Shown here: positions 1 to 64,000 of the stretch, one piece after another | Layout of the letters: each line of letters begins with the position of its first letter | Numbering within the stretch: position 1 is the first letter of the stretch | NCBI RefSeq assembly: GCF_003752415.1 | Contig: NZ_RKHG01000001.1 | Coordinates: forward strand, 2,542,001 to 2,606,000 | Length of the DNA stretch: 64,000 bases | Direction of reading: 5' to 3' | Source of the DNA: Luteococcus japonicus | GTDB lineage: Bacteria > Actinomycetota > Actinomycetes > Propionibacteriales > Propionibacteriaceae | Program-made: the position numbers and the translations under genes | Notes under the pieces: model-generated | The model's database searches: none | What the model was told of the DNA's origin: nothing | The model's input: the letters and a program-made list of their open reading frames with translations, nothing else

Positions 1-1017
1 TTCGCCTCCATCAAGGTGGTCACCGTCATCATCTTCCTCGTCGTGGGCCTGGCAATGATCCTGGGCATCATGGGCGGCCGCTCGGCAGGCTTCAGCAACT
101 GGACCCAGGGCGAGGCCCCCTTCGTCAACGGTTGGCAGGGCATGCTGGGCATCTTCATGATCGCTGGATTCTCCTTCCAGGGCACGGAGATGATCGGTGT
201 GGCAGCCGGCGAGGCCGAGCACCCGGAGAAGTCCATCCCGCGCGCCATCAAGGCCGTCTTCTACCGCATCATGCTCTTCTACATCGGTGCCATCGCGGTG
301 GTCGGTTTCCTGATCAGCTACACCGACAAGCGGCTGCTGTCCGCAGACGTCGACAACATTGCCGTCAGCCCCTTCACCCTGATCTTCGAGCGGGCCGGCA
401 TCGCCGGTGCCGCATCGCTGATGAATGCGGTGATCCTGACCTCCATCCTCAGCGCCGGCAACTCCGGCATGTACGTCTCCACCCGGATGCTGTACGGCAT
501 GGCGCGCTCCGGGAAGGCGCCCAAGGTCTTCGGCACCACCACCAAGCGGGGCGTGCCGATGGCGGCGCTGCTGGCCACCACCCTCGTCGGTGCCTTCTGC
601 TTCATCGCCAGCCTGATCGGCGACGGCGGTGCCTACCTGTGGCTGGTCAATGCCTCGGGCCTGGCCGGCTTCATCACGTGGATGGGCATCGCCTGGTGCC
701 ACTACCGCTTCCGGCGCGCCTTCGTCGCGCAGGGGCGGTCCCTCGACGAGCTGCCCTTCCGCGCCAAGTGGTTCCCGCTGGGCCCGCTGGTGGCGCTGGC
801 AATGTGCGCCGTCGTCGTCGCCGGCCAGAACTACCAGGCCTTCCTGGGTGACGTGGACATCGAGGGCCTGTTCGCCTCCTACCTGGGTCTGCCGGTCTTC
901 CTGGCCCTGTGGGCGGGGCACAAGCTAGTCACCAAGGCCCCCACGGTGGACCTGGCCTCGGCGGACCTGTCGCGCACCGACGTCCCCGACGACGTGGCCT
1001 ACGACCTGATTCCGTGA
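1..1017 (+). CDS. Amino-acid permease, APC family (5' end outside window)
   Basis: The last 338 residues of an integral-membrane amino-acid/proton symporter of the APC superfamily, resembling the LysP/GabP group. The open frame runs in from base 1, so the first few transmembrane helices are missing. Visible are the family-typical stretch 'GTEMIGVAAGEAEHPEKSIPRAIKAV' (helix 6 and the following loop), the 'SAGNSGMYVSTRMLYGMARSGKAPK' region, and about seven further hydrophobic helices. The C-terminus is hydrophilic and cytoplasmic in the family. Substrate cannot be told from sequence alone; basic or aromatic amino acids are the usual choices. The stop codon overlaps the GTG start of the nuclease gene (GTGA), so the two are probably co-transcribed. 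Confidence 0.9.
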   Translation, partial: FASIKVVTVIIFLVVGLAMILGIMGGRSAGFSNWTQGEAPFVNGWQGMLGIFMIAGFSFQGTEMIGVAAGEAEHPEKSIPRAIKAVFYRIMLFYIGAIAVVGFLISYTDKRLLSADVDNIAVSPFTLIFERAGIAGAASLMNAVILTSILSAGNSGMYVSTRMLYGMARSGKAPKVFGTTTKRGVPMAALLATTLVGAFCFIASLIGDGGAYLWLVNASGLAGFITWMGIAWCHYRFRRAFVAQGRSLDELPFRAKWFPLGPLVALAMCAVVVAGQNYQAFLGDVDIEGLFASYLGLPVFLALWAGHKLVTKAPTVDLASADLSRTDVPDDVAYDLIP

Positions 1018-1841
1018 CCTCCCGCGCCCGGGGAGAGGTCATTGCCGCACTGCTGGTGGTGGCGCTCTTCTGCGCCGTCGTCGGGCCGGTCTGGTGGCGA
1101 CGGTGGCAGGACGGGACGCTGGGCACTGCCCCCGTTCCGGCACCCGTGAGCCCCGTCGTGACCCCGTCGGTTGCCGGGCAGCGGGCTGCGACCGTGGTCC
1201 GGGTCAGCGACGGGGACACCGTCATCCTGCGGCTCTCCGGACGGGAGACCACGGTGCGCATCCTCAACATCGATACCCCGGAGACCCAGAAGGCAGGGAC
1301 TCCCGTGGAATGTCTGGGCCCCGAGGCCAGCAGGGCCCTGGCTTCGCTGTTGCCTGTTGGCAAGGCCGTGGAGATTGCCCACGACGGCCCACGCAAGGAC
1401 CGCTACGGCCGTACCCTCGCCGCGGTGTGGGCCGACGGCCGGCTGGTGGCCGAGCAGATGGCCAAGCAGGGCTGGAGCGGTGCCGCCGTCGTGAGCCGTG
1501 CGGACACCTGGTACGCGCCCGTCGCCGCTGCCCAGCAGGAGGCGATCGCCGCCCGTCGGGGGCTCTATGATCCGTCGATCCCGTGCACGCTGGCCGGGCA
1601 GACCGCAACGCGGGTCACGTCGCTGCGCGTCGAGGCCGCCACCACCCCCGCACAACTGGAGGCGCGACGTCGCCGATTGACGACGGCGATCGCGCAGTCC
1701 GAGGCACTGAGGGCAAGCCTGGCACCGCCCGACTCGCAGCTCAGTGCCATCCAGCGGCAACGGCATCCTGCGGCCTGGCGGTATGCGCGGGTCCGGGAGC
1801 TCGACGGGGCCCTTGCGACGGCACGGGCCGCATTGCGCTGA
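1014..1841 (+). CDS. Membrane-anchored staphylococcal-nuclease-like (SNase) protein
   Basis: A 275-residue protein with a signal anchor (about residues 8-27), a Pro/Val-rich linker and an SNase domain (about 60-185). Nuclease catalytic residues are retained: Arg82, Asp87 and Glu90 in 'VRILNIDTPE', and Arg133 in 'DRYGR'. 'VSDGDTV' matches the calcium-binding strand. The domain probably cleaves DNA or RNA outside the membrane in a Ca-dependent way. The C-terminal 60 residues are charged and Arg/Ala-rich and may be helical. Start chosen as GTG at 1014, which overlaps the upstream permease stop; longer in-frame alternatives would overlap the permease extensively. Family assignment is firm, physiological role is inference. 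Confidence 0.88.
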   Translation: MTSRARGEVIAALLVVALFCAVVGPVWWRRWQDGTLGTAPVPAPVSPVVTPSVAGQRAATVVRVSDGDTVILRLSGRETTVRILNIDTPETQKAGTPVECLGPEASRALASLLPVGKAVEIAHDGPRKDRYGRTLAAVWADGRLVAEQMAKQGWSGAAVVSRADTWYAPVAAAQQEAIAARRGLYDPSIPCTLAGQTATRVTSLRVEAATTPAQLEARRRRLTTAIAQSEALRASLAPPDSQLSAIQRQRHPAAWRYARVRELDGALATARAALR

Positions 1842-1891
1842 GCCGAGGCCGCCCGATCCGCGTGGCTTCCTGGCTCCCGCGCATGTTGCAA

Positions 1892-1944
1892 CCCGAGCGC
1901 CTGTGGGGAACCCGAGCGCCTGTGGGGAACCCGAGCGCCTGTCA
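1892..1944. repeat. 19-bp tandem repeat, 2.7 copies
   Basis: The unit CCCGAGCGCCTGTGGGGAA occurs twice without mismatch (1892-1910, 1911-1929) and a third time for 13 bases before diverging. It lies between the convergent nuclease and YbhB-like genes. The unit resembles the dispersed element with core CCCGAGCCTGTCGAGGGG found at several gene ends in this window, so it may be a degenerate, locally amplified copy. Confidence 0.8.
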
Positions 1945-2430
1945 GGCGGGTGAGTCCTGGCTGTTCTGCTCGGGCAGGGCGAACAGCCCGGTGGTGCTGG
2001 CGCTGTCCAGCTGGTTGGCCAGGATGGTGAACCGTACCTGCGCGCTGGTGGCGTCGTCGGGCACTGGCAATTCCTCGAACGGCAGCGCGTACACCGTGTG
2101 GATGTAGCGATGCGCTGGGCCGGGCGGAGGGCAGGGGCCGCCATAGCCGGCATAGCCATGGTCGGTGACCCATTCGCGGACGCCCTCGGGCATCGAGGCA
2201 CCTTCGGGGAGGCTGGTGACCTCGGCCGGGATGTCGACGGCCACCCAGTGCCACCACCCGGATCCGGTGGGGGCATCGGGATCGAAGATGGTCACGGCAA
2301 AGCTCTTGGTGCCTTCCGGTGCATCCGTCCAGGCCAGCGCGGGGCTGATGTTCTGGCCCCCTGCGCCCTCCTCCGCGTACATCAGGTCGATCCTCTCGCC
2401 GTCGGCGAATGACGTGCTGGCGAGTTCCAT
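1942..2430 (-). CDS. YbhB/YbcL family Raf-kinase-inhibitor-like protein
   Basis: A 162-residue cytosolic protein of the phosphatidylethanolamine-binding-protein superfamily. Family marks are 'GGQNISPALAWTDAPEGTKSFAVTIFDPDAP' near residues 25-55, 'WWHWVAVDIP' and 'GYGGPCPPPG', which build the conserved ligand pocket. Bacterial members are structurally known but their biological role is unsettled. The ATG at 2430 is preceded by a strong Shine-Dalgarno (AGGAGGAG) and a TAGGCT -10 box about 40 bases upstream. It converges with the nuclease gene. Confidence 0.92.
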   Translation of the reverse strand: MELASTSFADGERIDLMYAEEGAGGQNISPALAWTDAPEGTKSFAVTIFDPDAPTGSGWWHWVAVDIPAEVTSLPEGASMPEGVREWVTDHGYAGYGGPCPPPGPAHRYIHTVYALPFEELPVPDDATSAQVRFTILANQLDSASTTGLFALPEQNSQDSPA

Positions 2431-2472
2431 GGGGCTCCTCCTGTGTGGTCATGCGGGCGGGTCGATGATTCG

Positions 2473-2478
2473 AGCCTA
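2473..2478 (-). promoter_or_regulatory. -10 box (TAGGCT) for the YbhB-like gene
   Basis: The minus strand reads TAGGCT here, giving a predicted 5' leader of about 35 bases that contains the AGGAGGAG ribosome-binding site. Matches the TANNNT consensus seen before many genes in this window; no clear -35 element. Confidence 0.45.
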
Positions 2479-2664
2479 GTTCGCCTGCCAAGACCCGTCG
2501 AGGGGGCGGTCCATCCTGCTTGGCTGCCGTTTCCTGTGGGTGCTCTCAGGAAGGAGGGTGCCTTGTGGGCGAGGGGAAAGTGCCCGCACGGACGCCAAAT
2601 ATGACCGAATGCTGGACCTTTGTCCCGTTTCTTGGCATCCCACGGGCCGTGCGACAGTACCAAC

Positions 2665-3399
2665 ATGGACAACAAGTTTCTTTCGGTCACCACGGCCGTC
2701 GCGCTGAGCGGTGCCATCACCCTCGGCTCGGTGCCGCAGGCCCAGGCCGCAACCGTCGGCTACGTGCGCAAGGTCACCGCTCTGGGTGACTCCTACCCGG
2801 CCGGGTCCATGGGCAACGAGGGCAACTCCTACGTCGAGCGCTACGGCCGCCGCACCGGACAGCGGCCCCTGAACCATGCTCGTGGGGGATGGCGCACCAC
2901 CGACGTGCTCTACATGTTCGCCAACTCCCCGGTGACCCTGCGCAATGTGCGCGACACTCGGACCGTCATCATCACGATCGGCGCCAATGACATTGCCGGG
3001 AGCTACCGGAACCCCAGCGGTGCCGCGAATTCCGTCGCCGCCTACCAGCCAGCCCTGGACAAGATGCGCGGCAACCTGAACAAGGTGCTGTGGCACGTCT
3101 CGAAGGCGCGCGGCGGGGCCAATGGCCGTGTGGTCGTCACCACCTACAACAACATCTACACCGATGGCAGCCACCTCACGGCGAAGGGATCCTCCTACGC
3201 CCGGGGGGCCGAGAACCTCACCCGCGCCGTCAACAGCATCATCCTGAGCAGCTGTGCCCGGTACAAGATGGCCTGCGTCGACGTGTACCCGGCCTTCAAT
3301 GTCTCCTCGGTGGACAGCCTGGTCAACTACGACGGCACGCACCCCAGCTCCAAGGGCCACCAGCTCTACGCGGACAAGATCTACGCCCGCGTGCGCTGA
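2665..3399 (+). CDS. Secreted SGNH/GDSL-type hydrolase
   Basis: A 244-residue exported esterase/lipase-like protein. It has a signal peptide with probable cleavage after 'AQA' (residues 26-28). SGNH block I is 'GDSYPAG' with nucleophile Ser43, block III is 'GAND', and block V is 'DGTHPSSKG' with catalytic Asp223 and His226. Members remove acyl groups from lipids or cell-wall glycans; the substrate here is not evident. ATG at 2665 is chosen because it begins a normal signal peptide; the earlier in-frame ATG at 2620 would add a non-signal extension. A TTGGCA...GACAGT pair just upstream could give a leaderless transcript but is weak. Stands alone, convergent with the helicase gene. Confidence 0.88.
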   Translation: MDNKFLSVTTAVALSGAITLGSVPQAQAATVGYVRKVTALGDSYPAGSMGNEGNSYVERYGRRTGQRPLNHARGGWRTTDVLYMFANSPVTLRNVRDTRTVIITIGANDIAGSYRNPSGAANSVAAYQPALDKMRGNLNKVLWHVSKARGGANGRVVVTTYNNIYTDGSHLTAKGSSYARGAENLTRAVNSIILSSCARYKMACVDVYPAFNVSSVDSLVNYDGTHPSSKGHQLYADKIYARVR

Positions 3400-3403
3400 G
3401 GCG

Positions 3404-3453
3404 CCCCTCGACAGGCTCGGCGACCGGGAACTCGGTGACCGGGCCTGTCGAGG
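3404..3453. repeat. Dispersed inverted-repeat element between convergent genes
   Basis: CCTCGACAGGC at 3406-3416 and its exact complement GCCTGTCGAGG at 3443-3453 flank a loop that contains CTCGG and repeated GACCGGG. The element sits between two convergent stop codons and abuts the helicase stop. Related copies are at 21455, 32391, 32415 and 62218, with partial copies at 13275 and 1892. It could fold as a bidirectional terminator. Confidence 0.75.
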
Positions 3454-6006
3454 TCAGTCGATCCGGCTGAATCCCAGCACGTGCAGCACCAGCTCGCCGG
3501 CCTCGTCGCAGGCGTCCAGGTCGATCGAGGCCTGCAGCTGCCAGTCGTGGTCGTGGTCCGGGTCATCGATGATCTGCGCGACCCGCCAGGTCCTGGGCTG
3601 CCCCTTGCCGCCGAACTCCTCGATGCGCAGCATCTTCGGGCCGCGGGCGTCACCGTCCAGGCCCATGTCTTCGTGCTGGTCCCAGTACTGGCCCAGCGCC
3701 TCATCCCAGGCACCGGAATCCATCGCGTTGTCCGGGTCCCGGGCATCCAGCTCGGCCAACTCGTCAACCTTGTCGTAGGCCATCAACTCCACGTGGCGCC
3801 ACATGGCATTGCGCACCAGCACCTTGAAGGCGCGGGCATTGCCGGTGACCGGGTGGCGCTTCTCGGCGGGGTGCGTGAGCGCCTTCAACCGGTCCTCCGG
3901 GTCCGCGTCGGGATCGGTGAGCGCCTCCCACTCGTCGAGCAGCGACGAGTCGGTGAGGCGGATCACCTCGCCCAGCCACTCCACCAGATCCGTCAGTTCC
4001 TCGGTGACGAAGCGCTCCGGCACGCTCTGCCGCAGGGCCCGGTAGGCATCGGACAGGTAGCGCAGCAGCAGGCCCTCGCTGCGTTGGATCTTGTAGTGCG
4101 CGACGTACTCGCCGAAGGTCATCGCCCGTTCGAACATGTCGCGCACGATGCTCTTGGGGCTCAGCTGGTTCTCCGTGATCCACGGGTGGGTGGGGCGGTA
4201 GGACTCGTAGGCGTGGTCCAGCAGCTCGGCCAGCGGCTTGGGCCACTCGACCTCCTCCAGCGCCTCCATCCGCTCCTCGTAGTCATAGCCGTCGGCCTTC
4301 ATCTCGGCGACGGCCTCGCCACGGGCCTTGTACTGCTGCTGGATCAGCACGAACATCGGGTCCTCCAGCGTCGCCTCGATGATGCTCACCAGGTCCAGCA
4401 CGTAGTCCGCGGAGTCGGGGTCCAGGAGTTCGAAGGCGGCCATCGCGAAGGCGCTCAGCGGCTGGTTCAGCGCGAAATTGTCCTGCAGGCTGTCCGCCAG
4501 CTCGTAACGGCGCCCCGACGGCTCCGGCGGATCCAGCCGGGTCACCACATCGGCCTGGATCAGGGAACGTCCCAGGGCGACGGCGCGGCGCTTCAGCTGC
4601 TTCTGGGTGCGCTCGTCCTTCACGGACTCCTCCACCAGGTGCACAACGGCCTGGGCCGTGTCCTGGTCGCGCTCGACGAGGTTCAGCAGCATGGCATTGG
4701 TGATCTTCATCCGGGCATGCAGCGTCTCCGGCACCGAGTCGATGAGCTTCTGGAAGCCCTCCTCGGTGTAGTTGATGAAGCCCTCCGGTGGCTTCTTGCG
4801 CTGCACCTTGCGCTGCTTCTTCACGTCGTCACCGGCCCTTGCCAGGTTCCGGGTGTTCTCCACGACGTGCTCGGGGGCCTGTGCGACGACGTAGCCGACG
4901 GTGTCGAAGCCGGCGCGCCCGGCCCGGCCGGCGATCTGGTGGAATTCGCGGCTGCGCAGGGTGCGCATCCGTCGTCCGTCGAACTTGGTCAGGGCGGTGA
5001 ACAGGACGGTGCGGATCGGCACGTTGATCCCTACGCCAAGGGTGTCGGTGCCGCAGATCACCTTGAGCAGTCCCTGCTGGGCAAGGGTTTCCACCAGCCG
5101 TCGGTAGCGGGGGAGCATGCCGGCGTGGTGCACGCCGATGCCGGCCTTGACCAGCTTCTCCAGGGTCTTGCCGAAGCCGCCGGCGAAGCGGAAGTGGCCC
5201 ATCGCCTCCACGATCCGGTGCCGGTCCTCGGTGCTGACCAGCTTCACGCTGAGCAGGGCCTGCGCCCGCTCCAGGGCGGCGGCCTGCGTCGAGTGCACGA
5301 TGTAGACCGGCGCCTCGCCGTCGCGCACGATCTCCTCGACGGTCTCGTGGATGGGCGTCAGCGCCCAGCGGTAGACCAGCGGGACCGGCCGCACGGCGTC
5401 GGAGATCACCGCGGTCTCCCGGCCGCTGCGACGCGTCAGGTCGCGGCTCAGGTCCGTCACGTCGCCCAGCGTCGCGCTCATCAGGATCTGCTGCGCCTGC
5501 GGCAGCTCGGTGACGCCCACCTGCCAGGCCCAGCCGCGGTCGGGATCCGCGACGAAGTGGTACTCGTCCATCACCACCTGGGTGACGTCGGCGGTGCGGC
5601 CCTCGCGCAGGGCGATGTTGGCCAGGATCTCCGCCGTGCAGCAGATGATCGGTGCGTCCGCGTTCACCGAGGCGTCACCGGTGACCATGCCCACATTGGT
5701 GGCGCCGAAGACCTCGCACAGCGCGAAGAACTTCTCGCTCACCAGGGCCTTGATGGGCGCGGTGTAGAAACTGACCCCGTTGGTGGCCAAGGCGTGGAAG
5801 TGCGCTGCCAGGGCAATCAGGCTCTTGCCGGAGCCCGTCGGCGTCATCACGATGGCGTTGTTGCCGCTCAGGATCTCCAGGATCGCCTCCTCCTGGTGCG
5901 GGTAGAGCGTGATGCCGGTGGACGTCGCCCACGTGGTGAAGGCTTCGTAGATGGCGTCGGGGCCCGGGTTCGAGCCCAGGGTGGGCAACTGGTCGATGAG
6001 GCGCAT
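3454..6006 (-). CDS. DEAD/DEAH-box helicase with DUF3516 C-terminal region
   Basis: An 850-residue superfamily-2 helicase of an actinobacterial group typified by a DUF3516 domain. The N-terminal half holds the Q-motif-like 'YPHQEEAI', Walker A 'TPTGSGKS' (residues 55-62), the 'DEYH' Walker B box, 'SATLGD' (motif III), and motif VI 'QIAGRAGRAG'. The remaining roughly 430 residues form the acidic DUF3516 region. ATP-dependent RNA or DNA unwinding is expected from the family; the target is unknown. ATG at 6006 is taken because upstream in-frame codons are antisense to the divergent ccdA gene. The two genes start 42 bases apart and share a compact promoter region. Confidence 0.92.
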   Translation of the reverse strand: MRLIDQLPTLGSNPGPDAIYEAFTTWATSTGITLYPHQEEAILEILSGNNAIVMTPTGSGKSLIALAAHFHALATNGVSFYTAPIKALVSEKFFALCEVFGATNVGMVTGDASVNADAPIICCTAEILANIALREGRTADVTQVVMDEYHFVADPDRGWAWQVGVTELPQAQQILMSATLGDVTDLSRDLTRRSGRETAVISDAVRPVPLVYRWALTPIHETVEEIVRDGEAPVYIVHSTQAAALERAQALLSVKLVSTEDRHRIVEAMGHFRFAGGFGKTLEKLVKAGIGVHHAGMLPRYRRLVETLAQQGLLKVICGTDTLGVGINVPIRTVLFTALTKFDGRRMRTLRSREFHQIAGRAGRAGFDTVGYVVAQAPEHVVENTRNLARAGDDVKKQRKVQRKKPPEGFINYTEEGFQKLIDSVPETLHARMKITNAMLLNLVERDQDTAQAVVHLVEESVKDERTQKQLKRRAVALGRSLIQADVVTRLDPPEPSGRRYELADSLQDNFALNQPLSAFAMAAFELLDPDSADYVLDLVSIIEATLEDPMFVLIQQQYKARGEAVAEMKADGYDYEERMEALEEVEWPKPLAELLDHAYESYRPTHPWITENQLSPKSIVRDMFERAMTFGEYVAHYKIQRSEGLLLRYLSDAYRALRQSVPERFVTEELTDLVEWLGEVIRLTDSSLLDEWEALTDPDADPEDRLKALTHPAEKRHPVTGNARAFKVLVRNAMWRHVELMAYDKVDELAELDARDPDNAMDSGAWDEALGQYWDQHEDMGLDGDARGPKMLRIEEFGGKGQPRTWRVAQIIDDPDHDHDWQLQASIDLDACDEAGELVLHVLGFSRID

Positions 6007-6035
6007 GGTGGTCCCATCCTTCCACGCCCGACGGG

Positions 6036-6041
6036 TAGCCT
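6036..6041 (+). promoter_or_regulatory. -10 box for leaderless ccdA transcription
   Basis: TAGCCT lies seven bases before the ATG at 6049, so the predicted transcription start coincides with the start codon. No Shine-Dalgarno sequence precedes the ATG, consistent with a leaderless mRNA. Confidence 0.5.
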
Positions 6042-6048
6042 TCGGGCC

Positions 6049-6867
6049 ATGGGCCAGACCAGCTTCGCCGTCGCCTTCCTGGGCGGACTCGCCGCACTGT
6101 TCAGTCCGTGTGCTGCCATGCTGCTGCCCAGCTTCTTCGCCTTCGCCTTCACCCGCACGGGGACCATGGTGGGCCGCCTGTTGCTCTTCCTCGTCGGGCT
6201 GTTGGCCGCGATGGTCCCCCTGGGCCTGGCCGCGGGTTCCCTGGGGCAGGCGCTGCTGGCGGACACCGCGACCATGCTCCGCATCGGGGCGGTCCTGCTG
6301 CTGGTCCTCGGGCTGGTGACGGCCGCCGGTCTGAGCCTGCCGATGCCCGGACTGTCCCGCTCCGGCCGCGGGAACCCCGCCACACCCCTGGCGATCCTCG
6401 CCCTGGGCGCCAGTTACGGGCTGGCCAGCGGGTGCACCGGCCCCATCCTGGGATCGGTGCTCACTCTCGCAGCGATGGGTGGCAGCCCGGTGCTGGCCGG
6501 CGCGATGATGGCGGTCTACGCACTGGGCATGGCTCTTCCCCTGGTGCTTGTCAGCCTGTTGTGGGAGCGCCTGCGGCTGGGGGAGCGGAACTGGTTCAAG
6601 CCACGCCCCGTCACCCTCGGTCCGGTGCACACCACGCTGACCCAGCTTGTCAGCGGGATCGTCTTTGCCGCCCTGGGCCTCTTCCTGCTGGTCACCGGCG
6701 GTCAGGCCGGTGGCCTGCTGGATGCCACCACCCAGTACCGCTTGGAGAACCGGCTGGCCGCATGGGGACGGGCCGTGGGCAACATTCCGGTCCTGGTGCT
6801 GGTGGTGCTGCTGGTTGGTGGCCTGACCTGGCTGTGGCTGGCCGAACGCGAACGTGCGGCAAGATGA
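6049..6867 (+). CDS. ccdA: CcdA-like cytochrome c biogenesis / thiol-disulfide transmembrane protein
   Basis: A 272-residue polytopic membrane protein of the DsbD/CcdA family, which carries reducing equivalents from cytoplasmic thioredoxin across the membrane. The two family half-repeats each show their signature cysteine: 'LFSPCAAMLLPSFFAF' near residue 22 and 'GCTGPILG' near residue 133. About seven hydrophobic helices are seen. The DsbA-like protein at 7538-8404 nearby could be a partner in extracytoplasmic thiol chemistry (inference). No cytochrome c synthesis genes are in the window. The start is fixed by the -10 box seven bases upstream. Confidence 0.85.
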   Translation: MGQTSFAVAFLGGLAALFSPCAAMLLPSFFAFAFTRTGTMVGRLLLFLVGLLAAMVPLGLAAGSLGQALLADTATMLRIGAVLLLVLGLVTAAGLSLPMPGLSRSGRGNPATPLAILALGASYGLASGCTGPILGSVLTLAAMGGSPVLAGAMMAVYALGMALPLVLVSLLWERLRLGERNWFKPRPVTLGPVHTTLTQLVSGIVFAALGLFLLVTGGQAGGLLDATTQYRLENRLAAWGRAVGNIPVLVLVVLLVGGLTWLWLAERERAAR

Positions 6868-6871
6868 AGCC

Positions 6872-7522
6872 ATGAGCACGCAGAGCCCGGATTCGCACAC
6901 CCCGCTTCCGTCCCGGATGACCGACGGCAGGCTCGTCGCAACGCTGCCGGACCGGGCGATGCCGTCGCTGGTGGCCGCCGTGGAGGTGATGGTGCAGGAG
7001 GGTGTCGACGTCGTCAGCCTTCCCGTGGCGCAGGCAGAGCAGGTGGCCCGGCTGCGGGGCATCTTCGGCCCGCGGGCCTGTTTCGGCATCCATGACGTCG
7101 ACGACGACGGCCAGCTGCGCGAGGCATTGGAGGCCGGTGCCGAGTTCGTGTCCCTGAGTGGCCCGGACCAGGAGCTGCTGGACCACTGTCACCAGGCGGG
7201 CATCCCGGCCCTCGTCGCGGCACTGACTCCCACGGAGATCCGGGGCGCGTGGCGGATGGGGCCCGCTGCGGTGGTGGTGGTCCCGGCAGAGGTGATGGGA
7301 TCCGGCTATCCGGAGGCCGTGCTGCCGTTGGCTCCGGGCGCGGTGGTGACGGCACGCGGTGGGCTGGGCGCCTATGCCGCCCGGCGCTGGGCCGAGGCCG
7401 GGGCCGTGGCCCTGTGGCTCGACGAGGCACTGATCGGTGACGCCTTCAGGGGCGGGCCGCTCGGCAGTCTGCGGGAGCGTTGCCAGACCTTCCGGGCCGC
7501 CGTCGACGAGCCGCGGGACTGA
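6872..7522 (+). CDS. KDPG/KHG aldolase-like protein lacking catalytic residues
   Basis: A 216-residue TIM-barrel protein similar throughout to 2-keto-3-deoxy-6-phosphogluconate aldolase (Eda). 'LTPTEIRGAWRMGPAAVVVVPAEVMG' aligns with the segment that carries the Schiff-base lysine (usually 'KFFPAE'), but Val replaces Lys. The catalytic Glu in 'VLEVTLRT' is replaced in 'VVSLPVAQ'. 'TARGGLG' keeps the phosphate-binding glycine turn. Both catalytic residues are lost, so aldolase activity is unlikely; a binding or regulatory role is possible. ATG 6872 is preferred over GTG 6854, which overlaps ccdA. It follows ccdA by four bases and is probably co-transcribed. Confidence 0.72.
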   Translation: MSTQSPDSHTPLPSRMTDGRLVATLPDRAMPSLVAAVEVMVQEGVDVVSLPVAQAEQVARLRGIFGPRACFGIHDVDDDGQLREALEAGAEFVSLSGPDQELLDHCHQAGIPALVAALTPTEIRGAWRMGPAAVVVVPAEVMGSGYPEAVLPLAPGAVVTARGGLGAYAARRWAEAGAVALWLDEALIGDAFRGGPLGSLRERCQTFRAAVDEPRD

Positions 7523-7537
7523 CCCTTCGACGAGTGC

Positions 7538-8404
7538 CTACTTCTTGCCGCCGTTGGACTCGATCACCTGGGCGAAGACCTCCGCCGGCTGGGCGCCGGA
7601 CAGGGGTGTGGTGTTGACCACGAAGAAGGGGGTTCCACTGATTCCCAGGCTGCGGGCCTCGGTGTTGTCCTTGGCGACGGCCTCGCGGACGGCGGCGCTC
7701 TTGGAGTCCTTGGTGAACTTGGCGAGGTCCGGGACGCCGGCCTTCTTCGCGAAGGCCTGCAGGTCGGTGTCCTTGATCTCGGGGTGACCGTTGGTGGGCG
7801 CCGCTTGGTGCACTGCGTCGTAGAACTCCCAGTACTTGCCCTGCAGGCCGGCAGCCCGGGCCGCCAGGGACGCGTTCAGGGACTGGTCCCCGAAGAGCAC
7901 CAGGTCACGGTGCTCGATGCGCAGGCTGCCGTTGTCGATGTAGGGCTGCAACTTCGGCCTGGTCTCGCGGGACCACACGGAGCAGAAGGGGCACCGGTAG
8001 TCCGACCACTCGATCATCACCACGGGTGCATCGACCCCACCCTGGGCGGTCGGGTCATTCGCGTCGCGTCGAGGCAGCTTCTTCATGGCCGCGACGGCCT
8101 CCGGGTTCTGCGACGGGGGCGCGACGCTGGCGGCCGGAGCGCTCGTGGCGCCCGCGGGCTGGGCGGAGGCCTGTGTACGCAGCCGCTTCAACTCGCTGCT
8201 CTGTGCCCCCAACATCGCCCCGAGGCCGAGGCACAGCGCGGTCAGCATCGCGACCAGTACCCACGGCAATTTCGGGGAGCCAGTGGAGGGCGCCGACGCG
8301 CTGCTGCCGTGCTGCCAGCCGGAACCGGCGGTGCTGCCGTCGGACGTCGTGGCGACGCCGTGCTGGCGGTCCTGGGGCGGCTGGGGTGCGGAGTGGCTGG
8401 CCAT
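7538..8404 (-). CDS. DsbA-family thioredoxin-fold protein, membrane-anchored
   Basis: A 288-residue protein with a polar N-terminus, a single membrane anchor (about residues 46-66), a short helical stretch, an Ala/Pro-rich linker and a DsbA-type domain. The active site is C138-P-F-C141 in 'SDYRCPFC', and the cis-proline loop is 'ISGTPFFVV'. It belongs to the actinobacterial DsbA/mycothiol-type extracytoplasmic oxidoreductases that make or isomerise disulfides. The ATG at 8404 has a TAGGGT -10 box seven bases upstream and no Shine-Dalgarno, so it may be leaderless. The small protein gene ends 10 bases upstream on the same strand. Confidence 0.88.
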   Translation of the reverse strand: MASHSAPQPPQDRQHGVATTSDGSTAGSGWQHGSSASAPSTGSPKLPWVLVAMLTALCLGLGAMLGAQSSELKRLRTQASAQPAGATSAPAASVAPPSQNPEAVAAMKKLPRRDANDPTAQGGVDAPVVMIEWSDYRCPFCSVWSRETRPKLQPYIDNGSLRIEHRDLVLFGDQSLNASLAARAAGLQGKYWEFYDAVHQAAPTNGHPEIKDTDLQAFAKKAGVPDLAKFTKDSKSAAVREAVAKDNTEARSLGISGTPFFVVNTTPLSGAQPAEVFAQVIESNGGKK

Positions 8405-8411
8405 GACGCCC

Positions 8412-8417
8412 ACCCTA
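8412..8417 (-). promoter_or_regulatory. -10 box for leaderless dsbA-like gene
   Basis: The minus strand reads TAGGGT, ending seven bases before the ATG at 8404. It lies within the last codons and stop region of the upstream small gene, so it would give the DsbA-like protein its own leaderless transcript. Confidence 0.45.
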
Positions 8418-8726
8418 TCTGGGGGCTCCTTCGATGAACCGGTCAAAGGTCTCGTCCTCACGTTCCCGCAGGCTGGAGCTCGCCGCGCCGAGCCCGACCA
8501 GGGCACCCGTCCCGGCCAGGCCGGCGAGCCCGATCAGCAGCCCCCGTGGCAAGGGCGTGCGCTGGGCGGCGGGCAGCCGGTGGTCGGACGCCGGGAGGGG
8601 TGTGGGGGTGGGTGTGGGGGTTGGGTCAGCGGCCAGGGCGGTCGGTGCGAGACCGAGCAGCATGAGGGTCAGCAGGCCCACGGTGGCCAGGATGCGGTGG
8701 AAACCGTGGAAGGAGGCCTGGGTCAT
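8415..8726 (-). CDS. Small exported membrane protein of unknown function
   Basis: A 103-residue protein not recognised as a family. It has an N-terminal signal peptide (hydrophobic 12-30, cleavage after 'ALA'), a short Thr-Pro repeat ('PTPTPTPTP'), a second hydrophobic helix (about 62-83) and a charged C-terminal tail ('SLREREDETFDRF'). This suggests a single-pass surface protein with a short proline-rich external stalk. It lies directly upstream of the DsbA-like gene and may be a client or partner, but that is only context. Confidence 0.6.
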   Translation of the reverse strand: MTQASFHGFHRILATVGLLTLMLLGLAPTALAADPTPTPTPTPLPASDHRLPAAQRTPLPRGLLIGLAGLAGTGALVGLGAASSSLREREDETFDRFIEGAPR

Positions 8727-8929
8727 CGTCGTCGTGCTCCTGGGGTCGAGGCCGAGAGGTGTGGGTCAACCCTAGGCATCCGCCGGTCAAAGTCGCGGAC
8801 GGCCGCGCCACGATGCAACACTGGATCGACTTCAGCTGTCGGCGCGGGGGCGTCGGGCGGATCGTGGCGTGCTTGGGAAGGCGTGGGCGGCCGGGCCAGG
8901 GCTGGGGTTGAACGTGGAGGATTCGGGGA

Positions 8930-9511
8930 ATGACCAGGATGGCGCTGGCGGAACGCCGCCAGAAGTTGATCGAGGCGGCCCTGGCCGTGATCGGCCAGCA
9001 GGGCGTGTCTGCTGCAACCACGCGTGCGATCGCGTCGGAGGCCGAGATGCCGCTGGCCAGCTTCCATTACGCCTTCGAGTCCCATCAGGCCCTGATGTCC
9101 GAGGCCATGGAGGTGCTGGACAGGCTGGAACGGGAGCACTGTGAGGGGCTGGTCATCTCCGGGGCGACGCTCCCCGAGATGGTCACGGGCATGCTCGAGA
9201 ACCACCTGGATGACCTCGTGGAGCGGCGTTCCGCCTACCTGAGCCGGTGGGAGTTGGCGGACCACGCCCTGCGCACTGACGCCATGCAGGAACGGCCGGC
9301 ACAGTGGCGTCAACGCCGTCGCGAGCTCGTCGCCGGCAAGGTGGCGGCGCACCTGGCGTCCCACCCGGAGCTTGGAGGCCACGACGCGCGCGCCGTCACC
9401 GAGGCCATGTTGGTGATGTGCGACGGGATCGAGGCCCGCTACCTGGTCACGGCAGACGAGGCCGGGACTCGGCAGGCGATTGCGGCGTTGGCTTCGACCT
9501 TCACCCGCTGA
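8930..9511 (+). CDS. TetR/AcrR family transcriptional regulator
   Basis: A 193-residue regulator. The N-terminal TetR helix-turn-helix covers about residues 5-50 ('RQKLIEAALAVIGQQGVSAATTRAIASEAEMPLASFHYAF'). The C-terminal ligand-binding domain is typical of size but gives no clue to the ligand. It is divergent from the small membrane protein/DsbA-like pair across a 203-base interval with two GGTCAA direct repeats (8764-8769 and 8785-8790), which might be regulator sites. A purine-rich GTGGAGG lies 11 bases before the ATG. Confidence 0.88.
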   Translation: MTRMALAERRQKLIEAALAVIGQQGVSAATTRAIASEAEMPLASFHYAFESHQALMSEAMEVLDRLEREHCEGLVISGATLPEMVTGMLENHLDDLVERRSAYLSRWELADHALRTDAMQERPAQWRQRRRELVAGKVAAHLASHPELGGHDARAVTEAMLVMCDGIEARYLVTADEAGTRQAIAALASTFTR

Positions 9512-9567
9512 CGCGCTGGTGCGGCGGGGTGCGGGCGCGCCCCCTGGTGGCCGGTCGCTGAGAGCGT

Positions 9568-9597
9568 TTGGCTAATTCCTAAGAATTTCCTTACAGT
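9568..9597 (+). promoter_or_regulatory. Promoter for the SH3b protein
   Basis: TTGGCT (9568-9573), an 18-base spacer and TACAGT (9592-9597). This gives a short leader of about 35 bases before the GTG at 9639. The spacer contains the palindrome AATTCCTAAGAATT, which could bind a regulator. Confidence 0.5.
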
Positions 9598-9638
9598 TGT
9601 CTCAGGAATTGCCCAGCCACCAGTGAGGACAGATCGAC

Positions 9639-10877
9639 GTGAGCGACCCGCGCCATGCCCAGCTCGACAGCGATGCCAACGCTACCGAGACGGATCCCGT
9701 GGTCGATGAACGCGTCGTCGAACAGGCCGAGCCCCTGGCTGTGACCGACGAGCTGCACTTCGAGGCCGAGCCCTTCTCCCTGCGTCGGGCTCTGGCGCCC
9801 CTGGCCCTGGTCGCCGGGCTCGCCGTCGCGGCCGGAGGCGCTGTGCTGCTGCCCAGCTCCGCGAACGAGGACGTGGTGGAGACCGCCACCACCACCATCA
9901 CGAGCACCGAGTCGCCCGCGGCGGACGCCAAGGCGATCAGCCGCTCCACGGCGCGCCCGGCCGTTGCGACGCCGAAGCCGAGCGCATCCGTGCGTGCCAG
10001 CAGCCCCGCAGCCCGGCCCAGCACTCCCGCAGCCTCCGTCACGCCGACGAAGAAGGCCACGCCCAGCCGCACCGCGACACCCAGCGTGAGGCCTTCCGTC
10101 ACCCCGTCCCGGTCGGCCAGTGCAAGCCCCTCGCCCACGACGACGGTCCCGGCGCTGGGGAAGATCACCGGGACCCGGTATGCCACCGCCACCGTCAATG
10201 TGCGTCAGGCGCCCGATCTCGAGGCCGACCGCATCGGCAGCCTGGTCGAGGGCGACGCGGTCAAGGTGACGGCGCTGCGTCAGGACGGGTGGCGTCAGGT
10301 CTCCCTCGACGGCAGGGCGGGATGGGTGCGTGCGGACTACCTGAGCCTCGCCAAGCCGAAGTCCACCGTGCGGGCCGCGACCTCCGAGGGAGCGGGGAGC
10401 TCCACCAAGAGGACCACTTCCGGCAAGCCGCAGAGCACGCAGTCCCCGAGGTCGCAGTCCTCGAGCAACCCGACCCAGAACAGGCAGACCTCCGGCGCGA
10501 CGCGTCAGAGCGGCAGCGGCACGCGGAGCGGTACCTGTGCCTCGGATGCCGTGGAGTCAGGCCTGACCGCCAATGCCGTCAACGTGCACCGCGCCGTCTG
10601 TGGCAGCTTCCCGTCGATCACCAACTTCGGCGGGGCGCGCGGCAGCGACGACGCCCACGGCTCGGGCCGGGCGCTGGACATCATGGTCTCGGGCGAGACC
10701 GGCTGGCAGGTGGCCCGCTGGGCCCGTGCCAACGCGTCGAGCCTGGGGATCACCGAGGTGATCTACTCCCAGCAGATCTGGACCACGCAGCGTTCGAGCG
10801 AGGGATGGCGCTCCATGAGCGACCGCGGATCCGCCACCGCGAACCACTACGACCACGTGCACGTGACGGTGCGCTGA
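9639..10877 (+). CDS. SH3b-domain cell-envelope protein with C-terminal peptidase-like domain
   Basis: A 412-residue exported protein. The N-terminal 50 residues are acidic and cytoplasmic, followed by a membrane anchor (about 50-72), a long Ser/Thr/Pro/Ala-rich wall-spanning linker (75-170), a bacterial SH3 domain (about 178-240, 'YATATVNVRQAPDLEADRIGSLVEGD...GWVRADYL'), a second Ser-rich linker, and a C-terminal domain (about 295-412). That last domain has 'GSGRALDIMV' and 'HYDHVHVTVR', resembling the D,D-/L,D-peptidase-like domain often paired with SH3b in actinobacterial envelope proteins. It probably binds or remodels peptidoglycan. The GTG start follows a plausible promoter. Architecture is clear, catalysis is inferred. 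Confidence 0.8.
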   Translation: MSDPRHAQLDSDANATETDPVVDERVVEQAEPLAVTDELHFEAEPFSLRRALAPLALVAGLAVAAGGAVLLPSSANEDVVETATTTITSTESPAADAKAISRSTARPAVATPKPSASVRASSPAARPSTPAASVTPTKKATPSRTATPSVRPSVTPSRSASASPSPTTTVPALGKITGTRYATATVNVRQAPDLEADRIGSLVEGDAVKVTALRQDGWRQVSLDGRAGWVRADYLSLAKPKSTVRAATSEGAGSSTKRTTSGKPQSTQSPRSQSSSNPTQNRQTSGATRQSGSGTRSGTCASDAVESGLTANAVNVHRAVCGSFPSITNFGGARGSDDAHGSGRALDIMVSGETGWQVARWARANASSLGITEVIYSQQIWTTQRSSEGWRSMSDRGSATANHYDHVHVTVR

Positions 10878-10895
10878 GGCCTCCGGCCGCCCCGT

Positions 10896-11525
10896 TCAGC
10901 GGTGGCGGATGCGCAGCTCGGGTGTGGCGCGGTCCGGCTCGTCCGGCGGCCGTGCGATAGGCGGCGTCGGATGCGGGCCGGGCGATGGTGCGGCCGAGGC
11001 AGTCCATTTCGTCGGGCTGCCAACCGGCCTCCCGCAGTTCCTGGGCGACCTCGTCCGGCAGGCTGTCCGTGGTGTGCAGCAGCAGGTCGTCCCCCTCGGC
11101 AGGGATGGCTGCCTGGAACCACACCTTCGGGTCGTCTGTCACCTGCACCGTCAGGTAGACGAGGTCCTCGGAGGGCGCAGGACGCTGGCGAGGCGATCGG
11201 TGAAGTCTTTCCAGGTCATGATGACCAGCTGGGCGCTCTCGAGGTAGTGCAGCACCCGAGGCTTGATCTCGGCCCCGTCGTCGGGGTGAGGCGCCGGGTC
11301 TCGTGGCGTGGCGGAGGATGAGTCGGACGCGGCCGCCGTTGGGAAGCATCCAGGTGATGGTGGGAGGCTGCGGCGGGTCTTTGTGGTGGGTTTGCCCAGC
11401 AGTTCGGTAAGCCGGGCGGCTTGTTCGGCGAAGGCGTCCTCAAGGGGCAGGACGGCCACGCCGTCGGGCCAGGTTCCCGGGCAGTATTCCACGCGCGCGG
11501 TCCGCACGAACGGACTGGGGTTCAC
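10896..11525 (-). pseudogene. Frameshifted gene, possibly a TY-Chap/YbjN-like protein
   Basis: Coding-like protein sequence on the minus strand alternates between frames. It starts 'MNPSPFVRTARVEYCPGTWP' and switches to a frame giving 'TITWMLPNGGRVRLILRHA'. It then returns with 'KPRVLHYLESAQLVIMTWKD', switches again at about 11165 to 'DLVYLTVQVTDDPKVWFQAA', and appears to end in a third segment 'ATPELRIRHR' with a stop at 10896. No single frame is open, so the gene carries several indels or the assembly has errors. The pattern 'W..F...L' then 'GWQPDE' recalls TY-Chap-type domains, but this is tentative. Its 5' end lies 64 bases from the divergent pgi start. Confidence 0.5.
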
Positions 11526-11577
11526 GAGTGGACCGGCAATTGGTCTGGGGCCCCTGCGGGTGGCGGTGCAGCGCGTC

Positions 11578-11583
11578 TAGGGT
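11578..11583 (+). promoter_or_regulatory. -10 box for leaderless pgi
   Basis: TAGGGT ends six bases before the ATG at 11590. The intervening GGAGTC is too close to act as a normal ribosome-binding site, so a leaderless transcript is likely. Confidence 0.5.
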
Positions 11584-11589
11584 GGAGTC

Positions 11590-13263
11590 ATGCAGACTCC
11601 GGTTGATCCCACGTCCACGGCCGCCTGGGCCGAACTGACCAAGCTCCATGGGGGGTTCACCCCCGATCTCAAGGGCGCCTTCGCCTCCGATCCCGAGCGC
11701 GCCGCGCGCTTCACCTTCGACGCAGCCGACCTGCACGTCGACCTGTCCAAGAACTTCCTCGACGACGAGGTCCTCGCTGCCCTGGTCAAGCTCGCCGACG
11801 AGGTGAACATCCCCGAGCTCCGTGAGGCCATGTTCACCGGCGAGCACATCAATGTCACCGAGGACCGGGCCGTGCTGCACACCGCGCTGCGGCTGCCCAT
11901 GGCGGAGGAGCTCACCGTCGACGGTCAGGACGTCGTCGCCGACGTGCACGAGGTGCTGGACAAGATCTACGCCTGGGCCGAGCAGATCCGCAGCGGCGAG
12001 TGGAAGGGCGTGACCGGCAAGCCGATCACCACCGTGGTCAACATCGGCATCGGCGGTTCCGACCTGGGCCCCGTCATGGTCTACGAGGCGCTCAAGCCCT
12101 ACAAGACCGGCCCCGACGCCCGCTTCATCTCCAACATCGACCCCAATGACTGCGCGGAGAAGGTCGCTGACCTGGACCCCGAGCAGACCCTGTTCATCGT
12201 CGCCTCCAAGACCTTCACCACGCTGGAGACCCTCACCAATGCCCGGATGGCCCGCGACTGGCTGCTGGGCAAGCTCCAGGAGTCCGGCGCCATCGACGGT
12301 TCCGACGAGCAGGCCAAGGCTGCCATCGCCAAGCACTTCGTCGCCGTGTCCACCGCGCTCGACAAGGTGGAGGCCTTCGGGATCGACCCGAACAATGCCT
12401 TCGGCTTCTGGAACTGGGTGGGGGGCCGCTATTCGGTCAGCTCCGCCGTCGGCACCGCGGTGATCGTCGCCATCGGCAAGGAGAACTGGCAGGACTTCCT
12501 GGCCGGCATGCACGCCATGGACCTGCACTTCCGCGAGACCGAGGCCGAGCGCAATGTGCCGCTGCTGATGGGTCTGCTGAATGTCTGGTACACCAACTTC
12601 TTCAAGGCCGAGAGCCACGCCGTGCTGCCCTATGCGCAGTACCTGCACCGCTTCGCCGCCTACCTGCAGCAGCTCACCATGGAGTCCAATGGCAAGTCCG
12701 TGCGCTGGGACGGCACGCCGGTCACCACCGGCACCGGCGAGATCTTCTGGGGCGAGCCCGGCACCAATGGCCAGCACGCCTTCTACCAGCTGATCCACCA
12801 GGGCACGAAGCTCATCCCGGCAGACTTCATCGCCGTCGCCAACCCGGCGCACGCCACCAAGGACGGCGAGGTGGACGTGCACGAGCTCTTCCTGAGCAAC
12901 TTCTTCGCCCAGACCGCGGCGCTGGCCTTCGGCAAGACCGCCGACGAGGTCCGCGCCGAGGGTACGGCCGAGCACATCGTCCCGGCCCGCGTCTTCGCCG
13001 GCAACAAGCCCACCACGTCGATCATGGCCCCGGCCCTGACCCCGGCCGTGGTCGGTCAGCTGATCGCGCTGTACGAGCACATCACCTTCGTGCAGGGCAT
13101 CGTCTGGGGCATTGACTCCTTCGACCAGTGGGGCGTCGAACTGGGCAAGCAGCTCGCCATGAAGATCGCCCCCGCCGTCCAGGGCGACGAGGAGGCCAAG
13201 AAGCAGCAGGACGCCTCCACCCAGGCCCTGATCGACTACTACTTGGCCAAGCGCGAGAAGTAA
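11590..13263 (+). CDS. pgi: Glucose-6-phosphate isomerase
   Basis: A 557-residue cytosolic enzyme interconverting glucose 6-phosphate and fructose 6-phosphate. The sequence is full length for the long bacterial/eukaryotic-type Pgi. It shows '[14 protein letters not shown]' (phosphate-binding), '[13 protein letters not shown]', signature 1 '[16 protein letters not shown]', the catalytic Glu region 'MESNGKSV' and signature 2 '[13 protein letters not shown]'. A strong hairpin follows the stop. Next downstream is the sucrose-phosphorylase-like fusion, whose products would feed this step. Confidence 0.97.
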
Positions 13264-13274
13264 CCACGGCCCCC

Positions 13275-13290
13275 GCGCTTGTCGAGGGGT
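13275..13290. repeat. Partial copy of the dispersed CCTGTCGAGGGG element
   Basis: CGCTTGTCGAGGGGTC, just after the pgi stop, matches the core of the repeat family for about 11 bases. Probably a decayed copy. Confidence 0.4.
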
Positions 13291-13294
13291 CCCT

Positions 13295-13326
13295 GCGCCC
13301 CGTCCTCCACCTGGAGGACGGGGCGC
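13295..13326 (+). terminator. Terminator hairpin after pgi
   Basis: Perfect 15-bp stem, GCGCCCCGTCCTCCA (13295-13309) and its complement (13312-13326), with a two-base apex. There is no T-tract, which is usual for high-GC actinobacteria. Confidence 0.75.
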
Positions 13327-13459
13327 CGTCGTGTCCCCGGGCCCCGTACAAGCCACGTACCATGGGGTGCGCTCCCGGAACTGCGGGAGCCCGTCGATGG
13401 CCCGCCGCTGCCGCTCAAAAGGCGCCCCTACCTTGGCTGACTGCCCTGATCATCCCCTG

Positions 13460-13857
13460 TTGATCTTCCTTCCCCGCTGGGAATACCAGTGCTGTGGTGA
13501 CCCCTTCGTGTGGGCGACGAGGTTCCGCTCTGCCTGCTGCCCATCTCGCCGGACCGGGTCTGGGCTCGTCGTCTTCCCACCCCCTTCGAATGGATCGGGG
13601 CGCGCCACGGGCCTTCCCAGGAGGCTGGGCGGCACGTCTTGGCGCAGGTCTTCCGCCTCTGGGAGGCCTTCGCCGACGCGGAGTACGTCGGCGGTGAGTG
13701 GCGGCTGGCCCCGTCGTCGGGCAGTCTGCGGCCCATCCTCGTGATGGACCCCCACAGGGAGACCTGGGAGGGACACCCGGTGAGGGCGCAAGAGGGCCTC
13801 CCCAAGACCAGCAGCTGGCTAGGCTGGTGGCCACAGCACCACAGAACGGGGATCCTC
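13460..13857 (+). pseudogene. Frameshifted DUF6578-like gene
   Basis: From a possible TTG start the frame reads 'LIFLPRWEYQCCGDPF'. It then continues in another frame as 'VGDEVPLCLLPISPDRVWAR', the join being at GTGTGGG near 13508 where two extra bases would explain the shift. The 'W.....CCG.PF.VGD.V' signature resembles the actinobacterial DUF6578 family. C/G-ending codons continue to about 13750 ('QVFRLWEAFADAEYVGGEWRLAP'). The second part then runs without a stop into the downstream kinase-GH13 gene. Either a decayed gene or a sequence error; the family call is tentative. A small hairpin GCTCCCG...CGGGAGC (13371-13390) lies upstream. Confidence 0.45.
13820..13825 (+). promoter_or_regulatory. 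-10 box for the kinase-GH13 fusion gene
   Basis: TAGGCT is 32 bases before the ATG at 13858, giving a short leader. This supports 13858 as the true start rather than the in-frame upstream extension. Confidence 0.4.
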
Positions 13858-16464
13858 ATGACCGCCGCCGGCTTCAGCCTGCCCACCATCACCGACGCCT
13901 CCACCATTCCCACCGGGGACATGCCCGGTGACAAGGTGCAGATCGGGCAGGACCACCTGTCCAAGGCAGCCACCATCTTCCCCGTCCTGTGGCCGCAGCT
14001 GCAGGAGGTCCTCGCCGCGTCGCCGCACCGTCGCGCCATCATCTCCGTGCACGGGGGTTCCGGCGTCGGCAAGTCCGAGACCGCCTCGGTGCTCGCCGCC
14101 TTCCTGCGCCACAACGGCCTGGGCGCCTATGTGATGAGCGGCGACAACTATCCCCGTCGCATCCCGCGTGACAACGACGCCGAGCGCCTGCGCACCTTCC
14201 GCAGCGAGGGACTCAAGGCCCTGGTGGCCTCCGGCGGCTACGACGAGGGCGTGAAGGCGACGCTGGCCGAGCTGCAGGCCGCGGACCGCGATGCCGATCC
14301 CGCTGTGTGCGTCGAGCACCCGTGGCTGGCCGCCTACCAGGCCGGTGGGGCGGTTGCCCTGGAGCGGTACCTGGGCAGCCCGCAGGAGATCGACTTCGAC
14401 GAGGTCAGTGCCATCCTCGCCGCCTTCCACGACGGCGCCGAGACGCTGCGACTGAAGCGGATGGGTCGTGAGCTGGACGAGCTCTGGTATGCCGACGTCG
14501 ACATGCGCGATGTCCAGGTGCTGGTCATCGAGTGGACCCACGGCAATTCCGGGAACCTGCGCGGCGTCGACATCCCGATCCTGCTGAACTCCACCCCGGA
14601 GGAGACGCTGGCCCACCGTCGCTCCCGGGCCCGCGACGGCGCCACCGACAGCCCCTTCACCACCATGGTGCTGGGCATCGAGCAGGCCCACCTCCACGAG
14701 CAGGCGCACCGGGCCAAGATCATCGTCAACAAGGCCGGGCAGATCATCAGCCACGCGGACTACCTGAAGAGCATGGGGGCTGACCTGCCTGAGCCCGGTG
14801 CCATGATCAACTTCTACCCGGACAGCATGGGCGGCAGCCTGGGCGACGAGGTGGACTTCCTCACCTCACCCGAGGTGGCCGGTGCCTTCACCAGCGCCTA
14901 CGTGCTCCCCAGCATCTTCAACACCGACCTCGACCGCGGCTTCTCCGTGATCGACTACGACCTGTCCACCACCTACACCCGTCCCGGTGACCTGGAGGCG
15001 CTGCGCGCGGCCGGCATCAAGCTGAAGTTCGACTTCATCCTCAACCACGCCTCCGTGCTCAGCCCGCAGTTCCAGGACCTGCTCGCCAAGGGCGCGCGCA
15101 GTGAGTACGCCGACTTCTTCATCGACTGGAATGCCTTCTGGGAAGGGCATGGCGAGATGACCCCCGAGGGGTACGTCCAGCCCGACGCAGAGCTTGTCAA
15201 GGACATGTTCTTCCGCAAGCCGGGCCTGCCGATCCTGATGGTCCGGATGCCCGACGGTACGGAGAAGCCCTACTGGAACACCTTCTACCAGGAGGTTCGC
15301 TACACCGCTCCGGATGCGCAGACGCTGATGGAGGTGGCCGGGCTGCAGTACCAGACCGCGGTGCGGCTGGCCGAGAGCATCAAGGGAGCCCTAGACGAAG
15401 GGATGACCCCGTCGGAGATGGCATTTGATCTTGGTGCCGATGTTGATCTTGAGCAGTGGAATGCGGTCGTCGAGCACCTCGAGGCCGGCCGACGCTACCT
15501 GGGCCAGATGGACCTCAACATCAAGAGCGACCTGGTCTGGGACTTCTACGCCGACGTGCTGGACAAGCTGTCGGGCTACGGGGCGGAGATCGTGCGGCTG
15601 GACGCCTTCGCCTATGCCCCCAAGGAGCCGGGCGAGAAGAACTTCCTCAATGATCCCGGCACCTGGGATCTGCTGGACCAGGTCAACCAGCTGGCCACCG
15701 AGCGCGGCCTCAAGCTGCTGCCGGAGATCCACTCCCGCTATGAGGAGAAGATCCACGAGCTGATCAGCTCCAAGGGCTACCTCACCTACGACTTCTTCCT
15801 GCCCGGCCTGGTGATCGACGCCTTCGAGAGCAAGGACGCCGGCCACCTCAAGGCCTGGATTGCAGACATCCTGGCCAAGCAGCTGCGCACCGTGAACATG
15901 CTCGGCTGTCACGACGGCATCCCGCTGCTCGACCTCAAGGGCCTGCTCTCCGATGAGCAGATCGACGCCCTGATCGAGACCGTGAAGGGGCGCGGCGGCT
16001 ACGTGAAGGACCTGCACGGCGAGAAGAAGATGTACTACCAGGTCAACGCCACCTACTACTCGGCACTGGGGGAGAGCGACGACGCGATGCTGCTGGCACG
16101 CGCCATCCAGCTCTTCATGCCCGGCAAGCCGCAGGTCTGGTACCTGGACCTGTTCGGTGGGCGCAATGACCATGCCGCCGTCGAGCGTGCCGGCGCCGGC
16201 GGCCACAAGGAGATCAACCGCACCAACCTGACCGTCGACGAGCTGCGCGACGGGCTGGCGACGCCGCTGGTGCAGCGCCAGCTCGAACTGCTCCGCTTCC
16301 GCAACAGCTTCGGCGCCTTCGGCTGGGATGCCGAGTGCACCGTCGCCGAGACACCCGCCAGCCAGCTGCAGATCACCTGGCGCAAGGGCGAGCACGTCGC
16401 GGAGCTGGTGGCAGACCTGGCCAGCAAGCAGTTCACGATCACCGCGGACGGCCAGGCAGTCTGA
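13858..16464 (+). CDS. P-loop kinase-like domain fused to GH13_18 sucrose-phosphorylase-like enzyme
   Basis: An 868-residue two-part protein. Residues 1-315 are a P-loop domain with Walker A 'GGSGVGKS' (66-73), 'MSGDNYPRRIPRDND' and an 'RRSRARD' lid-like segment, similar to uridine-kinase/adenylylsulfate-kinase folds. Residues 316-868 resemble sucrose phosphorylase along their length. They contain nucleophile Asp in 'RLDAFAYAPKEPG', acid/base Glu in 'LLPEIHSRYEEK', a third Asp in 'GCHDGIPLLDL', and 'YQVNATYYSALGESDD' with 'MPGKPQVWYLDLFGG'. GH13_18 enzymes reversibly phosphorolyse sucrose, sucrose 6-phosphate or glucosylglycerate to glucose 1-phosphate. The kinase may act on the released sugar or acid, or may prepare a phosphorylated substrate (inference). 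Pgi lies upstream. Confidence 0.85.
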   Translation: MTAAGFSLPTITDASTIPTGDMPGDKVQIGQDHLSKAATIFPVLWPQLQEVLAASPHRRAIISVHGGSGVGKSETASVLAAFLRHNGLGAYVMSGDNYPRRIPRDNDAERLRTFRSEGLKALVASGGYDEGVKATLAELQAADRDADPAVCVEHPWLAAYQAGGAVALERYLGSPQEIDFDEVSAILAAFHDGAETLRLKRMGRELDELWYADVDMRDVQVLVIEWTHGNSGNLRGVDIPILLNSTPEETLAHRRSRARDGATDSPFTTMVLGIEQAHLHEQAHRAKIIVNKAGQIISHADYLKSMGADLPEPGAMINFYPDSMGGSLGDEVDFLTSPEVAGAFTSAYVLPSIFNTDLDRGFSVIDYDLSTTYTRPGDLEALRAAGIKLKFDFILNHASVLSPQFQDLLAKGARSEYADFFIDWNAFWEGHGEMTPEGYVQPDAELVKDMFFRKPGLPILMVRMPDGTEKPYWNTFYQEVRYTAPDAQTLMEVAGLQYQTAVRLAESIKGALDEGMTPSEMAFDLGADVDLEQWNAVVEHLEAGRRYLGQMDLNIKSDLVWDFYADVLDKLSGYGAEIVRLDAFAYAPKEPGEKNFLNDPGTWDLLDQVNQLATERGLKLLPEIHSRYEEKIHELISSKGYLTYDFFLPGLVIDAFESKDAGHLKAWIADILAKQLRTVNMLGCHDGIPLLDLKGLLSDEQIDALIETVKGRGGYVKDLHGEKKMYYQVNATYYSALGESDDAMLLARAIQLFMPGKPQVWYLDLFGGRNDHAAVERAGAGGHKEINRTNLTVDELRDGLATPLVQRQLELLRFRNSFGAFGWDAECTVAETPASQLQITWRKGEHVAELVADLASKQFTITADGQAV

Positions 16465-17162
16465 TGCACCGGCCCGGCTGGAAGACCCTCACCGCAGTGG
16501 CCGTCGGCGCCGTGATCGTCGGCGTTGGGGCGCCACTGGCTGTCACGAGTGTCGGTTCGGCCGGGCGGGTGCACACCGTCGACGAGTTCGCAGAGCAGGG
16601 CAACGCCGCCGACGTGGCCGTGGTGCTGGGGGCGCAGGTGTATCCCGACGGCCGCCCGTCGCGCTATCTGCGTGCTCGGCTGGACCGGGCGGTGGAGTTG
16701 CAGCGTCGCGGCCTGGTGAAGGTGATCCTGGTCAGCGGCGACAACAGCACCAGCCACTACGACGAGCCCACCGCCATGAAGCGATATCTGGTGGAAGCAG
16801 GCATGCCCGAGGGCAAGGTGGTCATCGACTACGCCGGCTTCGACACCTATGACACCTGCGTGCGGGCCAAGCGCATCTTCGGCCTCGAGCGAGTGGTCCT
16901 GGTGAGCCAGGGCTACCACCTGCCCCGCGCGGTGACGACCTGCCGCATGGTGGGCGTCGACGCCGTGGGAGTGGGCGACTGGAGCGTGCAGCGGATCGGG
17001 CCCATGGATGGGGTTCCCGTGCTCTGGCGGCTGGGCTGGAGCCGTTTCGCCGGCCGCGAGCTGCCCGCCAACGTCAAGATGCTGTGGGACGTGGCGTCTC
17101 GTCGCACCCCGACCCTGGGGGAGCCTGAGACCGGCGTGAGCGACGCCCTGGCCAGCTCCTGA
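16464..17162 (+). CDS. SanA/YdcF-family (DUF218) membrane protein
   Basis: A 232-residue protein with an N-terminal membrane helix (about residues 8-27) and a DUF218 domain. Marks are 'DVAVVLGAQVYPDGRPSRYLRARLDRAVEL', 'ILVSGDNST', 'YAGFDTYDTCVRAK' and 'VSQGYHLPRA'. The SanA branch is linked to envelope barrier function in enterobacteria, with a proposed role in envelope precursor metabolism; the reaction is not established. The ATG shares one base with the fusion-gene stop (TGATG), so it is translationally coupled to it. Confidence 0.88.
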   Translation: MHRPGWKTLTAVAVGAVIVGVGAPLAVTSVGSAGRVHTVDEFAEQGNAADVAVVLGAQVYPDGRPSRYLRARLDRAVELQRRGLVKVILVSGDNSTSHYDEPTAMKRYLVEAGMPEGKVVIDYAGFDTYDTCVRAKRIFGLERVVLVSQGYHLPRAVTTCRMVGVDAVGVGDWSVQRIGPMDGVPVLWRLGWSRFAGRELPANVKMLWDVASRRTPTLGEPETGVSDALASS

Positions 17163-17205
17163 CCCCGGGCGCGGGGCCACCAGGGCGATCCGACGGAGAA
17201 CGAAC

Positions 17206-17235
17206 CACGCCGCCACCCCGAAGGGTGACGGCGTG
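17206..17235. terminator. Bidirectional hairpin between convergent genes
   Basis: CACGCCG-c-CACCC / GGGTG-a-CGGCGTG forms a 12-bp stem with one mismatch and a four-base loop. It lies between the SanA-like gene and the end of the sugar-transferase gene, and could terminate both. Confidence 0.65.
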
Positions 17236-17276
17236 TCCAGTTGGGTGGAGCTGGTTCGTGGGGGAGGGGCTGAAGG

Positions 17277-18734
17277 TCAGTAGGCCCCGTCGGAGGCGAA
17301 GACGGCCTTGACCGTCATCGCGAGGATGGAGAGGTCCTGCGTCATGGACCAGTTGTCCACGTAGTAGAGGTCCAGGCGGACGGTGTCGTCCCAGCTCAGG
17401 TTCGAGCGGCCGGAGACCTGCCACAGGCCCGTCATGCCGGGGCGCACCCCGAGGCGACGGTTGACGTGCGGCGCGTACATGGCCACCTCCTTGGGGAGGG
17501 CGGGGCGCGGACCGATCAGCGACATGTCGCCGCGCACCACATTCCACAGCTGCGGCAGCTCGTCGATGGAGTAGCGACGGATGAAGTGGCCGATCTTGGT
17601 GATGCGCGGGTCGTTCTCCATCTTGAACATCACCGCATTGGGGCCTTCGTTCTGCAGGCTCGTGAGGATCTCCTCGGCATTGGTCACCATCGAACGGAAC
17701 TTCAGGCACTCGAAGTGCTCGCCGTTCTTGCCGACGCGGACCTGCTTGAAGATGACGGGGCCGTGGTCATCGAGCCAGATGCCGATGGCCGTGGCAATCA
17801 TGATGGGGCTGATCGCAATCAGGATCAGCGACGCGAAGATGATGTCGAACAGGCGCTTGGCCCAGCGGCCGGCCTGCTGTGTGGTGGGTGGCTCGACGAG
17901 GACCAGCGGGATGCCGGCGACGGGGCGCACCTGGATGCGCTGGCTGGCGACGTCGGTGAGTGCCGGCGCCACCACCATCTGTGCGTGGTGGGATTCCAGC
18001 GCCCACGCCATCCGTCGGAAGTTCCGGGAGGAAGGGAAGGAGCCATCGGCGAAGATCACGATGTCGATGTCGCGGGCATCAACCACCTCGAGGGCGTCCT
18101 CGACGGTGCCCAGGACCGGCAGGTCCAGGTCTCCGCGGGCCGTGCCCTCGGGCAACAGGGCGCCGACGACGTAGTAGCCCAGCCAGGTCTCGCGCTGGGC
18201 GACGGCCAGGATCTCCTTGATGTTCTGCGGATTGCCGGCCAGGATGACGCGACGGGTGAGCCAGTTGCGGCGCCGCAGGATGTGGATCACCCGTCGGGCC
18301 ATCCAGCGGGTGAGGACCAGCAGTGGGGTGCCCACCGCGAAGAGCAGGATGTAGAAGCCGCGCGAGAGGTCGAACCGGGTCAGGTAGCAGCAGATGCCGA
18401 TGAAGGCGGCCGCCATCAGGCTCGAGTGCATGGTGCGGGCATACTCATCGGTGCCTGCGCCCAGGTTCTTGTCCGAATAGGCGCCGACGCTGTAGAGGCA
18501 GGCCAGCCAGATCACGACGGCCAGTGGCCACAGCTTGGAGACGCTGTAGTTGACGTGCACGGGATCCTGGAATCCCGGGACGATATTGCGGAAGGCCAGG
18601 GCGATCAGCGTCGCGAGCAGCACGGTCAGTGCATCGACGGCAACCAGGATCCACGGGGCAACGACCCGTGACCGGTGCGTCACGCGACGCGGAATCCGTA
18701 GCCTGCTAGGGCTGACGTTGTTCTTCAAAAGCAT
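17277..18734 (-). CDS. Polyprenyl-phosphate sugar-1-phosphate transferase (EPS-initiating)
   Basis: A 485-residue membrane enzyme of the WbaP/WcaJ polyisoprenyl-phosphate hexose-1-phosphate transferase family. It starts repeat-unit assembly by moving sugar-1-phosphate from a UDP-sugar to undecaprenyl phosphate. The N-terminal half has four to five helices and a CoA-binding-like fold (about 150-270). The C-terminal catalytic domain begins 'KRLFDIIFASLILIAISPIM' and carries 'KFRSMV', 'RRYSIDELPQLWNV', 'GDMSLIGPRPALP' and 'RPGMTGLWQVSGRSNL'. It probably initiates the polysaccharide assembled by the 39-52 kb locus although separated from it. The start codon has GGTGGAG upstream, inside a CCACCC/GGGTGG hairpin that could mask it. 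Confidence 0.95.
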   Translation of the reverse strand: MLLKNNVSPSRLRIPRRVTHRSRVVAPWILVAVDALTVLLATLIALAFRNIVPGFQDPVHVNYSVSKLWPLAVVIWLACLYSVGAYSDKNLGAGTDEYARTMHSSLMAAAFIGICCYLTRFDLSRGFYILLFAVGTPLLVLTRWMARRVIHILRRRNWLTRRVILAGNPQNIKEILAVAQRETWLGYYVVGALLPEGTARGDLDLPVLGTVEDALEVVDARDIDIVIFADGSFPSSRNFRRMAWALESHHAQMVVAPALTDVASQRIQVRPVAGIPLVLVEPPTTQQAGRWAKRLFDIIFASLILIAISPIMIATAIGIWLDDHGPVIFKQVRVGKNGEHFECLKFRSMVTNAEEILTSLQNEGPNAVMFKMENDPRITKIGHFIRRYSIDELPQLWNVVRGDMSLIGPRPALPKEVAMYAPHVNRRLGVRPGMTGLWQVSGRSNLSWDDTVRLDLYYVDNWSMTQDLSILAMTVKAVFASDGAY

Positions 18735-18979
18735 TGCTCCACCCCTGGAGACGGGTGGGTGTCGAAGGACTCCAGCCGTGGTGCGGGCCAGCGTTCTTTG
18801 ACTCCCCCGAGTTCAAATCACGTCCTGGATCAGGATGCCCCTGCCAGGTGCATGTCGGGTGTGCACTCGCGTTCCTGCGCGCTCCCCCCCGAGACGCACC
18901 CTGAACTCTACCGGGCATGCCGTCCTTCCGCAGGTCCACGCAAACACGGCCTCCGCCACCTGGTATGCCCCTTGTGGGA

Positions 18980-19008
18980 GAGATACCTAGTCAGAGATAC
19001 CTAGTCAA
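18980..19008 (-). promoter_or_regulatory. Promoter within a 14-bp direct repeat
   Basis: Two exact tandem copies of GAGATACCTAGTCA lie at 18980-18993 and 18994-19007. On the minus strand this places TTGACT (19008-19003) 17 bases from TATCTC (18985-18980), a good -35/-10 arrangement reading toward the sugar transferase. The duplicated unit may be a regulator site overlapping the promoter. Confidence 0.5.
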
Positions 19009-19014
19009 AGCAGA

Positions 19015-19045
19015 TTATGAAATCCGTCATAACGACTCAGTCGTT
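19015..19045. promoter_or_regulatory. Overlapping palindromes upstream of the EPS promoter
   Basis: TTATGA-N6-TCATAA (19015-19032) is a perfect inverted repeat and overlaps by two bases a perfect 7+1+7 palindrome AACGACT-C-AGTCGTT (19031-19045). Both lie just upstream of the predicted -35 element of the sugar-transferase promoter, a position suited to an activator or repressor dimer. Confidence 0.5.
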
Positions 19046-19130
19046 GATGCGTCAACTCGCCGTCGGCTCAGGGACTTCACAGCATGTCGGTCGGTTGTCT
19101 GGAAACCTTTACCGTCCGGGCGGCAAACAT

Positions 19131-20471
19131 TCACCAGGTGGAGACGCCGCGTCCCATGCCTTGGTAGTGCCAGCCCGCCTGCTGCCAGGCCTTGGGGTCG
19201 AGGACATTGCGTCCGTCGATGATGTGGGCCTCACGAACCCGGGGGCGCATCTCCTCGGGGTCGAGCTCGGTGAAGTGCTTCCATTCGGTGAGCACCATCA
19301 CGACGTCGGCGTTCTTCACTGCCTGCTCGACGGTGTCGACGACGTGCAGGTCCGGCCGGGCCCTGCGCAACGCGTCGCCGGCGGCGGGGTCGGTGATCAC
19401 GACGTCCGCGCCGCGTGCCCACAGGCGGGTGGCGATGTCCAGGGCCGGGGAGTCACGCAGGTCGTCGCTGTCCGGCTTGAAGGCCGCGCCCAGCACCGCG
19501 ACCTTGCGGCCCACCAGGCGTCCGCCGAACAGGTCGGCTGCCATGTCGACGGCGGTCTCCCGGCGGCGCAGGTTGATGGCGTCCACCTCGCGCAGGAAGG
19601 TCAGGGCCTGGTCGACGCCGAGTTCGCCGGCGCGGGCCATGAAGGCGCGGATGTCCTTGGGCAGGCAGCCGCCGCCGAAGCCGATGCCGGCGCGCAGGAA
19701 CTTCTTGCCGATCCGGTCGTCGTGGCCGATGGCCTCGGCGAGCTTGGTGACGTCGGCGCCGGTGGCGTCGCACAGTTCGGCCATGGCATTGATGAAGCTG
19801 ATCTTGGTGGCCAGGAAGGAGTTCGCGGCCACCTTGACCAGTTCGGCGGTGGGGTAGTTGGTCAACAGTCGGGGAATGTCCTCGGACAGCAGCTGGGCGT
19901 AGCACTCGTCGAGGATGTCGCGCAGCTGGGCGCCGACCTCGCGGTCCTCGGGCAGGCCGTAGACGATCCGGTCCGGGTGCAGGGTGTCCTGGACGGCGAA
20001 GCCCTCGCGCAGGAATTCGGGATTCCAGGCCACGGCGATGTCCTTGCCGGAGGCAGCGCAGCGTCCGGCGATGCGTTCGGCGGTGCCGACCGGGACGGTG
20101 GACTTTCCGGCGATCAGCACGGGACGCTCACCCTGCGGGTGGGCGTGGGTGAGGACTGTTTCGATGGCCGCGTCGACATAGGTCATGTCCGCGGCATAGC
20201 GGCCCTGCATCTGGGGAGTGCCGACGCCGATGAAGTGGATCTGGCAGTCGGCGATCTCGGTGGGGTCGGTGGTGAAGCGCAGGCGTCCGGACTCCACATT
20301 GCGGGCGAGTACCTCGGGGAAGCCGGGTTCGTGGAAGGGGCTCTCGCCGCGGGCGAGTTTGTCGACCTTGCCCTGGTCGACGTCGAGGCCGATCACCTCG
20401 TGGCCGAGCTCGGCCATGCACGCAGCGTGCACGGCACCCAGGTATCCGCAACCAATCGTGGACAGACGCAT
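19131..20471 (-). CDS. ugd: UDP-glucose 6-dehydrogenase
   Basis: A 446-residue cytosolic enzyme that oxidises UDP-glucose twice with NAD to UDP-glucuronate, a precursor for acidic polysaccharides. The N-terminal Rossmann motif is 'GCGYLGAVHAACMAELGHEV'. Other family marks are 'FIGVGTPQ', 'STVPVGTAERI', 'NPEFLREGFAV', the catalytic Cys in 'FGGGCLPKD' and C-terminal 'GAAFKPDSDDLRDSPAL'. The ATG has a TAGGGT -10 box six bases upstream, so it is probably leaderless. It lies next to the initiating sugar transferase, which fits supply of uronic acid for the same polymer. Confidence 0.96.
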   Translation of the reverse strand: MRLSTIGCGYLGAVHAACMAELGHEVIGLDVDQGKVDKLARGESPFHEPGFPEVLARNVESGRLRFTTDPTEIADCQIHFIGVGTPQMQGRYAADMTYVDAAIETVLTHAHPQGERPVLIAGKSTVPVGTAERIAGRCAASGKDIAVAWNPEFLREGFAVQDTLHPDRIVYGLPEDREVGAQLRDILDECYAQLLSEDIPRLLTNYPTAELVKVAANSFLATKISFINAMAELCDATGADVTKLAEAIGHDDRIGKKFLRAGIGFGGGCLPKDIRAFMARAGELGVDQALTFLREVDAINLRRRETAVDMAADLFGGRLVGRKVAVLGAAFKPDSDDLRDSPALDIATRLWARGADVVITDPAAGDALRRARPDLHVVDTVEQAVKNADVVMVLTEWKHFTELDPEEMRPRVREAHIIDGRNVLDPKAWQQAGWHYQGMGRGVSTW

Positions 20472-20477
20472 GGAGAC

Positions 20478-20483
20478 ACCCTA
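20478..20483 (-). promoter_or_regulatory. -10 box for leaderless ugd
   Basis: The minus strand reads TAGGGT, ending six bases before the ATG at 20471. Confidence 0.5.
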
Positions 20484-20547
20484 GCCACGCACGGTTGCCG
20501 GACGGTGAACTGCTGGGGTGCGTCGTGGTGCGTCCCGGCCAGGACGG

Positions 20548-20584
20548 CGACGGCCGCGCCCCCGCATGGGGGACGCGGCCGTCG
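20548..20584 (-). terminator. Terminator hairpin after the aldo/keto reductase
   Basis: Arms CGACGGCCGCG (20548-20558) and CGCGGCCGTCG (20574-20584) enclose a second stem CCCCC/GGGGG with a GCAT loop. A very stable 16-bp structure with one bulged base. It lies 20 bases beyond the reductase stop and upstream of ugd. Confidence 0.75.
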
Positions 20585-20604
20585 ACGCGGGACTACCGGA
20601 TGGC

Positions 20605-21426
20605 TCAGAAATCGGCCTCGGCGGGGTTGGCGCCCAGGCGGTTGTCCGAGGGGATCGTGGCGATCGCCTCCATGTCGGCGTCGGTGAGCTCGAAGCGGAA
20701 GACGTCGAAATTGCTCTCGATGCGTTCCGGGGTCACGGACTTGGGGATCACCACATTGCCCAGCTGAAGGTGCCAGCGAATGATCACCTGGGCGGGGGTG
20801 GCCAGGTGCTTCTCGGCGATCTTGGTGATGACCTCGTGCTGCAGGTCCTTCGCCTGGCCCAGGGGGCTCCACGCCTCGGTGAGGATGCCACGCTCTGCGT
20901 GCACGGCGCGCAGGTCTGCCTGCTGCCAGGTGGGGTGCAGCTCCACCTGGTTGATCACCGGCGTCTCGCCGTTCAGCTTGTCCAGGTGCTCGACGTTGTG
21001 GTTGCTGACACCGATGCTCGTCGCCAGCCCCTCGGCCTTGAACTGCTGCATGGTGTCCCACGCCTCGATGAAGGCGTCGCCGTACTTCACGGTGGCGGGC
21101 CAGTGGATCAGGTAGAGGTCCACGTGGTCCAGGCCCAGCTTCTCCAGGCTGGTCTCGATCGCCTTGCGCGCATCGTCGGCCTTGTGGGCGTCATTCCACA
21201 GCTTGGTGGTGATGAAGAGCTCCTCACGGGCGATGCCGGAGTCCTTGATGGCCTTGCCGACGCCTTCCTCGTTGCCGTAGATGGCGGCGGTGTCGATGTG
21301 GCGGTAGCCCACCTCCAGGGCCTTCGCGACGGCGGGGGTGGCCTGCTCGTTCTCCACCTGCCAGACGCCGAAGCCCAGCTGCGGGATCTTCTTGCCGTCG
21401 TGGAATTCAAGTTTGGGAACGGTCAC
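20605..21426 (-). CDS. Aldo/keto reductase (2,5-diketo-D-gluconate reductase-like)
   Basis: A 273-residue NADPH-dependent carbonyl reductase of the AKR5-type group. The catalytic tetrad is visible: Asp in 'HIDTAAIYGNEEGVG', Tyr in the same segment, Lys in 'ELFITTKLWND' and His in 'LYLIHWP'. Family signatures 'GVSNHNVEHLDKL' and 'IIRWHLQLGNVVIPKSV' are present. Physiological substrate unknown; small aldehydes or keto sugars are typical. GTG start with AAGGAG close upstream. Its 5' side carries a copy of the dispersed repeat and the end of the osmoprotectant operon. Confidence 0.93.
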   Translation of the reverse strand: MTVPKLEFHDGKKIPQLGFGVWQVENEQATPAVAKALEVGYRHIDTAAIYGNEEGVGKAIKDSGIAREELFITTKLWNDAHKADDARKAIETSLEKLGLDHVDLYLIHWPATVKYGDAFIEAWDTMQQFKAEGLATSIGVSNHNVEHLDKLNGETPVINQVELHPTWQQADLRAVHAERGILTEAWSPLGQAKDLQHEVITKIAEKHLATPAQVIIRWHLQLGNVVIPKSVTPERIESNFDVFRFELTDADMEAIATIPSDNRLGANPAEADF

Positions 21427-21454
21427 GGTTCTCCTTCTTCCTTCTGGTTGGTTG

Positions 21455-21477
21455 CCTCGACAGGCTCGGCCACCGGG
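21455..21477. repeat. Copy of the dispersed CCTCGACAGGCTCGG element
   Basis: CCTCGACAGGCTCGGCCACCGGG, nearly identical to the copy at 3406. It lies between the osmoprotectant binding-protein gene end and the aldo/keto reductase start. Confidence 0.7.
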
Positions 21478-21490
21478 TATGTGGGGTCTG

Positions 21491-22402
21491 TCACCGTGCG
21501 GGCACGATGCCCTGCTTTGCCAGCCATTGCTTCGCGATGACGGCGGACGACTGCTGCTTCTCCACGCTCAGCCTATTGAGTTCGATCAGCTCATCGGTGC
21601 TCAGGCGATACGTCACGAGCGAAATCACCGAGGCGGCGTCCGCCCCGACGCGGGAACTGGCGACGGGGACGACGTTCTGCGGCAGCACCAGGTTCTTGGG
21701 GTCATCCAACGTGACGAGGTCCTTCGCCTTGATGGATGGGTCGGCGGAGTAGATGTCGGCCACCTGCACCTTGCCGTCGGTGAGGGCCTTGACGGTCAGC
21801 GGGCCGCCGGAGTCCTCCACCGGCAGGACCGTCGCATCCACGTCGTAGGCACTCTTGAGGCCCGCCGGACCGTACGGGCGCTTGGTGAGCTCCGAGTTGC
21901 CCGCCACCTTCACGGCCCCTACCTTGGACAGGTCTGCCAGCGACGAGAGGCCATACTTCTCTGCCGTGGTCCGGGTGACGTTGTAGGAGTCCTGGTCACT
22001 TGCCTCCGCCGGTTCGAGCACCATCAGGCCAGCGGGCAGCTTCTCCCGCAGTGCCTCGGTGATCTCGCCGGTGGCCTTCGCCGTGGCCTGCTTGTCGTAG
22101 TACTGCAACAGGTTCCCGACGTACTCGGGCATCAGGTCGATCCGGCCGGCCTGCAATTCGGGCAGGTAGACCTCGCGCTGGCCAATCTGGTAGCTGCGCT
22201 CGATCGTCCACCCGCGGGACTCCAACGCCTGGGCGAACAGCTCGGCAATGATCTCGTTGGAGTAGTACTGCTGGGAGCCGACCACCAACTGCTTCGACGC
22301 CGGCCCGGCATCACCGGCCGCTGAGGTGCCCAGGGGGTCGCTGCTGGCGCAGCCGGTCAGCAGGACGAGCCCCATCATCAGGGCGAGGATTCTTCTGGTC
22401 AC
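21491..22402 (-). CDS. Osmoprotectant ABC transporter substrate-binding lipoprotein
   Basis: A 303-residue lipoprotein of the OpuAC/ProX-like quaternary-amine-binding family (glycine betaine, choline, carnitine). The lipobox is 'LLTGCASS' with Cys18. The mature domain has 'LVVGSQQYYSNEIIAELFAQALESRGW', 'DLMPEYVGNLLQYY' and 'LDDPKNLVLPQNVVPVAS', all typical of this type. It is the last gene of a four-gene operon, overlapping the preceding permease gene by four bases (ATGA). Ligand specificity cannot be read with certainty. Confidence 0.93.
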   Translation of the reverse strand: MTRRILALMMGLVLLTGCASSDPLGTSAAGDAGPASKQLVVGSQQYYSNEIIAELFAQALESRGWTIERSYQIGQREVYLPELQAGRIDLMPEYVGNLLQYYDKQATAKATGEITEALREKLPAGLMVLEPAEASDQDSYNVTRTTAEKYGLSSLADLSKVGAVKVAGNSELTKRPYGPAGLKSAYDVDATVLPVEDSGGPLTVKALTDGKVQVADIYSADPSIKAKDLVTLDDPKNLVLPQNVVPVASSRVGADAASVISLVTYRLSTDELIELNRLSVEKQQSSAVIAKQWLAKQGIVPAR

Positions 22403-23079
22403 GGGATCTCCCGGGGATCGGGGGTGGTCTGGCGGTGTTGCAGCAGCCGCTCGGTCAGTTCGAAGGCCAGCTCCAGCGCGACGGCCAGGGTCAGCACCAG
22501 CAGCGAGGCCGCCAGCATCTGCGGGTAGTCCTGGGTCTTGAGCCCCAGGAAGAGGTCACGGCCAAGACCTCCGGCCCCCACATAGGCGGCGAGGGTGGCC
22601 GTCGAGACCACCTGCAGCATGGCCGAACGCAAGCCGCCCAGCAGCAGCGGGAAGCCCAGGGGGGCCTCCACCTGGGCCAGCACCTGCCACTCGGTCATTC
22701 CCTGTGCCCGGGCGGCGTCGACGGTCGCGGGGTTCACGGCCTCGATGCCGGAGTAGGCGCCGGCGAGCACGGAGGGGACGGCGAGCAGGACCAGGGCGAT
22801 CATCGGAGCTCCCAGCCCGACGCCGATCCACAGGCCGAAGAGGGTCACCAGTCCAAGACTGGGCAGGGCCCGGGCGGCGCCGGACAGGCCGACGGCCAGG
22901 TTGCGACCCCTGCCGGTGTGGCCGACGAAGTAGCCGAGCGGCACCGCGATGGCGCTCGCGATGGCCACCGCAAGCAATGAATAGCCCAGGTGCTGCAGCA
23001 GGTGCATCGGCCAGCTCTCGGGGCCGTGGAGGTTGGTGGGATCCACGATCCAGGCAAGGGCATCGCGCACGAAGTTCAC
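22399..23079 (-). CDS. Osmoprotectant ABC transporter permease
   Basis: A 226-residue inner-membrane permease with a BPD_transp_1 domain and five to six helices. The EAA-type loop is 'EAVNPATVDAARAQGMTEWQVLAQVEAPLGFPLLLGG', which docks the ATPase. The GTG start at 23079 overlaps the stop of the other permease gene (GTGA). It forms the transmembrane channel together with the product of 23076-23726. Confidence 0.92.
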   Translation of the reverse strand: MNFVRDALAWIVDPTNLHGPESWPMHLLQHLGYSLLAVAIASAIAVPLGYFVGHTGRGRNLAVGLSGAARALPSLGLVTLFGLWIGVGLGAPMIALVLLAVPSVLAGAYSGIEAVNPATVDAARAQGMTEWQVLAQVEAPLGFPLLLGGLRSAMLQVVSTATLAAYVGAGGLGRDLFLGLKTQDYPQMLAASLLVLTLAVALELAFELTERLLQHRQTTPDPREIP

Positions 23080-23726
23080 GTCGCCGCCCCCTTCTGCCTG
23101 CGGGTCCAGGGGAGGAGCAGCCAGCCCAGGGCCTGCAGGAGTGCGTCGAGCAGCCAGGCCACCAGGACGGTGGCCAGAATGCCCGTCAGCACCTCCGCGA
23201 GGATGCCGCGCTGGAAGCCGTCGGTGAACAACTGGCCCAGGCTGGCCACGCCGAGCAGGGCGCTGACCGTGACCAGGCTGACGGTGCTGACCGCCACCAC
23301 GCGAAGGCCGGCCAGCAGGGCGGGCCCGGCCAGCGGCAGTTCGACGGTGACGAAGCGTCGCAGGGCGCCGTAGCCCATGGCCATTGCCGACAGGCGCGGC
23401 CCGTCCCCGACGGCGTCCAGCCCGTCGGTTGCCGAGCGCACCATCAGGGCGAAACCGTAGAGGGTCAGGGCCGCGATCACATTCCACCGGTCACGCACCG
23501 TGGTGCCGATCAGCATGGGCAGCACGACGAACAGTGGAAGTGAGGGGATGGCATAGACCAGGCCGGACAGGGCGACGAGCCCCGCCCGTCCCGGGCGCCA
23601 GCGGGTCGCCAGCCACGCCACCGGGAGGGCGAACAGGAAGCTGAGGGCGACGGCCGGAAGTGTCATCGACAGGTGGGCGAGGCTCAGGCGGCCCACCAGG
23701 CCGAGGTTCTCCCCGAGCCACCTCAT
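23076..23726 (-). CDS. Osmoprotectant ABC transporter permease (second subunit)
   Basis: A 216-residue permease with the same fold as its neighbour. The coupling loop is 'DGLDAVGDGPRLSAMAMGYGALRRFVTVELPLAGPALLAG'. Gene order ATPase-permease-permease-binding protein is standard for Opu systems. The ATG overlaps the ATPase stop by four bases (ATGA). Confidence 0.92.
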   Translation of the reverse strand: MRWLGENLGLVGRLSLAHLSMTLPAVALSFLFALPVAWLATRWRPGRAGLVALSGLVYAIPSLPLFVVLPMLIGTTVRDRWNVIAALTLYGFALMVRSATDGLDAVGDGPRLSAMAMGYGALRRFVTVELPLAGPALLAGLRVVAVSTVSLVTVSALLGVASLGQLFTDGFQRGILAEVLTGILATVLVAWLLDALLQALGWLLLPWTRRQKGAAT

Positions 23727-24574
23727 CCGCGGCCCCCGCTGCCGGGGACAGAGGCTCCCGAGGGCGCCAACCGTCCGGCGGGGCGTCCCAGTGAGTCCAC
23801 CACCAGGGTCCCGTGCGGTCCCTCCTGCAGGTGCAGGTCCAGCTCCCCGCGGTCCAGGCCCAGGAAGGAGGCGACGAAGTCGTTGGCGGGGTTGGCGACG
23901 AGTTCCGCGGGCGTCCCCGCCTGGGCCACCTGGCCACCCTTCTGGAGCAGCACGATCTGGTCGCCCAGGGCGATGGCCTCGGCAATGTCATGGGTGACGA
24001 ACAGGACGGTCTTGTGCAGGTCCTGCTGAATCTTCCGCATCCACGCCTGCAGTTCGGCTCTGACGAGGGGGTCGACGGCTCCGAAGGGCTCGTCCATCAG
24101 CAGGATGTTCGGGTCGCTGGCAAGGGCTCTGGCCACGCCCACCCGCTGTTGCTGGCCGCCGGACAGTTGCGCGGGCCAGCGGTGCGCCATTGCGCGGTCC
24201 AGGCCCACCAGGTCCATCAGCTCCAGGGCCTTGGCCTGTGCCTCCCGCTTGGCGACGCCGTTGAGGCGGGGCACCGTCGCGATGTTGTCCACCACTCGAC
24301 GATGGGGGAGCAGGCCGGAGTTCTGCATCACGTAGCCGATCCGTCGGCGCAGCTTCACGGCGTCCTGGCCCGCGATGTCCTCGTCGTCGATCAGCACCCG
24401 GCCATCCGTGGGTGCCACCATCCGGTTGACCATCCGCAGCAGCGTCGTCTTGCCGCAGCCCGATGACCCCACCAGCACCGTGGTGCGGCCGGTGGGGACC
24501 GTGAGGCTGAAGTCCTCCACCGCCATGGTGCCGTCTGGGTACTGCTTCGAGACGTGCTCGAACTCGATGCCCAT
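23723..24574 (-). CDS. Osmoprotectant ABC transporter ATP-binding protein
   Basis: A 283-residue ATPase of the ProV/OpuAA family that drives betaine-type uptake. Walker A 'GSSGCGKTT', Q-loop 'GYVMQNSGLLPHRRV', signature 'LSGGQQQRVGVARAL', Walker B 'ILLMDEPFGAVD' and 'THD' are intact. C-terminal CBS domains, used by some OpuA proteins as ionic-strength sensors, are absent; only about 40 residues follow the core. ATG 24574 is chosen for the GGGAG just upstream; ATG 24604 is possible. GGGAATTCCC at 24644-24653 upstream may be an operator for the four-gene operon. Confidence 0.92.
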   Translation of the reverse strand: MGIEFEHVSKQYPDGTMAVEDFSLTVPTGRTTVLVGSSGCGKTTLLRMVNRMVAPTDGRVLIDDEDIAGQDAVKLRRRIGYVMQNSGLLPHRRVVDNIATVPRLNGVAKREAQAKALELMDLVGLDRAMAHRWPAQLSGGQQQRVGVARALASDPNILLMDEPFGAVDPLVRAELQAWMRKIQQDLHKTVLFVTHDIAEAIALGDQIVLLQKGGQVAQAGTPAELVANPANDFVASFLGLDRGELDLHLQEGPHGTLVVDSLGRPAGRLAPSGASVPGSGGRG

Positions 24575-24713
24575 GCCACTCCCGTCGTTGGCTGCTGTTC
24601 CCATGAAACCTTGCCCCTGCGACAAAAATTCCACCCGAAGGAAGGGAATTCCCCCCGGGAGCCCCGAACCCGGTGCGCTTGGGGGAGGTGGAGGGGGGAG
24701 GAGAATGGGTTCT

Positions 24714-25131
24714 CCTCGCCTGACGGCGGCCCTGGTGCGCTGGGTGGAGCCGCACGCGGAGGGGAGCGGCATCCCGCGCATCTAGGCCATCGTCGACGGC
24801 CGCATGGCCCTGGGCCGGGCCAGGATCCTGCCGGTCAAGCGCTTCGAGCACCGCTCCGCCCTGGCCCAGGCGCCCAGTGTGGTGCTGGTCGGGCTGCTGT
24901 GCGGCCTGGTGGGACTGGTCCACAATCGCGGCATGCTGGCCGGTCTCGCCTGGGCGGACCGTTCCCGTATCCCGCGGGAGCTCCGGGGCCTGCGCAGTGG
25001 CGATGCTGGTCTCCACGGTGCTGCGCAATGAGCCCATCTACGACATGCTCGCTGCTCGTGCGGCGCACGCCGCCCGGCTCAACGAGGCGCAGGTGGCGCC
25101 AGGCGGGTCCGCCGGGTCCGCTGGGGCATGA
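24714..25131 (+). pseudogene. Remnant of a ClC-family chloride channel/transporter gene
   Basis: 'ALVRWVEPHAEGSGIPRI' is followed by an in-frame TAG (24783-24785), then 'AIVDGRMALGRARILPVKRF' in the same frame. This matches the ClC selectivity-filter region ('GSGIP' and 'LPVK'). After a hydrophobic stretch 'VVLVGLLCGLVGLVHNR' the reading moves to another frame near 24985, giving 'VSTVLRNEPIYDMLAARAAH', which is like the ClC C-terminal region. The middle of the channel is missing. A stop, an internal deletion and a frameshift make the gene dead. No intact gene is seen in 24605-25173. Confidence 0.55.
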
Positions 25132-25173
25132 GGAGTGCGCCGGCCGGTGTGCGCCGCATGAAAGAATGAGCGC

Positions 25174-26811
25174 ATGTCTTCACTGCCCTCACAGCTCACC
25201 GAGCGGGTCCAGGCCGTCACCGGCACCGATCCGGAGATGCGTCCCGCCACCAAGCCGCAGTTCGGTCACTTCCAGTCGAATGTCGCGTTGCGCCTGGCCA
25301 AGACCGAGGGCAAGCCGCCGCGAGAGGTGGCCGCCGCCATCGTCGAGAAGCTTGATCTTGAAGACCTGTGTGAGCCGCTGGAGATCGCCGGGCCCGGCTT
25401 CATCAACTTCCGGATCAAGGCCGACGTCCTGGCCTCCACGGCCAGTGAGCTGCTGGCCGACGAGCACGCCGGCATCGCCCAGGTTGCCAACCCGCAGCGC
25501 GTCGTCATCGACTACTCGGCGCCCAATGCCGCCAAGCAGATGCACGTCGGCCACCTGCGCAGCACCATCATCGGCGACTGCTTCAACCGGGTGCTGAGCG
25601 CGCAGGGCAATGTCGTCATCCCGCAGAACCACATCGGCGACTGGGGCCGGCAGTTCGGCATGCTCGTCGAGCAGACCATCGACGAGGGTCTTGATCTCGA
25701 TGCTCTTGATCTTGCTGGCGCTGAGGCGCTGTACATGCGCGCCAATGCGCACCTCAAGAGCGACGAGGCCTTCGCCACCCGTTCGCGTGACCGCGTGGTC
25801 AAGCTGCAGGCGGGTGACCCGGAGACCCTGGCCATGTGGGAGAAGTTGATCGCCATCTCCAAGGCCGGCTTCGAGCACACCTACCAGCGGTTGGGTGTCC
25901 TGCTGCAGCCCAAGGACTACGCGGGGGAGAGCATGTACAACAACATGCTTCCCGCCGTCTGCGAGGACCTGGAGGCCCGCGGGATCGCCAAGGTGGACCA
26001 GGGCGCGCTGGCCGTCTTCGTCGACGGCTACGAGGCCCCCGCCATCATGCGCAATTCCCAGGGTGGCTATGGCTATGACGTCACCGACGTGGCGGCGCTG
26101 CGCTATCGCGTCGGGGAGCTCCACGCGAACCGGTTGATCTACGTCGTGGGCTCCGAGCAGACCCACCACTTCAAGTTGATCTTCGGTGTCTGCCGCAAGG
26201 CCGGCTACCTGCCCGACGAGGTCCGGGCCGAGCACGTCGGCTACGGCATGGTGCTGGGTACCGACGGCAAGAAGTTCTCCACCCGTGAGGGCACCGCCGT
26301 GCACCTGGACGACCTGCTGGACGAGGCCGAGCAGCAGGCCGCGCCCAACATTGCCCTGGCCGCCATCAAGTACGCGGACCTGTCCTCCGGCCTGCAGAAG
26401 GACTACACCTTCGACGCCGAGCGGATGACCGCCACCACCGGCGACACCGGCCCCTACCTGCAGTACGCGCACGCGCGGATCTGCCAGATCATGCGCAAGG
26501 CCGAGGCGGAGCAGGTGGAGGTCCCGGATACCATCACCACCCTCGACGAGCCGGCCGAACAGCAGCTCGCACTGCTGCTGAGCCGCTTCGGGGAGGTCGT
26601 CGCCGACGTTGCGGAGACCCTGCAGCCCCACAAGCTGTGCGGCTACCTCTACGAGCTGGCCGGCGCCTACTCCACCTTCTACGAGCAGTGCCCGGTGATG
26701 AAGAGCGAGGGTGAGGTGCGCGCCTCGCGCCTGGCCCTGTGCTCCGCCACCCGCAAGGTGTTGGCCAAGGGGCTCTACCTGCTGGGAATGGACGCGCCCG
26801 AGCGGATGTGA
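25174..26811 (+). CDS. argS: Arginyl-tRNA synthetase
   Basis: A 545-residue class I aminoacyl-tRNA synthetase that charges tRNA-Arg. The N-terminal Add1 domain covers about residues 1-90. The HIGH motif is 'APNAAKQMHVGHLRST', followed by 'HIGDWGRQFGML'; 'DGKKFSTREG' replaces KMSKS, as in many ArgRS. The C-terminal anticodon-binding DALR domain ends 'KVLAKGLYLLGMDAPERM'. Full length. Two short stretches (about 25348 and 25686) use T-ending codons around GATC, unlike the rest. A large inverted repeat follows the stop. Confidence 0.97.
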   Translation: MSSLPSQLTERVQAVTGTDPEMRPATKPQFGHFQSNVALRLAKTEGKPPREVAAAIVEKLDLEDLCEPLEIAGPGFINFRIKADVLASTASELLADEHAGIAQVANPQRVVIDYSAPNAAKQMHVGHLRSTIIGDCFNRVLSAQGNVVIPQNHIGDWGRQFGMLVEQTIDEGLDLDALDLAGAEALYMRANAHLKSDEAFATRSRDRVVKLQAGDPETLAMWEKLIAISKAGFEHTYQRLGVLLQPKDYAGESMYNNMLPAVCEDLEARGIAKVDQGALAVFVDGYEAPAIMRNSQGGYGYDVTDVAALRYRVGELHANRLIYVVGSEQTHHFKLIFGVCRKAGYLPDEVRAEHVGYGMVLGTDGKKFSTREGTAVHLDDLLDEAEQQAAPNIALAAIKYADLSSGLQKDYTFDAERMTATTGDTGPYLQYAHARICQIMRKAEAEQVEVPDTITTLDEPAEQQLALLLSRFGEVVADVAETLQPHKLCGYLYELAGAYSTFYEQCPVMKSEGEVRASRLALCSATRKVLAKGLYLLGMDAPERM

Positions 26812-26849
26812 CCCTCCCGGGCGCCGTGAGCGCCCGGCAGGAATCCGTG

Positions 26850-26908
26850 ACAGATGCAGATCCGCTCCCCAGTGCAGTCATGACATCGGGGAGCGGATCT
26901 GCATCTGT
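26850..26908. terminator. Perfect 21-bp inverted repeat after argS
   Basis: ACAGATGCAGATCCGCTCCCC (26850-26870) is exactly complementary to 26888-26908, separated by a 17-base loop that itself contains GTCATGAC, and followed by TTT. It probably terminates argS transcription. The arms are longer and less GC-rich than other terminators in this window, so a small RNA or a mobile-repeat origin remains possible. Confidence 0.65.
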
Positions 26909-26955
26909 TTCCACTACCCACTCCTGAGGGTGGATCGTCCGCGGCCAAGGCTGCC

Positions 26956-26961
26956 TATATT
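26956..26961 (+). promoter_or_regulatory. -10 box for the SbnA-like operon
   Basis: TATATT lies seven bases before the GTG at 26969, predicting leaderless transcription. It is the most AT-rich -10 box seen in this window. No good -35 is visible, so an activator may be needed. Confidence 0.5.
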
Positions 26962-26968
26962 GGTGTGG

Positions 26969-27988
26969 GTGACCCCTGAACCCCGCGACGACCTGTCCCA
27001 GTTGGTCGGCAACACCCCCGTGCTGCGGCTGCACCGTATCTACGAGGCCCCGCATGCCGCACTGTTTGCGAAGTTGGAGCAGTTCAACCCCGGAGGCAGT
27101 GCGAAGGACCGCTCGGCACAGTCCATGCTCGACGATGCGCTGGCCAGCGGCCGGTTGCAGCCCGGCGGTACGGTGGTGGAGTCCAGTTCCGGAAATCTGG
27201 GCGTTGCCCTGGCCCGGGCGTGCACCTTGGCGGACATCCATTTCGTGTGCGTGGTGGACAGCCGCGCGAATCGTGCGACGGTGGACACGATCCGCGCCTT
27301 GGGCGGCCGGATCAGCCTGGTCACCGAGCCGGATCCTCGCACTGGTGACCTCTTGACGGCCCGGCACCAACGCGTCGCGGACCTGGTGGAGGAGATCCCG
27401 GGGGCCGTGAACCTCAACCAGTACGGCAATCCGGCCAACCCTGCCGCGCACCGGAAGGGGACCATGCGTGAGCTGGCGGAAAGCCTCGGCCACCGGATCG
27501 ACGTGCTCCTGGTGGCGACGAGCACGACGGGCACCATCGGCGGCTGTGAGCAGTACGTGCGTGAGCACGGCATGGACACCCGGGTGGTGGCGGTGGATGC
27601 CGCGGGCAGCGTGCTCTTCGGCGGCACCGCGGGTGCGCGGTTGCTGCCCGGCATGGGTGCCGGGCTGGTCACCGAGCTGTCGTCGGCCGTGGAACCCGAC
27701 GAGGTGGTGCGGGTCACGGACCTGCAGTGCGTGGCCGGCTGCCGTGCCCTGGCCCGCCGCGAGGGAGTGCTGGCGGGGGCTTCCAGCGGTGGTGTGGTCT
27801 GGGCGCTGGGGCAGATCCTGCCTGGCCTGCCCGACGGAACCAGAGTGGCGGCCATTCTCCACGACGGCGGAGGGCCCTACCTGGAGACCGTGCACCGCGA
27901 TGAGTGGGTGCTGCAGAACCTGGGCGCGTCGGCGGCCGACGTCGAGGACCTGGTGGCCAGCCTCCCGCCGAAGGGGCGCCCGTGCTGA
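26969..27988 (+). CDS. SbnA/Y4xP-like PLP synthase of the cysteine-synthase family
   Basis: A 339-residue fold-type II PLP enzyme. 'LVGNTPVLRL', PLP lysine in 'NPGGSAKDRSAQSML', 'SSSGNLGVALARAC', the phosphate loop 'TGTIGG' and 'GASSGG' are present. Similarity is to the SbnA type, which joins O-phosphoserine and glutamate to N-(1-amino-1-carboxy-2-ethyl)-glutamate, the precursor of 2,3-diaminopropionate, rather than to housekeeping CysK. The GTG at 26969 matches the -10 box; GTG 26963 is an alternative. It overlaps the next gene by seven bases. Function by family and context, not proven. Confidence 0.82.
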   Translation: MTPEPRDDLSQLVGNTPVLRLHRIYEAPHAALFAKLEQFNPGGSAKDRSAQSMLDDALASGRLQPGGTVVESSSGNLGVALARACTLADIHFVCVVDSRANRATVDTIRALGGRISLVTEPDPRTGDLLTARHQRVADLVEEIPGAVNLNQYGNPANPAAHRKGTMRELAESLGHRIDVLLVATSTTGTIGGCEQYVREHGMDTRVVAVDAAGSVLFGGTAGARLLPGMGAGLVTELSSAVEPDEVVRVTDLQCVAGCRALARREGVLAGASSGGVVWALGQILPGLPDGTRVAAILHDGGGPYLETVHRDEWVLQNLGASAADVEDLVASLPPKGRPC

Positions 27989-29544
27989 GGGTGGCCGTGG
28001 TCGGAGCCGGCCCCAAGGGCCTGCACGCCATCGCCGCGTTGCTTCGTGGTTCGTGGCGCGGCAAGGACCTGCGGGTCGACTGCTTCGACGCGAACCCGCC
28101 CGGCCAGGGCGCGGCCTATGCCTGCGGCCAGCCGGACTGGTTGCGGCTCAACGTGCATCCGCGGGTGCTGCATTTGCCCCCACATCCACCCCTCGACGAG
28201 TGGCTCGCGGCGCGCGGCACTGACCCGTCGGGTGATGTTCCACGTCACGAGGTGGGCCGATACCTGCGGGCTGCAGCCGACGGCCTGCGGCGCGAGGCGG
28301 GGGAGACGCTCGCCTTCCATCCGCACGCCGTCCGCGCCCTGGAGCGGCGGGGCGATGCGTGGCTGGTCCGTCACGACGGCGGGAGCGTGCTGGCCGACGA
28401 GGTGCTGCTGGCCACCGGACACGCCCCGGACCACGACCATGCCCTGCGGCACGCGTGGCGGCCGGCCCCCGGCGTCTTGATGGTGCCGGGGGTCTACCCG
28501 GTGGCGGACAGCCTGTCGCAGGCCCAGGTTCCGGCCGGCTCGGTGGTGGCGGTGCGGGGTGCGGCCCTGACCTTCATCGACTGTGTGCTGGCCTTGACCG
28601 AGGGCCGTCCGCGGGCCGAGTGGCCGCGGCGGATCCTGCCGGTCTCGCGCTCCGGTGCCCTGCTGCTGGCCAAGCCCGCCGTGCCCATGCGGGCCGATCT
28701 GGCGGAGCTGCTGGCCCGTCATGCCGCTCAGTTGCCCGGCCTGCTGGCCGATGCCGCGGCGCCCTTCGAGGCCGCCACACGGGCCACGCGGGCTGCGGCG
28801 GCTGAGCTGTTGACCAGTCAGGGGCAGGCGCACCAGGAGGCAGTGGCCGCCGTCGATGCCGCGCTGACCACGGGTTTCGACCCGGACCTTGCGCCCCAGG
28901 GAAGGGCCCGGGCAGCCCTGCAACGCTCCAACCTGCTGGCCGAACAGGACCATGCGAGTTCACCGTCATGGGCCCTCGGGCGTGCCTGGGCAGCCCTGTA
29001 CGCACCGATGGTCGCGGGCCTGGCCCATCGCAGTCCGGAAACCGTCGAGTGGCGTCGGTTCTCTGCGGCCAGCGCGGTGCTCGAACGCTTCACCTACGGC
29101 CCACCGCTGCCCAATGCGCGTCGGCTGGAGGCCCTGATCTGCCAGCACGATGGCCCCCACGCCTCCTGCACCGCACCGGTCTGCCTGGAGTGGCTCGAGC
29201 GCGGCGTCGGGATCGCAGAAGGGATCACCGGGGTCGGTGACGACGAACGACCGGACGTGGTGGTGGACGCGGTCCTGCCCCCGCCTGGTGCGCAGACGGC
29301 CCGCACGCCGCTGGTCGACGCCCTGATGGTCGACGGTTGGGTCCGGACCGCCATGCCGCGTCGCGGGCTGGAGGTGACTCCGCACGCCCAGTGCGTCGGG
29401 CAGGACGGGTCTTTGACGCCGGGGCTGTCCGCCATCGGACGGCTCACGGAGGACGTGGTCATCGGGCATGACACGCTGTCGGTACGGATGCACGACGAGA
29501 TCGAACGCTGGGCCGCGCGCCTGGCGTCGGAACTGGAGGCATGA
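27982..29544 (+). CDS. FAD/NAD(P)-binding oxidoreductase
   Basis: A 520-residue protein with an N-terminal dinucleotide fold ('VAVVGAGPKGLHAIAALL') and the FAD/NAD(P)-binding architecture of the PF13454 type. It shows 'PPGQGAAYACGQPDWLRLNVHP', 'EVLLATGHAPDHDHAL' and 'ALTFIDCVLALTEGRP'. In staphylococcal and related pathways an NAD-dependent enzyme (SbnB) oxidises the SbnA product to release diaminopropionate. No SbnB homologue is here, so this protein may supply an oxidation step (inference). It overlaps both neighbours, which indicates tight co-expression. Confidence 0.75.
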   Translation: MLRVAVVGAGPKGLHAIAALLRGSWRGKDLRVDCFDANPPGQGAAYACGQPDWLRLNVHPRVLHLPPHPPLDEWLAARGTDPSGDVPRHEVGRYLRAAADGLRREAGETLAFHPHAVRALERRGDAWLVRHDGGSVLADEVLLATGHAPDHDHALRHAWRPAPGVLMVPGVYPVADSLSQAQVPAGSVVAVRGAALTFIDCVLALTEGRPRAEWPRRILPVSRSGALLLAKPAVPMRADLAELLARHAAQLPGLLADAAAPFEAATRATRAAAAELLTSQGQAHQEAVAAVDAALTTGFDPDLAPQGRARAALQRSNLLAEQDHASSPSWALGRAWAALYAPMVAGLAHRSPETVEWRRFSAASAVLERFTYGPPLPNARRLEALICQHDGPHASCTAPVCLEWLERGVGIAEGITGVGDDERPDVVVDAVLPPPGAQTARTPLVDALMVDGWVRTAMPRRGLEVTPHAQCVGQDGSLTPGLSAIGRLTEDVVIGHDTLSVRMHDEIERWAARLASELEA

Positions 29545-30914
29545 TGCGCCAACCTCACGGGGTCGCCCCGCTGACCGCCCGGCTGGAGCCGTGGATGGAG
29601 CAGGTCCTCGCCGACGCGGACGGGTGCTCTGCACTGCTGGAGGAATACGGCTCGCCGGTCAACCTGCTGGACCTGGCCGCCCTGCGACGCAATGCCGAGG
29701 AGCTCGCAGAGCCGGCCCGGCGCCACGGTGTCGACCTGTTGATCCAGGTGGCCCGCAAGGCCAACAAGGCCCTGGCCGTGGTGGATGCCGCCCGCGAGCT
29801 GGGCTTGGGCATCGACGTCGGCGGCCAGGACGAGTTGCTGCAGGTGCTCGGGCGCGGCGTCGACCCGCGCCGGGTGGTGCTGACCGCCGCCGTGAAACCC
29901 ATCAGCCTGTTGCGGCTGTGCCTCGAGCACGACGTGCTGTGCGCCCTGGACAACCTGGACGAGGCCGAGGAGTTGTCCGGGCTGGCACGGCAGCAGGGTG
30001 TGCGGGCCAGGGTGGCGCTCCGGATCCCACCGGACCCGGACAGCGGGCTGCCCCCGTCGCGCTTCGGACTCCTTGCGGAGCAGTGGCTCCAGTGGCTGGC
30101 CGGAGCACCGGCGGTGGAGGTTGAAGGGATCCACTTCCACCTGCACGGCTATGCGGCGCTGGACCGGGTGACGATGCTGGGCCGGGCCCTGGTTCTGGTG
30201 GACGAGTTGCGGGCCCGGGGACATCACCCGTCGAACATCGACATCGGTGGGGGCGTGCCGATGAGCTACCTCGACGACGGACAGCAGTGGCAGGACTTCT
30301 GGACTGCGCACCACGCGGCGCTGGAGACTGGGCAGCCGATCACGTGGCGTGGACACCCGTTGTCGAATGTCTACCCCTACCACCAGGCCCCGGTGCGGGG
30401 TGTCTGGCTGGACGAGGTCCTGGGCGCCGGTCTGCTCGGGGGCAGCGTTGCCGAGCAGCTGCGTGGCCGTGGGCTGCAGCTGCGGTGCGAGCCGGGACGG
30501 GCCATGCTCGACGGCTGTGGAATGACGCTGGCGCGGGTGGTGATGCGCAAGCAGACCAGCGACGGGCTGGACCTGGTGGGTCTGGAGATGAACCGCACGC
30601 AGTGCCGCTCCACGTCCGACGACTTCATGGTGGATCCGCTGCTGGCGCGCCCCGGAACCGCGGGGGCACCCTCGGATCCGGTGGAGGCCTGGCTTGTGGG
30701 CGCCTACTGCATCGAGGCGGAGTTGATCTTGCAACGTCGGATCGCCTTCCCCGATGGGGTGGCGGTGGGTGATGTCATCGCCCTGCCCAATACCGGCGGC
30801 TACCTGATGCACATCCTGGAGAGCGCCAGCCACCAGATGCCTCTGGCCCGCAACCTGGTGCGTGGCACGGACGGCGGATTCCGGCTCGACGCGATCGATC
30901 TCGGCGGGACGTGA
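29541..30914 (+). CDS. Y4yA-type PLP-dependent decarboxylase-like enzyme
   Basis: A 457-residue fold-type III PLP enzyme of the ornithine/diaminopimelate-decarboxylase superfamily, closest to the Y4yA group. The PLP lysine lies in 'IQVARKANKALAVV', the sheet motif 'GIDVGGQDE' and 'VEGIHFHLHGY' follow, 'DIGGGVPM' binds phosphate, and 'EPGRAMLDGCG' and 'GAYCIEAELI' match the C-terminal active-site segments. Relatives act on diaminopropionate- or amino-acid-derived substrates in siderophore and related pathways. The ATG overlaps the previous stop (ATGATG). Probably converts or tailors the product of the two upstream enzymes. Confidence 0.82.
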   Translation: MMRQPHGVAPLTARLEPWMEQVLADADGCSALLEEYGSPVNLLDLAALRRNAEELAEPARRHGVDLLIQVARKANKALAVVDAARELGLGIDVGGQDELLQVLGRGVDPRRVVLTAAVKPISLLRLCLEHDVLCALDNLDEAEELSGLARQQGVRARVALRIPPDPDSGLPPSRFGLLAEQWLQWLAGAPAVEVEGIHFHLHGYAALDRVTMLGRALVLVDELRARGHHPSNIDIGGGVPMSYLDDGQQWQDFWTAHHAALETGQPITWRGHPLSNVYPYHQAPVRGVWLDEVLGAGLLGGSVAEQLRGRGLQLRCEPGRAMLDGCGMTLARVVMRKQTSDGLDLVGLEMNRTQCRSTSDDFMVDPLLARPGTAGAPSDPVEAWLVGAYCIEAELILQRRIAFPDGVAVGDVIALPNTGGYLMHILESASHQMPLARNLVRGTDGGFRLDAIDLGGT

Positions 30915-30972
30915 CAGGCGTGGGTCTGTCAGCGGGCTCTCAGGGATTCACGGCCTCGTCACCGGGCGCCGT

Positions 30973-30978
30973 TAGCCT
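30973..30978 (+). promoter_or_regulatory. -10 box for the second DUF218 gene
   Basis: TAGCCT, six bases before the GTG at 30985; predicts a leaderless transcript separate from the upstream operon. Confidence 0.45.
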
Positions 30979-30984
30979 GTGGAT

Positions 30985-31593
30985 GTGACCGATCCCACCT
31001 CCAATGTGCCCGACGAGCAGCACGCACCGCAGCGCCGCCGCACCCCGCCCGAGCACATCCTGGCCCGGGTGGTGACCGGCATCGTGCTGGCGGCGGTGCT
31101 CTTCGTTGCGGTCTTCGCCTGGCGGGTGGTCTATCGCCCGCACCTCGACCAGATGCCCGAGGAGCAGGTCGACGCGCTGCTGGTGCTGGGGCCGTTGAAT
31201 CCCTGGCGGATCGAGATGGCCGAGGACCTGATGCGGCAGGGCAAGGCCAAGAACCTGGTGCTCTCGACGCCGAACATGCCGTGGGATGCCATGTACTGCG
31301 ACGAGAAGCACGACTGGCCGGCGTACTGCTTCCCGCCCAACCCGTCGACCACTCGCGGGGAGGCGATCGGCCTGAGAGACCTGGCTGAACTGCACGGGTG
31401 GATGAGTTTCGCCGTGCTCACGGTGGACTTCCACGCCGCCCGGAGCCGCTTCATCTTCGAGCGCTGTCTGGGCCAGCCGGTCCCTGTCGTCGGGCGCAAC
31501 ATCTCCGAATGGGATCACCAAAGGCCATACCAGGTGGCCTACCAACTGGGCGGCTACCTCAAGGAGATCAAGCTGGGCCGCTGCCCAGCCTGA
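30985..31593 (+). CDS. YdcF-family (DUF218) membrane protein
   Basis: A 202-residue protein with a polar N-terminus, one membrane helix (about residues 25-46) and a DUF218 domain: 'VDALLVLGPLNPWRIEMAEDLMRQGKAKNLVLST', 'STTRGEAIGLRDLAE' and 'VLTVDFHAARSRFIFERCL'. It is a distant relative of the protein at 16464-17162. The reaction is unknown; envelope-related function is assumed for the family. The GTG start at 30985 is set by the -10 box. Converges with ppgK over a 27-base gap. Confidence 0.82.
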   Translation: MTDPTSNVPDEQHAPQRRRTPPEHILARVVTGIVLAAVLFVAVFAWRVVYRPHLDQMPEEQVDALLVLGPLNPWRIEMAEDLMRQGKAKNLVLSTPNMPWDAMYCDEKHDWPAYCFPPNPSTTRGEAIGLRDLAELHGWMSFAVLTVDFHAARSRFIFERCLGQPVPVVGRNISEWDHQRPYQVAYQLGGYLKEIKLGRCPA

Positions 31594-31620
31594 CCCCCTT
31601 GCGGCGGTGCCGGTGAAGGC

Positions 31621-32373
31621 TCAGTGCTTGCGCTGCTCGGCCAGCCAGGCCGCGCCGATGATGCCAGCCTTGTTCTGCAGCTGGGCGGGCACGATCGGTG
31701 TGTCCAGCTCGAGCAGGGGCAGGAACTTGGCGTGCTTCTTGCTCACGCCACCGCCGACGACGAACAGGTCCGGCCAGAAGAGCATCTCCATGGTCTCGTA
31801 GTAGCGCTGGAGGCGCTCGGCCCACTCGCTCCAGGAGAGGTCCTTGGCTTCCTTGACGCTCGTCGCGGCGCGGGTCTCGGCGTCGTGGCCGTCCACCTCG
31901 ATGTGCCCCAGCTCCGTGTTGGGCAGCAGGATGCCGTCGTTGATGATGGCGGTGCCGATGCCGGTGCCAAGGGTGGTGAGGATGACCACGCCCTCGGTGC
32001 CCTTGGCGGCGCCGTACTGCACCTCGGCCAGTCCGGCGGCGTCGGCGTCGTTGACGATGGTGACATTGCGTCCGAGCTTGTCCTCGAAGAATTTCTCCGC
32101 TTCCAGGCCCTCCCAGCTGTCGTCCAGGTTGGCCATCATCGGGATCTTGCCGTGCCGCACCGGTGCGGGAACGGTGATGCCCACGGGGGCGTCGCCGATG
32201 GCCTCGGCGAAGTGCTCGATGATCTGCCCGACGACGTCGACGACGGCCTCGGGGGTGGCTGGCTGCGGGGTGTCGATGCGGAAGCGGTCGGCGGCGAACT
32301 CGCCCTTGTCGAGGTCGACGGGTGCGCCCTTGACGCCCGAGCCGCCGATGTCAATGCCCAGAACAGTGCTCAT
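31621..32373 (-). CDS. ppgK: Polyphosphate glucokinase
   Basis: A 250-residue ROK-family kinase that phosphorylates glucose using polyphosphate or ATP, typical of actinobacteria. It shows 'LGIDIGGSGVKGAPVD' (phosphate 1), 'GITVPAPVRHG', 'NDADAAGLAE' with the catalytic Asp, 'TLGTGIGTAII' and 'ELGHIEVDGHDAE'. Product glucose 6-phosphate enters glycolysis or nucleotide-sugar synthesis. A TAGGCT -10 box six bases before the ATG suggests a leaderless transcript. Confidence 0.95.
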   Translation of the reverse strand: MSTVLGIDIGGSGVKGAPVDLDKGEFAADRFRIDTPQPATPEAVVDVVGQIIEHFAEAIGDAPVGITVPAPVRHGKIPMMANLDDSWEGLEAEKFFEDKLGRNVTIVNDADAAGLAEVQYGAAKGTEGVVILTTLGTGIGTAIINDGILLPNTELGHIEVDGHDAETRAATSVKEAKDLSWSEWAERLQRYYETMEMLFWPDLFVVGGGVSKKHAKFLPLLELDTPIVPAQLQNKAGIIGAAWLAEQRKH

Positions 32374-32379
32374 TGCTCC

Positions 32380-32385
32380 AGCCTA
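32380..32385 (-). promoter_or_regulatory. -10 box for leaderless ppgK
   Basis: The minus strand reads TAGGCT, ending six bases before the ATG at 32373; GGAGCA lies between. Confidence 0.45.
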
Positions 32386-32390
32386 GTGGC

Positions 32391-32432
32391 CCCGAGCCTG
32401 TCGGCCCTGCGTTCCCCGAGCCTGTCGAGGGG
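32391..32432. repeat. Two direct copies of the dispersed CCCGAGCCTGTCG element
   Basis: CCCGAGCCTGTCG at 32391-32403 and CCCCGAGCCTGTCGAGGGG at 32414-32432, between the GT2 stop and ppgK. Only the second copy has the full core. Confidence 0.7.
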
Positions 32433-32437
32433 CCGCC

Positions 32438-33601
32438 TCAGTCCTTCGGCGTCGACGCGGTGTTGAAGGAGACCTCGTCGGCGGGTTCCGGTGCGCTGGC
32501 CTCGTCCCGATGCCGCAGGGCGCCGTCGTAGTGCGAGGCATAACGGGCATCCACCTGCTGGTCCCCGATGGGAGATGCGGGACGGTTCTGGCCATCCAGC
32601 AGGATCTCGACGCTGGGGGTGCGGATCGGCTCGACGGGCTGGACGGCGCGCAGGCCGAAGCCCAGGTTGTACAGCTCCTCGAAGTAGCGCTTGGCCTGCA
32701 GGCTCATCAAGGAGAGCACCAGCAGCACGGGGAAGAGCACGGCGCAGGCCAGGGCGAGCCCGTTCCAGCCCAGGTGGCCGGTGAAGGTGAGGATGGTGCC
32801 CACCAGCCCGAAGAGCAGGGCGGGAATCAGCGGCACCCAGAAGGGGCGCCACAGGTAGCCGTTGATCAGCTGGCGGTAGGTGGTCATCTGGCTGGTGGTG
32901 CTGGTCAGTGCGGAGCGGCTGACGCGCTGCTCCAGACCGGCCCAGCTCAGCGTCGCGGGGATCTCCACGATGCGGGCGCGCAGGATCTGGGCCTTGTAGA
33001 TGATCTCCACCATGATGTCCGGGCCTTCGGCCTTCAGGGACATGGCGCGGATGAAGGGGCCGTCGTAGGCGCGCACCATGCCGGTGAGCGTCTTGACGTC
33101 GTGGTAGCTGGTGAAGTTCAGGAACTTGTTCGCGGCCTGGCTGCGCACCGCCAGCGGCTTGGGCACCTTCACCGAGGCGCCGCCCTCCATGTACGGGGAG
33201 GCGATCACGACGTGCGGGTGGGTTTCTGCCCAGGTGTCGATCAGGCGGCCGATGTCCTCGATGGAGTAGCTGAGGTCGCAGTCGACGGCCAGCACCACGT
33301 CGCCGCGGCTTGCCTGGATGCCGGTGCGCATTCCCGCGCCCAGTCCGGCATTGCGACGGTGGGAGAGGATCCGCACCGGGGTGGACATCTCCTGCGCGGC
33401 ACGGGTGGCCTCGCCCAGGGTGTCGTCATCGGAGCCGTCGTTGACGACGATGATCTCCCAGTCGAAGGTGGCCTTCTGCTTCGCCAGCTCGTCGAGTGCG
33501 TGCAGCGTGCGTGCGACGGTTGCCTCTTCGCGGAAGCAGGGGATCACGAATGATCCCGTGGCGCGCGTGTGAGTGGCACCGGTCCCCTGAACGGTGGTCA
33601 T
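32438..33601 (-). CDS. Family 2 glycosyltransferase with C-terminal membrane helices
   Basis: A 387-residue GT2 enzyme resembling polyprenyl-phosphate sugar transferases (dolichol-phosphate mannose synthase or ArnC-like). The GT-A domain has 'FVIPCFREEATVARTLHAL', 'IIVVNDGSDDDTLGEA', 'NAGLGAGMRTGI' and the metal-binding 'DCDLSYSIEDI'. Two hydrophobic helices follow (about 265-315), then a polar C-terminal tail. It would make a lipid-linked sugar donor or elongate a lipid-linked glycan. Last gene of the minus-strand glycan set; a leader of about 45 bases with GGGGGA precedes the ATG. Confidence 0.9.
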   Translation of the reverse strand: MTTVQGTGATHTRATGSFVIPCFREEATVARTLHALDELAKQKATFDWEIIVVNDGSDDDTLGEATRAAQEMSTPVRILSHRRNAGLGAGMRTGIQASRGDVVLAVDCDLSYSIEDIGRLIDTWAETHPHVVIASPYMEGGASVKVPKPLAVRSQAANKFLNFTSYHDVKTLTGMVRAYDGPFIRAMSLKAEGPDIMVEIIYKAQILRARIVEIPATLSWAGLEQRVSRSALTSTTSQMTTYRQLINGYLWRPFWVPLIPALLFGLVGTILTFTGHLGWNGLALACAVLFPVLLVLSLMSLQAKRYFEELYNLGFGLRAVQPVEPIRTPSVEILLDGQNRPASPIGDQQVDARYASHYDGALRHRDEASAPEPADEVSFNTASTPKD

Positions 33602-33747
33602 ATGTTTCTTTCCCCCATGATGGAATTTCCCCCAAATTCGCTTCTCAACCTATGTGAGGCGTCGTGCAGGAGACCTGTCGATCCCCAGCGCGTGGAGATT
33701 TCCTCAACAAGCGCACAGGTTCGACGTCGAGAGTTCTCAGCAAGTCC

Positions 33748-34626
33748 TTAATCGGCACTCCTTGACATGTCACGTTTGACCAAGGTGAATGTGACAAGGT
33801 CATCCAGCGGATAGCGCACCGCCGCCCAGCGGCCCGCGGTACGCAGCGCTCGCCCCGCCCGGCCGCGGCCGACGATGGGCACGCTCTGGCCCAGCACGGT
33901 GGCCACGCTCACCCACTTCGTGGTGGTCCGCCAATTCACCATTTCGAGCCCGGTCTCGCGGGCCAGGTGTGACATTGCGTCGCGATTGAAGAGCCACAGC
34001 ACGGACGGGGGACTCAGCTGCTGCCATCGGGCCCCGGCACGGCGGGCAGTCGCGGAGTTCACGTCCCACGTCTCGCAGAGGACCACACCACCGGGACGCA
34101 GCCGTCGGGCTGCCTCCCGCAGGGCTCCGGCGGGATCGGGCATGTGCTCCAGGACCTGGAAGAAGCAGACGGCGTCCACGGGGTCCACATCCAGTGTGGC
34201 CAGCTGGTCGGTCACGTCATGCCCCTTGTCGCGGGCTCGTCGTGCGGCCCAGGTGGAGGCTTCGACGCCGTGGGTCTGCCAACCCGCCTCGCGGGCGACG
34301 TCGAGGAAGAATCCGGTGGCGCTGCCCACCTCCACCAGTCGCCCCGGGATGTGGGCCAGGCCCAGGGCATGGTGCAGCCGTCGCAGGCGAGCCCGGGCAT
34401 TGATCCGGTGCCAGCGTTCGTCGGCCTCGTAGTCCACATAGCCCGCCAATTCGCCACCCTCGACGAAGTAGTCCTCGGTGTAGAGGTCCTCGGGCCGTTC
34501 GGGGGCATGCTCCAGGTGGCCGGTTCCGCACCCGTCGCACAGCAGGTAGCGGTGGGACGGGTGGGCGGCGGGCACGAGGGGGCGGGCGGTGGTCTGCCGC
34601 GAGCAGACCGGGCAGGTGATCTCCAT
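33748..34626 (-). CDS. SAM-dependent methyltransferase with N-terminal zinc ribbon
   Basis: A 292-residue class I methyltransferase. An N-terminal zinc-binding module ('CPVC...CDGCG', residues 5-35) is followed by the Rossmann domain with 'LVEVGSATGFFLDVAREAGWQTHGVEAS' and 'DAVCFFQVLEHMPDPAGALREAARRLRPGG'. This architecture is common in sugar C- or O-methyltransferases of surface-glycan clusters. ATG 34626 has GAGGAG upstream; upstream in-frame codons run antisense into the transporter gene and are rejected. Target sugar unknown. Confidence 0.9.
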   Translation of the reverse strand: MEITCPVCSRQTTARPLVPAAHPSHRYLLCDGCGTGHLEHAPERPEDLYTEDYFVEGGELAGYVDYEADERWHRINARARLRRLHHALGLAHIPGRLVEVGSATGFFLDVAREAGWQTHGVEASTWAARRARDKGHDVTDQLATLDVDPVDAVCFFQVLEHMPDPAGALREAARRLRPGGVVLCETWDVNSATARRAGARWQQLSPPSVLWLFNRDAMSHLARETGLEMVNWRTTTKWVSVATVLGQSVPIVGRGRAGRALRTAGRWAAVRYPLDDLVTFTLVKRDMSRSAD

Positions 34627-34700
34627 GTGGTGGCTCCTCAAGCGAGTGTTGTGGGGCGGGTGTCTCCACCGTAGGCGGCGAGGGAGCCGGAGAACAGGGC

Positions 34701-35495
34701 TCAGTCCGCTTCGCGGCGCACCAGGTAGCCGGTGGCCAGCAGGGCTAGGGCGAGTCCGGCGGCCACCAGGGGCGCGGAGCCGGGCCGGGGGTGCTCGGCC
34801 ATCAGCCAGACGCCGACGCCTGCGGGGAGCAGCGTCTCCAGCACGTACATCGGCCCCAGGACGGGCGTCGCGTCGTGGGCGGCCAGGCCGCGGGTCATGT
34901 GCACCTGGCCCAGCACGATCCCGATGCCGGTCAGCACCCCGGTGGCCCAGTTGGCCAGCGGCAGCTGCCAGAAGAACCACAGGGGGTGCGCGGGGTCACC
35001 GATCAGCAGGCGCGCCCCGATGGCCCCGAAGGAGAAGCACAGGCCGGCCAGCAGGCCATTGGTCAGCGGCTTGACCGGCATGGCCAGCCCGGCGATGCCG
35101 AGGACGGCCAGGGCGGCCATCACCAGCAGCAGGTCTCGGCTGATCGCTGCAGCCGGGCCGGGCAGGGTGGTGCCGGCCAGCAGCGCCAGGCCGCCCAGCA
35201 GGGCACTCAGGGCGAGCCAGTCCCGGCCGCGCATCCGGCGAACACCGGCAACGTGCTGCAGCAGGGCGGTGACGCCCAGACCCAGGGTCGCGGTGCTCTG
35301 CACGATCAACAGCGGCAGGCTGTGCCGGGCCACCAGCGTCGCGAGGAAGCCGAGCGCCTGCAGAACGGTGCCGCTCCACCACGCGACGGAGCGCAGTGCA
35401 CCGCCCTCGTGGCGGGATCCGCTGTGCAGTTGGGCTCCGGCGAAGCCGTAGGCCAGCACGCCGAGCAGCAGCGCGGCGATGCTGAGCAGGATCAT
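34701..35495 (-). CDS. DMT-superfamily (EamA-like) membrane protein
   Basis: A 264-residue protein of eight to nine short hydrophobic helices with the two-fold DMT/NIPA-like layout. Starts 'MILLSIAALLLGVLAYGF'; helices run to the last 10 residues. DMT relatives include metabolite exporters and small lipid-linked-sugar flippase subunits. Between UDP-GlcNAc epimerase and a methyltransferase, a role in moving a glycan precursor across the membrane is plausible but unproven. Its ATG overlaps the epimerase stop (ATGA). Confidence 0.75.
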   Translation of the reverse strand: MILLSIAALLLGVLAYGFAGAQLHSGSRHEGGALRSVAWWSGTVLQALGFLATLVARHSLPLLIVQSTATLGLGVTALLQHVAGVRRMRGRDWLALSALLGGLALLAGTTLPGPAAAISRDLLLVMAALAVLGIAGLAMPVKPLTNGLLAGLCFSFGAIGARLLIGDPAHPLWFFWQLPLANWATGVLTGIGIVLGQVHMTRGLAAHDATPVLGPMYVLETLLPAGVGVWLMAEHPRPGSAPLVAAGLALALLATGYLVRREAD

Positions 35496-36619
35496 GCGTC
35501 GTGCTCGTGCCCGTGGTGGGCGGCGGGCCAGCGGCTGTTGATCTGGTCGACGATCCCCGCGCTGACCTCATCGGTGCGGTACGGGAAATCCCGGTTCGCC
35601 AGCTGCTCACGCCATCCGGCGGAGACGTCCCACGCCTGCACCATGGCCGTGGTCGGGTCCTCGTCACCCAGCAGGCGGCACCAGCCGTCGAGCAGTTCGG
35701 GACGCTCGGTGGAGTCACGCACCACCAGCAGCGGACGGCGGAAGAGGCAGGCCTCCTCCTGGACGCCGCCGGAGTCGCTGATGATCAGGCCGGCGTGGGC
35801 CTCCAGGGTGACGAATTCCTTGGGAGGCAGCGGCTCGATCACGGTGATCTTGCCCAGCTCCGCCTCAAGTCCCCAGCTGGCGATGTTCTTGCGGGTGTGC
35901 GGGTGCAGCGGCAGCAGCACGGTGGTGCGCTCGGCGACGGCCGCCAGCCCCTTGAGCAGGGCGGTCAGCTTCTCCCGGTCGTCGACGGTGCCGGCGCGGT
36001 GGATGGTGGACAGCACATAGCCGTCGCTCTCCACGCCGTAGCGGGCCATCAGGTGGGTGCGCTCGGCCTCGTCGATCTGCAGGGTGGACAGGGCATCGGA
36101 CAGGGTGTTGCCGGTGACGGCAATCCGGTCCTCGCTGACGCCTTCGGTGCGCAGCTGCTCCGCATTGGGCTCGACGGGCGCGCAGCACAGCTCGGCCACC
36201 TGGTCCACGAGGATGCGGTTGATCTCCTCCGGCATGGTCCGGTCGTGGCTGCGCAGGCCGGCCTCGACGTGGATGACGGGGATGCCCAGCATGTTGGCGG
36301 CGAGCGCCCCGGCCAGGGTGGAGTTGGTGTCCCCCTGGACGACGACGGCGCGGGCCGGGTGCTGCACCAGGTAGCGGGTCAGCTCCTGGGTGGCCAGGCC
36401 CACCTGTTCGCCGCGGGTGCGGCCGCCGATGGCGATGTGGTCGGTGACGCTGACGCCGGCGAGGTCATTGAGGACCCGGCCCCACATGTTCTCGTCGTAG
36501 TGCTGGCCGGTGTGGATGACGGCGGCGTCCTCGCCCAGGGCGCGGATCACGCCGGCCAGCTTGATGGCCTCGGGGCGGGTGCCCAGGACCACCAGGACCT
36601 TTTCGCTGATGTGGTTCAC
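35492..36619 (-). CDS. wecB: UDP-N-acetylglucosamine 2-epimerase (non-hydrolysing)
   Basis: A 375-residue cytosolic GT-B-fold enzyme that converts UDP-GlcNAc to UDP-ManNAc. Signatures are 'VLGTRPEAIKLAGVIRAL', 'TGQHYDENM', 'VVQGDTNSTLAGALAA', 'HVEAGLRSHDRTMPEEINRILVDQ' and 'GNTLSDAL', with 'SDSGGVQEEA' in the C-terminal half. No UDP-ManNAc dehydrogenase lies beside it, so the product may be used as ManNAc. Part of the minus-strand glycan set; 13 bases from the deacetylase gene. Confidence 0.95.
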   Translation of the reverse strand: MNHISEKVLVVLGTRPEAIKLAGVIRALGEDAAVIHTGQHYDENMWGRVLNDLAGVSVTDHIAIGGRTRGEQVGLATQELTRYLVQHPARAVVVQGDTNSTLAGALAANMLGIPVIHVEAGLRSHDRTMPEEINRILVDQVAELCCAPVEPNAEQLRTEGVSEDRIAVTGNTLSDALSTLQIDEAERTHLMARYGVESDGYVLSTIHRAGTVDDREKLTALLKGLAAVAERTTVLLPLHPHTRKNIASWGLEAELGKITVIEPLPPKEFVTLEAHAGLIISDSGGVQEEACLFRRPLLVVRDSTERPELLDGWCRLLGDEDPTTAMVQAWDVSAGWREQLANRDFPYRTDEVSAGIVDQINSRWPAAHHGHEHDA

Positions 36620-36632
36620 GGTTGCTCAGTCC

Positions 36633-37667
36633 TCAGTTCTTCGGCTGGGCGGGGTTGACCTCGCGGCCGCGGGCCAGGACGTCGATGCCGCGTTCGCGCA
36701 CCGGGATGCCCTTGATGCTCTCGGCGTGCTCGGCCAGGTTCACCAGGCGGTACTGCTTGGCGAAGGCCTCCAGGATGAAGTCGAGCATCTCCTGCTTCTT
36801 GCCCAGCGGCATGTTCATGCCGGGGAAGAACTCCAGGCCGGGGGCGTCCGAGCCGTCGAGCAGGTCCAGCGGGTGCAGCAGCAGCGACGGCTGGGTCCCG
36901 GTGACCTTGCAGAAGGCCAGGGCGGTCTTGATGTAGGCCTTGGCGACGGGCACCGAGTAGCCGGACAGGTAGATGACGTAGGAGGCGTGGATCGGCACGC
37001 GGGCCATCGGGAAGACGGTGACGGGCACCTCGGTCAGCTGGACCGCGGGCAAGGTCCGGCCGTCGACCTCGCAGCACGGGGCCTTCCAGGTGAAGGGCTT
37101 GTTGGGCAGCCCGGCGTCCCACAGCGAGCCGAACAGGGCCTTGCGGTCCTCGCGCTCGGACTTGGTCAGGGTCTTGTTGGTGCGCAGGTAGTACTGGCGA
37201 GCGACGGGGCCGATCCAGGTGGCCAGCACCGAGCAGTCGTAGTCGTAGTCGAGTTCCACCAGCGCGCGCATCAGGTCCGGGCTCATCGCGAAGCCGGGGG
37301 CGCGGAAGCCGCGGGGCTTGGGTGCACCGGCGGCCTGCAGGGCATCCTCGGTGCGCTTCAGCTCGTCGCGCAGCTCCTGTGGGCTGTACAGGTGCAGCCA
37401 TGGCTCATGCTCGTAGGAGTGGGAGCCGATTTCGCAGCCGTACTCGGTCAGGGCCTGGACGAAGTCGGGGCCGTCCGCGGCGGCGGCGTCGGCGCCGACG
37501 ACGAAGACCGACGGCTTGATCTGGTGCTTGGAGAAGCTGGTGATCATCCGCTCGGTCAGCACGGGCAGGTAGCTGGGCCGCTCCACCCAGTCGGCATCGC
37601 CGTGGGTGCGCTTGTAGCTCCAGAAATTGTCTGCGTCGAGGCCGATGCTGGCCAGTGGCTTGTTCAC
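36633..37667 (-). CDS. Polysaccharide deacetylase-like protein
   Basis: A 344-residue NodB-fold protein without a signal peptide, so probably cytosolic. 'ASIGLDADNFWSYKR' corresponds to metal-binding motif 1, 'EIGSHSYEHEPW' to the His-x-x-x-His motif 2, and 'RGFRAPGFAMS' to motif 3. This cytosolic type is often placed beside WecB and glycosyltransferases, where it may N-deacetylate a nucleotide- or lipid-linked amino sugar. The GTG at 37667 overlaps the preceding stop (GTGA); upstream in-frame codons overlap the oxidoreductase gene. Confidence 0.85.
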   Translation of the reverse strand: MNKPLASIGLDADNFWSYKRTHGDADWVERPSYLPVLTERMITSFSKHQIKPSVFVVGADAAAADGPDFVQALTEYGCEIGSHSYEHEPWLHLYSPQELRDELKRTEDALQAAGAPKPRGFRAPGFAMSPDLMRALVELDYDYDCSVLATWIGPVARQYYLRTNKTLTKSEREDRKALFGSLWDAGLPNKPFTWKAPCCEVDGRTLPAVQLTEVPVTVFPMARVPIHASYVIYLSGYSVPVAKAYIKTALAFCKVTGTQPSLLLHPLDLLDGSDAPGLEFFPGMNMPLGKKQEMLDFILEAFAKQYRLVNLAEHAESIKGIPVRERGIDVLARGREVNPAQPKN

Positions 37668-38971
37668 TTGGTTCCCCCGTTGATCTGCGCCATTGCCTCG
37701 TTGGCCATGGCGAGGGAGCCCTCGACATTCAGGGTTCCCGTGGTGTTCTGGGCCGTGCTCACGACGTGGATGCCGGGCACGGACGTCTGGTACGCCAAGG
37801 GTTTCCCCGCCCCCGGCAGAGGCAGCGGCACGACGTGCCGCGCGCGGTTGATGCTCGAGGCCAGTACATCGAAGCTCTGGTTCGGGAAGCACTGCTGGAG
37901 GCCGTCCAGCAGGCGTTGCTTCAGCTGGTCATCAGTCTCGTCGAACCACGGATCGTCGCTGGCGCAGTAGTGCGGCAGGTAGACCAGCTTGCCGCCGCCG
38001 GTTGCGTCCTCGGCCATCAGGGCGTGCATGCCGATGACGCCGGTCAGGCCAAGATCGTCGATCAGGTAGGTGATGTAGGAGTCGTTGGGGGCGTGGTCCA
38101 GCACGAAGCTGCCGCACACGACACCCAGGTAGGGCGCCTCGGTGAGCTGTCCGTGCTCCGTCGCGGTGAGCTGGGGGAGGAGCTTGGAGGCGATGGGGCC
38201 CGGCGCGGTGACGAAGACGCGGTCCCCGGTCAGCGTGCGGCCGTCCTCCAGCGTGACCGTCGCGATGCCGTCGGCCTGGTTGATCGCGGTGGCATTGGCG
38301 CCCGTGAGCACCTGGCCGCCCAGTTTCTCGACGCGTTCCTGCATCGCGGCGAAGACGGGGCCGTAGCCGTGGGGGAGGATGCCGAAGCGGTCGCCGGCGC
38401 CCTTGAGGCGGGCCTGCACGAGGCGACGGAAGGTGCTCACCATGAAGGTGGCCGAGACCTTGTCTGCCTGGGTGCCGAGCTTGGCGCGCAGGATGGGGCC
38501 CCAGAAGGCGTCCAACGCGCTCTTGCCGGCGGTGCGGCCCAGCCAGCTGATGGCCGTCATCCGGTCCGCGAGCTTCATCGGGAGGGCCAGCGAGGCGGCG
38601 ATGGATGCGCCGATGCGCGCCCGGTCAGTGAGCTTCAGCATGGGCAGGGTTGCCATCTGGCCGAGGCTGCTGGCGGGGTACTGCTTGCCCTGCTCGATGA
38701 TCTCGGCGGGGGCGCTGGTCCAGCGGATGGTGTCCTTGAGGCGCAGCTCGCCGAGCAGGCCGAGCACCAACTCGTCGGACTCCAGGATCACGTGGTAGAA
38801 CCGGTCCACCTCGAAGCTGGACCCGTTGACCGTGAAGGTCTCCGTGGCGGTCAGGCCGCCCAGGCCGGGATTCTTGTCGACGAGGGTCACCTGGTGCCCC
38901 TGCTTGGCGCCCTCGAGCGCCAGGTGGCTGCCCGTGGCGCCTCCCCCGATGACGATCCATTTCTCGGTCAT
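37664..38971 (-). CDS. FAD-dependent oxidoreductase (UDP-galactopyranose-mutase/amine-oxidase-like)
   Basis: A 435-residue flavoprotein of the NAD(P)-binding 'protoporphyrinogen oxidase/UGM-like' superfamily. N-terminal 'WIVIGGGATGSHLALEGAKQGHQVTLVDKNPGLGG' binds FAD, 'FYHVILESDELVLGLLGEL' follows, and the C-terminus has 'IHVVSTAQNTTGTLNVEGSLAMANEAM'. In glycan loci such proteins modify sugars or polyprenyl-linked intermediates; true UGM activity is not shown by the motifs visible. First gene of the tight 38971-to-33748 set, and coupled to the deacetylase gene. Confidence 0.82.
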   Translation of the reverse strand: MTEKWIVIGGGATGSHLALEGAKQGHQVTLVDKNPGLGGLTATETFTVNGSSFEVDRFYHVILESDELVLGLLGELRLKDTIRWTSAPAEIIEQGKQYPASSLGQMATLPMLKLTDRARIGASIAASLALPMKLADRMTAISWLGRTAGKSALDAFWGPILRAKLGTQADKVSATFMVSTFRRLVQARLKGAGDRFGILPHGYGPVFAAMQERVEKLGGQVLTGANATAINQADGIATVTLEDGRTLTGDRVFVTAPGPIASKLLPQLTATEHGQLTEAPYLGVVCGSFVLDHAPNDSYITYLIDDLGLTGVIGMHALMAEDATGGGKLVYLPHYCASDDPWFDETDDQLKQRLLDGLQQCFPNQSFDVLASSINRARHVVPLPLPGAGKPLAYQTSVPGIHVVSTAQNTTGTLNVEGSLAMANEAMAQINGGTK

Positions 38972-39004
38972 GCGTTCCCCCTTCGATCGGCAGACATCAC
39001 GATG

Positions 39005-40267
39005 CTATCGACCGGTGAGGGCTGCGCGTCGGGGCGGTGTCGTCTGGGGTTTGTAGTGTGACGAGTGCTCGTGAATCACTGCCAGGATCGCGGCGATGCA
39101 GAGCGCCAGCAGGTCGATGGTGTCTCCGAGGGCGTTTCCGATGCCCAAGGCCCTGGTCACCCGATGGATGTGCAGAACGGGCAGCGCCGCACAGATGGCG
39201 ACGACGGCTGTCCCGGCTTCGCGGGTCCCTCTCCAAAGTCGGATACCGCAGACGGCCGTCACGACTGCTAGCAAGATGTCATAGCTCGCGTGGACGGGCA
39301 GCAGGAGCGCAACGGGGACGGTGACCAACCAGAAGACCTCATGCTGGGGGCGAACCCGCCAGATCCACGCCGCTGCGACGAGGGCGATCACGGCTGGGAC
39401 CACCAAGGTCCAGCTGGGAGCTGCCGAGTCGTTCAGCCTCATGAAGAGGCCGGCGAAATCGGAGCGCCAGCTTTCGCTGCCGACCAGCCCGGTTGGTGAC
39501 GCTTCGCTGGAAGCGTGCTCGATGTCCCGCTTGATGGAGTCGAGGAACTGGAGGAAACCTCCGGCACTCACACTGCACGCAATGACGGCGGGCAGGGCCA
39601 GCACGAGTTCGAGGGCCAAGCCTCGCAGCACGACACGCCAAGCGCCCCATGCGAGCAACAGGAGGCACACCCAGAGCCCAATCTGGGGCTTGAGGAGCGA
39701 GAATGCGAGGCCAGCCGCGGGCACCCAGGATGAGCTCGTGCGCAGGGAACTTCCACAGCGGAGCATCAGGATCAGCCCCATCGTGCAGAGGAAGGTCGAG
39801 CCCATCACGCGCGACGGGTACCAGACCAGCATCCACAGGGCGACTGCTGGGGCCACGACATCGGCCCAACGGGGGAGCACCAAACTGACCAGCTGGTGGG
39901 CTGACCAAGCAAGCAACAGGGTGGTACCCGCAAGATAGATGGCTGCCGAGACAGGCATCGGCAGGGGAGCGAGTGGGGCGGCTAGCAGGAACCATGCTGG
40001 AGAATAGGGGTCGAACTCCTGCGCCCATGGGTGGGCGGTCAGATAGGTGTCCGGGTCGTAGGGATTCCCGCCCTGCAAGAGGAAGCGGCCTGGTGCGACG
40101 ATGGTGTCCCTGAAGTCCAGCAAGACGACGTTGGACTCGCGCCACGGCTGACCCCAAGGGGTCTGCTTCGCCAAGCAAAGGGCGATGTGCGCGATACCGA
40201 CAGCGGCAACGGTCAGCCACAGTACGGTGCTGGCGCGTCGGAGGTCAGTGGTCCTGTCGCTTGTCAT
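39005..40267 (-). CDS. GT87/DUF2029-type integral-membrane glycosyltransferase
   Basis: A 420-residue protein with about ten transmembrane helices. The first external loop 'FRDTIVAPGRFLLQGGNPYDPDTY' and 'FDPYSPAWFLLAAPLAPL' match the GT-C enzymes of the DUF2029 family (actinobacterial polyprenyl-phosphomannose-dependent mannosyltransferases). It would add a sugar on the outer face of the membrane. ATG at 40267 has AGGAGCG upstream. A second GT87 gene is at 52517-53866. Codon use is less GC-biased than in the wecB block. Confidence 0.82.
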   Translation of the reverse strand: MTSDRTTDLRRASTVLWLTVAAVGIAHIALCLAKQTPWGQPWRESNVVLLDFRDTIVAPGRFLLQGGNPYDPDTYLTAHPWAQEFDPYSPAWFLLAAPLAPLPMPVSAAIYLAGTTLLLAWSAHQLVSLVLPRWADVVAPAVALWMLVWYPSRVMGSTFLCTMGLILMLRCGSSLRTSSSWVPAAGLAFSLLKPQIGLWVCLLLLAWGAWRVVLRGLALELVLALPAVIACSVSAGGFLQFLDSIKRDIEHASSEASPTGLVGSESWRSDFAGLFMRLNDSAAPSWTLVVPAVIALVAAAWIWRVRPQHEVFWLVTVPVALLLPVHASYDILLAVVTAVCGIRLWRGTREAGTAVVAICAALPVLHIHRVTRALGIGNALGDTIDLLALCIAAILAVIHEHSSHYKPQTTPPRRAALTGR

Positions 40268-40341
40268 GAGGCGGCGCTCCTGGGCATGGCGGGGATCCCG
40301 CACCCCCGCGCGTCCCACCACTGTATGGGCTGTGAGTCCCG

Positions 40342-41226
40342 TCACTGCCAGACGCGGACCCAGTCAACCTCCATCGGGTTGTCTCTACCGGTCCCCAGGA
40401 CCAGAGCCTGTCCGCCAGTGTCCCCGTCGAGGGCACGGCTCGCCTGCGAGTTGGCTGCGTAACTGTGTCTCAGGACCTCGCGTCCATCCATGAACCACAC
40501 CACTTCACCGGGTGTCCACACGCATGAGTAGGTGTGCCATGCGCTCCAGTCAGTGTCTACGTGCTTGGAGTGATGCCTGTTGATGCGGGTGTTGACCTGC
40601 GCACCGGTGTGCGTCCAGATGGAACCGCTGAATCCGGATTTGAACGCCTCGCGGGGTTCATGGTGGAGTTCCACGATGTCGATCTCACCCCAGAGATCGT
40701 TGCGCGTCCCCTTGAAGTGATCGGCGCTCATCATCCAGAAGGACGGCCAGCCCGTCGACCGCGGAGCGTTGGCCGGGTTGAAGCGGATGCGTGCCTCGAA
40801 CCACCCATACCTGAAGGTCTGTCCCTCCCCAGTCAGTGAGGACACGGAGCTGATTGCGAGGTTGGGGCCCTCGTTGTCGCTTTGGTCGAGGGTCAGGACC
40901 GAGTCGTGCACGCTGAGGTCATCGGCCGCGAGCTTGGGGCTGAACGGCCTGTCCACGAACCATGACTTGCCCTTCGTTCCGCGTCCGGTCAGATCCACTT
41001 GGGTGAGGTCGTCGAAGTCGGTGGAGAACGACAGGGTGTCGAATCCGGCAGCCTGTGCCGCCTCCTGCGCGGCCATGGGCTCCGGTGTCTCATGGAGGGC
41101 GGATCTGGCCAAGGATGCAGCGATCACCAGCGTGACGGCGACACCGGCGACCGCAATCGGGGCGCGACGGACATGCGGGGACGCAGGCTCGGCGCCGGGG
41201 CTGCCGTGTGGAGGCTGGGCGGACAT
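40342..41226 (-). CDS. Membrane-anchored GH16 family glycoside hydrolase
   Basis: A 294-residue exported endoglycanase-like protein. A signal anchor lies at about residues 23-43 and the GH16 jelly-roll domain from about 60 to the end. The catalytic core 'GEIDIVELH' has the ExDxxE pattern with nucleophile and acid/base Glu. 'YGWFEARIRFNPANAPRSTGWPSFWMMSADHF' and 'WHTYSCVWTPGEVVWFMDG' are typical. Probably cleaves or transfers the polymer made by this locus. It is divergent from a second GH16 gene at 41398, to which it is clearly related. AGGAG precedes the ATG. Confidence 0.9.
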   Translation of the reverse strand: MSAQPPHGSPGAEPASPHVRRAPIAVAGVAVTLVIAASLARSALHETPEPMAAQEAAQAAGFDTLSFSTDFDDLTQVDLTGRGTKGKSWFVDRPFSPKLAADDLSVHDSVLTLDQSDNEGPNLAISSVSSLTGEGQTFRYGWFEARIRFNPANAPRSTGWPSFWMMSADHFKGTRNDLWGEIDIVELHHEPREAFKSGFSGSIWTHTGAQVNTRINRHHSKHVDTDWSAWHTYSCVWTPGEVVWFMDGREVLRHSYAANSQASRALDGDTGGQALVLGTGRDNPMEVDWVRVWQ

Positions 41227-41397
41227 CGCTGAAGCTCCTGTTTGGGGCGGTGGCTGTGGTGGGGCAGCGAAGCCCCAGTTGGGAAATGAGGGCTGAGCAG
41301 GGAAATGAAGCCCTAGTTTGACATTGCTGAGAGCGCACACGGAAACTTAAGGCGTTTCTCAGATCTGAACTCCACCCCCACATCAGGAGACTTCACC
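41227..41397. promoter_or_regulatory. Divergent regulatory region between the two GH16 genes
   Basis: 171 bases. It contains GGGAAATGAGGGCT and GGGAAATGAAGCCCT as imperfect direct repeats (about 41281-41316), an inverted pair AGGGCT/AGCCCT around the second repeat, and GAAAC-N7-GTTTC (about 41340-41357). TTTGACA at 41317-41323 could be a plus-strand -35. These features probably control both the minus-strand set and the plus-strand polysaccharide operon. Confidence 0.4.
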
Positions 41398-42942
41398 ATG
41401 TCAACACACCCTCTTTCAAGAGGCCGCAGGTCAGCGCGGCTTGGTGCGAGGGCGCTTGCAGTCACGTCCTGCGCTCTGCTCAGCACCACCGGCGCGCTCT
41501 ACTCGGCCGAGCAGGCGGACGCTGCAACGGCCTACACGATGTTCGCTGCTTCCGACACCTACGCCTCCAAGGCCCAGCCAACGCGTACCAATGATGGCAA
41601 CCGCGTGATGTTGGCCACGGCCACGGGTGCCTCGAACGCGTCTTCCGACACCCTCGCCTACATGGACTTCGACACCACGGGTATCGCGCCGGACGCTCGA
41701 GTCGAGAGCGTCTCCCTGCGTGTCTACGTCCAGCGGAACGACCGCGCGGGCGTTGGCAGCCCGGTGGTCTGGTCTGCGCCGAACGGTTGGGACCCCACGA
41801 AGCTGACCTGGGGCAACAAGCCAGCGTACGATCCGACGGTGCTCAACCCCGCCGTGCAAGCGCGAGCTGGCAGCTGGGTGACGATTCGACTGTCCCCCAC
41901 TCGTTCCATCAACCGCGGGGGGCACACCGCCCTGACGATGGGCTACAACGCTGAAGGCTCCCGATTCACCGTGGACTCGATTGAGGCCGGCAATGCTCCC
42001 CAGCTGATCGTCCAGGTCGCTGGCTCGTCGGACATGGCCCGGACCCAGACCGTTCAGGCGCTTTCTGCTCCGGCACCCACCAGTGCTCCTGCGCCACAGC
42101 CAGCAGCTGGTTCGGAGCCGACCAACGCACCGGCACCGGCGCCGGCGCCGGCGCAGCCCGCGGCAGCCAGTGCCCCCGCGCCCGCGACGCAGGGAGGATT
42201 CGGCACGCTCACCTTCCAGGACGAGTTCCAGGACCTGAGCTCCATCGATCTCACCGGCAATGGTGACACTTCCAAGAAGTGGTTCACGGACCGGCCGTTC
42301 GGCTTCCCGAAGATGCCGGCCAGCGACCTGTCGGTCTCCGACGGAGTCCTGAACCTGAACCAGTCCTTCGACAACCTCAACTTCGGAATCTCGACGTATT
42401 CCAAGAAGGCAAAGGCGGGCAAGTCCTTCAAGTACGGCTACTACGAGGCACGGATCGCCTTTGACCAGACCAACGATGCGGCCGTCTCCCAGGTTCGCGG
42501 ATTCCCGTCCTTCTGGGGAATCTCCCGCGACCACCTTCTGGGGACTGAGCTCAGCCGTTACGGCGAGTTCGACGTGATGGAGGCATGGCACCCGCCGTAC
42601 GCGCGCTACGACAAGCCGATCATTGCTGGCACCATCCACGACTGGTTCGGGGGTAGCGACCACATGACCGTTGGCAACAACGTCCATTACGCCAACGACG
42701 CCAACATGACCGAGTTCCACACCTACGGGGCGCTGTGGACTCCTGGCCGGGTCACGTGGTACATGGACGGCAAGCAGATCTTGACCCAGAAGTACTCTGC
42801 CAACGCCGCACCGGAGCCCAACTACCTGGGTCATCCCGTCGGCACATACAGTGTGCTGGACAACGAGGTGGGTCAGGTGATGATCCTGGGCAGTGCGCCT
42901 GGCATCCCCATGAAGGTGGACTACGTGAGGATTTGGCAGTGA
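41398..42942 (+). CDS. Secreted GH16 glycoside hydrolase with CBM96/DNRLRE-type domain
   Basis: A 514-residue exported protein. A signal peptide (to about residue 43, 'QADAATA') is followed by a DNRLRE/CBM96-like carbohydrate-binding domain (about 45-205), an Ala/Pro linker ('PAPAPAPAQP') and a C-terminal GH16 domain (about 260-514) with catalytic 'GEFDVMEAW' (ExDxxE). 'YGYYEARIAFDQTN' and 'YGALWTPGRVTWYMDGKQI' match its divergent neighbour. Likely an extracellular endoglycanase acting on the locus polymer, for chain release or remodelling. CAGGAG is nine bases before the ATG. A strong terminator follows. Confidence 0.92.
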   Translation: MSTHPLSRGRRSARLGARALAVTSCALLSTTGALYSAEQADAATAYTMFAASDTYASKAQPTRTNDGNRVMLATATGASNASSDTLAYMDFDTTGIAPDARVESVSLRVYVQRNDRAGVGSPVVWSAPNGWDPTKLTWGNKPAYDPTVLNPAVQARAGSWVTIRLSPTRSINRGGHTALTMGYNAEGSRFTVDSIEAGNAPQLIVQVAGSSDMARTQTVQALSAPAPTSAPAPQPAAGSEPTNAPAPAPAPAQPAAASAPAPATQGGFGTLTFQDEFQDLSSIDLTGNGDTSKKWFTDRPFGFPKMPASDLSVSDGVLNLNQSFDNLNFGISTYSKKAKAGKSFKYGYYEARIAFDQTNDAAVSQVRGFPSFWGISRDHLLGTELSRYGEFDVMEAWHPPYARYDKPIIAGTIHDWFGGSDHMTVGNNVHYANDANMTEFHTYGALWTPGRVTWYMDGKQILTQKYSANAAPEPNYLGHPVGTYSVLDNEVGQVMILGSAPGIPMKVDYVRIWQ

Positions 42943-42971
42943 CCCATCGCAATCAGTGAGGTGGGAAGCGG

Positions 42972-42999
42972 GGTGGGGTGGCCTTCAGGCCACCCCACC
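42972..42999 (+). terminator. Terminator hairpin after the secreted GH16 gene
   Basis: Perfect 12-bp stem GGTGGGGTGGCC / GGCCACCCCACC with a TTCA loop, 30 bases past the stop. It separates the glycanase from the Wzz/Wzy genes. Confidence 0.8.
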
Positions 43000-43059
43000 T
43001 GCCTGATCAGGAGCTGAGAGACCGCCGTGAGTCCACGGGGGGTCCCGCACTCCGGCTGC

Positions 43060-43065
43060 TAGAGT
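43060..43065 (+). promoter_or_regulatory. -10 box for the Wzz-Wzy operon
   Basis: TAGAGT, giving a leader of about 55 bases with a small hairpin GGATTG/CAATCC (43074-43092) before the ATG at 43128. Confidence 0.35.
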
Positions 43066-43127
43066 CGCCGCCGGGATTGTGCCGTGCAATCCGGGGGAAT
43101 TCACGACAGCAAAGTAGGTCCTTTCTG

Positions 43128-44510
43128 ATGAAGAGTGGTGGAATTCTCAGCACCTTGAAGAGCCGTTGGCGGTGGTTCGTCGGCACTTCAATGACGGTAT
43201 TGCTCCTCGTGGGCCTGTACACCGCCCTCGCACCGAAGCAGTACATGACGGAGGCCCAGGACTACTTCACCGTCGCTGGTGGGGGTACTGACTCCGACAT
43301 GTACCAAGGGTCCATCTATGTGAGCAGTCAGATGGGCTCATACCGCTCGCTCGCGGCATCGCCCCTGATCCTGGACCCGGTGATCAAGGAACTCGGGCTG
43401 GACATGCAGTCCGAGGATCTTGCGGGCAAGCTCGCAATCACGTCGCCGGAGGACACGTCCATCGTGATCATCCAGGCGCATGACACGGATCCCAAGCGAG
43501 CGCAGGACATTTGCAATTCCGTGGCCAAGCACCTCGCGCAGGCCGCCGTGGATCTTTCTCCGCGTCGCGCGTCAGGCAAGCACATGGCGGACGCCCAGGT
43601 CTTGATGCCGGCGGCCCTGCCCACCGTTGCCAGCGCACCCAATCCGTACAACAACGCCATCATGGGGATCGCGGCGGCCCTGGCTGCCGGTCTGGCCGCG
43701 GCACTCCTGCGTGGCCTCCTCGATCCGAAGATTCGAACTTCGCGACAGTTGGTCCGGTCCCGAGACACTGGAGCCCTTCTTGCGGTGCTCCCCAAGGACG
43801 ACGCGGTCCAGGGGGGCGGGCGGTTCGATCCGAGCCACTCCGTGGCCTTGGAGCAGCTGCCGGCGAACTTCCTGCAGGGACGCATCGATGATGATCGACG
43901 ACCGATTGCCGTGGTCACCTCCGGCGACCGGGGTGAGGGCAAGACCACGGTCAGCCTCGAGCTTGCGCGTGGTCTTGCCGCCAGCGGCCTGAGCGTGGCT
44001 TTGGTGGACGCCGCAGTCAACAGCGGAGGCCTGGGGGAGAAGCTTGGTGTCAAGTCCGGCGCCCCCGGTCTGTCGGAGGTGCTGGCCGGCAGTATCCCGT
44101 TGCCCAAGGCGCTGCACAGGCCTCAGGCCGAGCCCGGCCTGTCCGTCCTGCCCGTGGGTTCTGGTGGACTGCCCGCTGTCGCCATGATCGGTTCTGCGGC
44201 GATGCGGCGGCTTCTCGTGGAGCTTGGCGGCACGTACGACGCCATCGTCATCGACACCCCGGGGCTCGGAGAGTCCACCTTGGCAAAGACGCTGTCTGAT
44301 CTTGCCACCGACGCCATCGTCGTGGCGACGCCGCAGACCACCCGCGAGGAACTGGCTGCTGTGATGGAGCGTATCCAGGCGCACGATGGCCTGGCGGTGT
44401 CCAAGGTCCTGAACAAGGCCAGTGCGTCAGACCCAGCTCAAGGCCTGGAGGGGCGTCATGCCTCTGTGACTCCCCTGGAACTGCCCCCCCGCGCCAGATT
44501 CGGCAGCTGA
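43128..44510 (+). CDS. Polysaccharide co-polymerase with fused BY-kinase-like domain (Wzz/Wzc type)
   Basis: A 460-residue protein. Wzz-type membrane domain: helix at about 14-32, periplasmic part, second helix about 178-198. The cytoplasmic P-loop domain has Walker A 'GDRGEGKTT' (about 266-274) and Walker B 'YDAIVIDTPG'. It controls chain length of the Wzy-made polymer. Oddities: Walker A' reads 'VALVDAAV' rather than the usual DxDxR type, and the C-terminal tail ('ASVTPLELPPRARFGS') has no tyrosine cluster, so classical autophosphorylation is doubtful. ATG 43128 starts the natural N-terminus; it leads an operon with 44519 and 45757. Confidence 0.85.
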   Translation: MKSGGILSTLKSRWRWFVGTSMTVLLLVGLYTALAPKQYMTEAQDYFTVAGGGTDSDMYQGSIYVSSQMGSYRSLAASPLILDPVIKELGLDMQSEDLAGKLAITSPEDTSIVIIQAHDTDPKRAQDICNSVAKHLAQAAVDLSPRRASGKHMADAQVLMPAALPTVASAPNPYNNAIMGIAAALAAGLAAALLRGLLDPKIRTSRQLVRSRDTGALLAVLPKDDAVQGGGRFDPSHSVALEQLPANFLQGRIDDDRRPIAVVTSGDRGEGKTTVSLELARGLAASGLSVALVDAAVNSGGLGEKLGVKSGAPGLSEVLAGSIPLPKALHRPQAEPGLSVLPVGSGGLPAVAMIGSAAMRRLLVELGGTYDAIVIDTPGLGESTLAKTLSDLATDAIVVATPQTTREELAAVMERIQAHDGLAVSKVLNKASASDPAQGLEGRHASVTPLELPPRARFGS

Positions 44511-44518
44511 GGTCAGGG

Positions 44519-45760
44519 ATGTCCGTACAGGAATCTGGGGGTGAGCCGAAAGCTGGCCTCCACGTATCCCTGCTGACTGCGCTCCTGGTCTTCGTGGGGG
44601 TGATCTTCCAGCACTTCGAAATCGTGGCGGTGGTGGGCTATCCCCTGACGCTGGGGGCCTTGGCGGCGTTCGTGCTGCTGTATGCCTTGACATCGCGCAT
44701 CAATCGCCCGCTCTTTGGGGTCGTCATCTCCTTGATCGTCTCGATGACGGCCTTGGCCGCCATCTTCGACCCCTTTCACGCCACGCCACTGGGATACGTC
44801 AAGACGTTGGGGCTGTGCCTCGTCACCGTTGTCTTCTGGTTGTCGGCCCTGTCTGGTCTGGAGCCCCGGTGGCCAGGGCGTATCGACGTGGCTGCCGTAC
44901 TCTTCTTGGCGCTGACGATCATCGTGGTCTTGTGCGCGCTCCAGTCCGTGCTGGGCTTCTTTGGAATCGAGACATTCTTCAATCCGTGGGGGCCGTTCCA
45001 GTACCTGTACCACTACAAGGTATGGATGGTTCCAGGTTCAATGCCCCGAGCACAGGGCTTCTACTTGGAGCCCTCATATGTGGCGCTGACGATGACCTTC
45101 CTCTGTGGCGCCCTGCTGCGGCTGCGGCACAAGGAGATTGCCACTGTCGTGATCACGGCCATCGGCTTGTTGTTGGCGGGCTCGGCGACGGGCTTGGCGG
45201 TGTTCATGCTGATGGTGTTGGCGTGGGGCCTTGGAAAGCGTGGTCGCACTGTAGTCATCAGCCTCTTGGCCGCGGGGGCAATGGTCGTCTTCGCTGGGGG
45301 CTACCTGATCAGCAGGCTTTCGTCCGCTGGGGATTCCCACAGTTCGGCAAACTATCGATTGATCGCTCCACTTCCTCTGCTGAAGTATGTTCTTTTCCAT
45401 CTGCCTCTCGGGCGTCCGATGGGTTCCGTGGAACAGGTGACCCTGGAGGCCAGTCTGGTCAATGGCACCGACGTTGGTACCACGATTGACAATGGTCTAT
45501 TTCTTCTGGTCTTCTATTTTGGCTGGATCGGTTTGATTGCCAGTCTCACCATTGTCATCGGTGGTTTCTACTGGGTCTATCGGGCGATCAGGAGCAAGAA
45601 CGCGAGTGCCCCGTTACTGGTCTGGTTGACCATGTGCATGCATTTCAACGGGGGGATCTTCCTCCCTGAGTTTGCGATGATGATGTGGCTCGCGTTGGCG
45701 CTCGTCCTCACCCGAAATCTTGATCCATCCACACCCCACGTCCCAGGAGACTCTTCATGA
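44519..45760 (+). CDS. Wzy-like polysaccharide polymerase (O-antigen ligase-like membrane protein)
   Basis: A 413-residue protein with about eleven helices and one large extracytoplasmic loop. 'PRAQGFYLEPSYVALTMTFLCGALL' and 'LLAGSATGLAVFMLMVLAWG' resemble the Wzy/O-antigen polymerase family, in which the Arg and Glu of this segment are important. It would join lipid-linked repeat units on the outer face of the membrane. Noticeably more A/T at third codon positions than most of the window. It follows the Wzz gene by eight bases and overlaps the next GT2 gene (ATGA). Confidence 0.8.
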   Translation: MSVQESGGEPKAGLHVSLLTALLVFVGVIFQHFEIVAVVGYPLTLGALAAFVLLYALTSRINRPLFGVVISLIVSMTALAAIFDPFHATPLGYVKTLGLCLVTVVFWLSALSGLEPRWPGRIDVAAVLFLALTIIVVLCALQSVLGFFGIETFFNPWGPFQYLYHYKVWMVPGSMPRAQGFYLEPSYVALTMTFLCGALLRLRHKEIATVVITAIGLLLAGSATGLAVFMLMVLAWGLGKRGRTVVISLLAAGAMVVFAGGYLISRLSSAGDSHSSANYRLIAPLPLLKYVLFHLPLGRPMGSVEQVTLEASLVNGTDVGTTIDNGLFLLVFYFGWIGLIASLTIVIGGFYWVYRAIRSKNASAPLLVWLTMCMHFNGGIFLPEFAMMMWLALALVLTRNLDPSTPHVPGDSS

Positions 45761-46509
45761 GCACCGATCGTCCACTGCTGTCTGTCCTCACCGTCACGTT
45801 CCGTGACCTTCCCGGCCTCAAGGCCACTCTTGACTCGTTGGTTCCGATCATGGACACCGCGGGGGACCGGGTGGAGGTCCTGGTCCAGGACGGGGGTACC
45901 GAGGGGGTGGAGCATGTGGTGTCGGACTACCCGTGGGCGGTCTTGGAATCTGCACCTGACGGTGGGATCTACGACGGCATGAACCATGCCATTGCACGAA
46001 GCCGTGGTGAATTCGGTTGGTTCTTGAACGGCGGGGACGTGAGTGTCATCGAGGATTTTGCCCCGATCGAGCGGTTCCTGACGGACAACCGGGGCGCCCT
46101 GTGTCTTTTCGACTACGAGCTGGACATGGGTGACCACAATGTCAGCCGCTCGGCTCGTGATGCCAAGTACATCGCCCATGCACTGCCCACTTCTCACCAG
46201 GCGATCATGTACCCGGCGGACGAGTTGCGACGCGAAGGATATGACCTGTCCTTCAAGGTCACGGGGGACTACGCCATCACGGCTCGGATGTTGGCGGCTG
46301 GCATGCAGACAGCGACCCTTCACCGGCCGGTTGCCCGTTTCGTCACGGGAGGCACGTCACAGCAGCACGCCAAGCGCTTGGCGGCCGAGGCGGGCCGGGT
46401 CCAGCGCGAGATCCTGGGCAGCCCGATGCCCCTGCGTCTGGCGAGCCAAGCTCTTCATGCCGTGAGCCGGATCCGTCGTGATCGCGCTACTCGAACCTCC
46501 CAGGGCTGA
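45757..46509 (+). CDS. Family 2 glycosyltransferase (WcaE-like)
   Basis: A 250-residue cytosolic GT2 enzyme. 'LLSVLTVTFRDLPGLKATLDSL', 'VLVQDGGTEGVEHVV', the nucleotide-sugar loop 'APDGGIYDGMNHAIARSRGEFGWFLNGGDV' and 'YDLSFKVTGDYAITARML' match the family used to extend capsule repeat units. Donor unknown. Its ATG overlaps the polymerase stop; a large hairpin follows, ending the operon. Confidence 0.9.
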   Translation: MSTDRPLLSVLTVTFRDLPGLKATLDSLVPIMDTAGDRVEVLVQDGGTEGVEHVVSDYPWAVLESAPDGGIYDGMNHAIARSRGEFGWFLNGGDVSVIEDFAPIERFLTDNRGALCLFDYELDMGDHNVSRSARDAKYIAHALPTSHQAIMYPADELRREGYDLSFKVTGDYAITARMLAAGMQTATLHRPVARFVTGGTSQQHAKRLAAEAGRVQREILGSPMPLRLASQALHAVSRIRRDRATRTSQG

Positions 46510-46565
46510 ACACAGCTCGCCCCGGTGCGCCCCGCTGACTCCGTCGGCGGGGCGCTCCGCTGTGT
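46510..46565. terminator. Bidirectional terminator between GT2 and Wzx genes
   Basis: Nested stems: outer ACACAGC (46510-46516) / GCTGTGT (46559-46565), inner GCGCCCCGC (46527-46535) / GCGGGGCGC (46547-46555). Beyond it the short direct repeat CCGGGTCAGAG (about 46615-46650) adjoins the Wzx stop. Confidence 0.75.
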
Positions 46566-46645
46566 AGGTACCCGTTCTGGTGCCGCGCTGCCCCGGGTCT
46601 GACTCCGGAGCCCGTTGGTCCCCGGGTCAGAGGCGGTTCTCCGGG

Positions 46646-48085
46646 TCAGAGATGGGCGTCAGGATCTATCGCACGGCGTGGGATGACAGGCTCGGGGGGC
46701 ATTGGTACTGGGAGGTGCGCGCGGTGAGCCAACCGGGCCATGAACCCCAGGACGTTGAGCCAGTCATTGTGGCGTGGCACGACCAAGGTCTGGATGCGAC
46801 CGCCGAAGAGGTGGTGGAAGATGCCCACCGCCACGGCAGAGTGGACCAAGCTGCTGAGCACCATGCACCACGCCGCTCCGGTGGCGCCGAATCGCGGGAC
46901 CAAGAGGATCAGTCCCACCAGATTGGCAATGCATGCAATGGCGAGGGCCAGGCTGCGGAGGCCTGGTCGGAAGCGGGCAGCGAGCCCTGCGCCGACCACG
47001 GCCCCTGGGACGTTGAGCGTGGCGGCCAGGACCAGGATGAATGCCGTGGCCACTGCTGATTTGAACTCGCGCCCGAAGAGGAGCGGAATGATGAGAGGGC
47101 TGGCGGCAGCTAAGCCCAGGCTCAACAGCCCATTGGCCAAGAGGCCCAGACGGGAAGTCTCTCCGAGCGTGCGTAGCTGCGGATCCTCGGACTGCTTGGC
47201 CAGAGTGACATTCTGGATTGAAGTGGTGAGGATGCCGGGGATCTCGCCGATGGCGGCGGCCACCACATAGAGGCCGAGCTCCTCGGTGCTGGACAGGGGG
47301 GTCATCAGGGTCTGGTCAAGGCGGAAGATCAGGATTCCCGAGATCGCACCGAGCCATGTCATTGATCCATATCGGAACAGACGTGCCAGGGAAGCCGGCT
47401 CCCTGATTGTTCGGGGGTAGTCCAACGAAGAACCCAGAAGTGGTAGGTACGCCAGCCCTCCCATGATGGGGCTCACGACGAACACGATGGTCGCGGTGAG
47501 TACATCGAGATGTCCTGCGCCCAGCAGACCGACGATGAACATGAGGCGGCTTACCGCGAAGATCGCCTGCTCTCGTGCCACGAGGTTCCATCGGTTCAGG
47601 CCTTGGGCGATGCCTCGCACGACACCCAGGCAGAGATAGAGCGGCAGTGGGATGGCGGCGATGCGTACCAGGCCTGCCAGGGCAGTGTCCCCGCCAGCCA
47701 ACCAGCCGCTCGCCAGGGCGATGCCTGCGCTGGCCAACAACCCCAGTGCAGCCGCGATGCCCATCACACCGCCCACGATCGTCCGCATCCTCACCGAACG
47801 GCTTGCGACGAAGTAGGTGACCGCATCGGGAAGGCCAAGGCTGGCCACTACAGACATCAGCAGGAACGGCGCCGTGGCGCTGGCAACCTCGCCTCGTCCG
47901 AGGACGCCCAAGCTTTGTGCCAGAACCGGGGCGGTGACGAAAGCCACCAGAGGAAGCAGCATGGCACCTGCGGCATTGATGAGAAATCCGCGATTTCCGT
48001 TCGGTGCGGCGCCCGGCTCTTCCGTCGTCCCTGAAGGATGGGACGTGGGTCCCTCTGGAGCCCTCCTCGACTCGTGACTGGGCAC
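46646..48085 (-). CDS. Wzx-like lipid-linked oligosaccharide flippase
   Basis: A 479-residue polytopic protein of the MOP/PST superfamily with about twelve to fourteen helices, starting 'NRGFLINAAGAMLLPLVAFVTAPVLAQSLGVLGRGEVASATA'. It moves undecaprenyl-linked repeat units to the outer leaflet. The GTG at 48085 is chosen: GGGGGAAGAGG lies just before it, and the -10 box TAGTAT at 48128-48123 overlaps the alternative ATG at 48124, which would then not be transcribed. It is opposite in orientation to the polymerase operon but functionally belongs to it. Confidence 0.85.
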   Translation of the reverse strand: MPSHESRRAPEGPTSHPSGTTEEPGAAPNGNRGFLINAAGAMLLPLVAFVTAPVLAQSLGVLGRGEVASATAPFLLMSVVASLGLPDAVTYFVASRSVRMRTIVGGVMGIAAALGLLASAGIALASGWLAGGDTALAGLVRIAAIPLPLYLCLGVVRGIAQGLNRWNLVAREQAIFAVSRLMFIVGLLGAGHLDVLTATIVFVVSPIMGGLAYLPLLGSSLDYPRTIREPASLARLFRYGSMTWLGAISGILIFRLDQTLMTPLSSTEELGLYVVAAAIGEIPGILTTSIQNVTLAKQSEDPQLRTLGETSRLGLLANGLLSLGLAAASPLIIPLLFGREFKSAVATAFILVLAATLNVPGAVVGAGLAARFRPGLRSLALAIACIANLVGLILLVPRFGATGAAWCMVLSSLVHSAVAVGIFHHLFGGRIQTLVVPRHNDWLNVLGFMARLAHRAHLPVPMPPEPVIPRRAIDPDAHL

Positions 48086-48122
48086 AGCACACCTCTTCCC
48101 CCGGGATCTGACTTGCCCGTTC

Positions 48123-48128
48123 ATACTA
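48123..48128 (-). promoter_or_regulatory. -10 box (TAGTAT) for the Wzx gene
   Basis: On the minus strand TAGTATG includes the upstream ATG, so transcription should begin a few bases inside the longer frame. This favours the GTG at 48085. Confidence 0.45.
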
Positions 48129-48263
48129 GGCGAGCTACCTGAGCGTCAGATTTGGATTCTTGCGCAGGGGGCCTTGTGGCCAGAACAACTGTGGCAGCAT
48201 GGGCACCAAGGGTCGGACTCACGCAACGGGTCCCGGCACCGAATCACGGGGGGGGACAACACA

Positions 48264-48821
48264 ATGCAGAACACGACCGGTGTCGGCGGACACCTGCGAC
48301 GGCTTTCCAGCTTCACGGGACGCGGGTATGACAAGGGGCGCAGTCCCTTGGTGTGCGCTGCTTGGGCCTTGGTCGCGGAACCGGTGCAGCGATCGGTCCT
48401 GTGCCCCCCGTCGGTGCGGGCGCGGATCCTGCGTGGCTTCGGGGCGAGGATCGGTGAAGGAACCCTCATTCGGCACGATGTCCGCGTGCACTGGCCGTGG
48501 AAACTCGTGGTCGGTGAGAACTGCTGGATCGGTGTGGGTGCCTGGTTGCTCAATCTGGAACCGATCACCATTGGCGATGACGTGTGCGTCTCGCAGGGTG
48601 CGCTGCTGTGCACCGGGAGCCATGACGCGAACGACCCGGCCTTTGAGTTCGACAATGGCCCGATTGTGCTTCAGGACGGTAGCTGGGTGGCCACGAGGGC
48701 CACGGTCCTCCGCGGAGTGACGGTGGGCACGGACGCCATCGTCGGGGCTACTGCCTTGGTCGCCAAGGATGTGCCAGCGGGGGCACGCATCGTTGCGCCA
48801 CTTGGTCGACCGGTTGGCTGA
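48264..48821 (+). CDS. WcaF-type polysaccharide O-acetyltransferase
   Basis: A 185-residue left-handed beta-helix (hexapeptide repeat) acetyltransferase. 'KGRSPLVCAAWALVAEPVQRSVLCPPSVRARILRGFGARIGEGTLIR' is typical of the WcaF/colanic-acid group. Hexapeptide turns run from about residue 60 to the end, with the catalytic His in 'TGSHDANDPAFEF'. It uses acetyl-CoA to acetylate a sugar in the repeat unit. The ATG at 48264 has a G-rich stretch upstream; no distinct co-transcribed neighbour before it. Confidence 0.9.
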   Translation: MQNTTGVGGHLRRLSSFTGRGYDKGRSPLVCAAWALVAEPVQRSVLCPPSVRARILRGFGARIGEGTLIRHDVRVHWPWKLVVGENCWIGVGAWLLNLEPITIGDDVCVSQGALLCTGSHDANDPAFEFDNGPIVLQDGSWVATRATVLRGVTVGTDAIVGATALVAKDVPAGARIVAPLGRPVG

Positions 48822-48849
48822 CGTAGATTCAGCGGAGTCTCAGGCAGGA

Positions 48850-48881
48850 TTGACGTTGTCAGTGACTTTCGTCGGTAGGGT
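48850..48881 (+). promoter_or_regulatory. Possible promoter for WcaI-like, gmd and fcl genes
   Basis: TTGACG (48850-48855) and TAGGGT (48876-48881) with a 20-base spacer, longer than ideal. Leader of about 80 bases before the GTG at 48966. Confidence 0.35.
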
Positions 48882-48965
48882 GACACTGGTTTAAGGGCTG
48901 CTGCAATCAGGATGCCTAGTCGGGGGACGGGCCAAGATCCTTGGCCCATGAAGGAGAACAAGGCA

Positions 48966-50204
48966 GTGATAATTCTGCTTATTGGGGTGAACTATGCGCC
49001 GGAGATTTCTGGCATCGCCCCCTACACGGCAGCCATGGCCGAGGGGTTGGTGGCGCAGGGGCATCAGGTCCAGGTGATCACTGGCATTCCCCACTACCCG
49101 CAGTGGAGCAACTACACCAACTTCAAGGGTCTGACCAGCACTGAGACCATCAACGGTGTCCGCGTTCGCCGTGTTCGCCACGTGATTGGTTCCGGCGGCA
49201 TGGGCCTGAGCCGCATCCTGCAGGAAGTCACCTTCGGCCTCGGCGCTGCACTCAGCCCCTGGCACAAGCCCGACGTGGTGCTCTGCGTGAGCCCGGCCCT
49301 GATCAGCACCGGCATCCAGGTTGTCCGCGGGCGCTTCGGGAAGGCCCCGGTCACCGTGTGGGTCCAGGACCTCTACAGCAACGGCGCCCGGGAGATCGGC
49401 GGCAGCAACGTCAAGGGCAGGCTGCTGGAGAAGGTGGAATCCACCATTCTCAAGGCTGCCTCCGGCGTGCTGGTGATCCACGACCGCTTCCGTCGGCACG
49501 TCGTCGACGACCTGGGCGTCAAGGACGAGAACGTGTGTGTCTCCCGCAACTGGAGCCACATCAAGATTGACCTTGCTGCTGACCCGGCGGACGTGCGCCA
49601 GAAGTACTTCGGTGACGCCGAGCTCGTCGCCATCCACACCGGCAACATGGGCGCCAAGCAGTACCTCGAGAACATCGTCGAGGCTGGTCGCTTGGCCGAC
49701 CAGCGAGGTTCCAAGGTGGTCTTCGGCCTGGTGGGCAATGGCTCCCGCCGCGAGGCCCTCGAGGAACTGGGTCAGGGAATCGAGCACCTGGTCTTCGTGC
49801 CCTCCCTCGACGACGCCGAGTACGCGGCCATGCTGCAGTGCGCGGACGTCCTGCTGGTCAATGAGAAGCCGGGCCTGCGTGAGTCGGCCGTGCCCAGTAA
49901 GCTGACCAGCTATTTCATCCAGGGCAAGCCGGTGGTTGCCGCCACCGAGACCGACAGCGCCACCTCCGACGAGGTGCGAGCCGCCGGTGCAGGCCCGATC
50001 ATCAGCCCCGGCGATCCGGCAGCCCTGCTGGACGCCGTTGAAGACATGGCGGGTTCGGTCAACCGAGCCGGCCAGTACGGTGCCAGCGCTCGCCGCTTCG
50101 CGGAAGAGCACCTGTCGGCAGATTCGGCATTCCAGCGAGTCGGTTCATGGCTCGCCGGGCTGTCGGCCGTGCGATCCCGCGTCACCACCAAGGAAATGGA
50201 GTAA
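48966..50204 (+). CDS. WcaI/WbuB-like family 4 glycosyltransferase
   Basis: A 412-residue GT-B enzyme. 'LLIGVNYAPEISGIAPYTAAMAEGLVAQGHQVQVIT' and 'HYPQWSNY' match WcaI-type (fucosyl) transferases; the C-terminal domain has 'VAIHTGNMGAKQYLENIVEA' and 'VFVPSLDDAEYAAMLQCADVLLVNEKPGL'. With GDP-fucose genes directly downstream, fucose transfer is a reasonable inference. GTG 48966 is preferred because AAGGAG lies nine bases before it; ATG 48948 would add six residues. Codons are strongly GC-biased, unlike the preceding genes. Confidence 0.88.
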   Translation: MIILLIGVNYAPEISGIAPYTAAMAEGLVAQGHQVQVITGIPHYPQWSNYTNFKGLTSTETINGVRVRRVRHVIGSGGMGLSRILQEVTFGLGAALSPWHKPDVVLCVSPALISTGIQVVRGRFGKAPVTVWVQDLYSNGAREIGGSNVKGRLLEKVESTILKAASGVLVIHDRFRRHVVDDLGVKDENVCVSRNWSHIKIDLAADPADVRQKYFGDAELVAIHTGNMGAKQYLENIVEAGRLADQRGSKVVFGLVGNGSRREALEELGQGIEHLVFVPSLDDAEYAAMLQCADVLLVNEKPGLRESAVPSKLTSYFIQGKPVVAATETDSATSDEVRAAGAGPIISPGDPAALLDAVEDMAGSVNRAGQYGASARRFAEEHLSADSAFQRVGSWLAGLSAVRSRVTTKEME

Positions 50205-50207
50205 CCC

Positions 50208-51260
50208 ATGGCCAAGAAGGCCTTCATCACCGGTATCACCGGACAGGACGGTTCCTACCTGGCCGAGCTGCTGCTTGGCAAGGGCTACGAGGTGCACGGC
50301 CTGATTCGCCGCGCCTCCACCTTCAACACCCACCGCATCGACCACCTCTACGAGGATCCGCACGAGAAGGACGTCAAGCTCACCCTGCACTACGGTGACC
50401 TGTCCGACGGTGCACGCCTGGTCACCCTGATGGACGACATCCGTCCCGACGAGGTCTACAACCTGGCCGCCCAGAGCCACGTGCGCGTCTCCTTCGACGA
50501 GCCGGAGCACACCGCCGACACCACCGGCACCGGCACCGTCCGCCTGCTCGAGGCCGTCCGCCAGGCTGGCATCAGCCCGCGCTTCTACCAGGCCTCCACC
50601 TCCGAGCTCTTCGGCGCCACCCCGCCGCCGCAGGCCGAGGACACCCCGATGTACCCGCGTTCGCCCTACGGCGCCGCGAAGATGTACTCCTACTGGATCA
50701 CCAAGAACTACCGCGAGGCCTACAACCTGCACGCGGTCAACGGCATCCTGTTCAACCACGAGTCGCCCCGTCGCGGCGAGACCTTCGTGACCCGCAAGAT
50801 CACCCGCGCCGTCGCCGCCATCAAGGCCGGCAAGCAGGACAAGCTCTACATGGGCAACATCGACTCGATCCGTGACTGGGGCTACGCGCCCGAGTACGTC
50901 GAGGGCATGTGGCGCATGCTGCAGGTCGACGAGCCCGAGGACTTCGTGCTCGCCACCGGCGTCGGCTACACCGTGCGTGACTTCCTGAAGTTCGCCTTCG
51001 AGGCCGCGGACATGGAATGGGAGAAGTACGTCGAGTTCGACGAGCGCTACCTGCGCCCCACCGAGGTCGACGCCCTGATCGGCGACCCGCGCAAGGCCGA
51101 GGAGAAGCTGGGCTGGAAGGCCAGCGTGCTGACCCCGCAGCTGGCCAAGATCATGGTCGAGAACGACATGAAGCAGGTCGAGGTCGGTGGCAAGATCTGG
51201 ATTGACGCTGCCGTCAACGGCAAGGGCGAGCCCCTCGAGGGCTTCAAGACCTGGGCGTGA
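50208..51260 (+). CDS. gmd: GDP-mannose 4,6-dehydratase
   Basis: A 350-residue short-chain dehydrogenase-fold enzyme that makes GDP-4-keto-6-deoxymannose from GDP-mannose. NADP-binding '[15 protein letters not shown]', '[16 protein letters not shown]', catalytic 'STSELFG' and Tyr-Lys in '[14 protein letters not shown]', then '[20 protein letters not shown]' are diagnostic. It lies three bases after the WcaI-like gene. First step to GDP-L-fucose, completed by the next gene. Confidence 0.98.
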
Positions 51261-51267
51261 TCGCATG

Positions 51268-51304
51268 ACGGGACGGCGCTGGGAATGCCCCGGCGCCGTC
51301 CCGT
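51268..51304 (+). terminator. Hairpin between gmd and fcl
   Basis: ACGGGACGGCGC (51268-51279) and GCGCCGTCCCGT (51293-51304), a perfect 12-bp stem followed by GTTTC. It may partly terminate transcription and tune expression of fcl relative to gmd. Confidence 0.7.
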
Positions 51305-51344
51305 GTTTCGTCGACAACATCTACCGCATCCGGGGGATCACCGC

Positions 51345-52316
51345 ATGACCGAGAACACCTACACGCCCACCGCCCTTGACCGCTCCGCCACCGTCTACGT
51401 CGCGGGACACCGCGGCCTTGTCGGCGGAGCCATCCTGCGCAAGCTGCAGGACGAGGGCTTCACCAACATCGTCACCCGCACCCACGCCGAGCTGGACCTG
51501 ACCGACCGCAAGGCCGTCTTCGACTTCTTCGCCGAGACCAAGCCGGTCTACGTCTTCCTGGCAGCGGCCAAGGTGGGCGGCATCCTGGCCAACAACACCT
51601 ACCCGTACGACTTCATCAGCAAGAACCTGCAGATCCAGGTCAACGTGATGGACGCCGCTCTGGAGCAGGGTGTCGACCGTCTGCTCTTCCTGGGCAGCTC
51701 CTGCATCTACCCGAAGCTCGCCGACCAGCCGATCACCGAGGACGCCCTGCTGACGGGTTACCTCGAGGAGACCAACGACGCCTACGCGATCGCCAAGATC
51801 GCCGGCATCCTGCAGGTGCAGGCGGCCCGTCGCCAGCACGGTGTGCACTGGATCAGCGCCATGCCCACCAACCTGTACGGCCCCGGCGACAACTTCTCGC
51901 CCAAGGGCTCGCACGTGCTGCCCGCCCTGATCCGTCGCTACGACGAGGCCGTCGCCAACGGCACCGAGGTCGTGACCAACTGGGGTACCGGCAGCCCGCG
52001 ACGCGAGTTCCTGCACGTCGACGACATGGCCGCCGCCTGCCTGCACCTGATGGAGCACTACGACGGCCCCCAGCAGGTCAACGTGGGCACTGGCACGGAC
52101 ACCACCATCAAGGAGGTGGCCGAGACCATCGCCGACATCGTGGGCTACACCGGCAAGGTCGAGTGGGACACCACCAAGCCCGACGGCACCCCGCAGAAGC
52201 TGCTCGACGTCAGCAAGCTCAAGGGCGAGGGCTTCGAGCCGAAGTACGACCTGCGTTCGGGTCTGGAGCACACCATCGAGTGGTTCCACCAGAACAAGGA
52301 CAACATCCGCGAGTGA
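51345..52316 (+). CDS. fcl: GDP-L-fucose synthase (epimerase/reductase)
   Basis: A 323-residue SDR enzyme that epimerises and reduces the Gmd product to GDP-L-fucose with NADPH. 'VYVAGHRGLVGGAILRKL', 'AAAKVGGILANNTYP', 'LFLGSSCIYPKLADQPI', catalytic 'AYAIAKIAG' and 'MPTNLYGPGDNF' are diagnostic. ATG 51345 has GGGGGA upstream; the 60-base in-frame extension is unlikely. It provides fucose donor to the locus. Confidence 0.97.
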   Translation: MTENTYTPTALDRSATVYVAGHRGLVGGAILRKLQDEGFTNIVTRTHAELDLTDRKAVFDFFAETKPVYVFLAAAKVGGILANNTYPYDFISKNLQIQVNVMDAALEQGVDRLLFLGSSCIYPKLADQPITEDALLTGYLEETNDAYAIAKIAGILQVQAARRQHGVHWISAMPTNLYGPGDNFSPKGSHVLPALIRRYDEAVANGTEVVTNWGTGSPRREFLHVDDMAAACLHLMEHYDGPQQVNVGTGTDTTIKEVAETIADIVGYTGKVEWDTTKPDGTPQKLLDVSKLKGEGFEPKYDLRSGLEHTIEWFHQNKDNIRE

Positions 52317-52332
52317 TCCTCGCCAAGCGTCG

Positions 52333-52371
52333 CGGCGCCGATCTCCCCTGGAGGTCGGCGCCGTTGTCATT
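52333..52371 (+). terminator. Terminator after fcl
   Basis: CGGCGCCGA (52333-52341) / TCGGCGCCG (52355-52363) with an inner CTCC/GGAG stem, followed by TTGTCATT. Ends the fucose operon. Confidence 0.7.
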
Positions 52372-52516
52372 CCACGACGGGAGTGCACCTGATGGTGTGC
52401 TTTGGAGATGTCGGCGCCACCCGCGTCTTTGCTAGTCACGATGTCTTCTCGATGCTTCTGTCGAATATTCTCAGGTGAACGCTGCTCGGGGGAGCGGCTC
52501 GGGGAAGGTCTGATCC

Positions 52517-53866
52517 ATGAGCATCGCCATGCCATTGCGCAGCGTGCACGTCCGTCGTTGCGGCTCCACCGCGTGGTCCGTTGCCACCGCCATGGGCCTG
52601 TGGCTCGTGCTCGGCACGCTGGTTGCGGTGCGCGCCACCGGACCGGACGACGTGATCAGCTTCCACCCCTTCAGCCTGGTGGACTTCCGGGACTCGGTCT
52701 GGCTTCCGGTGCTCCACTTCATGAACGGTGGCATTCCGTGGGACCGGTCCACCTTCACGGGTACCTACCCGGAGGTGCAGTTCTACCCGCTCTACGTCCC
52801 CAGCTACTGGTGGCTCACGGCACCACTGCTCCTGCTGCCCTACCGTGCCGCCGCGGTGCTGTGGACGGGACTCCTGGTGGCCTGTCTCGTGTGGATGGTG
52901 CACCGCAGCCTCACCCTGTGGTTCGAGGACACCCTCTCCCGGTTTCCCTGGCTGGTGGCCGCTGTGACCGCCGCCACACTGGTGCTGCGTCCCGTCCAGA
53001 CCTCGCTGTCCCAGGGGAACTATGCCTTGCTGTGCGCCGCGGGCACCATGCTGGCCCTGGTCGGCAATCACGGTCTGCCGGGCCGTTGCCTCGGCATCGA
53101 GCGCTGGTTCTCACCCGTCGTGCTGGGTACCTGCGTGGCCATCGTTAAACCCAACGTCGGGCTACCACTGCTGCTGGCCTTGGCCCTCACCGGCCGCGCT
53201 CGCGAGGCCTGCCGCGCACTGGGGCTGACAACCCTGCTCGGCCTCCCGATCGGACTCATCATCGCCCAACGGGCGGGGGGAGTTCCGCAGGCCACCCACA
53301 TCCTGCTCAACACCCTGCGGGATGGCGACGGCGCCCAACCAGGCGACACCCACTACACACGCCTGGACCTCGCGGCCACCATCGGCCGCCTCCTCGACAA
53401 CCCGTACCACCCCGCCGTCGCCCTGGGCGGCATCGCGCTGGCGTCGGTCCTCACATTGGGCTTTGGGGCCATCGCCGTGCGTCGCTGGGGCTTCCTGGAT
53501 GCCCGTGCCGTCACTCTGCTCGCGCTGGCAACCGCGGTGGTGACTCCCAACCTGCACTACGCCCTGCTGGCGGCCCTGCCAGCACTCGTCGCCCTGTGCG
53601 CCGCCTCGCTGCGTCTGCTGCGGGCAGGGCGCAGCCGGCTGGCTGCGGTGCCGGCAGTTGACGCGGGTCTCGTGGGCCTCGTGATGCTCAGCCCCGTGCG
53701 TGGAGGATCCCGAGCCGGTCTGACCCCTCAGCTGGCCAACATGACCTACGGCGTCGCACTCCTGCTTGCCGTGCTCCTCGCGGCTGTCTGGGTGGCCGAA
53801 GGGCTACGCCGGGCAGCACTGGTGCCAGCGACGTCGCCGGGGTCACGGTCGCCGGGCCCGGCATGA
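52517..53866 (+). CDS. GT87/DUF2029-type integral-membrane glycosyltransferase
   Basis: A 449-residue protein with about ten helices. 'HPFSLVDFRDSVWLPVLHFMNGGIPWDRSTFTGTYPEVQFYPLYVPSYWWL' holds the external acidic loop of polyprenyl-phosphate-sugar-dependent GT-C enzymes. It is related in layout to the protein at 39005-40267. A role in decorating the surface polymer or a lipoglycan is inferred. GGGGAAGG lies before the ATG. Confidence 0.8.
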   Translation: MSIAMPLRSVHVRRCGSTAWSVATAMGLWLVLGTLVAVRATGPDDVISFHPFSLVDFRDSVWLPVLHFMNGGIPWDRSTFTGTYPEVQFYPLYVPSYWWLTAPLLLLPYRAAAVLWTGLLVACLVWMVHRSLTLWFEDTLSRFPWLVAAVTAATLVLRPVQTSLSQGNYALLCAAGTMLALVGNHGLPGRCLGIERWFSPVVLGTCVAIVKPNVGLPLLLALALTGRAREACRALGLTTLLGLPIGLIIAQRAGGVPQATHILLNTLRDGDGAQPGDTHYTRLDLAATIGRLLDNPYHPAVALGGIALASVLTLGFGAIAVRRWGFLDARAVTLLALATAVVTPNLHYALLAALPALVALCAASLRLLRAGRSRLAAVPAVDAGLVGLVMLSPVRGGSRAGLTPQLANMTYGVALLLAVLLAAVWVAEGLRRAALVPATSPGSRSPGPA

Positions 53867-54042
53867 CTTTTCTGAACCAGTCGTAGGCATGATCCTCGAG
53901 GTTCTGTCACCGGGCCTGGTGGCGCCAGCCGACCGCTGATAGGGACATGGCCGTAGTCAGGTCTGACGTAACGTGGGTGCCGGCAGCTGACGCATCACCA
54001 GTGATCGACGAGCGTTCCTTCGAAACAAGGATGGTGATCGGC

Positions 54043-54585
54043 ATGAGCGAAAACACCGGTTTCGAGATCTGGTGCGGGCTGGACGTGGGCAAACAAAAGC
54101 CCACTACGCCTGCGCACTCGATGCTGCCGGGAAGAAGGTCTTCGACAAGCCCCTGCCCCAGGACCAGACCATGCTGGAAGACCTGTTCCACGCCCTGACC
54201 GAGCACGGACGAGTCTTGGTGATTGTCGACCAGCCGAACACGAGCGGCGCCCTGCCGATCGCCGTGGCCGAGTCGATGGGCATCCAGGTGGCCTACCTGC
54301 CGGGCTGGCGATGCGCCGCGCCGCCGACCTCTACCCAGGATCAGCGAAGACCGACGCCCGGGATGCCTTCGTCATCGCCGACACAGCCCGGACCATGCCC
54401 CACACCCTGCGCCGCGTCGACGCCGGTGAGGACACCCTCGCCGAACTCAAGGTCCTGGTCGGCTTCGACGAAGACTCGTCCACTGAGGCAACCCGCCTGT
54501 CCAACCGTATCCGAGGCCTGCTGACCCAGATCGATCCTGCACTGGAACGCGTTGTCGGACCGCGGTTGACCACCAAGAGGAACAT
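54043..54585 (+). pseudogene. Truncated, frameshifted IS110-family transposase
   Basis: 'MSENTGFEIWCGLDVGK' (the first DEDD Asp) passes by frameshift near 54095 to 'KAHYACALDAAGKKVFDKPL' and 'VLVIVDQPNTSGALPIAVAESMGIQVAYLPGW'. It shifts again near 54310 to 'RRAADLYPGSAKTDARDAFVIADTART' and 'NRIRGLLTQIDPALERVVGP', then stops matching. Two frameshifts and loss of the C-terminal transposase_20 half make it inactive. It marks the boundary between the polysaccharide locus and the organophosphate-type transport block. Confidence 0.85.
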
Positions 54586-54680
54586 AGGGACACCCCCGAT
54601 CGGGACAGGTACTGCGAGGGGTTGGTCCCACCACCCCGTGATGGGACCCCGCCCGCTATGTCCAGAGGCACCGGGATACC

Positions 54681-56072
54681 TCAACGATGGCTGGCGACCC
54701 GGTGCGCCTCCATCAGGCGCTTCTCCTCCGGGCCCACCAGGGCGATCAGTGCGACCGCGGCAACGACACATCCGGTCAGCACCGCGAAGGTGGTGGCCCA
54801 GCCGTAGTGGTGCACCACCCAGCCCACGCCGGTGGAGGCCATCGTCGCGCCGATCACGTAGCCGAACAGGCCGGTGAATCCGGCGGCCGTACCGGCGACG
54901 TGCTTGGCGGACATGTCGAGCGCCTGCAGGCCGATCAGCATGACGGGGCCATAGATGAAGGCGCCAATGAAGAACAGGTAGACCATCAGCAACCAGTACG
55001 GGGTGCCGACGGGGCTCAGCCAGTAGGCCACCAGGAAGACGCCGACACCTGCCAGGAAGGTGATGCCGGTGCGGGTGCGGTTGCCCTTGAAGACCTTGTC
55101 AGAGACCCAGCCACAGGCGAGGGTGCCGAAGATTCCCGCCAGCTCGAAGAGGCTGAAGCCGGCGATCCCCTTGGTGACCGAGACCTTGTGCACCTCGGAC
55201 AGGTAGGTGGGCGTCCAGGACAGCACGCCATAGCGCAGGGCGTAGACGAAGACATTCGCCAGGGCCAGGTAGATCATCGTCGGACGCAGCAGGACATGCT
55301 TGACGATCGTCTGCCAGTAGCCGAGTTGTTCGGTGGAGACGTCGGCGGCCTCCACCTTGGCGGGGTCATTCCGGAACTCCTCGATGGGTGCCAGACCGAT
55401 CGACTCCGGGGTGTCGCGGATCAGGATGAAGGCGGCCGCCGCCACGATGAGGGCGAAGATGGCGGGCAGCCAGAAGGCGGCCTGCCACTTGCCGCCGCTG
55501 ATCGCCAGACCCCAGGCGGCGAGCGCACCCACGGTCATGCCGCCGACGTTGTGGGCGCAGTTCCAGATGGCGGTCTTCCAGCCGCGCTCATTGGTGCTGA
55601 ACCAGTGCACGAGCACGCGACCACACGGCGGCCAGCCCATGCCCTGGAACCAGCCGTTGATGAACATCACGATGGCGAAGACCGTCAGTGACGCGGAGAT
55701 GGCCGGGATGAAGGCGATGCACAGGTTGGCCACGGCCGACAGCGCCAGGCCGATGGGCAGGAAGTAGCGGGCATTGGAGCGGTCGGAGATCGTCGCGGAG
55801 AAGAACTTGCTCAGGCCGTAGGCGATCAGCGCGGCATTGGCGATCAGGCCGACGCCCACCTTGTCCATCCGACCCTCGTCGAGCAGGATCTTGGCGACCA
55901 GCGGGATGTTGTTGCGGATCAGGTAGAAGCCGGCGTAGCCGAAGAAGATGCCGATGAAGACCTTCAGGCGCCACGAGGGGTACTCGGCGGCCTGTTCGGT
56001 GTCGCTCAGGCGTGGGGCGGGCTGCGGCGCCGCGAGCCAGCCACGACGCGGCTGGTCAACTGTGTGGGACAT
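54681..56072 (-). CDS. GlpT-type organophosphate:phosphate antiporter
   Basis: A 463-residue MFS protein of the OPA family. 'SWRLKVFIGIFFGYAGFYLIRNN' and 'NGWFQGMGWPPCGRVLVHWFSTNERGWKTAIWNCAHNVGG' are strongly GlpT-like. Twelve helices are seen. It exchanges glycerol 3-phosphate or a related phosphorylated C3/C6 compound for Pi. It lies 134 bases downstream of the ABC-ATPase end, same strand as the two-component block, and may be its regulated target, as uhpT is of HptRS. The specific substrate is inferred. Confidence 0.9.
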   Translation of the reverse strand: MSHTVDQPRRGWLAAPQPAPRLSDTEQAAEYPSWRLKVFIGIFFGYAGFYLIRNNIPLVAKILLDEGRMDKVGVGLIANAALIAYGLSKFFSATISDRSNARYFLPIGLALSAVANLCIAFIPAISASLTVFAIVMFINGWFQGMGWPPCGRVLVHWFSTNERGWKTAIWNCAHNVGGMTVGALAAWGLAISGGKWQAAFWLPAIFALIVAAAAFILIRDTPESIGLAPIEEFRNDPAKVEAADVSTEQLGYWQTIVKHVLLRPTMIYLALANVFVYALRYGVLSWTPTYLSEVHKVSVTKGIAGFSLFELAGIFGTLACGWVSDKVFKGNRTRTGITFLAGVGVFLVAYWLSPVGTPYWLLMVYLFFIGAFIYGPVMLIGLQALDMSAKHVAGTAAGFTGLFGYVIGATMASTGVGWVVHHYGWATTFAVLTGCVVAAVALIALVGPEEKRLMEAHRVASHR

Positions 56073-56206
56073 GATGTGCTCCGGATCAGGGGAAGAGGAG
56101 GCCCGCGGGCGACCTCACTGTCAGCCTCATTCTGCCGACCCGCCTGCACGACGTGACGGCATCTTCGGTGACGATCGGTGACAAGCCCGTTACCGAGACC
56201 TTCCAC

Positions 56207-57340
56207 TCAGCAGGACCTACCCTGGCCGGGCAACAACCAGCACTCGTCGAGGATCAGACGCAGGCGCACGGTGCTCCCTTCCAACAGTGTCTGTCCCAGG
56301 GGCGAACGCACTGTCACCGTGCCTCGCTCGGTCTCCACAACGTGGAGCAGGTGATCGCCTTGGAAGATCTCCTGCTGCAGCAAGCCGACATTGTCGTAGA
56401 CCTCGTCCGTACGCCACGGCTGGCCCGGGGCAAGGAGGCCGCGTTCCTCGACGGCCAGCGCATGGGGACGAACCAGCAACCGCGCTTGACGAGACCCCTC
56501 CAGCAGCCCGTCGTGGGCATCCACCCAGCCGGTGGCGCCGAGAGCTCGCACCCGAGCGCGGAGGGCACCGGGTGTACCGCGCAACTCGTCGACGTCGACC
56601 TCCAGGAAGTTCGAACGCCCCAGCAATGCCGCCACCTCGGCCGAGGAGGGACGGGCATGCACATCTTGCGGGGTGCCCTGTTGCAGGACTCGCCCGTGTG
56701 AGAGCACCAGGAGTCGATCAGAGCTGCCCAGCGCTTCAGCCTGGTCATGTGTGACATGGATCATCGCAGTGCCGGTCCGTTGTCGCACCTGACGCAATTG
56801 CCGCGCGAAATCCAGGCGCATCCGGTCATCCAGAGCTGCCATCGGCTCGTCGAGCAGCAGCACGCGGGGACGGGTGACGAGCGCCCTGGCAAGGCTGACG
56901 CGTCGTCGCTGACCACCGGAGAGCTGGTGAGGCAGCCGGTCCTCCAGACCAGCCAAGCCCAGGCGCAACATTGTCACTCTCACCCACTCGTCGTGACGGG
57001 CAGCCCGCGAGCGCTGCCCTCCCAAGCCGAAGGCGATGTTTTCCGCCACGTCCAGGTCCCCAAAAAGGTCTGCGTCCTGGAAGACCATCGCAATGCCGCG
57101 CCGGTGAGGTGGCGCAAGAGTAAGATCTCGTCCATCAACGAGGACCTGGCCGGAGTCCAGCGGATCGAGGCCGGCCAGAGCCCGCAGCAGGGTGCTCTTG
57201 CCGCTGCCCGATGGACCGATCACGCACAGTGACTGGCCGGTGGCCACCTCGAGACCGACATCGGCCAGGACAGCGTGCCCGCCAATCCGACGAGCGATTC
57301 CGTGCGCCCTCAGCGCTGGCGTTGCCTGCTCGTCGCGCAT
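56207..57340 (-). CDS. ABC transporter ATP-binding protein (FbpC/PotA-like)
   Basis: A 377-residue ATPase. Walker A 'GPSGSGKST', Q-loop 'VFQDADLFGDLDV', signature 'LSGGQRRRVSLARAL', Walker B 'VLLLDEPMAALD' and 'THDQAEAL' are intact. The C-terminal TOBE/regulatory part covers about residues 245-377. This ATPase class serves ferric iron, spermidine, sulfate or hexose-phosphate importers. The ATG shares one base with the permease stop (TGATG). Confidence 0.9.
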   Translation of the reverse strand: MRDEQATPALRAHGIARRIGGHAVLADVGLEVATGQSLCVIGPSGSGKSTLLRALAGLDPLDSGQVLVDGRDLTLAPPHRRGIAMVFQDADLFGDLDVAENIAFGLGGQRSRAARHDEWVRVTMLRLGLAGLEDRLPHQLSGGQRRRVSLARALVTRPRVLLLDEPMAALDDRMRLDFARQLRQVRQRTGTAMIHVTHDQAEALGSSDRLLVLSHGRVLQQGTPQDVHARPSSAEVAALLGRSNFLEVDVDELRGTPGALRARVRALGATGWVDAHDGLLEGSRQARLLVRPHALAVEERGLLAPGQPWRTDEVYDNVGLLQQEIFQGDHLLHVVETERGTVTVRSPLGQTLLEGSTVRLRLILDECWLLPGQGRSC

Positions 57341-58947
57341 CAGTCCTCCTCCCTGGCGCCCAGCACGGGATGGCAGACGGCCAGCACCAGGCATCCGACG
57401 GCCGCCAACCAGACCGCCATCGCGCAGGCCGCCCCAACCCGCCCCGCATCCACCTCGGTGAGTGCTCGCACGCTGAGAAGTCCGACATGCGAATTGGTCA
57501 GGAAAACCACTGAACCCACTGCACCAAGGGTGCGCAGCAGGCTGGTACACAGGCCGCGGCCAAGCTCCGGCGCCAGCTGCGGCCACCAGTGCACACGCAA
57601 CCGTCTCCACAGGCCGACGCCGTGCAGCCGGGCGGCATCCCTCGTGACTCGCGGTTCGAGGTCCAGGCGTGCAAGCAGGGCAGTCACCACCGCAGGAAGG
57701 CTGCGCAACACGTGCACCATGATGATGGCGACGGCGGTCACCCAGCCGAAGGGGCCTCCCGACCACTTGTGTCCCTGTGCCGTGTGCACGACCAGCATGA
57801 CCGACAGGCCTACCAAGAGACCGGGCAGTGCCCCCAGCGACCAAGCCGCCATCCGCACCAAACGGGCCAGTCGTCCCCGGCCATGAGCTGCAAGGGCGAT
57901 GACCATCGCTGCCGTTCCCGTGACGGGCAGGGCCAGCAATGCCAACAGGAGGCCGTAGCCGAAGGCCTCGCCATGGGCACCGCGCAAGGCCTGACGAAGG
58001 TATGCCGTGGTGGGTTGTGCATCCACCCCAATGCTGGACGCGACACTTCCGAGCAGGACGGCACCCAGGACCAGGACCTGTACCAGCCCCACGAGACCGG
58101 CCAAGAAGACCATTGACCACTCTCCCGGCGACGGGACATGTCGAGGTGCCGGGGTGCCGGAACGAAGCAGCCGGAACCGTCCCCGGCCACCGAGCGGTCG
58201 GGCCGCCAGGTGGAGGAGCAGGGCTGGGACTGCGAGCAAAAGCGCCAGCATGGCAGCTCCCGCCAGGTCATACTCCGCAGAAACTGCCAGGTGCACACGG
58301 GAGGCCAGCACCGGGTACCCACCACCCAGCACGGCCGGGTTGGCGAGGTCGGTGATGGCCTCGACGAAGACCACCAGCGCCGTCGCAGCAGTCGCGGGCA
58401 GCAGGCGGGGCCACGCCACCTGCCGTCTCGCTCGCTTCTGGTCCAGGCCCAGCATCCGAGCCTGGTCCAGGAGTTGGGCATCAACGGAGCGTTCGGCCGC
58501 GAGCATCGCCAGGTAGGCGAAGGGGAGCACCTGGAGGGAGCCGGCCAACACCAGTCCGGGCAGCCCGTAGACATCGAGCCCGCCAGGCATCAAGCTCCTC
58601 AACAATCCGCTGTTGCCCAGCAGCATCACCAGGCCCAATGCCATCGTCCAGGCCGGGGTCACCAGTGGCGTGAGCACGACAATGTGCAGCAACCGGCGGC
58701 CCGGGAAGCAGAGGTTCTGGACCGCCGCCAGCAGTCCCGCCAGCCAGGTCACCAGAACTGCCTGACCAACCCCCAGTACGAGGGTGTTACCCAGCACCGG
58801 AGCCTGCCAGGCTGTGGTGGACAGCATCGCCCGCCGGCCCTCGTCGCCCATTGCCCAGCGCAGGCAGGGACCCAGCGCCAAGGTCAAAAGTCCTCCCAGC
58901 ACGCCAAGCGCAAGCACTCGGAGGGTGCCGGGGACCGTCGCCCTCAT
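57340..58947 (-). CDS. ABC transporter permease with two fused transmembrane domains (FbpB-like)
   Basis: A 535-residue permease with about twelve helices forming two BPD_transp_1 halves. The coupling loops are 'AERSVDAQLLDQARMLGLDQKRARRQVAWPRLLP' (first half) and 'RLDLEPRVTRDAARLHGVGLWRRLRVHWWPQL' (second). This fused form is typical of AfuB/FbpB importers for Fe3+ or hexose phosphates. Its ATG overlaps the binding-protein stop (ATGA). Confidence 0.9.
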   Translation of the reverse strand: MRATVPGTLRVLALGVLGGLLTLALGPCLRWAMGDEGRRAMLSTTAWQAPVLGNTLVLGVGQAVLVTWLAGLLAAVQNLCFPGRRLLHIVVLTPLVTPAWTMALGLVMLLGNSGLLRSLMPGGLDVYGLPGLVLAGSLQVLPFAYLAMLAAERSVDAQLLDQARMLGLDQKRARRQVAWPRLLPATAATALVVFVEAITDLANPAVLGGGYPVLASRVHLAVSAEYDLAGAAMLALLLAVPALLLHLAARPLGGRGRFRLLRSGTPAPRHVPSPGEWSMVFLAGLVGLVQVLVLGAVLLGSVASSIGVDAQPTTAYLRQALRGAHGEAFGYGLLLALLALPVTGTAAMVIALAAHGRGRLARLVRMAAWSLGALPGLLVGLSVMLVVHTAQGHKWSGGPFGWVTAVAIIMVHVLRSLPAVVTALLARLDLEPRVTRDAARLHGVGLWRRLRVHWWPQLAPELGRGLCTSLLRTLGAVGSVVFLTNSHVGLLSVRALTEVDAGRVGAACAMAVWLAAVGCLVLAVCHPVLGAREED

Positions 58948-59975
58948 GGTCCCACTCGCCGTACGAATTCGGCCACCAGACCGGCCCGCCGCCGAGCCGC
59001 CTGGTCACCGGAGGCCTCCAGTTCCCGGGTTCCAGCAGGCAGCTCAAGGCGCGGATCCGTGTAAGCACCGGGCAGGGTGGGCAGCTGGCGCGGGGAGGTC
59101 TGTCCCCCAGCCTCCTGCGCCTGCTGGCCAACGGCGTGGTCCACGTAGCGACGCGCCAGATCAGAATGTCGGGCAGCCGCCAGCACGGCGACGGCGCCCG
59201 TCTCCGCCCCGGTGACTCCTCTCGGGTACCCGACGATGAGGTCATCGAGGCCCTGGTCGTGGGCATTCACGCAGTGTTGGGTGAAGGTGACAGCCACGGC
59301 GGCCTCGCCCCGAGCCGCGATGCCACTGGGTGCCATTCCGGAACTGGTGAACTGCAACACATTTGGACGAAGCCGCTCGAACCACTCCATCGCCTCTTCT
59401 AGACCGCCAGTTCGCTGCACTATGGTCCACAACATCGTGTATCCCGTACCCGAGGTGCGTGGATCTGGCAGCGTTACCTGTCCGCGCAGCCGCGGATCCA
59501 GCAGGTCCTCCCAGCCCTCGGGAGGTGAGACACCAAGACGTCGCAGTACCCGCTGATTGGAGCAAAAGCCCAGCATCCCCCGGTAGACCCCGATCCAGCT
59601 ACCGTCGCTGGCTTTGTAACGCGACGGGATGGTGGCAGCCGCGGAACTGGCATGTGGCATCAACAGACCCCGGGAGCGCGCCACCTCGTAAAGGTCCGAG
59701 GTACCCCCGTGCCAGACGTCGAACTCCCCATCGGAGCGCTGCACGGCCGCCAGCGCCTGCCCAGAGCTCATCCGCACCATGTCCACGCTGACCCCAGTGG
59801 CCTCGGTGAAGTCATGCGCCCACTGCTGGCAGATGTCCTCAATGGAACTGCACACCACGGCCAACCGAGGCCCTGTCCCAGGCGTCGCCCCCACCATCAG
59901 GACCGAGACCGTCACCAGTGCCAGCCAAGCGGCCAGTGCATTTCTGGTCCAGCCCCGGCGTACCCCGGCGGTCAT
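58944..59975 (-). CDS. Periplasmic-type solute-binding protein (AfuA/PgtC/HptA-like)
   Basis: A 343-residue exported binding protein of the FbpA-like class. The N-terminal signal/anchor is at about 12-32 with no lipobox Cys. 'GTGPRLAVVCSSIEDICQQWAHDFTEATGVSVDMVRMSSGQALAAV', 'DVWHGGTSDLYEVARSRGLL' and 'TSGTGYTMLWTIVQRTGG' match the family. The Tyr pair that binds ferric iron in FbpA is not evident, favouring an organic-phosphate ligand as in AfuA, PgtC or HptA. It overlaps the response-regulator stop (ATGA), consistent with a dual transport and sensing role (inference). Confidence 0.85.
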   Translation of the reverse strand: MTAGVRRGWTRNALAAWLALVTVSVLMVGATPGTGPRLAVVCSSIEDICQQWAHDFTEATGVSVDMVRMSSGQALAAVQRSDGEFDVWHGGTSDLYEVARSRGLLMPHASSAAATIPSRYKASDGSWIGVYRGMLGFCSNQRVLRRLGVSPPEGWEDLLDPRLRGQVTLPDPRTSGTGYTMLWTIVQRTGGLEEAMEWFERLRPNVLQFTSSGMAPSGIAARGEAAVAVTFTQHCVNAHDQGLDDLIVGYPRGVTGAETGAVAVLAAARHSDLARRYVDHAVGQQAQEAGGQTSPRQLPTLPGAYTDPRLELPAGTRELEASGDQAARRRAGLVAEFVRRVGP

Positions 59976-60688
59976 CGCTGGTCCAGCCGTCGTTGCTCAT
60001 CGAGACGGGTCATCAGGTAGCCGGTGCCACGCACCGCAGTGATCCATTCACGCTCCGCACCGAGGTGCTGTCGCAGCCGGTAGATGGTGGTCTTGATCAT
60101 GTCCCGGCCGCCACGCTGTTCACCCGTCGCCCAGACCTCGTTGAGCAGGTCCGCCCAAGTGACCACCTGGCCTGCGCGACGAGTCAGGGCCACCAGCAGC
60201 CGTAGTTCCACCTCGCTGAGTTGCACACGTCGCTGTCCCACCCTGACCTCACGGCGAGTCGGGTCGATGTAGAGCGGGCCATTGACCAACACCTGCTCTC
60301 CAGACGGTGCCCCGTGACGGGTTCGACGCACGATCGCTTGGGCACGCAGCGCCAGTTCTCGGGGAGAGAAGGGCTTAGTCACGTAGTCGTCGGCACCAGC
60401 CAACAGGCCCGCAATCCGGTCTTGCTCCGTTGTGCGGGCGGTGAGCATGATGATGGGCACGTCGCTGGTAGCCCGCACCCGCTCACACAACTGCACACCG
60501 GAGGCCCCGGGGAGGGTCACGTCGAGCACCAGCAGGTCAAAATGCTCGGCGCGCAGTCTGGCTCCTGCCTGCTCCGCATTGTGGACGCAGACGGCCTCAA
60601 ACCCCTGGGTCTCCAGCGCGAATGCGACGATGCCCAGCATTTGCGTTTCATCGTCCACCACCAACGCGCGAGGTGCCGCCTCGTTCAT
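59972..60688 (-). CDS. OmpR/PhoB-family response regulator
   Basis: A 238-residue regulator. The receiver domain has acidic 'VVDDE' (about 10-14), phospho-acceptor Asp in 'LLVLDVTLPGASG', 'MLTART' and 'KPFSPREL'. The C-terminal winged helix ends 'MIKTTIYRLRQHLGAEREWITAVRGTGYLM'. Start fixed by the receiver strand; it overlaps the kinase gene by 41 bases. It probably controls the transporter genes of this block. Confidence 0.93.
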   Translation of the reverse strand: MNEAAPRALVVDDETQMLGIVAFALETQGFEAVCVHNAEQAGARLRAEHFDLLVLDVTLPGASGVQLCERVRATSDVPIIMLTARTTEQDRIAGLLAGADDYVTKPFSPRELALRAQAIVRRTRHGAPSGEQVLVNGPLYIDPTRREVRVGQRRVQLSEVELRLLVALTRRAGQVVTWADLLNEVWATGEQRGGRDMIKTTIYRLRQHLGAEREWITAVRGTGYLMTRLDEQRRLDQR

Positions 60689-61511
60689 CGTGCCCTCCTA
60701 CCCGGTCTTCATCTAACGATCTCTGCAGAGGCAGCGCCAGAAGTATCGCGGTCCCCTGCCCTGGCAGGCTGTCCACCAGGATGCGCCCTCCATGTCGGGT
60801 GATGATCTGCCGCGTGATCATCATCCCCAGGCCGGTACCGGGTCGCCGGGACTGCCCTACCATGTAGGGCTCGAAGAGCCGCCCACACTGTTCGGCACTC
60901 ATGCCCTGCCCCTCATCGCTGACCTGAAGGACAGCCTCGTCTTCACTGGCGGAGACCTCGATGGTGACTCGGCCAGGCTCTCCAGCATGTCTCACGGCAT
61001 TGTTCACCAGATTCCACAGTGCCTGGCGCAACAGGTCCGGGTCCGCCCATACCTCGATGGGGGGGCCTTGGTCGACCAGAACGATGGGAATGGAGTTGAT
61101 CCGCCGCACCTCCCGAACCGTGGCGCGCACCAGTGAGCGCAACTCGACGCTGACCGGGCGCAGTTCGAAGATCTCCGCCTCAATCTGGGCCTCCACCAAC
61201 AGGTCCTCCGCCATCGCCACCACCTGCCGAGAGTTCGACGCGATGATCTGCACGAACTCCAACTGGCGATCGTTGAGCGGGCCAGGGCTCTGCTCAGCCA
61301 AGAGTTCAGCAGCACCACTGATCAGCGCCAGAGGCGTACGCACCTCGTGACCGAGGACATTGGGCCGCTCCACACGCTGCTCGACCAGCTCAGCCAATCG
61401 ACGCTGGGAACGGTTCATCTGTGACAAGGCGCTGTGTTCCCGCCACCACAACAGGGCGAAGACAACACTGGTCAGCAGCGCCGTCGATGCCACCAAAAAC
61501 CCAGGACCCAC
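60648..61511 (-). CDS. Sensor histidine kinase with minimal N-terminus
   Basis: A 287-residue kinase with one membrane helix (about residues 4-22), a short helical linker, H-box 'LGHEVRTPLALISG', N-box 'ALWNLVNNAVRHAG', G1 'QVSDEGQGM', F-box 'RLFEPYM' and G2 'GTGLGMMITRQII'. No extracellular sensor domain is present. Either it senses through the adjacent solute-binding protein, as HptS does with HptA, or its N-terminus was lost: an IS3-type remnant ends 29 bases before the GTG start. Confidence 0.88.
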   Translation of the reverse strand: MGPGFLVASTALLTSVVFALLWWREHSALSQMNRSQRRLAELVEQRVERPNVLGHEVRTPLALISGAAELLAEQSPGPLNDRQLEFVQIIASNSRQVVAMAEDLLVEAQIEAEIFELRPVSVELRSLVRATVREVRRINSIPIVLVDQGPPIEVWADPDLLRQALWNLVNNAVRHAGEPGRVTIEVSASEDEAVLQVSDEGQGMSAEQCGRLFEPYMVGQSRRPGTGLGMMITRQIITRHGGRILVDSLPGQGTAILLALPLQRSLDEDRVGGHDERGGTSRVGGGR

Positions 61512-61540
61512 TAGCCAATCCTTGCACGTGGGGCCCTGAG

Positions 61541-62052
61541 GGACTGCCCCGGGTTGGTTGACACTGACATCTCAGGTCCGTGAGGGCCTGGTGAGAGGAT
61601 GCATGTCATGCCCAAGCCCCATCCCCAGGAGTTCCGCGACGACGTGATTGTGGTGGCCCGCAAGGGCGAGGCGCCGAATGGCCAGATCGCCAAGGACTTC
61701 GGGATCAGTGAGTCCTGCCTGCGCAACTGGCTGGCCAAGGCCGACCGCGCTGATGCCCCGGCCGGCGACAACCGCTCGGCTGCCGAACTGCGGGAGGCCA
61801 AGAAACGCATCAGGCTGCTGGAACGGGAAAACGAGGTCCTGCGTCGCGCCGCGGCCTATCTGTCTCGTGACATCAACCCAGAATGATGTACCCCTTGGTT
61901 ACCGACTTGGCCCAGGCCAAGGGGGCGCAGGTTCGGGTGCCGGTGGCGGTCTCGTGCGCTCACCCCAGTAGATTTCGAACTGGTCCAACAGACGGTCACA
62001 CAGGCCGCCTGACCAGCCCCTAGAAATCTGTCAACCAAACTGGGGGCAGTCC
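61541..62052 (+). mobile_element. IS3-family deletion derivative with both terminal inverted repeats
   Basis: The left end GGACTGCCCCGGGTTGGTTGACA (from 61541) matches, in inverted orientation, the right end ...GTCAACCAAACTGGGGGCAGTCC (to 62052), with about 20 of 23 positions shared. About 512 bases long, far below the 1.2-1.5 kb of a full element. Intact OrfA and only the first 25 or so codons of OrfB ('MYPLVTDLAQAKGAQVRVP') remain. No clear target duplication is seen. Not self-mobile, but could be moved by a full-length relative. Confidence 0.8.
61608..61886 (+). CDS. IS3-family transposase OrfA (helix-turn-helix)
   Basis: A 92-residue HTH protein, 'KPHPQEFRDDVIVVARKGEAPNGQIAKDFGISESCLRNWLAKADRAD', with a C-terminal leucine-zipper-like 'LREAKKRIRLLERENEVLRRAAAYL'. 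It binds IS ends in complete elements. OrfB, which carries the DDE catalytic core, is nearly all deleted downstream, so transposition in cis is not possible. ATG at 61608 is taken; the frame is intact. Confidence 0.85.
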   Translation: MPKPHPQEFRDDVIVVARKGEAPNGQIAKDFGISESCLRNWLAKADRADAPAGDNRSAAELREAKKRIRLLERENEVLRRAAAYLSRDINPE

Positions 62053-62146
62053 CGACACCGCCAAGTTCATCGAGAAGATCTCAGGGCACCAAAGAGGTCC
62101 AATTCAGGCCTGACAGGCCGAGAACACCCGGCCCTCCCGGCCAAAT

Positions 62147-62211
62147 CAGAGAGCAAAGGAAGGGGCTTGCTGCCGTAGTGGCAGCAAACCCCTTCGATCG
62201 CTCTCTGTTTT
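62147..62211. terminator. Large terminator hairpin with T-tract
   Basis: Outer arms CAGAGAGC (62147-62154) / GCTCTCTG (62200-62207). Inner arms AAGGGGCTTGCTGCC (62160-62174) / GGCAGCAAACCCCTT (62180-62194) have one G-T type mismatch and a GTAGT loop. TTTT follows on the plus strand. It probably ends the minus-strand ligase operon and insulates it from the IS. No gene is found in 61887-62285. Confidence 0.75.
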
Positions 62212-62217
62212 GGCTGG

Positions 62218-62236
62218 CCCCTCGACAGACTCGGGG
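62218..62236. repeat. Copy of the dispersed CCCTCGACAG-CTCGGGG element
   Basis: CCCCTCGACAGACTCGGGG with one change from the core, next to three CTCGGGGAGC-like repeats (62248-62281) before the ligase stop. Confidence 0.65.
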
Positions 62237-62285
62237 GCGAGGGATCCCGCTCGGGGAGCGGGGGTGTCCGCTCGGGGAGCATCGG

Positions 62286-63203
62286 TCAAAGACCCAGACG
62301 GTCCCTCACGTCGGCGGGCCAGGCCGAGACATCCATGCCGTGGCGGACCAGCAGGGCGATCGTCGCGCGCTCCATGCCCATCCCGGCGCACGACGAGTGG
62401 GCGAGCGTTCCGTCGGGCAGGGTGATGCCGAAGTTCTCGCCGAAGTGCGTGCGGTGGGCATTGCCCGAGGCGATGGCGGTCTGCTTGTCGTCGTAGATGT
62501 CGGTGAGCACCTCGAACTTCAAGGCCTCGCTCTTCTGGCCGACGGCCAGCATGCGGCCCGCGCGCCCGAAGAAGGGGTCATTGGCGACGTCGGTGGTCAC
62601 GCCCAGACCCAGGTCCTTGAACAGCGCGACGTAGTTGTTCATCCACACGTCGCGGTGCTCCTGCGCCCCGTCGGCGGTGCCTATGTAGACCTGCTCGTAG
62701 ATCCGGAAGCAGACCATCCGCATCGGGTCCACCTCGGGCTCGTGGCGGAAACACCAGCTACGGGCCTCCACGCGCACCGGCTCGGGCAGCTCCCCGGCAT
62801 AGCGCGGGTACACGTTGTGGCAGGTGGCGGGAACCATCATCAGGCCCGACGGCACCAGGGTGTCGGCCCATTCGCCACCCTCCTCGTAGACCTTCAGCAG
62901 CGCCTTGTGGTCCTTGTCATTGCCCGTGAAGGTGTCGACGGCGCCGGTCAGCTGCGGGAAGCTGGCCAGGTAGTCGGTCTTCAGGTAGGCAGCGCGGGGC
63001 TCCAGCGGCGGGAAGAACATCCGCTGCACCGTCTCGTCGGGCTTCTCGAGGGCCACCAGTGCCTTGGCGAGACCGTCGATGACGGCCTCGAAATCGGCGC
63101 CACGGCCGTAGATGCCATGACTGCCACTGGGGCTCTGGTGCCCCGCCTGCTCAAGCTGCTTCGCGAGCTCGACGCGGGCCTGTTCTCCACTGCCGACCGG
63201 CAT
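62286..63203 (-). CDS. Amino acid:[carrier protein] ligase (truncated class II aaRS homologue)
   Basis: A 305-residue homologue of the atypical seryl-tRNA-synthetase catalytic core without a tRNA-binding domain. Family members activate glycine or alanine and load it onto the phosphopantetheine of a dedicated carrier protein. The three zinc ligands are visible: Cys128 ('VPATCHNVYP'), Glu170 ('FRIYEQVY') and Cys272 ('AHSSCAGMGMERATIALL'), the last within motif 3 with Arg279. 'RSWCFRHEPEVDPMRM' resembles motif 2. The partner carrier protein is encoded 31 bases upstream. Amino-acid preference is not decidable by eye. Confidence 0.92.
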   Translation of the reverse strand: MPVGSGEQARVELAKQLEQAGHQSPSGSHGIYGRGADFEAVIDGLAKALVALEKPDETVQRMFFPPLEPRAAYLKTDYLASFPQLTGAVDTFTGNDKDHKALLKVYEEGGEWADTLVPSGLMMVPATCHNVYPRYAGELPEPVRVEARSWCFRHEPEVDPMRMVCFRIYEQVYIGTADGAQEHRDVWMNNYVALFKDLGLGVTTDVANDPFFGRAGRMLAVGQKSEALKFEVLTDIYDDKQTAIASGNAHRTHFGENFGITLPDGTLAHSSCAGMGMERATIALLVRHGMDVSAWPADVRDRLGL

Positions 63204-63234
63204 GGTGGTTCCTCTCGTTGGAGCTGTGTAGGGG

Positions 63235-63474
63235 TCAGTCCTGCAGGGACTCGACGGCCGCGACGATCCGGCCGATGGTGCCGAAGGTCTCGCGGTTGAG
63301 CATCTCGTCGGGGAATTCGACGTCCAGCTCGTCCTCCAGCCCCAGCATCACGTTGACGCTGGCGTGCGAGGTCATGCCCACCGCGTACAGGTCATCGTCG
63401 AGGCCGATGGTGTTGGCATCGGTGCTCATCCGGCCGTGCTCGGCGAGCACCTGGCGAACGGTCTGTTCGGTCAT
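63235..63474 (-). CDS. Carrier protein for the amino acid ligase
   Basis: A 79-residue acyl-carrier-type protein. The phosphopantetheine attachment Ser36 lies in 'YAVGMTSHASVNVMLGLED', where the usual 'DSL' is 'TSH', as in carrier proteins partnered with aa:CP ligases. The remainder is acidic and helical ('LDVEFPDEMLNRETFGTI'). It would hold the thioester-linked amino acid for the next, unseen enzymes. GGAAGAAGACC precedes the ATG. Confidence 0.92.
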   Translation of the reverse strand: MTEQTVRQVLAEHGRMSTDANTIGLDDDLYAVGMTSHASVNVMLGLEDELDVEFPDEMLNRETFGTIGRIVAAVESLQD

Positions 63475-63486
63475 GGTCTTCTTCCT

Positions 63487-63861
63487 TCAAACTGCGACGG
63501 CGAAGGCCATCGCCATCGTGCGGTCATGGGTGATGGACAGCTCCACCTGGGAGATGCCCTGGCTGGAGGCCCACGTCCGGGCCCGGTCATGGAGCACCAC
63601 ACCCGGCCAGCCACCGGGAGTGGAGATGATCTGGATGTCCGTCCAGGGCAGTGCCCGGTCCGACGGAAAGTGCAGTGCCTTGAAGACGGCCTCCTTGGCG
63701 GCGAAGCGCCCGGCGAAGTGCTGGGCCCGGCGTGCGGGGGAGTGGCCGTCGTGGCCGGTCAACTCCTCGGCCCGGTGGATGCGACGCAGGTAGCGCTCGC
63801 CGAAATGCTCCAGCGCGTCGGCGACCTCGCCGACGTCGACCAGATCGACCCCCGTGTTCAT
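63487..63861 (-). CDS. acpS: Holo-acyl-carrier-protein synthase (AcpS type)
   Basis: A 124-residue phosphopantetheinyl transferase. 'TGVDLVDVGEV' has the metal-binding Asp, 'AGRFAAKEAVFKAL' has the catalytic Glu-Lys motif, and 'VELSITHDRTMAMAFAV' is the C-terminal strand. It probably converts the adjacent carrier protein to its holo form; it may also serve fatty-acid synthesis. ATG 63861 is chosen since it gives the canonical short N-terminus. Lies 12 bases before the carrier gene. Confidence 0.92.
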   Translation of the reverse strand: MNTGVDLVDVGEVADALEHFGERYLRRIHRAEELTGHDGHSPARRAQHFAGRFAAKEAVFKALHFPSDRALPWTDIQIISTPGGWPGVVLHDRARTWASSQGISQVELSITHDRTMAMAFAVAV

Positions 63862-63904
63862 TGGCACCCCCTTGCCATTCCTCACGATAGTGACCAAAGC
63901 CCGC

Positions 63905-64000
63905 TCAAGAGCCGAGAGTGGCCCGCAGCCTGCGCGAACGCAGCAGCTCGTCGCGGATCAACTGGCAGCTGCGCCGACGGGCCCGCACCCCGAACAGGGC
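63905..64000 (-). CDS. C-terminal end of an unidentified protein
   Basis: 31 codons and a TGA stop on the minus strand, ending '...QLIRDELLRSRRLRATLGS'. Arg/Leu-rich and helical. The rest lies beyond the window. It reads toward the acpS gene 44 bases downstream and may belong to the same operon. No family can be assigned. Confidence 0.55.
   Translation of the reverse strand, partial: ALFGVRARRRSCQLIRDELLRSRRLRATLGS

Follow-up and report, generated by a model that had tools for sequence, protein, structure and literature searches.

A mobile three-gene operon

Three overlapping genes in the window (the whole 64,000-nucleotide stretch of Luteococcus japonicus DNA that was analysed) constitute a horizontally mobile operon that is passed as one unit between distantly related bacteria, and we give an even chance to the reading that it encodes everything needed to make a small ACEGA-type compound that is N-hydroxylated and decarboxylated. 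The first gene (26969..27988, + strand) begins with GTG and encodes a predicted SbnA-type PLP synthase of 339 aa; the second (27982..29544, + strand; GTG start, 520 aa) encodes a PF13454 flavoprotein, and the third (29541..30914, + strand; ATG start, 457 aa) a probable Y4yA-type fold-III PLP alpha-decarboxylase. All three reading frames are intact. The synthase and flavoprotein genes overlap by 7 bases (27982..27988, + strand), an arrangement likely to couple their translation, and the flavoprotein and decarboxylase genes overlap by 4 bases with the sequence ATGA (29541..29544, + strand). These values agree with the overlaps of 4-7 bases in the original prediction, whose compact three-gene operon is borne out by the overlaps and by the recurrence of the trio.

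The same three genes occur in the same order in 26 loci, mostly actinobacterial together with Sulfitobacter plasmids, and because of this recurrence the trio is regarded as a real unit and not as a chance arrangement. It is found in Micrococcales-type genera and in the family to which the window belongs, on both a plasmid and a chromosome in Mycobacteriales, and on plasmids of Alphaproteobacteria. For one copy, two bacterial families share 98.8% identity over 6.3 kb. The flanks are not kept: the neighbourhood comparison proposed with the original prediction found no neighbour universal to the 26 trio loci. A PNPOx-like gene lies beside only six copies, those of Brachybacterium and their near-identical counterpart in G027, while LuxR-type genes adjoin the trio in some loci. 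No transporter or receptor, and no lyase or N-N-forming gene, is kept beside the trio in the compared neighbourhoods, in line with the earlier observation that no transporter is adjacent. The literature searched contained no description of an SbnA-type, PF13454 and Y4yA combination.

The synthase groups with SbnA

The synthase scores 360 bits against the TIGR03945 SbnA model, above the curated cutoff of 349.95 (about 350). In a tree that took in the CysK proteins of the host itself and of its relatives, both of which fall outside the SbnA clade, the synthase lies in a supported clade with S. aureus SbnA (96/82), apart from CysK/CBS. A residue check found K46, R132, Y152 and S185 kept, and Arg132, Tyr152 and Ser185, to which O-phosphoserine selectivity has been attributed (PMC12414870), are all present in every trio synthase; they are not all kept in ordinary CysK, in rhizobial y4xP or in the Aureimonas copies. 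The tree and the O-phosphoserine residues together uphold the SbnA-like identity originally claimed, and the synthase does not cluster with CysK/CysM. Assignment to the SbnA type, as opposed to ordinary CysK/CysM, is thus well supported by sequence comparison, and the enzyme is predicted to convert O-phospho-L-serine and an amino acid, for which L-Glu is the best guess, to an ACEGA-type adduct. A cysteate/taurine route was considered and rejected; the cysteate synthase model, whose cutoff is 600 bits, gives 165.

The flavoprotein resembles FzmM and CreE

The flavoprotein matches PF13454 with 92 bits (cutoff 21.8), and its FAD site, whose loss would have spoken against the original prediction, is intact with the motif GAGPKG. 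A profile search of the PDB returned one strong match, FzmM (8cp2/8cp5; E 7.9e-51 for 8cp2), and the profile scores are 153 bits for FzmM and 91 bits for YdhS. Foldseek with an AF2 model (pLDDT 91) gave 8cp2 as the best match (TM 0.74) and lysine 6-monooxygenase as the next, with the N-hydroxylases DesB and PvdA also among the top matches, and it recovered the FAD, NADP and helical substrate domains of the FzmM fold; since FzmM is perhaps the sole PF13454 member with a known structure, this nearness partly reflects PDB sampling. The catalytic Asn (N57) is invariant in the trio, and FzmM Asn62 is Asn in every copy, a match that is not specific by itself because E. coli YdhS also has Asn62. The position of FzmM Arg266 is Lys in all trio copies and that of Arg13 is Lys or Arg in nearly all (Gln in one), where YdhS has Asp and Thr, respectively. 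Since profile search, predicted fold and conserved catalytic Asn all place the flavoprotein by FzmM/CreE, it is very probably an N-hydroxylating monooxygenase. The aspartate-binding cluster of FzmM comprises R13, R266, R276, R416, R577 and N413; because R266 is changed throughout, R13 is not kept in every copy and the helical-domain residues (Arg409-Arg416) are not alignable by sequence, the protein is filed as FzmM-like and not as an aspartate hydroxylase. The family and position originally proposed, a PF13454-type flavoprotein in place of SbnB, stand, and the unspecified FAD-NAD oxidoreductase becomes an FzmM/CreE-like N-hydroxylating monooxygenase. Identity as an SbnB-like dehydrogenase finds no support, N-hydroxylases being the nearest folds.

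The third enzyme is a predicted alpha-decarboxylase

The third enzyme matches PF02784 (Orn/DAP/Arg decarboxylase N-domain) with 79.5 bits and is about 30-48% identical to plasmid relatives, many annotated as Y4yA or Orn/DAP/Arg decarboxylase, the former as 'Y4yA family PLP-dependent enzyme'. The PLP lysine, His, GGG loop, EPGR, catalytic Cys and Tyr are all kept, and K73, H200, G236-238, E317-R320, C390 and Y421 are invariant across the trio and other Y4yA clusters (22 aligned sequences). Structure matches are to the decarboxylase fold and include SbnH and N-citrylornithine decarboxylase; the enzyme is nearly equidistant from DAP, D-Orn and citryl-Dap decarboxylases. The fold-type III PLP enzyme anticipated as the third gene is confirmed by the PF02784 match and the decarboxylase residues, and its predicted class, a PLP alpha-decarboxylase, is well supported.

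A proposed pathway and its alternatives

Family-by-family searches of the whole 3.45 Mb genome gave no match to SbnB (PF02423), NIS synthetases (PF04183), the NRPS condensation domain (PF00668) or SidA-type hydroxylases (PF13434), and because the genome is without these enzymes the pathway plausibly ends within the trio. The original prediction, which noted that the SbnB partner is missing and that no NIS synthetase or NRPS is adjacent, and which called for a genome search for siderophore synthetases, thus holds for the entire genome.

In the first step of the proposed pathway, the SbnA-type enzyme would couple the O-phosphoserine-derived aminoacrylate to an amino acid through the latter's alpha-amine. 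With L-glutamate, the likeliest partner, the adduct would be ACEGA, in which Dap is joined via its beta-nitrogen to Glu. The flavoprotein, whose class as a sister of the FzmM/CreE L-aspartate N-hydroxylases is well supported, would then draw on NAD(P)H and O2 to add oxygen to one of the adduct's nitrogens, most simply the Glu-derived amine, given that its relatives take an amino dicarboxylic acid and modify the amine. The Y4yA enzyme would strip the alpha-carboxylate of the Dap half to leave an aminoethyl (ethylenediamine-like) arm; the last two steps may run in either order. The product, perhaps a novel small molecule that binds metal or is bioactive, would leave by a non-dedicated export route or serve inside the cell; no exporter, importer or regulator common to the loci points to its use. 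Of the diaminopropionate-precursor route originally proposed, the SbnA-type synthase remains, and the FzmM/CreE-like flavoprotein shifts the predicted chemistry from free Dap to N-oxygenation.

A bolder reading, to which we give rather less than an even chance, is that this mobile 4-kb operon without NIS/NRPS genes suffices to make N-oxygenated ethylenediamine/glutamate metabolites of a class not known before, with an FzmM-type enzyme acting on ACEGA and bypassing SbnB. If so, ACEGA would be a new substrate for the FzmM family, opening a new substrate class for FzmM/CreE hydroxylases and a new branch of diaminopropionate chemistry, and the trio would be among the smallest complete natural-product pathways known. 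Programs that find clusters by their NRPS, NIS or transporter genes may well miss the trio, which has none of these, although its spread extends across actinobacterial families and onto plasmids of marine Alphaproteobacteria.

The product could alternatively be a secreted metallophore, either an aminopolycarboxylate or a hydroxylamine chelator released via general exporters, which we consider rather unlikely. Ethylenediamine-type chelators such as rhizobactin are known (PMC7676072), the trio is mobile, and sister systems sharing Y4yA and a synthase lie among siderophore genes, some related Y4yA clusters carrying IucA/IucC, TonB receptor and iron ABC genes and others MATE and iron ABC genes. 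However, scans upstream of the trio found no DtxR, Zur or Fur box at any of the loci covered, though DtxR-like boxes exist elsewhere in the host genome, and with no conserved transporter or receptor either, the metallophore role first envisaged is not supported so far.

It is also improbable, in our estimate, that the flavoprotein stands in for SbnB, oxidising ACEGA at its secondary amine to form a nitrone whose hydrolysis gives 2-oxoglutarate and 3-(hydroxyamino)alanine, the latter of which Y4yA would decarboxylate to 2-(hydroxyamino)ethylamine. This would make the trio an O2-dependent alternative to SbnA/SbnB yielding N-hydroxylated Dap or its amine. The lack of an SbnB family member in the genome and the gene order synthase, N-hydroxylase, decarboxylase are consistent with such a replacement, as are the capacity of the flavoprotein family for successive oxidations (PMC10404684) and a related locus (L086) with SbnB-like and NRPS genes in which neither the flavoprotein nor the decarboxylase of the trio finds a match. 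Against it, the genome holds no downstream consumer (NIS, NRPS), and nitrone cleavage by the FzmM/CreE-type family was not found described in the literature searched.

That the flavoprotein is a true aspartate N-hydroxylase, leading in CreE/FzmM style to nitrosuccinate, nitrite or 3-nitropropionate while the PLP pair makes a separate amine that receives the nitrogen, is very unlikely: its nearest characterised relative, FzmM, does have that activity, but the trio flavoproteins make up a separate clade that excludes FzmM, all copies have Lys in place of Arg266, and no lyase or N-N-forming gene is conserved alongside. A cysteine synthase, housekeeping reductase and diaminopimelate decarboxylase of primary metabolism, neighbours by accident, can practically be discounted: the fold superfamilies are common to CysK and LysA, but the host has separate CysK-like and LysA-like genes, the LysA and CysK model scores are far under cutoff, and the tree that sets the synthase apart from CysK/CBS, the residues and the conserved synteny of a mobile unit rule out ordinary CysK/LysA neighbours.

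Comparison with known systems

The Dap module of staphyloferrin B (S. aureus SbnA/SbnB with SbnH) shares with the trio an SbnA-type synthase with the O-phosphoserine residues and, following the same pathway logic, a fold-type III PLP decarboxylase. The trio differs in having an N-hydroxylase-type flavoprotein where SbnB would be, in its Y4yA being only distantly related to SbnH, and in being without NIS synthetases, transporters and iron boxes. FzmM/CreE (PDB 8cp2, 8cp5) resemble the trio flavoprotein in fold, FAD and NADP domains, catalytic Asn and basic substrate-site positions, whereas the trio protein additionally has mostly Tyr for Trp51, and its partners are an SbnA synthase and a decarboxylase, with no CreD-type lyase seen near the trio. 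The rhizobial y4yA-y4xP-y4xO-y4xN-y4xM cluster (S. fredii type III secretion locus) likewise places Y4yA beside a cysteine-synthase-like enzyme, but that synthase is without Y152 and S185, and the cluster uses an opine dehydrogenase, an IucA/IucC synthetase and an MFS exporter, with no flavoprotein.

The nearest product class is that of Dap-derived, ethylenediamine-containing aminocarboxylates, exemplified by the [S,S]-EDDS (aes) zincophore of Amycolatopsis japonicum, compared here by its description only, and by rhizobactin, which also requires a malate-coupling step. The EDDS genes were found via Zur sites (PMC13379591); the trio has no upstream Zur site. The L-alanosine cluster resembles the trio in combining diaminopropionate chemistry with N-hydroxylation and in having an FzmM/CreE homologue, AlnM; the Dap unit is proposed there to be hydroxylated on a carrier protein by an acyl-CoA-dehydrogenase-like enzyme (PMC11705231, PMC7347517), and the excerpts consulted describe no Y4yA decarboxylase.

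Sequences upstream of the operon

The synthase gene could also start at an in-frame GTG at 26963. The sequence CCTATATT lies just 5' of the first start codon (26955..26962, + strand) and is a possible -10 element that would allow a leaderless start; a sigma-70 scan found nothing. Rfam, tRNA and PHROGs searches gave no matches. Between argS and the operon lies a perfect 21-bp inverted repeat with a 17-nt loop (26850..26908), probably an argS terminator or a dispersed palindrome; palindromes resembling it are present elsewhere in the genome.

A conserved and apparently mobile three-gene unit

The genes for the SbnA-type synthase (26969-27988), the PF13454 flavoprotein (27982-29544), and the Y4yA-type decarboxylase (29541-30914) lie where the original prediction placed them, with its overlaps of 7 bases (synthase/flavoprotein) and 4 bases (flavoprotein/decarboxylase) and with open frames lacking internal stops. 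argS ends upstream at 26811, and a DUF218-type gene (30979-31593) follows. Trio loci were gathered from a decarboxylase scan of bacterial and archaeal genomes, from genomes of relatives, and from plasmid records. The complete trio, conserved in order and strand, was present in 26 loci, counting the window: in Brachybacterium, Kocuria, Timonella, Phycicoccus, Microbacterium, Tomitella, and another actinomycete, on a Tsukamurella plasmid and Sulfitobacter plasmids, and in several further genomes, three of them in the window's own family. Decarboxylases at least ~40% identical were accompanied by both partner genes wherever the flanks were long enough to judge; the incomplete fragments (L039, L041, L056, and L059) stop at contig or record edges. 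The proposed comparison of neighborhoods revealed no other gene common to every trio copy. We conclude that the trio is a real unit.

Sequence comparisons also indicate that the trio is mobile. The copy in G027, a genome of the window's family, is 98.8% identical to that of Brachybacterium nesterenkovii across 6.3 kb and adjoins a mutator-type transposase; we infer that the window's family is distinct from Dermabacteraceae from the large number of its genera and from the families sister to it. The post-argS site in relatives lacks the trio: in G004, argS and a ROK kinase gene are adjacent with ~110 bp between them, and no trio is found at the corresponding site in G001, a 79% complete genome of the window's genus. 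The G018 copy adjoins a gene that, by impression, resembles a phage-type integrase.

Between argS and the trio is a perfect 21-bp inverted repeat with a 17-nt loop (26850-26908). It may be a dispersed repeat, because the same genome (G000, a single 3.45-Mb contig) has further palindromes of identical 35-bp spacing, with related arms, at G000:C1:1508507, 1509514, and 2209493. This genome also has a second flavoprotein copy (L015 9034-10561, minus strand; about G000:C1:2214533-2216060). It shares 46-48% identity with the window copy, its sister, and is frame-split in two, an apparent pseudogene, with no synthase or decarboxylase alongside.

Assignment of the three enzymes

The window synthase scores above the cutoff of the curated SbnA model. 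Among the 56 sequences of a tree, the trio synthases form a supported clade of 24, the window's included, that joins S. aureus SbnA; the genome's own CysK and the CysK/CBS proteins of relatives fall elsewhere, so the clustering with ordinary CysK that would argue against an SbnA-type identity was not observed. Arg132, Tyr152, and Ser185, reported to account for selective O-phosphoserine binding (PMC12414870), are kept in all trio synthases, whereas these positions are Ala/Phe/Gly or similar in ordinary CysK, Arg/Ser/Gly in rhizobial y4xP, and Arg/His/Gly in the Aureimonas synthase.

A profile built from 19 trio flavoproteins and run against the whole PDB gave one strong match (E 7.9e-51; next matches above 1e-7), the L-aspartate N-hydroxylase 8cp2/8cp5 of the FzmM/CreE group from Streptomyces sp. 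V2 (PMC10404684), a nearest-match status tempered by FzmM perhaps being the sole PF13454 enzyme with a solved structure. The confident model of the window flavoprotein (pLDDT 91.4) best matched 8cp2 (TM 0.74, E 1e-22), with lysine 6-monooxygenase second and DesB and PvdA among the top matches. In all trio flavoproteins the FzmM catalytic Asn62 is Asn and the substrate-site Arg266 is Lys; Arg13 is retained or replaced by Lys in every copy except one, and most copies have Tyr in place of Trp51. By contrast, E. coli YdhS, an uncharacterized relative, has Thr and Asp at the two substrate-site positions that are basic in nearly all trio flavoproteins, and it scores 91 bits with the profile versus 153 for FzmM. 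The trio flavoprotein is thus probably an FzmM-like, N-hydroxylating monooxygenase. Filing it as an aspartate hydroxylase was not adopted, because the trio flavoproteins form their own clade outside FzmM and because of the tempered structural match.

The window decarboxylase scored 110 bits against the LysA model (cutoff 298), and its fold matches were D-Orn/Lys decarboxylase and DAP decarboxylase; the hits further included N-citrylornithine decarboxylase and SbnH. Lys73, His200, Gly236-238, Glu317-Arg320, Cys390, and Tyr421, which we take to be the catalytic set of fold-type III decarboxylases, are invariant in 22 sequences. Family and residues predict that the third enzyme is a decarboxylase, its substrate left general.

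Related Y4yA clusters and the metallophore question

The SbnB family (PF02423), NIS synthetase (PF04183), NRPS condensation domain (PF00668), and SidA-type hydroxylase (PF13434) had no match in the L. japonicus genome. The missing SbnB partner and the lack of an adjacent NIS synthetase or NRPS, both originally described for the locus, therefore extend genome-wide, as the suggested search for siderophore synthetases established. DtxR-like boxes occur at four sites in this genome (≤3 mismatches; control pattern, none), and no DtxR, Zur, or Fur box was found upstream of the trio in any locus scanned. A metallophore product, as originally proposed, would fit a Y4yA cluster family that includes siderophore operons, but the trio itself has neither a metal box nor a transporter, and we regard this product as possible rather than probable.

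Rhizobial Y4yA operons on Sinorhizobium (L033 8474-15507) and Bradyrhizobium (L034 8474-18515) plasmids combine ParB-like, Y4yA, cysteine-synthase-like, opine dehydrogenase, IucA/IucC, and MFS genes; the Bradyrhizobium locus further includes iron ABC genes and one for a TonB receptor. Their genes correspond part by part to the retrosynthesis of rhizobactin from ethylenediamine, lysine, alanine, and malate (PMC7676072), and the operon may be a rhizobactin-type pathway. It sits in the S. fredii type III secretion locus, and such a pathway, if real, would account for the gene group there termed 'enigmatic' (PMC3973906). The Aureimonas plasmid operon (L036 7444-16640; ParB-like, OCD, Y4yA, cysteine-synthase-like, and MATE genes), with an adjoining iron ABC transporter and no NIS synthetase, looks like an NIS-free aminopolycarboxylate metallophore cluster. 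Y4yA also accompanies a MATE exporter on plasmids of M. avium (L032 9118-14750, synthase-like and OCD genes adjoining) and M. intracellulare (L035 8926-11756), with copper-resistance or ArsR-type metal regulators nearby.

Proposed pathway

The synthase would join O-phosphoserine to an amino acid, with glutamate the simplest guess, forming an ACEGA-type adduct (Dap linked through its beta-nitrogen to Glu), a reaction that the enzyme's family and residues support. ACEGA is favored as the flavoprotein substrate because it carries an amine on an amino dicarboxylic acid, exactly the kind of group on which FzmM-type enzymes work. Oxygenation of a nitrogen by the flavoprotein and loss of the alpha-carboxylate from the Dap half through Y4yA, each supported by family and acting on a putative substrate, would yield a small N-hydroxylated aminoethyl-glutamate. 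The main alternative is that a nitrone is cleaved, releasing 2-oxoglutarate and N-hydroxy-Dap, in which case the flavoprotein would functionally replace SbnB; we judge it less probable and prefer the N-hydroxylated aminoethyl-glutamate.

Within the literature searched, 'Y4yA' appears only in papers on rhizobial secretion loci and in a single review of ubiquitin ligases, and no description of the SbnA/FzmM-like/Y4yA combination was found. We regard the trio as a new variation on Dap-type chemistry; the enzyme names are strongly supported, and the product is assigned to no named compound. In G039, a flavoprotein that groups with FzmM itself is clustered with SbnA, an SbnB-like gene, and large biosynthetic genes (L020 9106-15831), likely a true nitrosuccinate-type pathway together with Dap.
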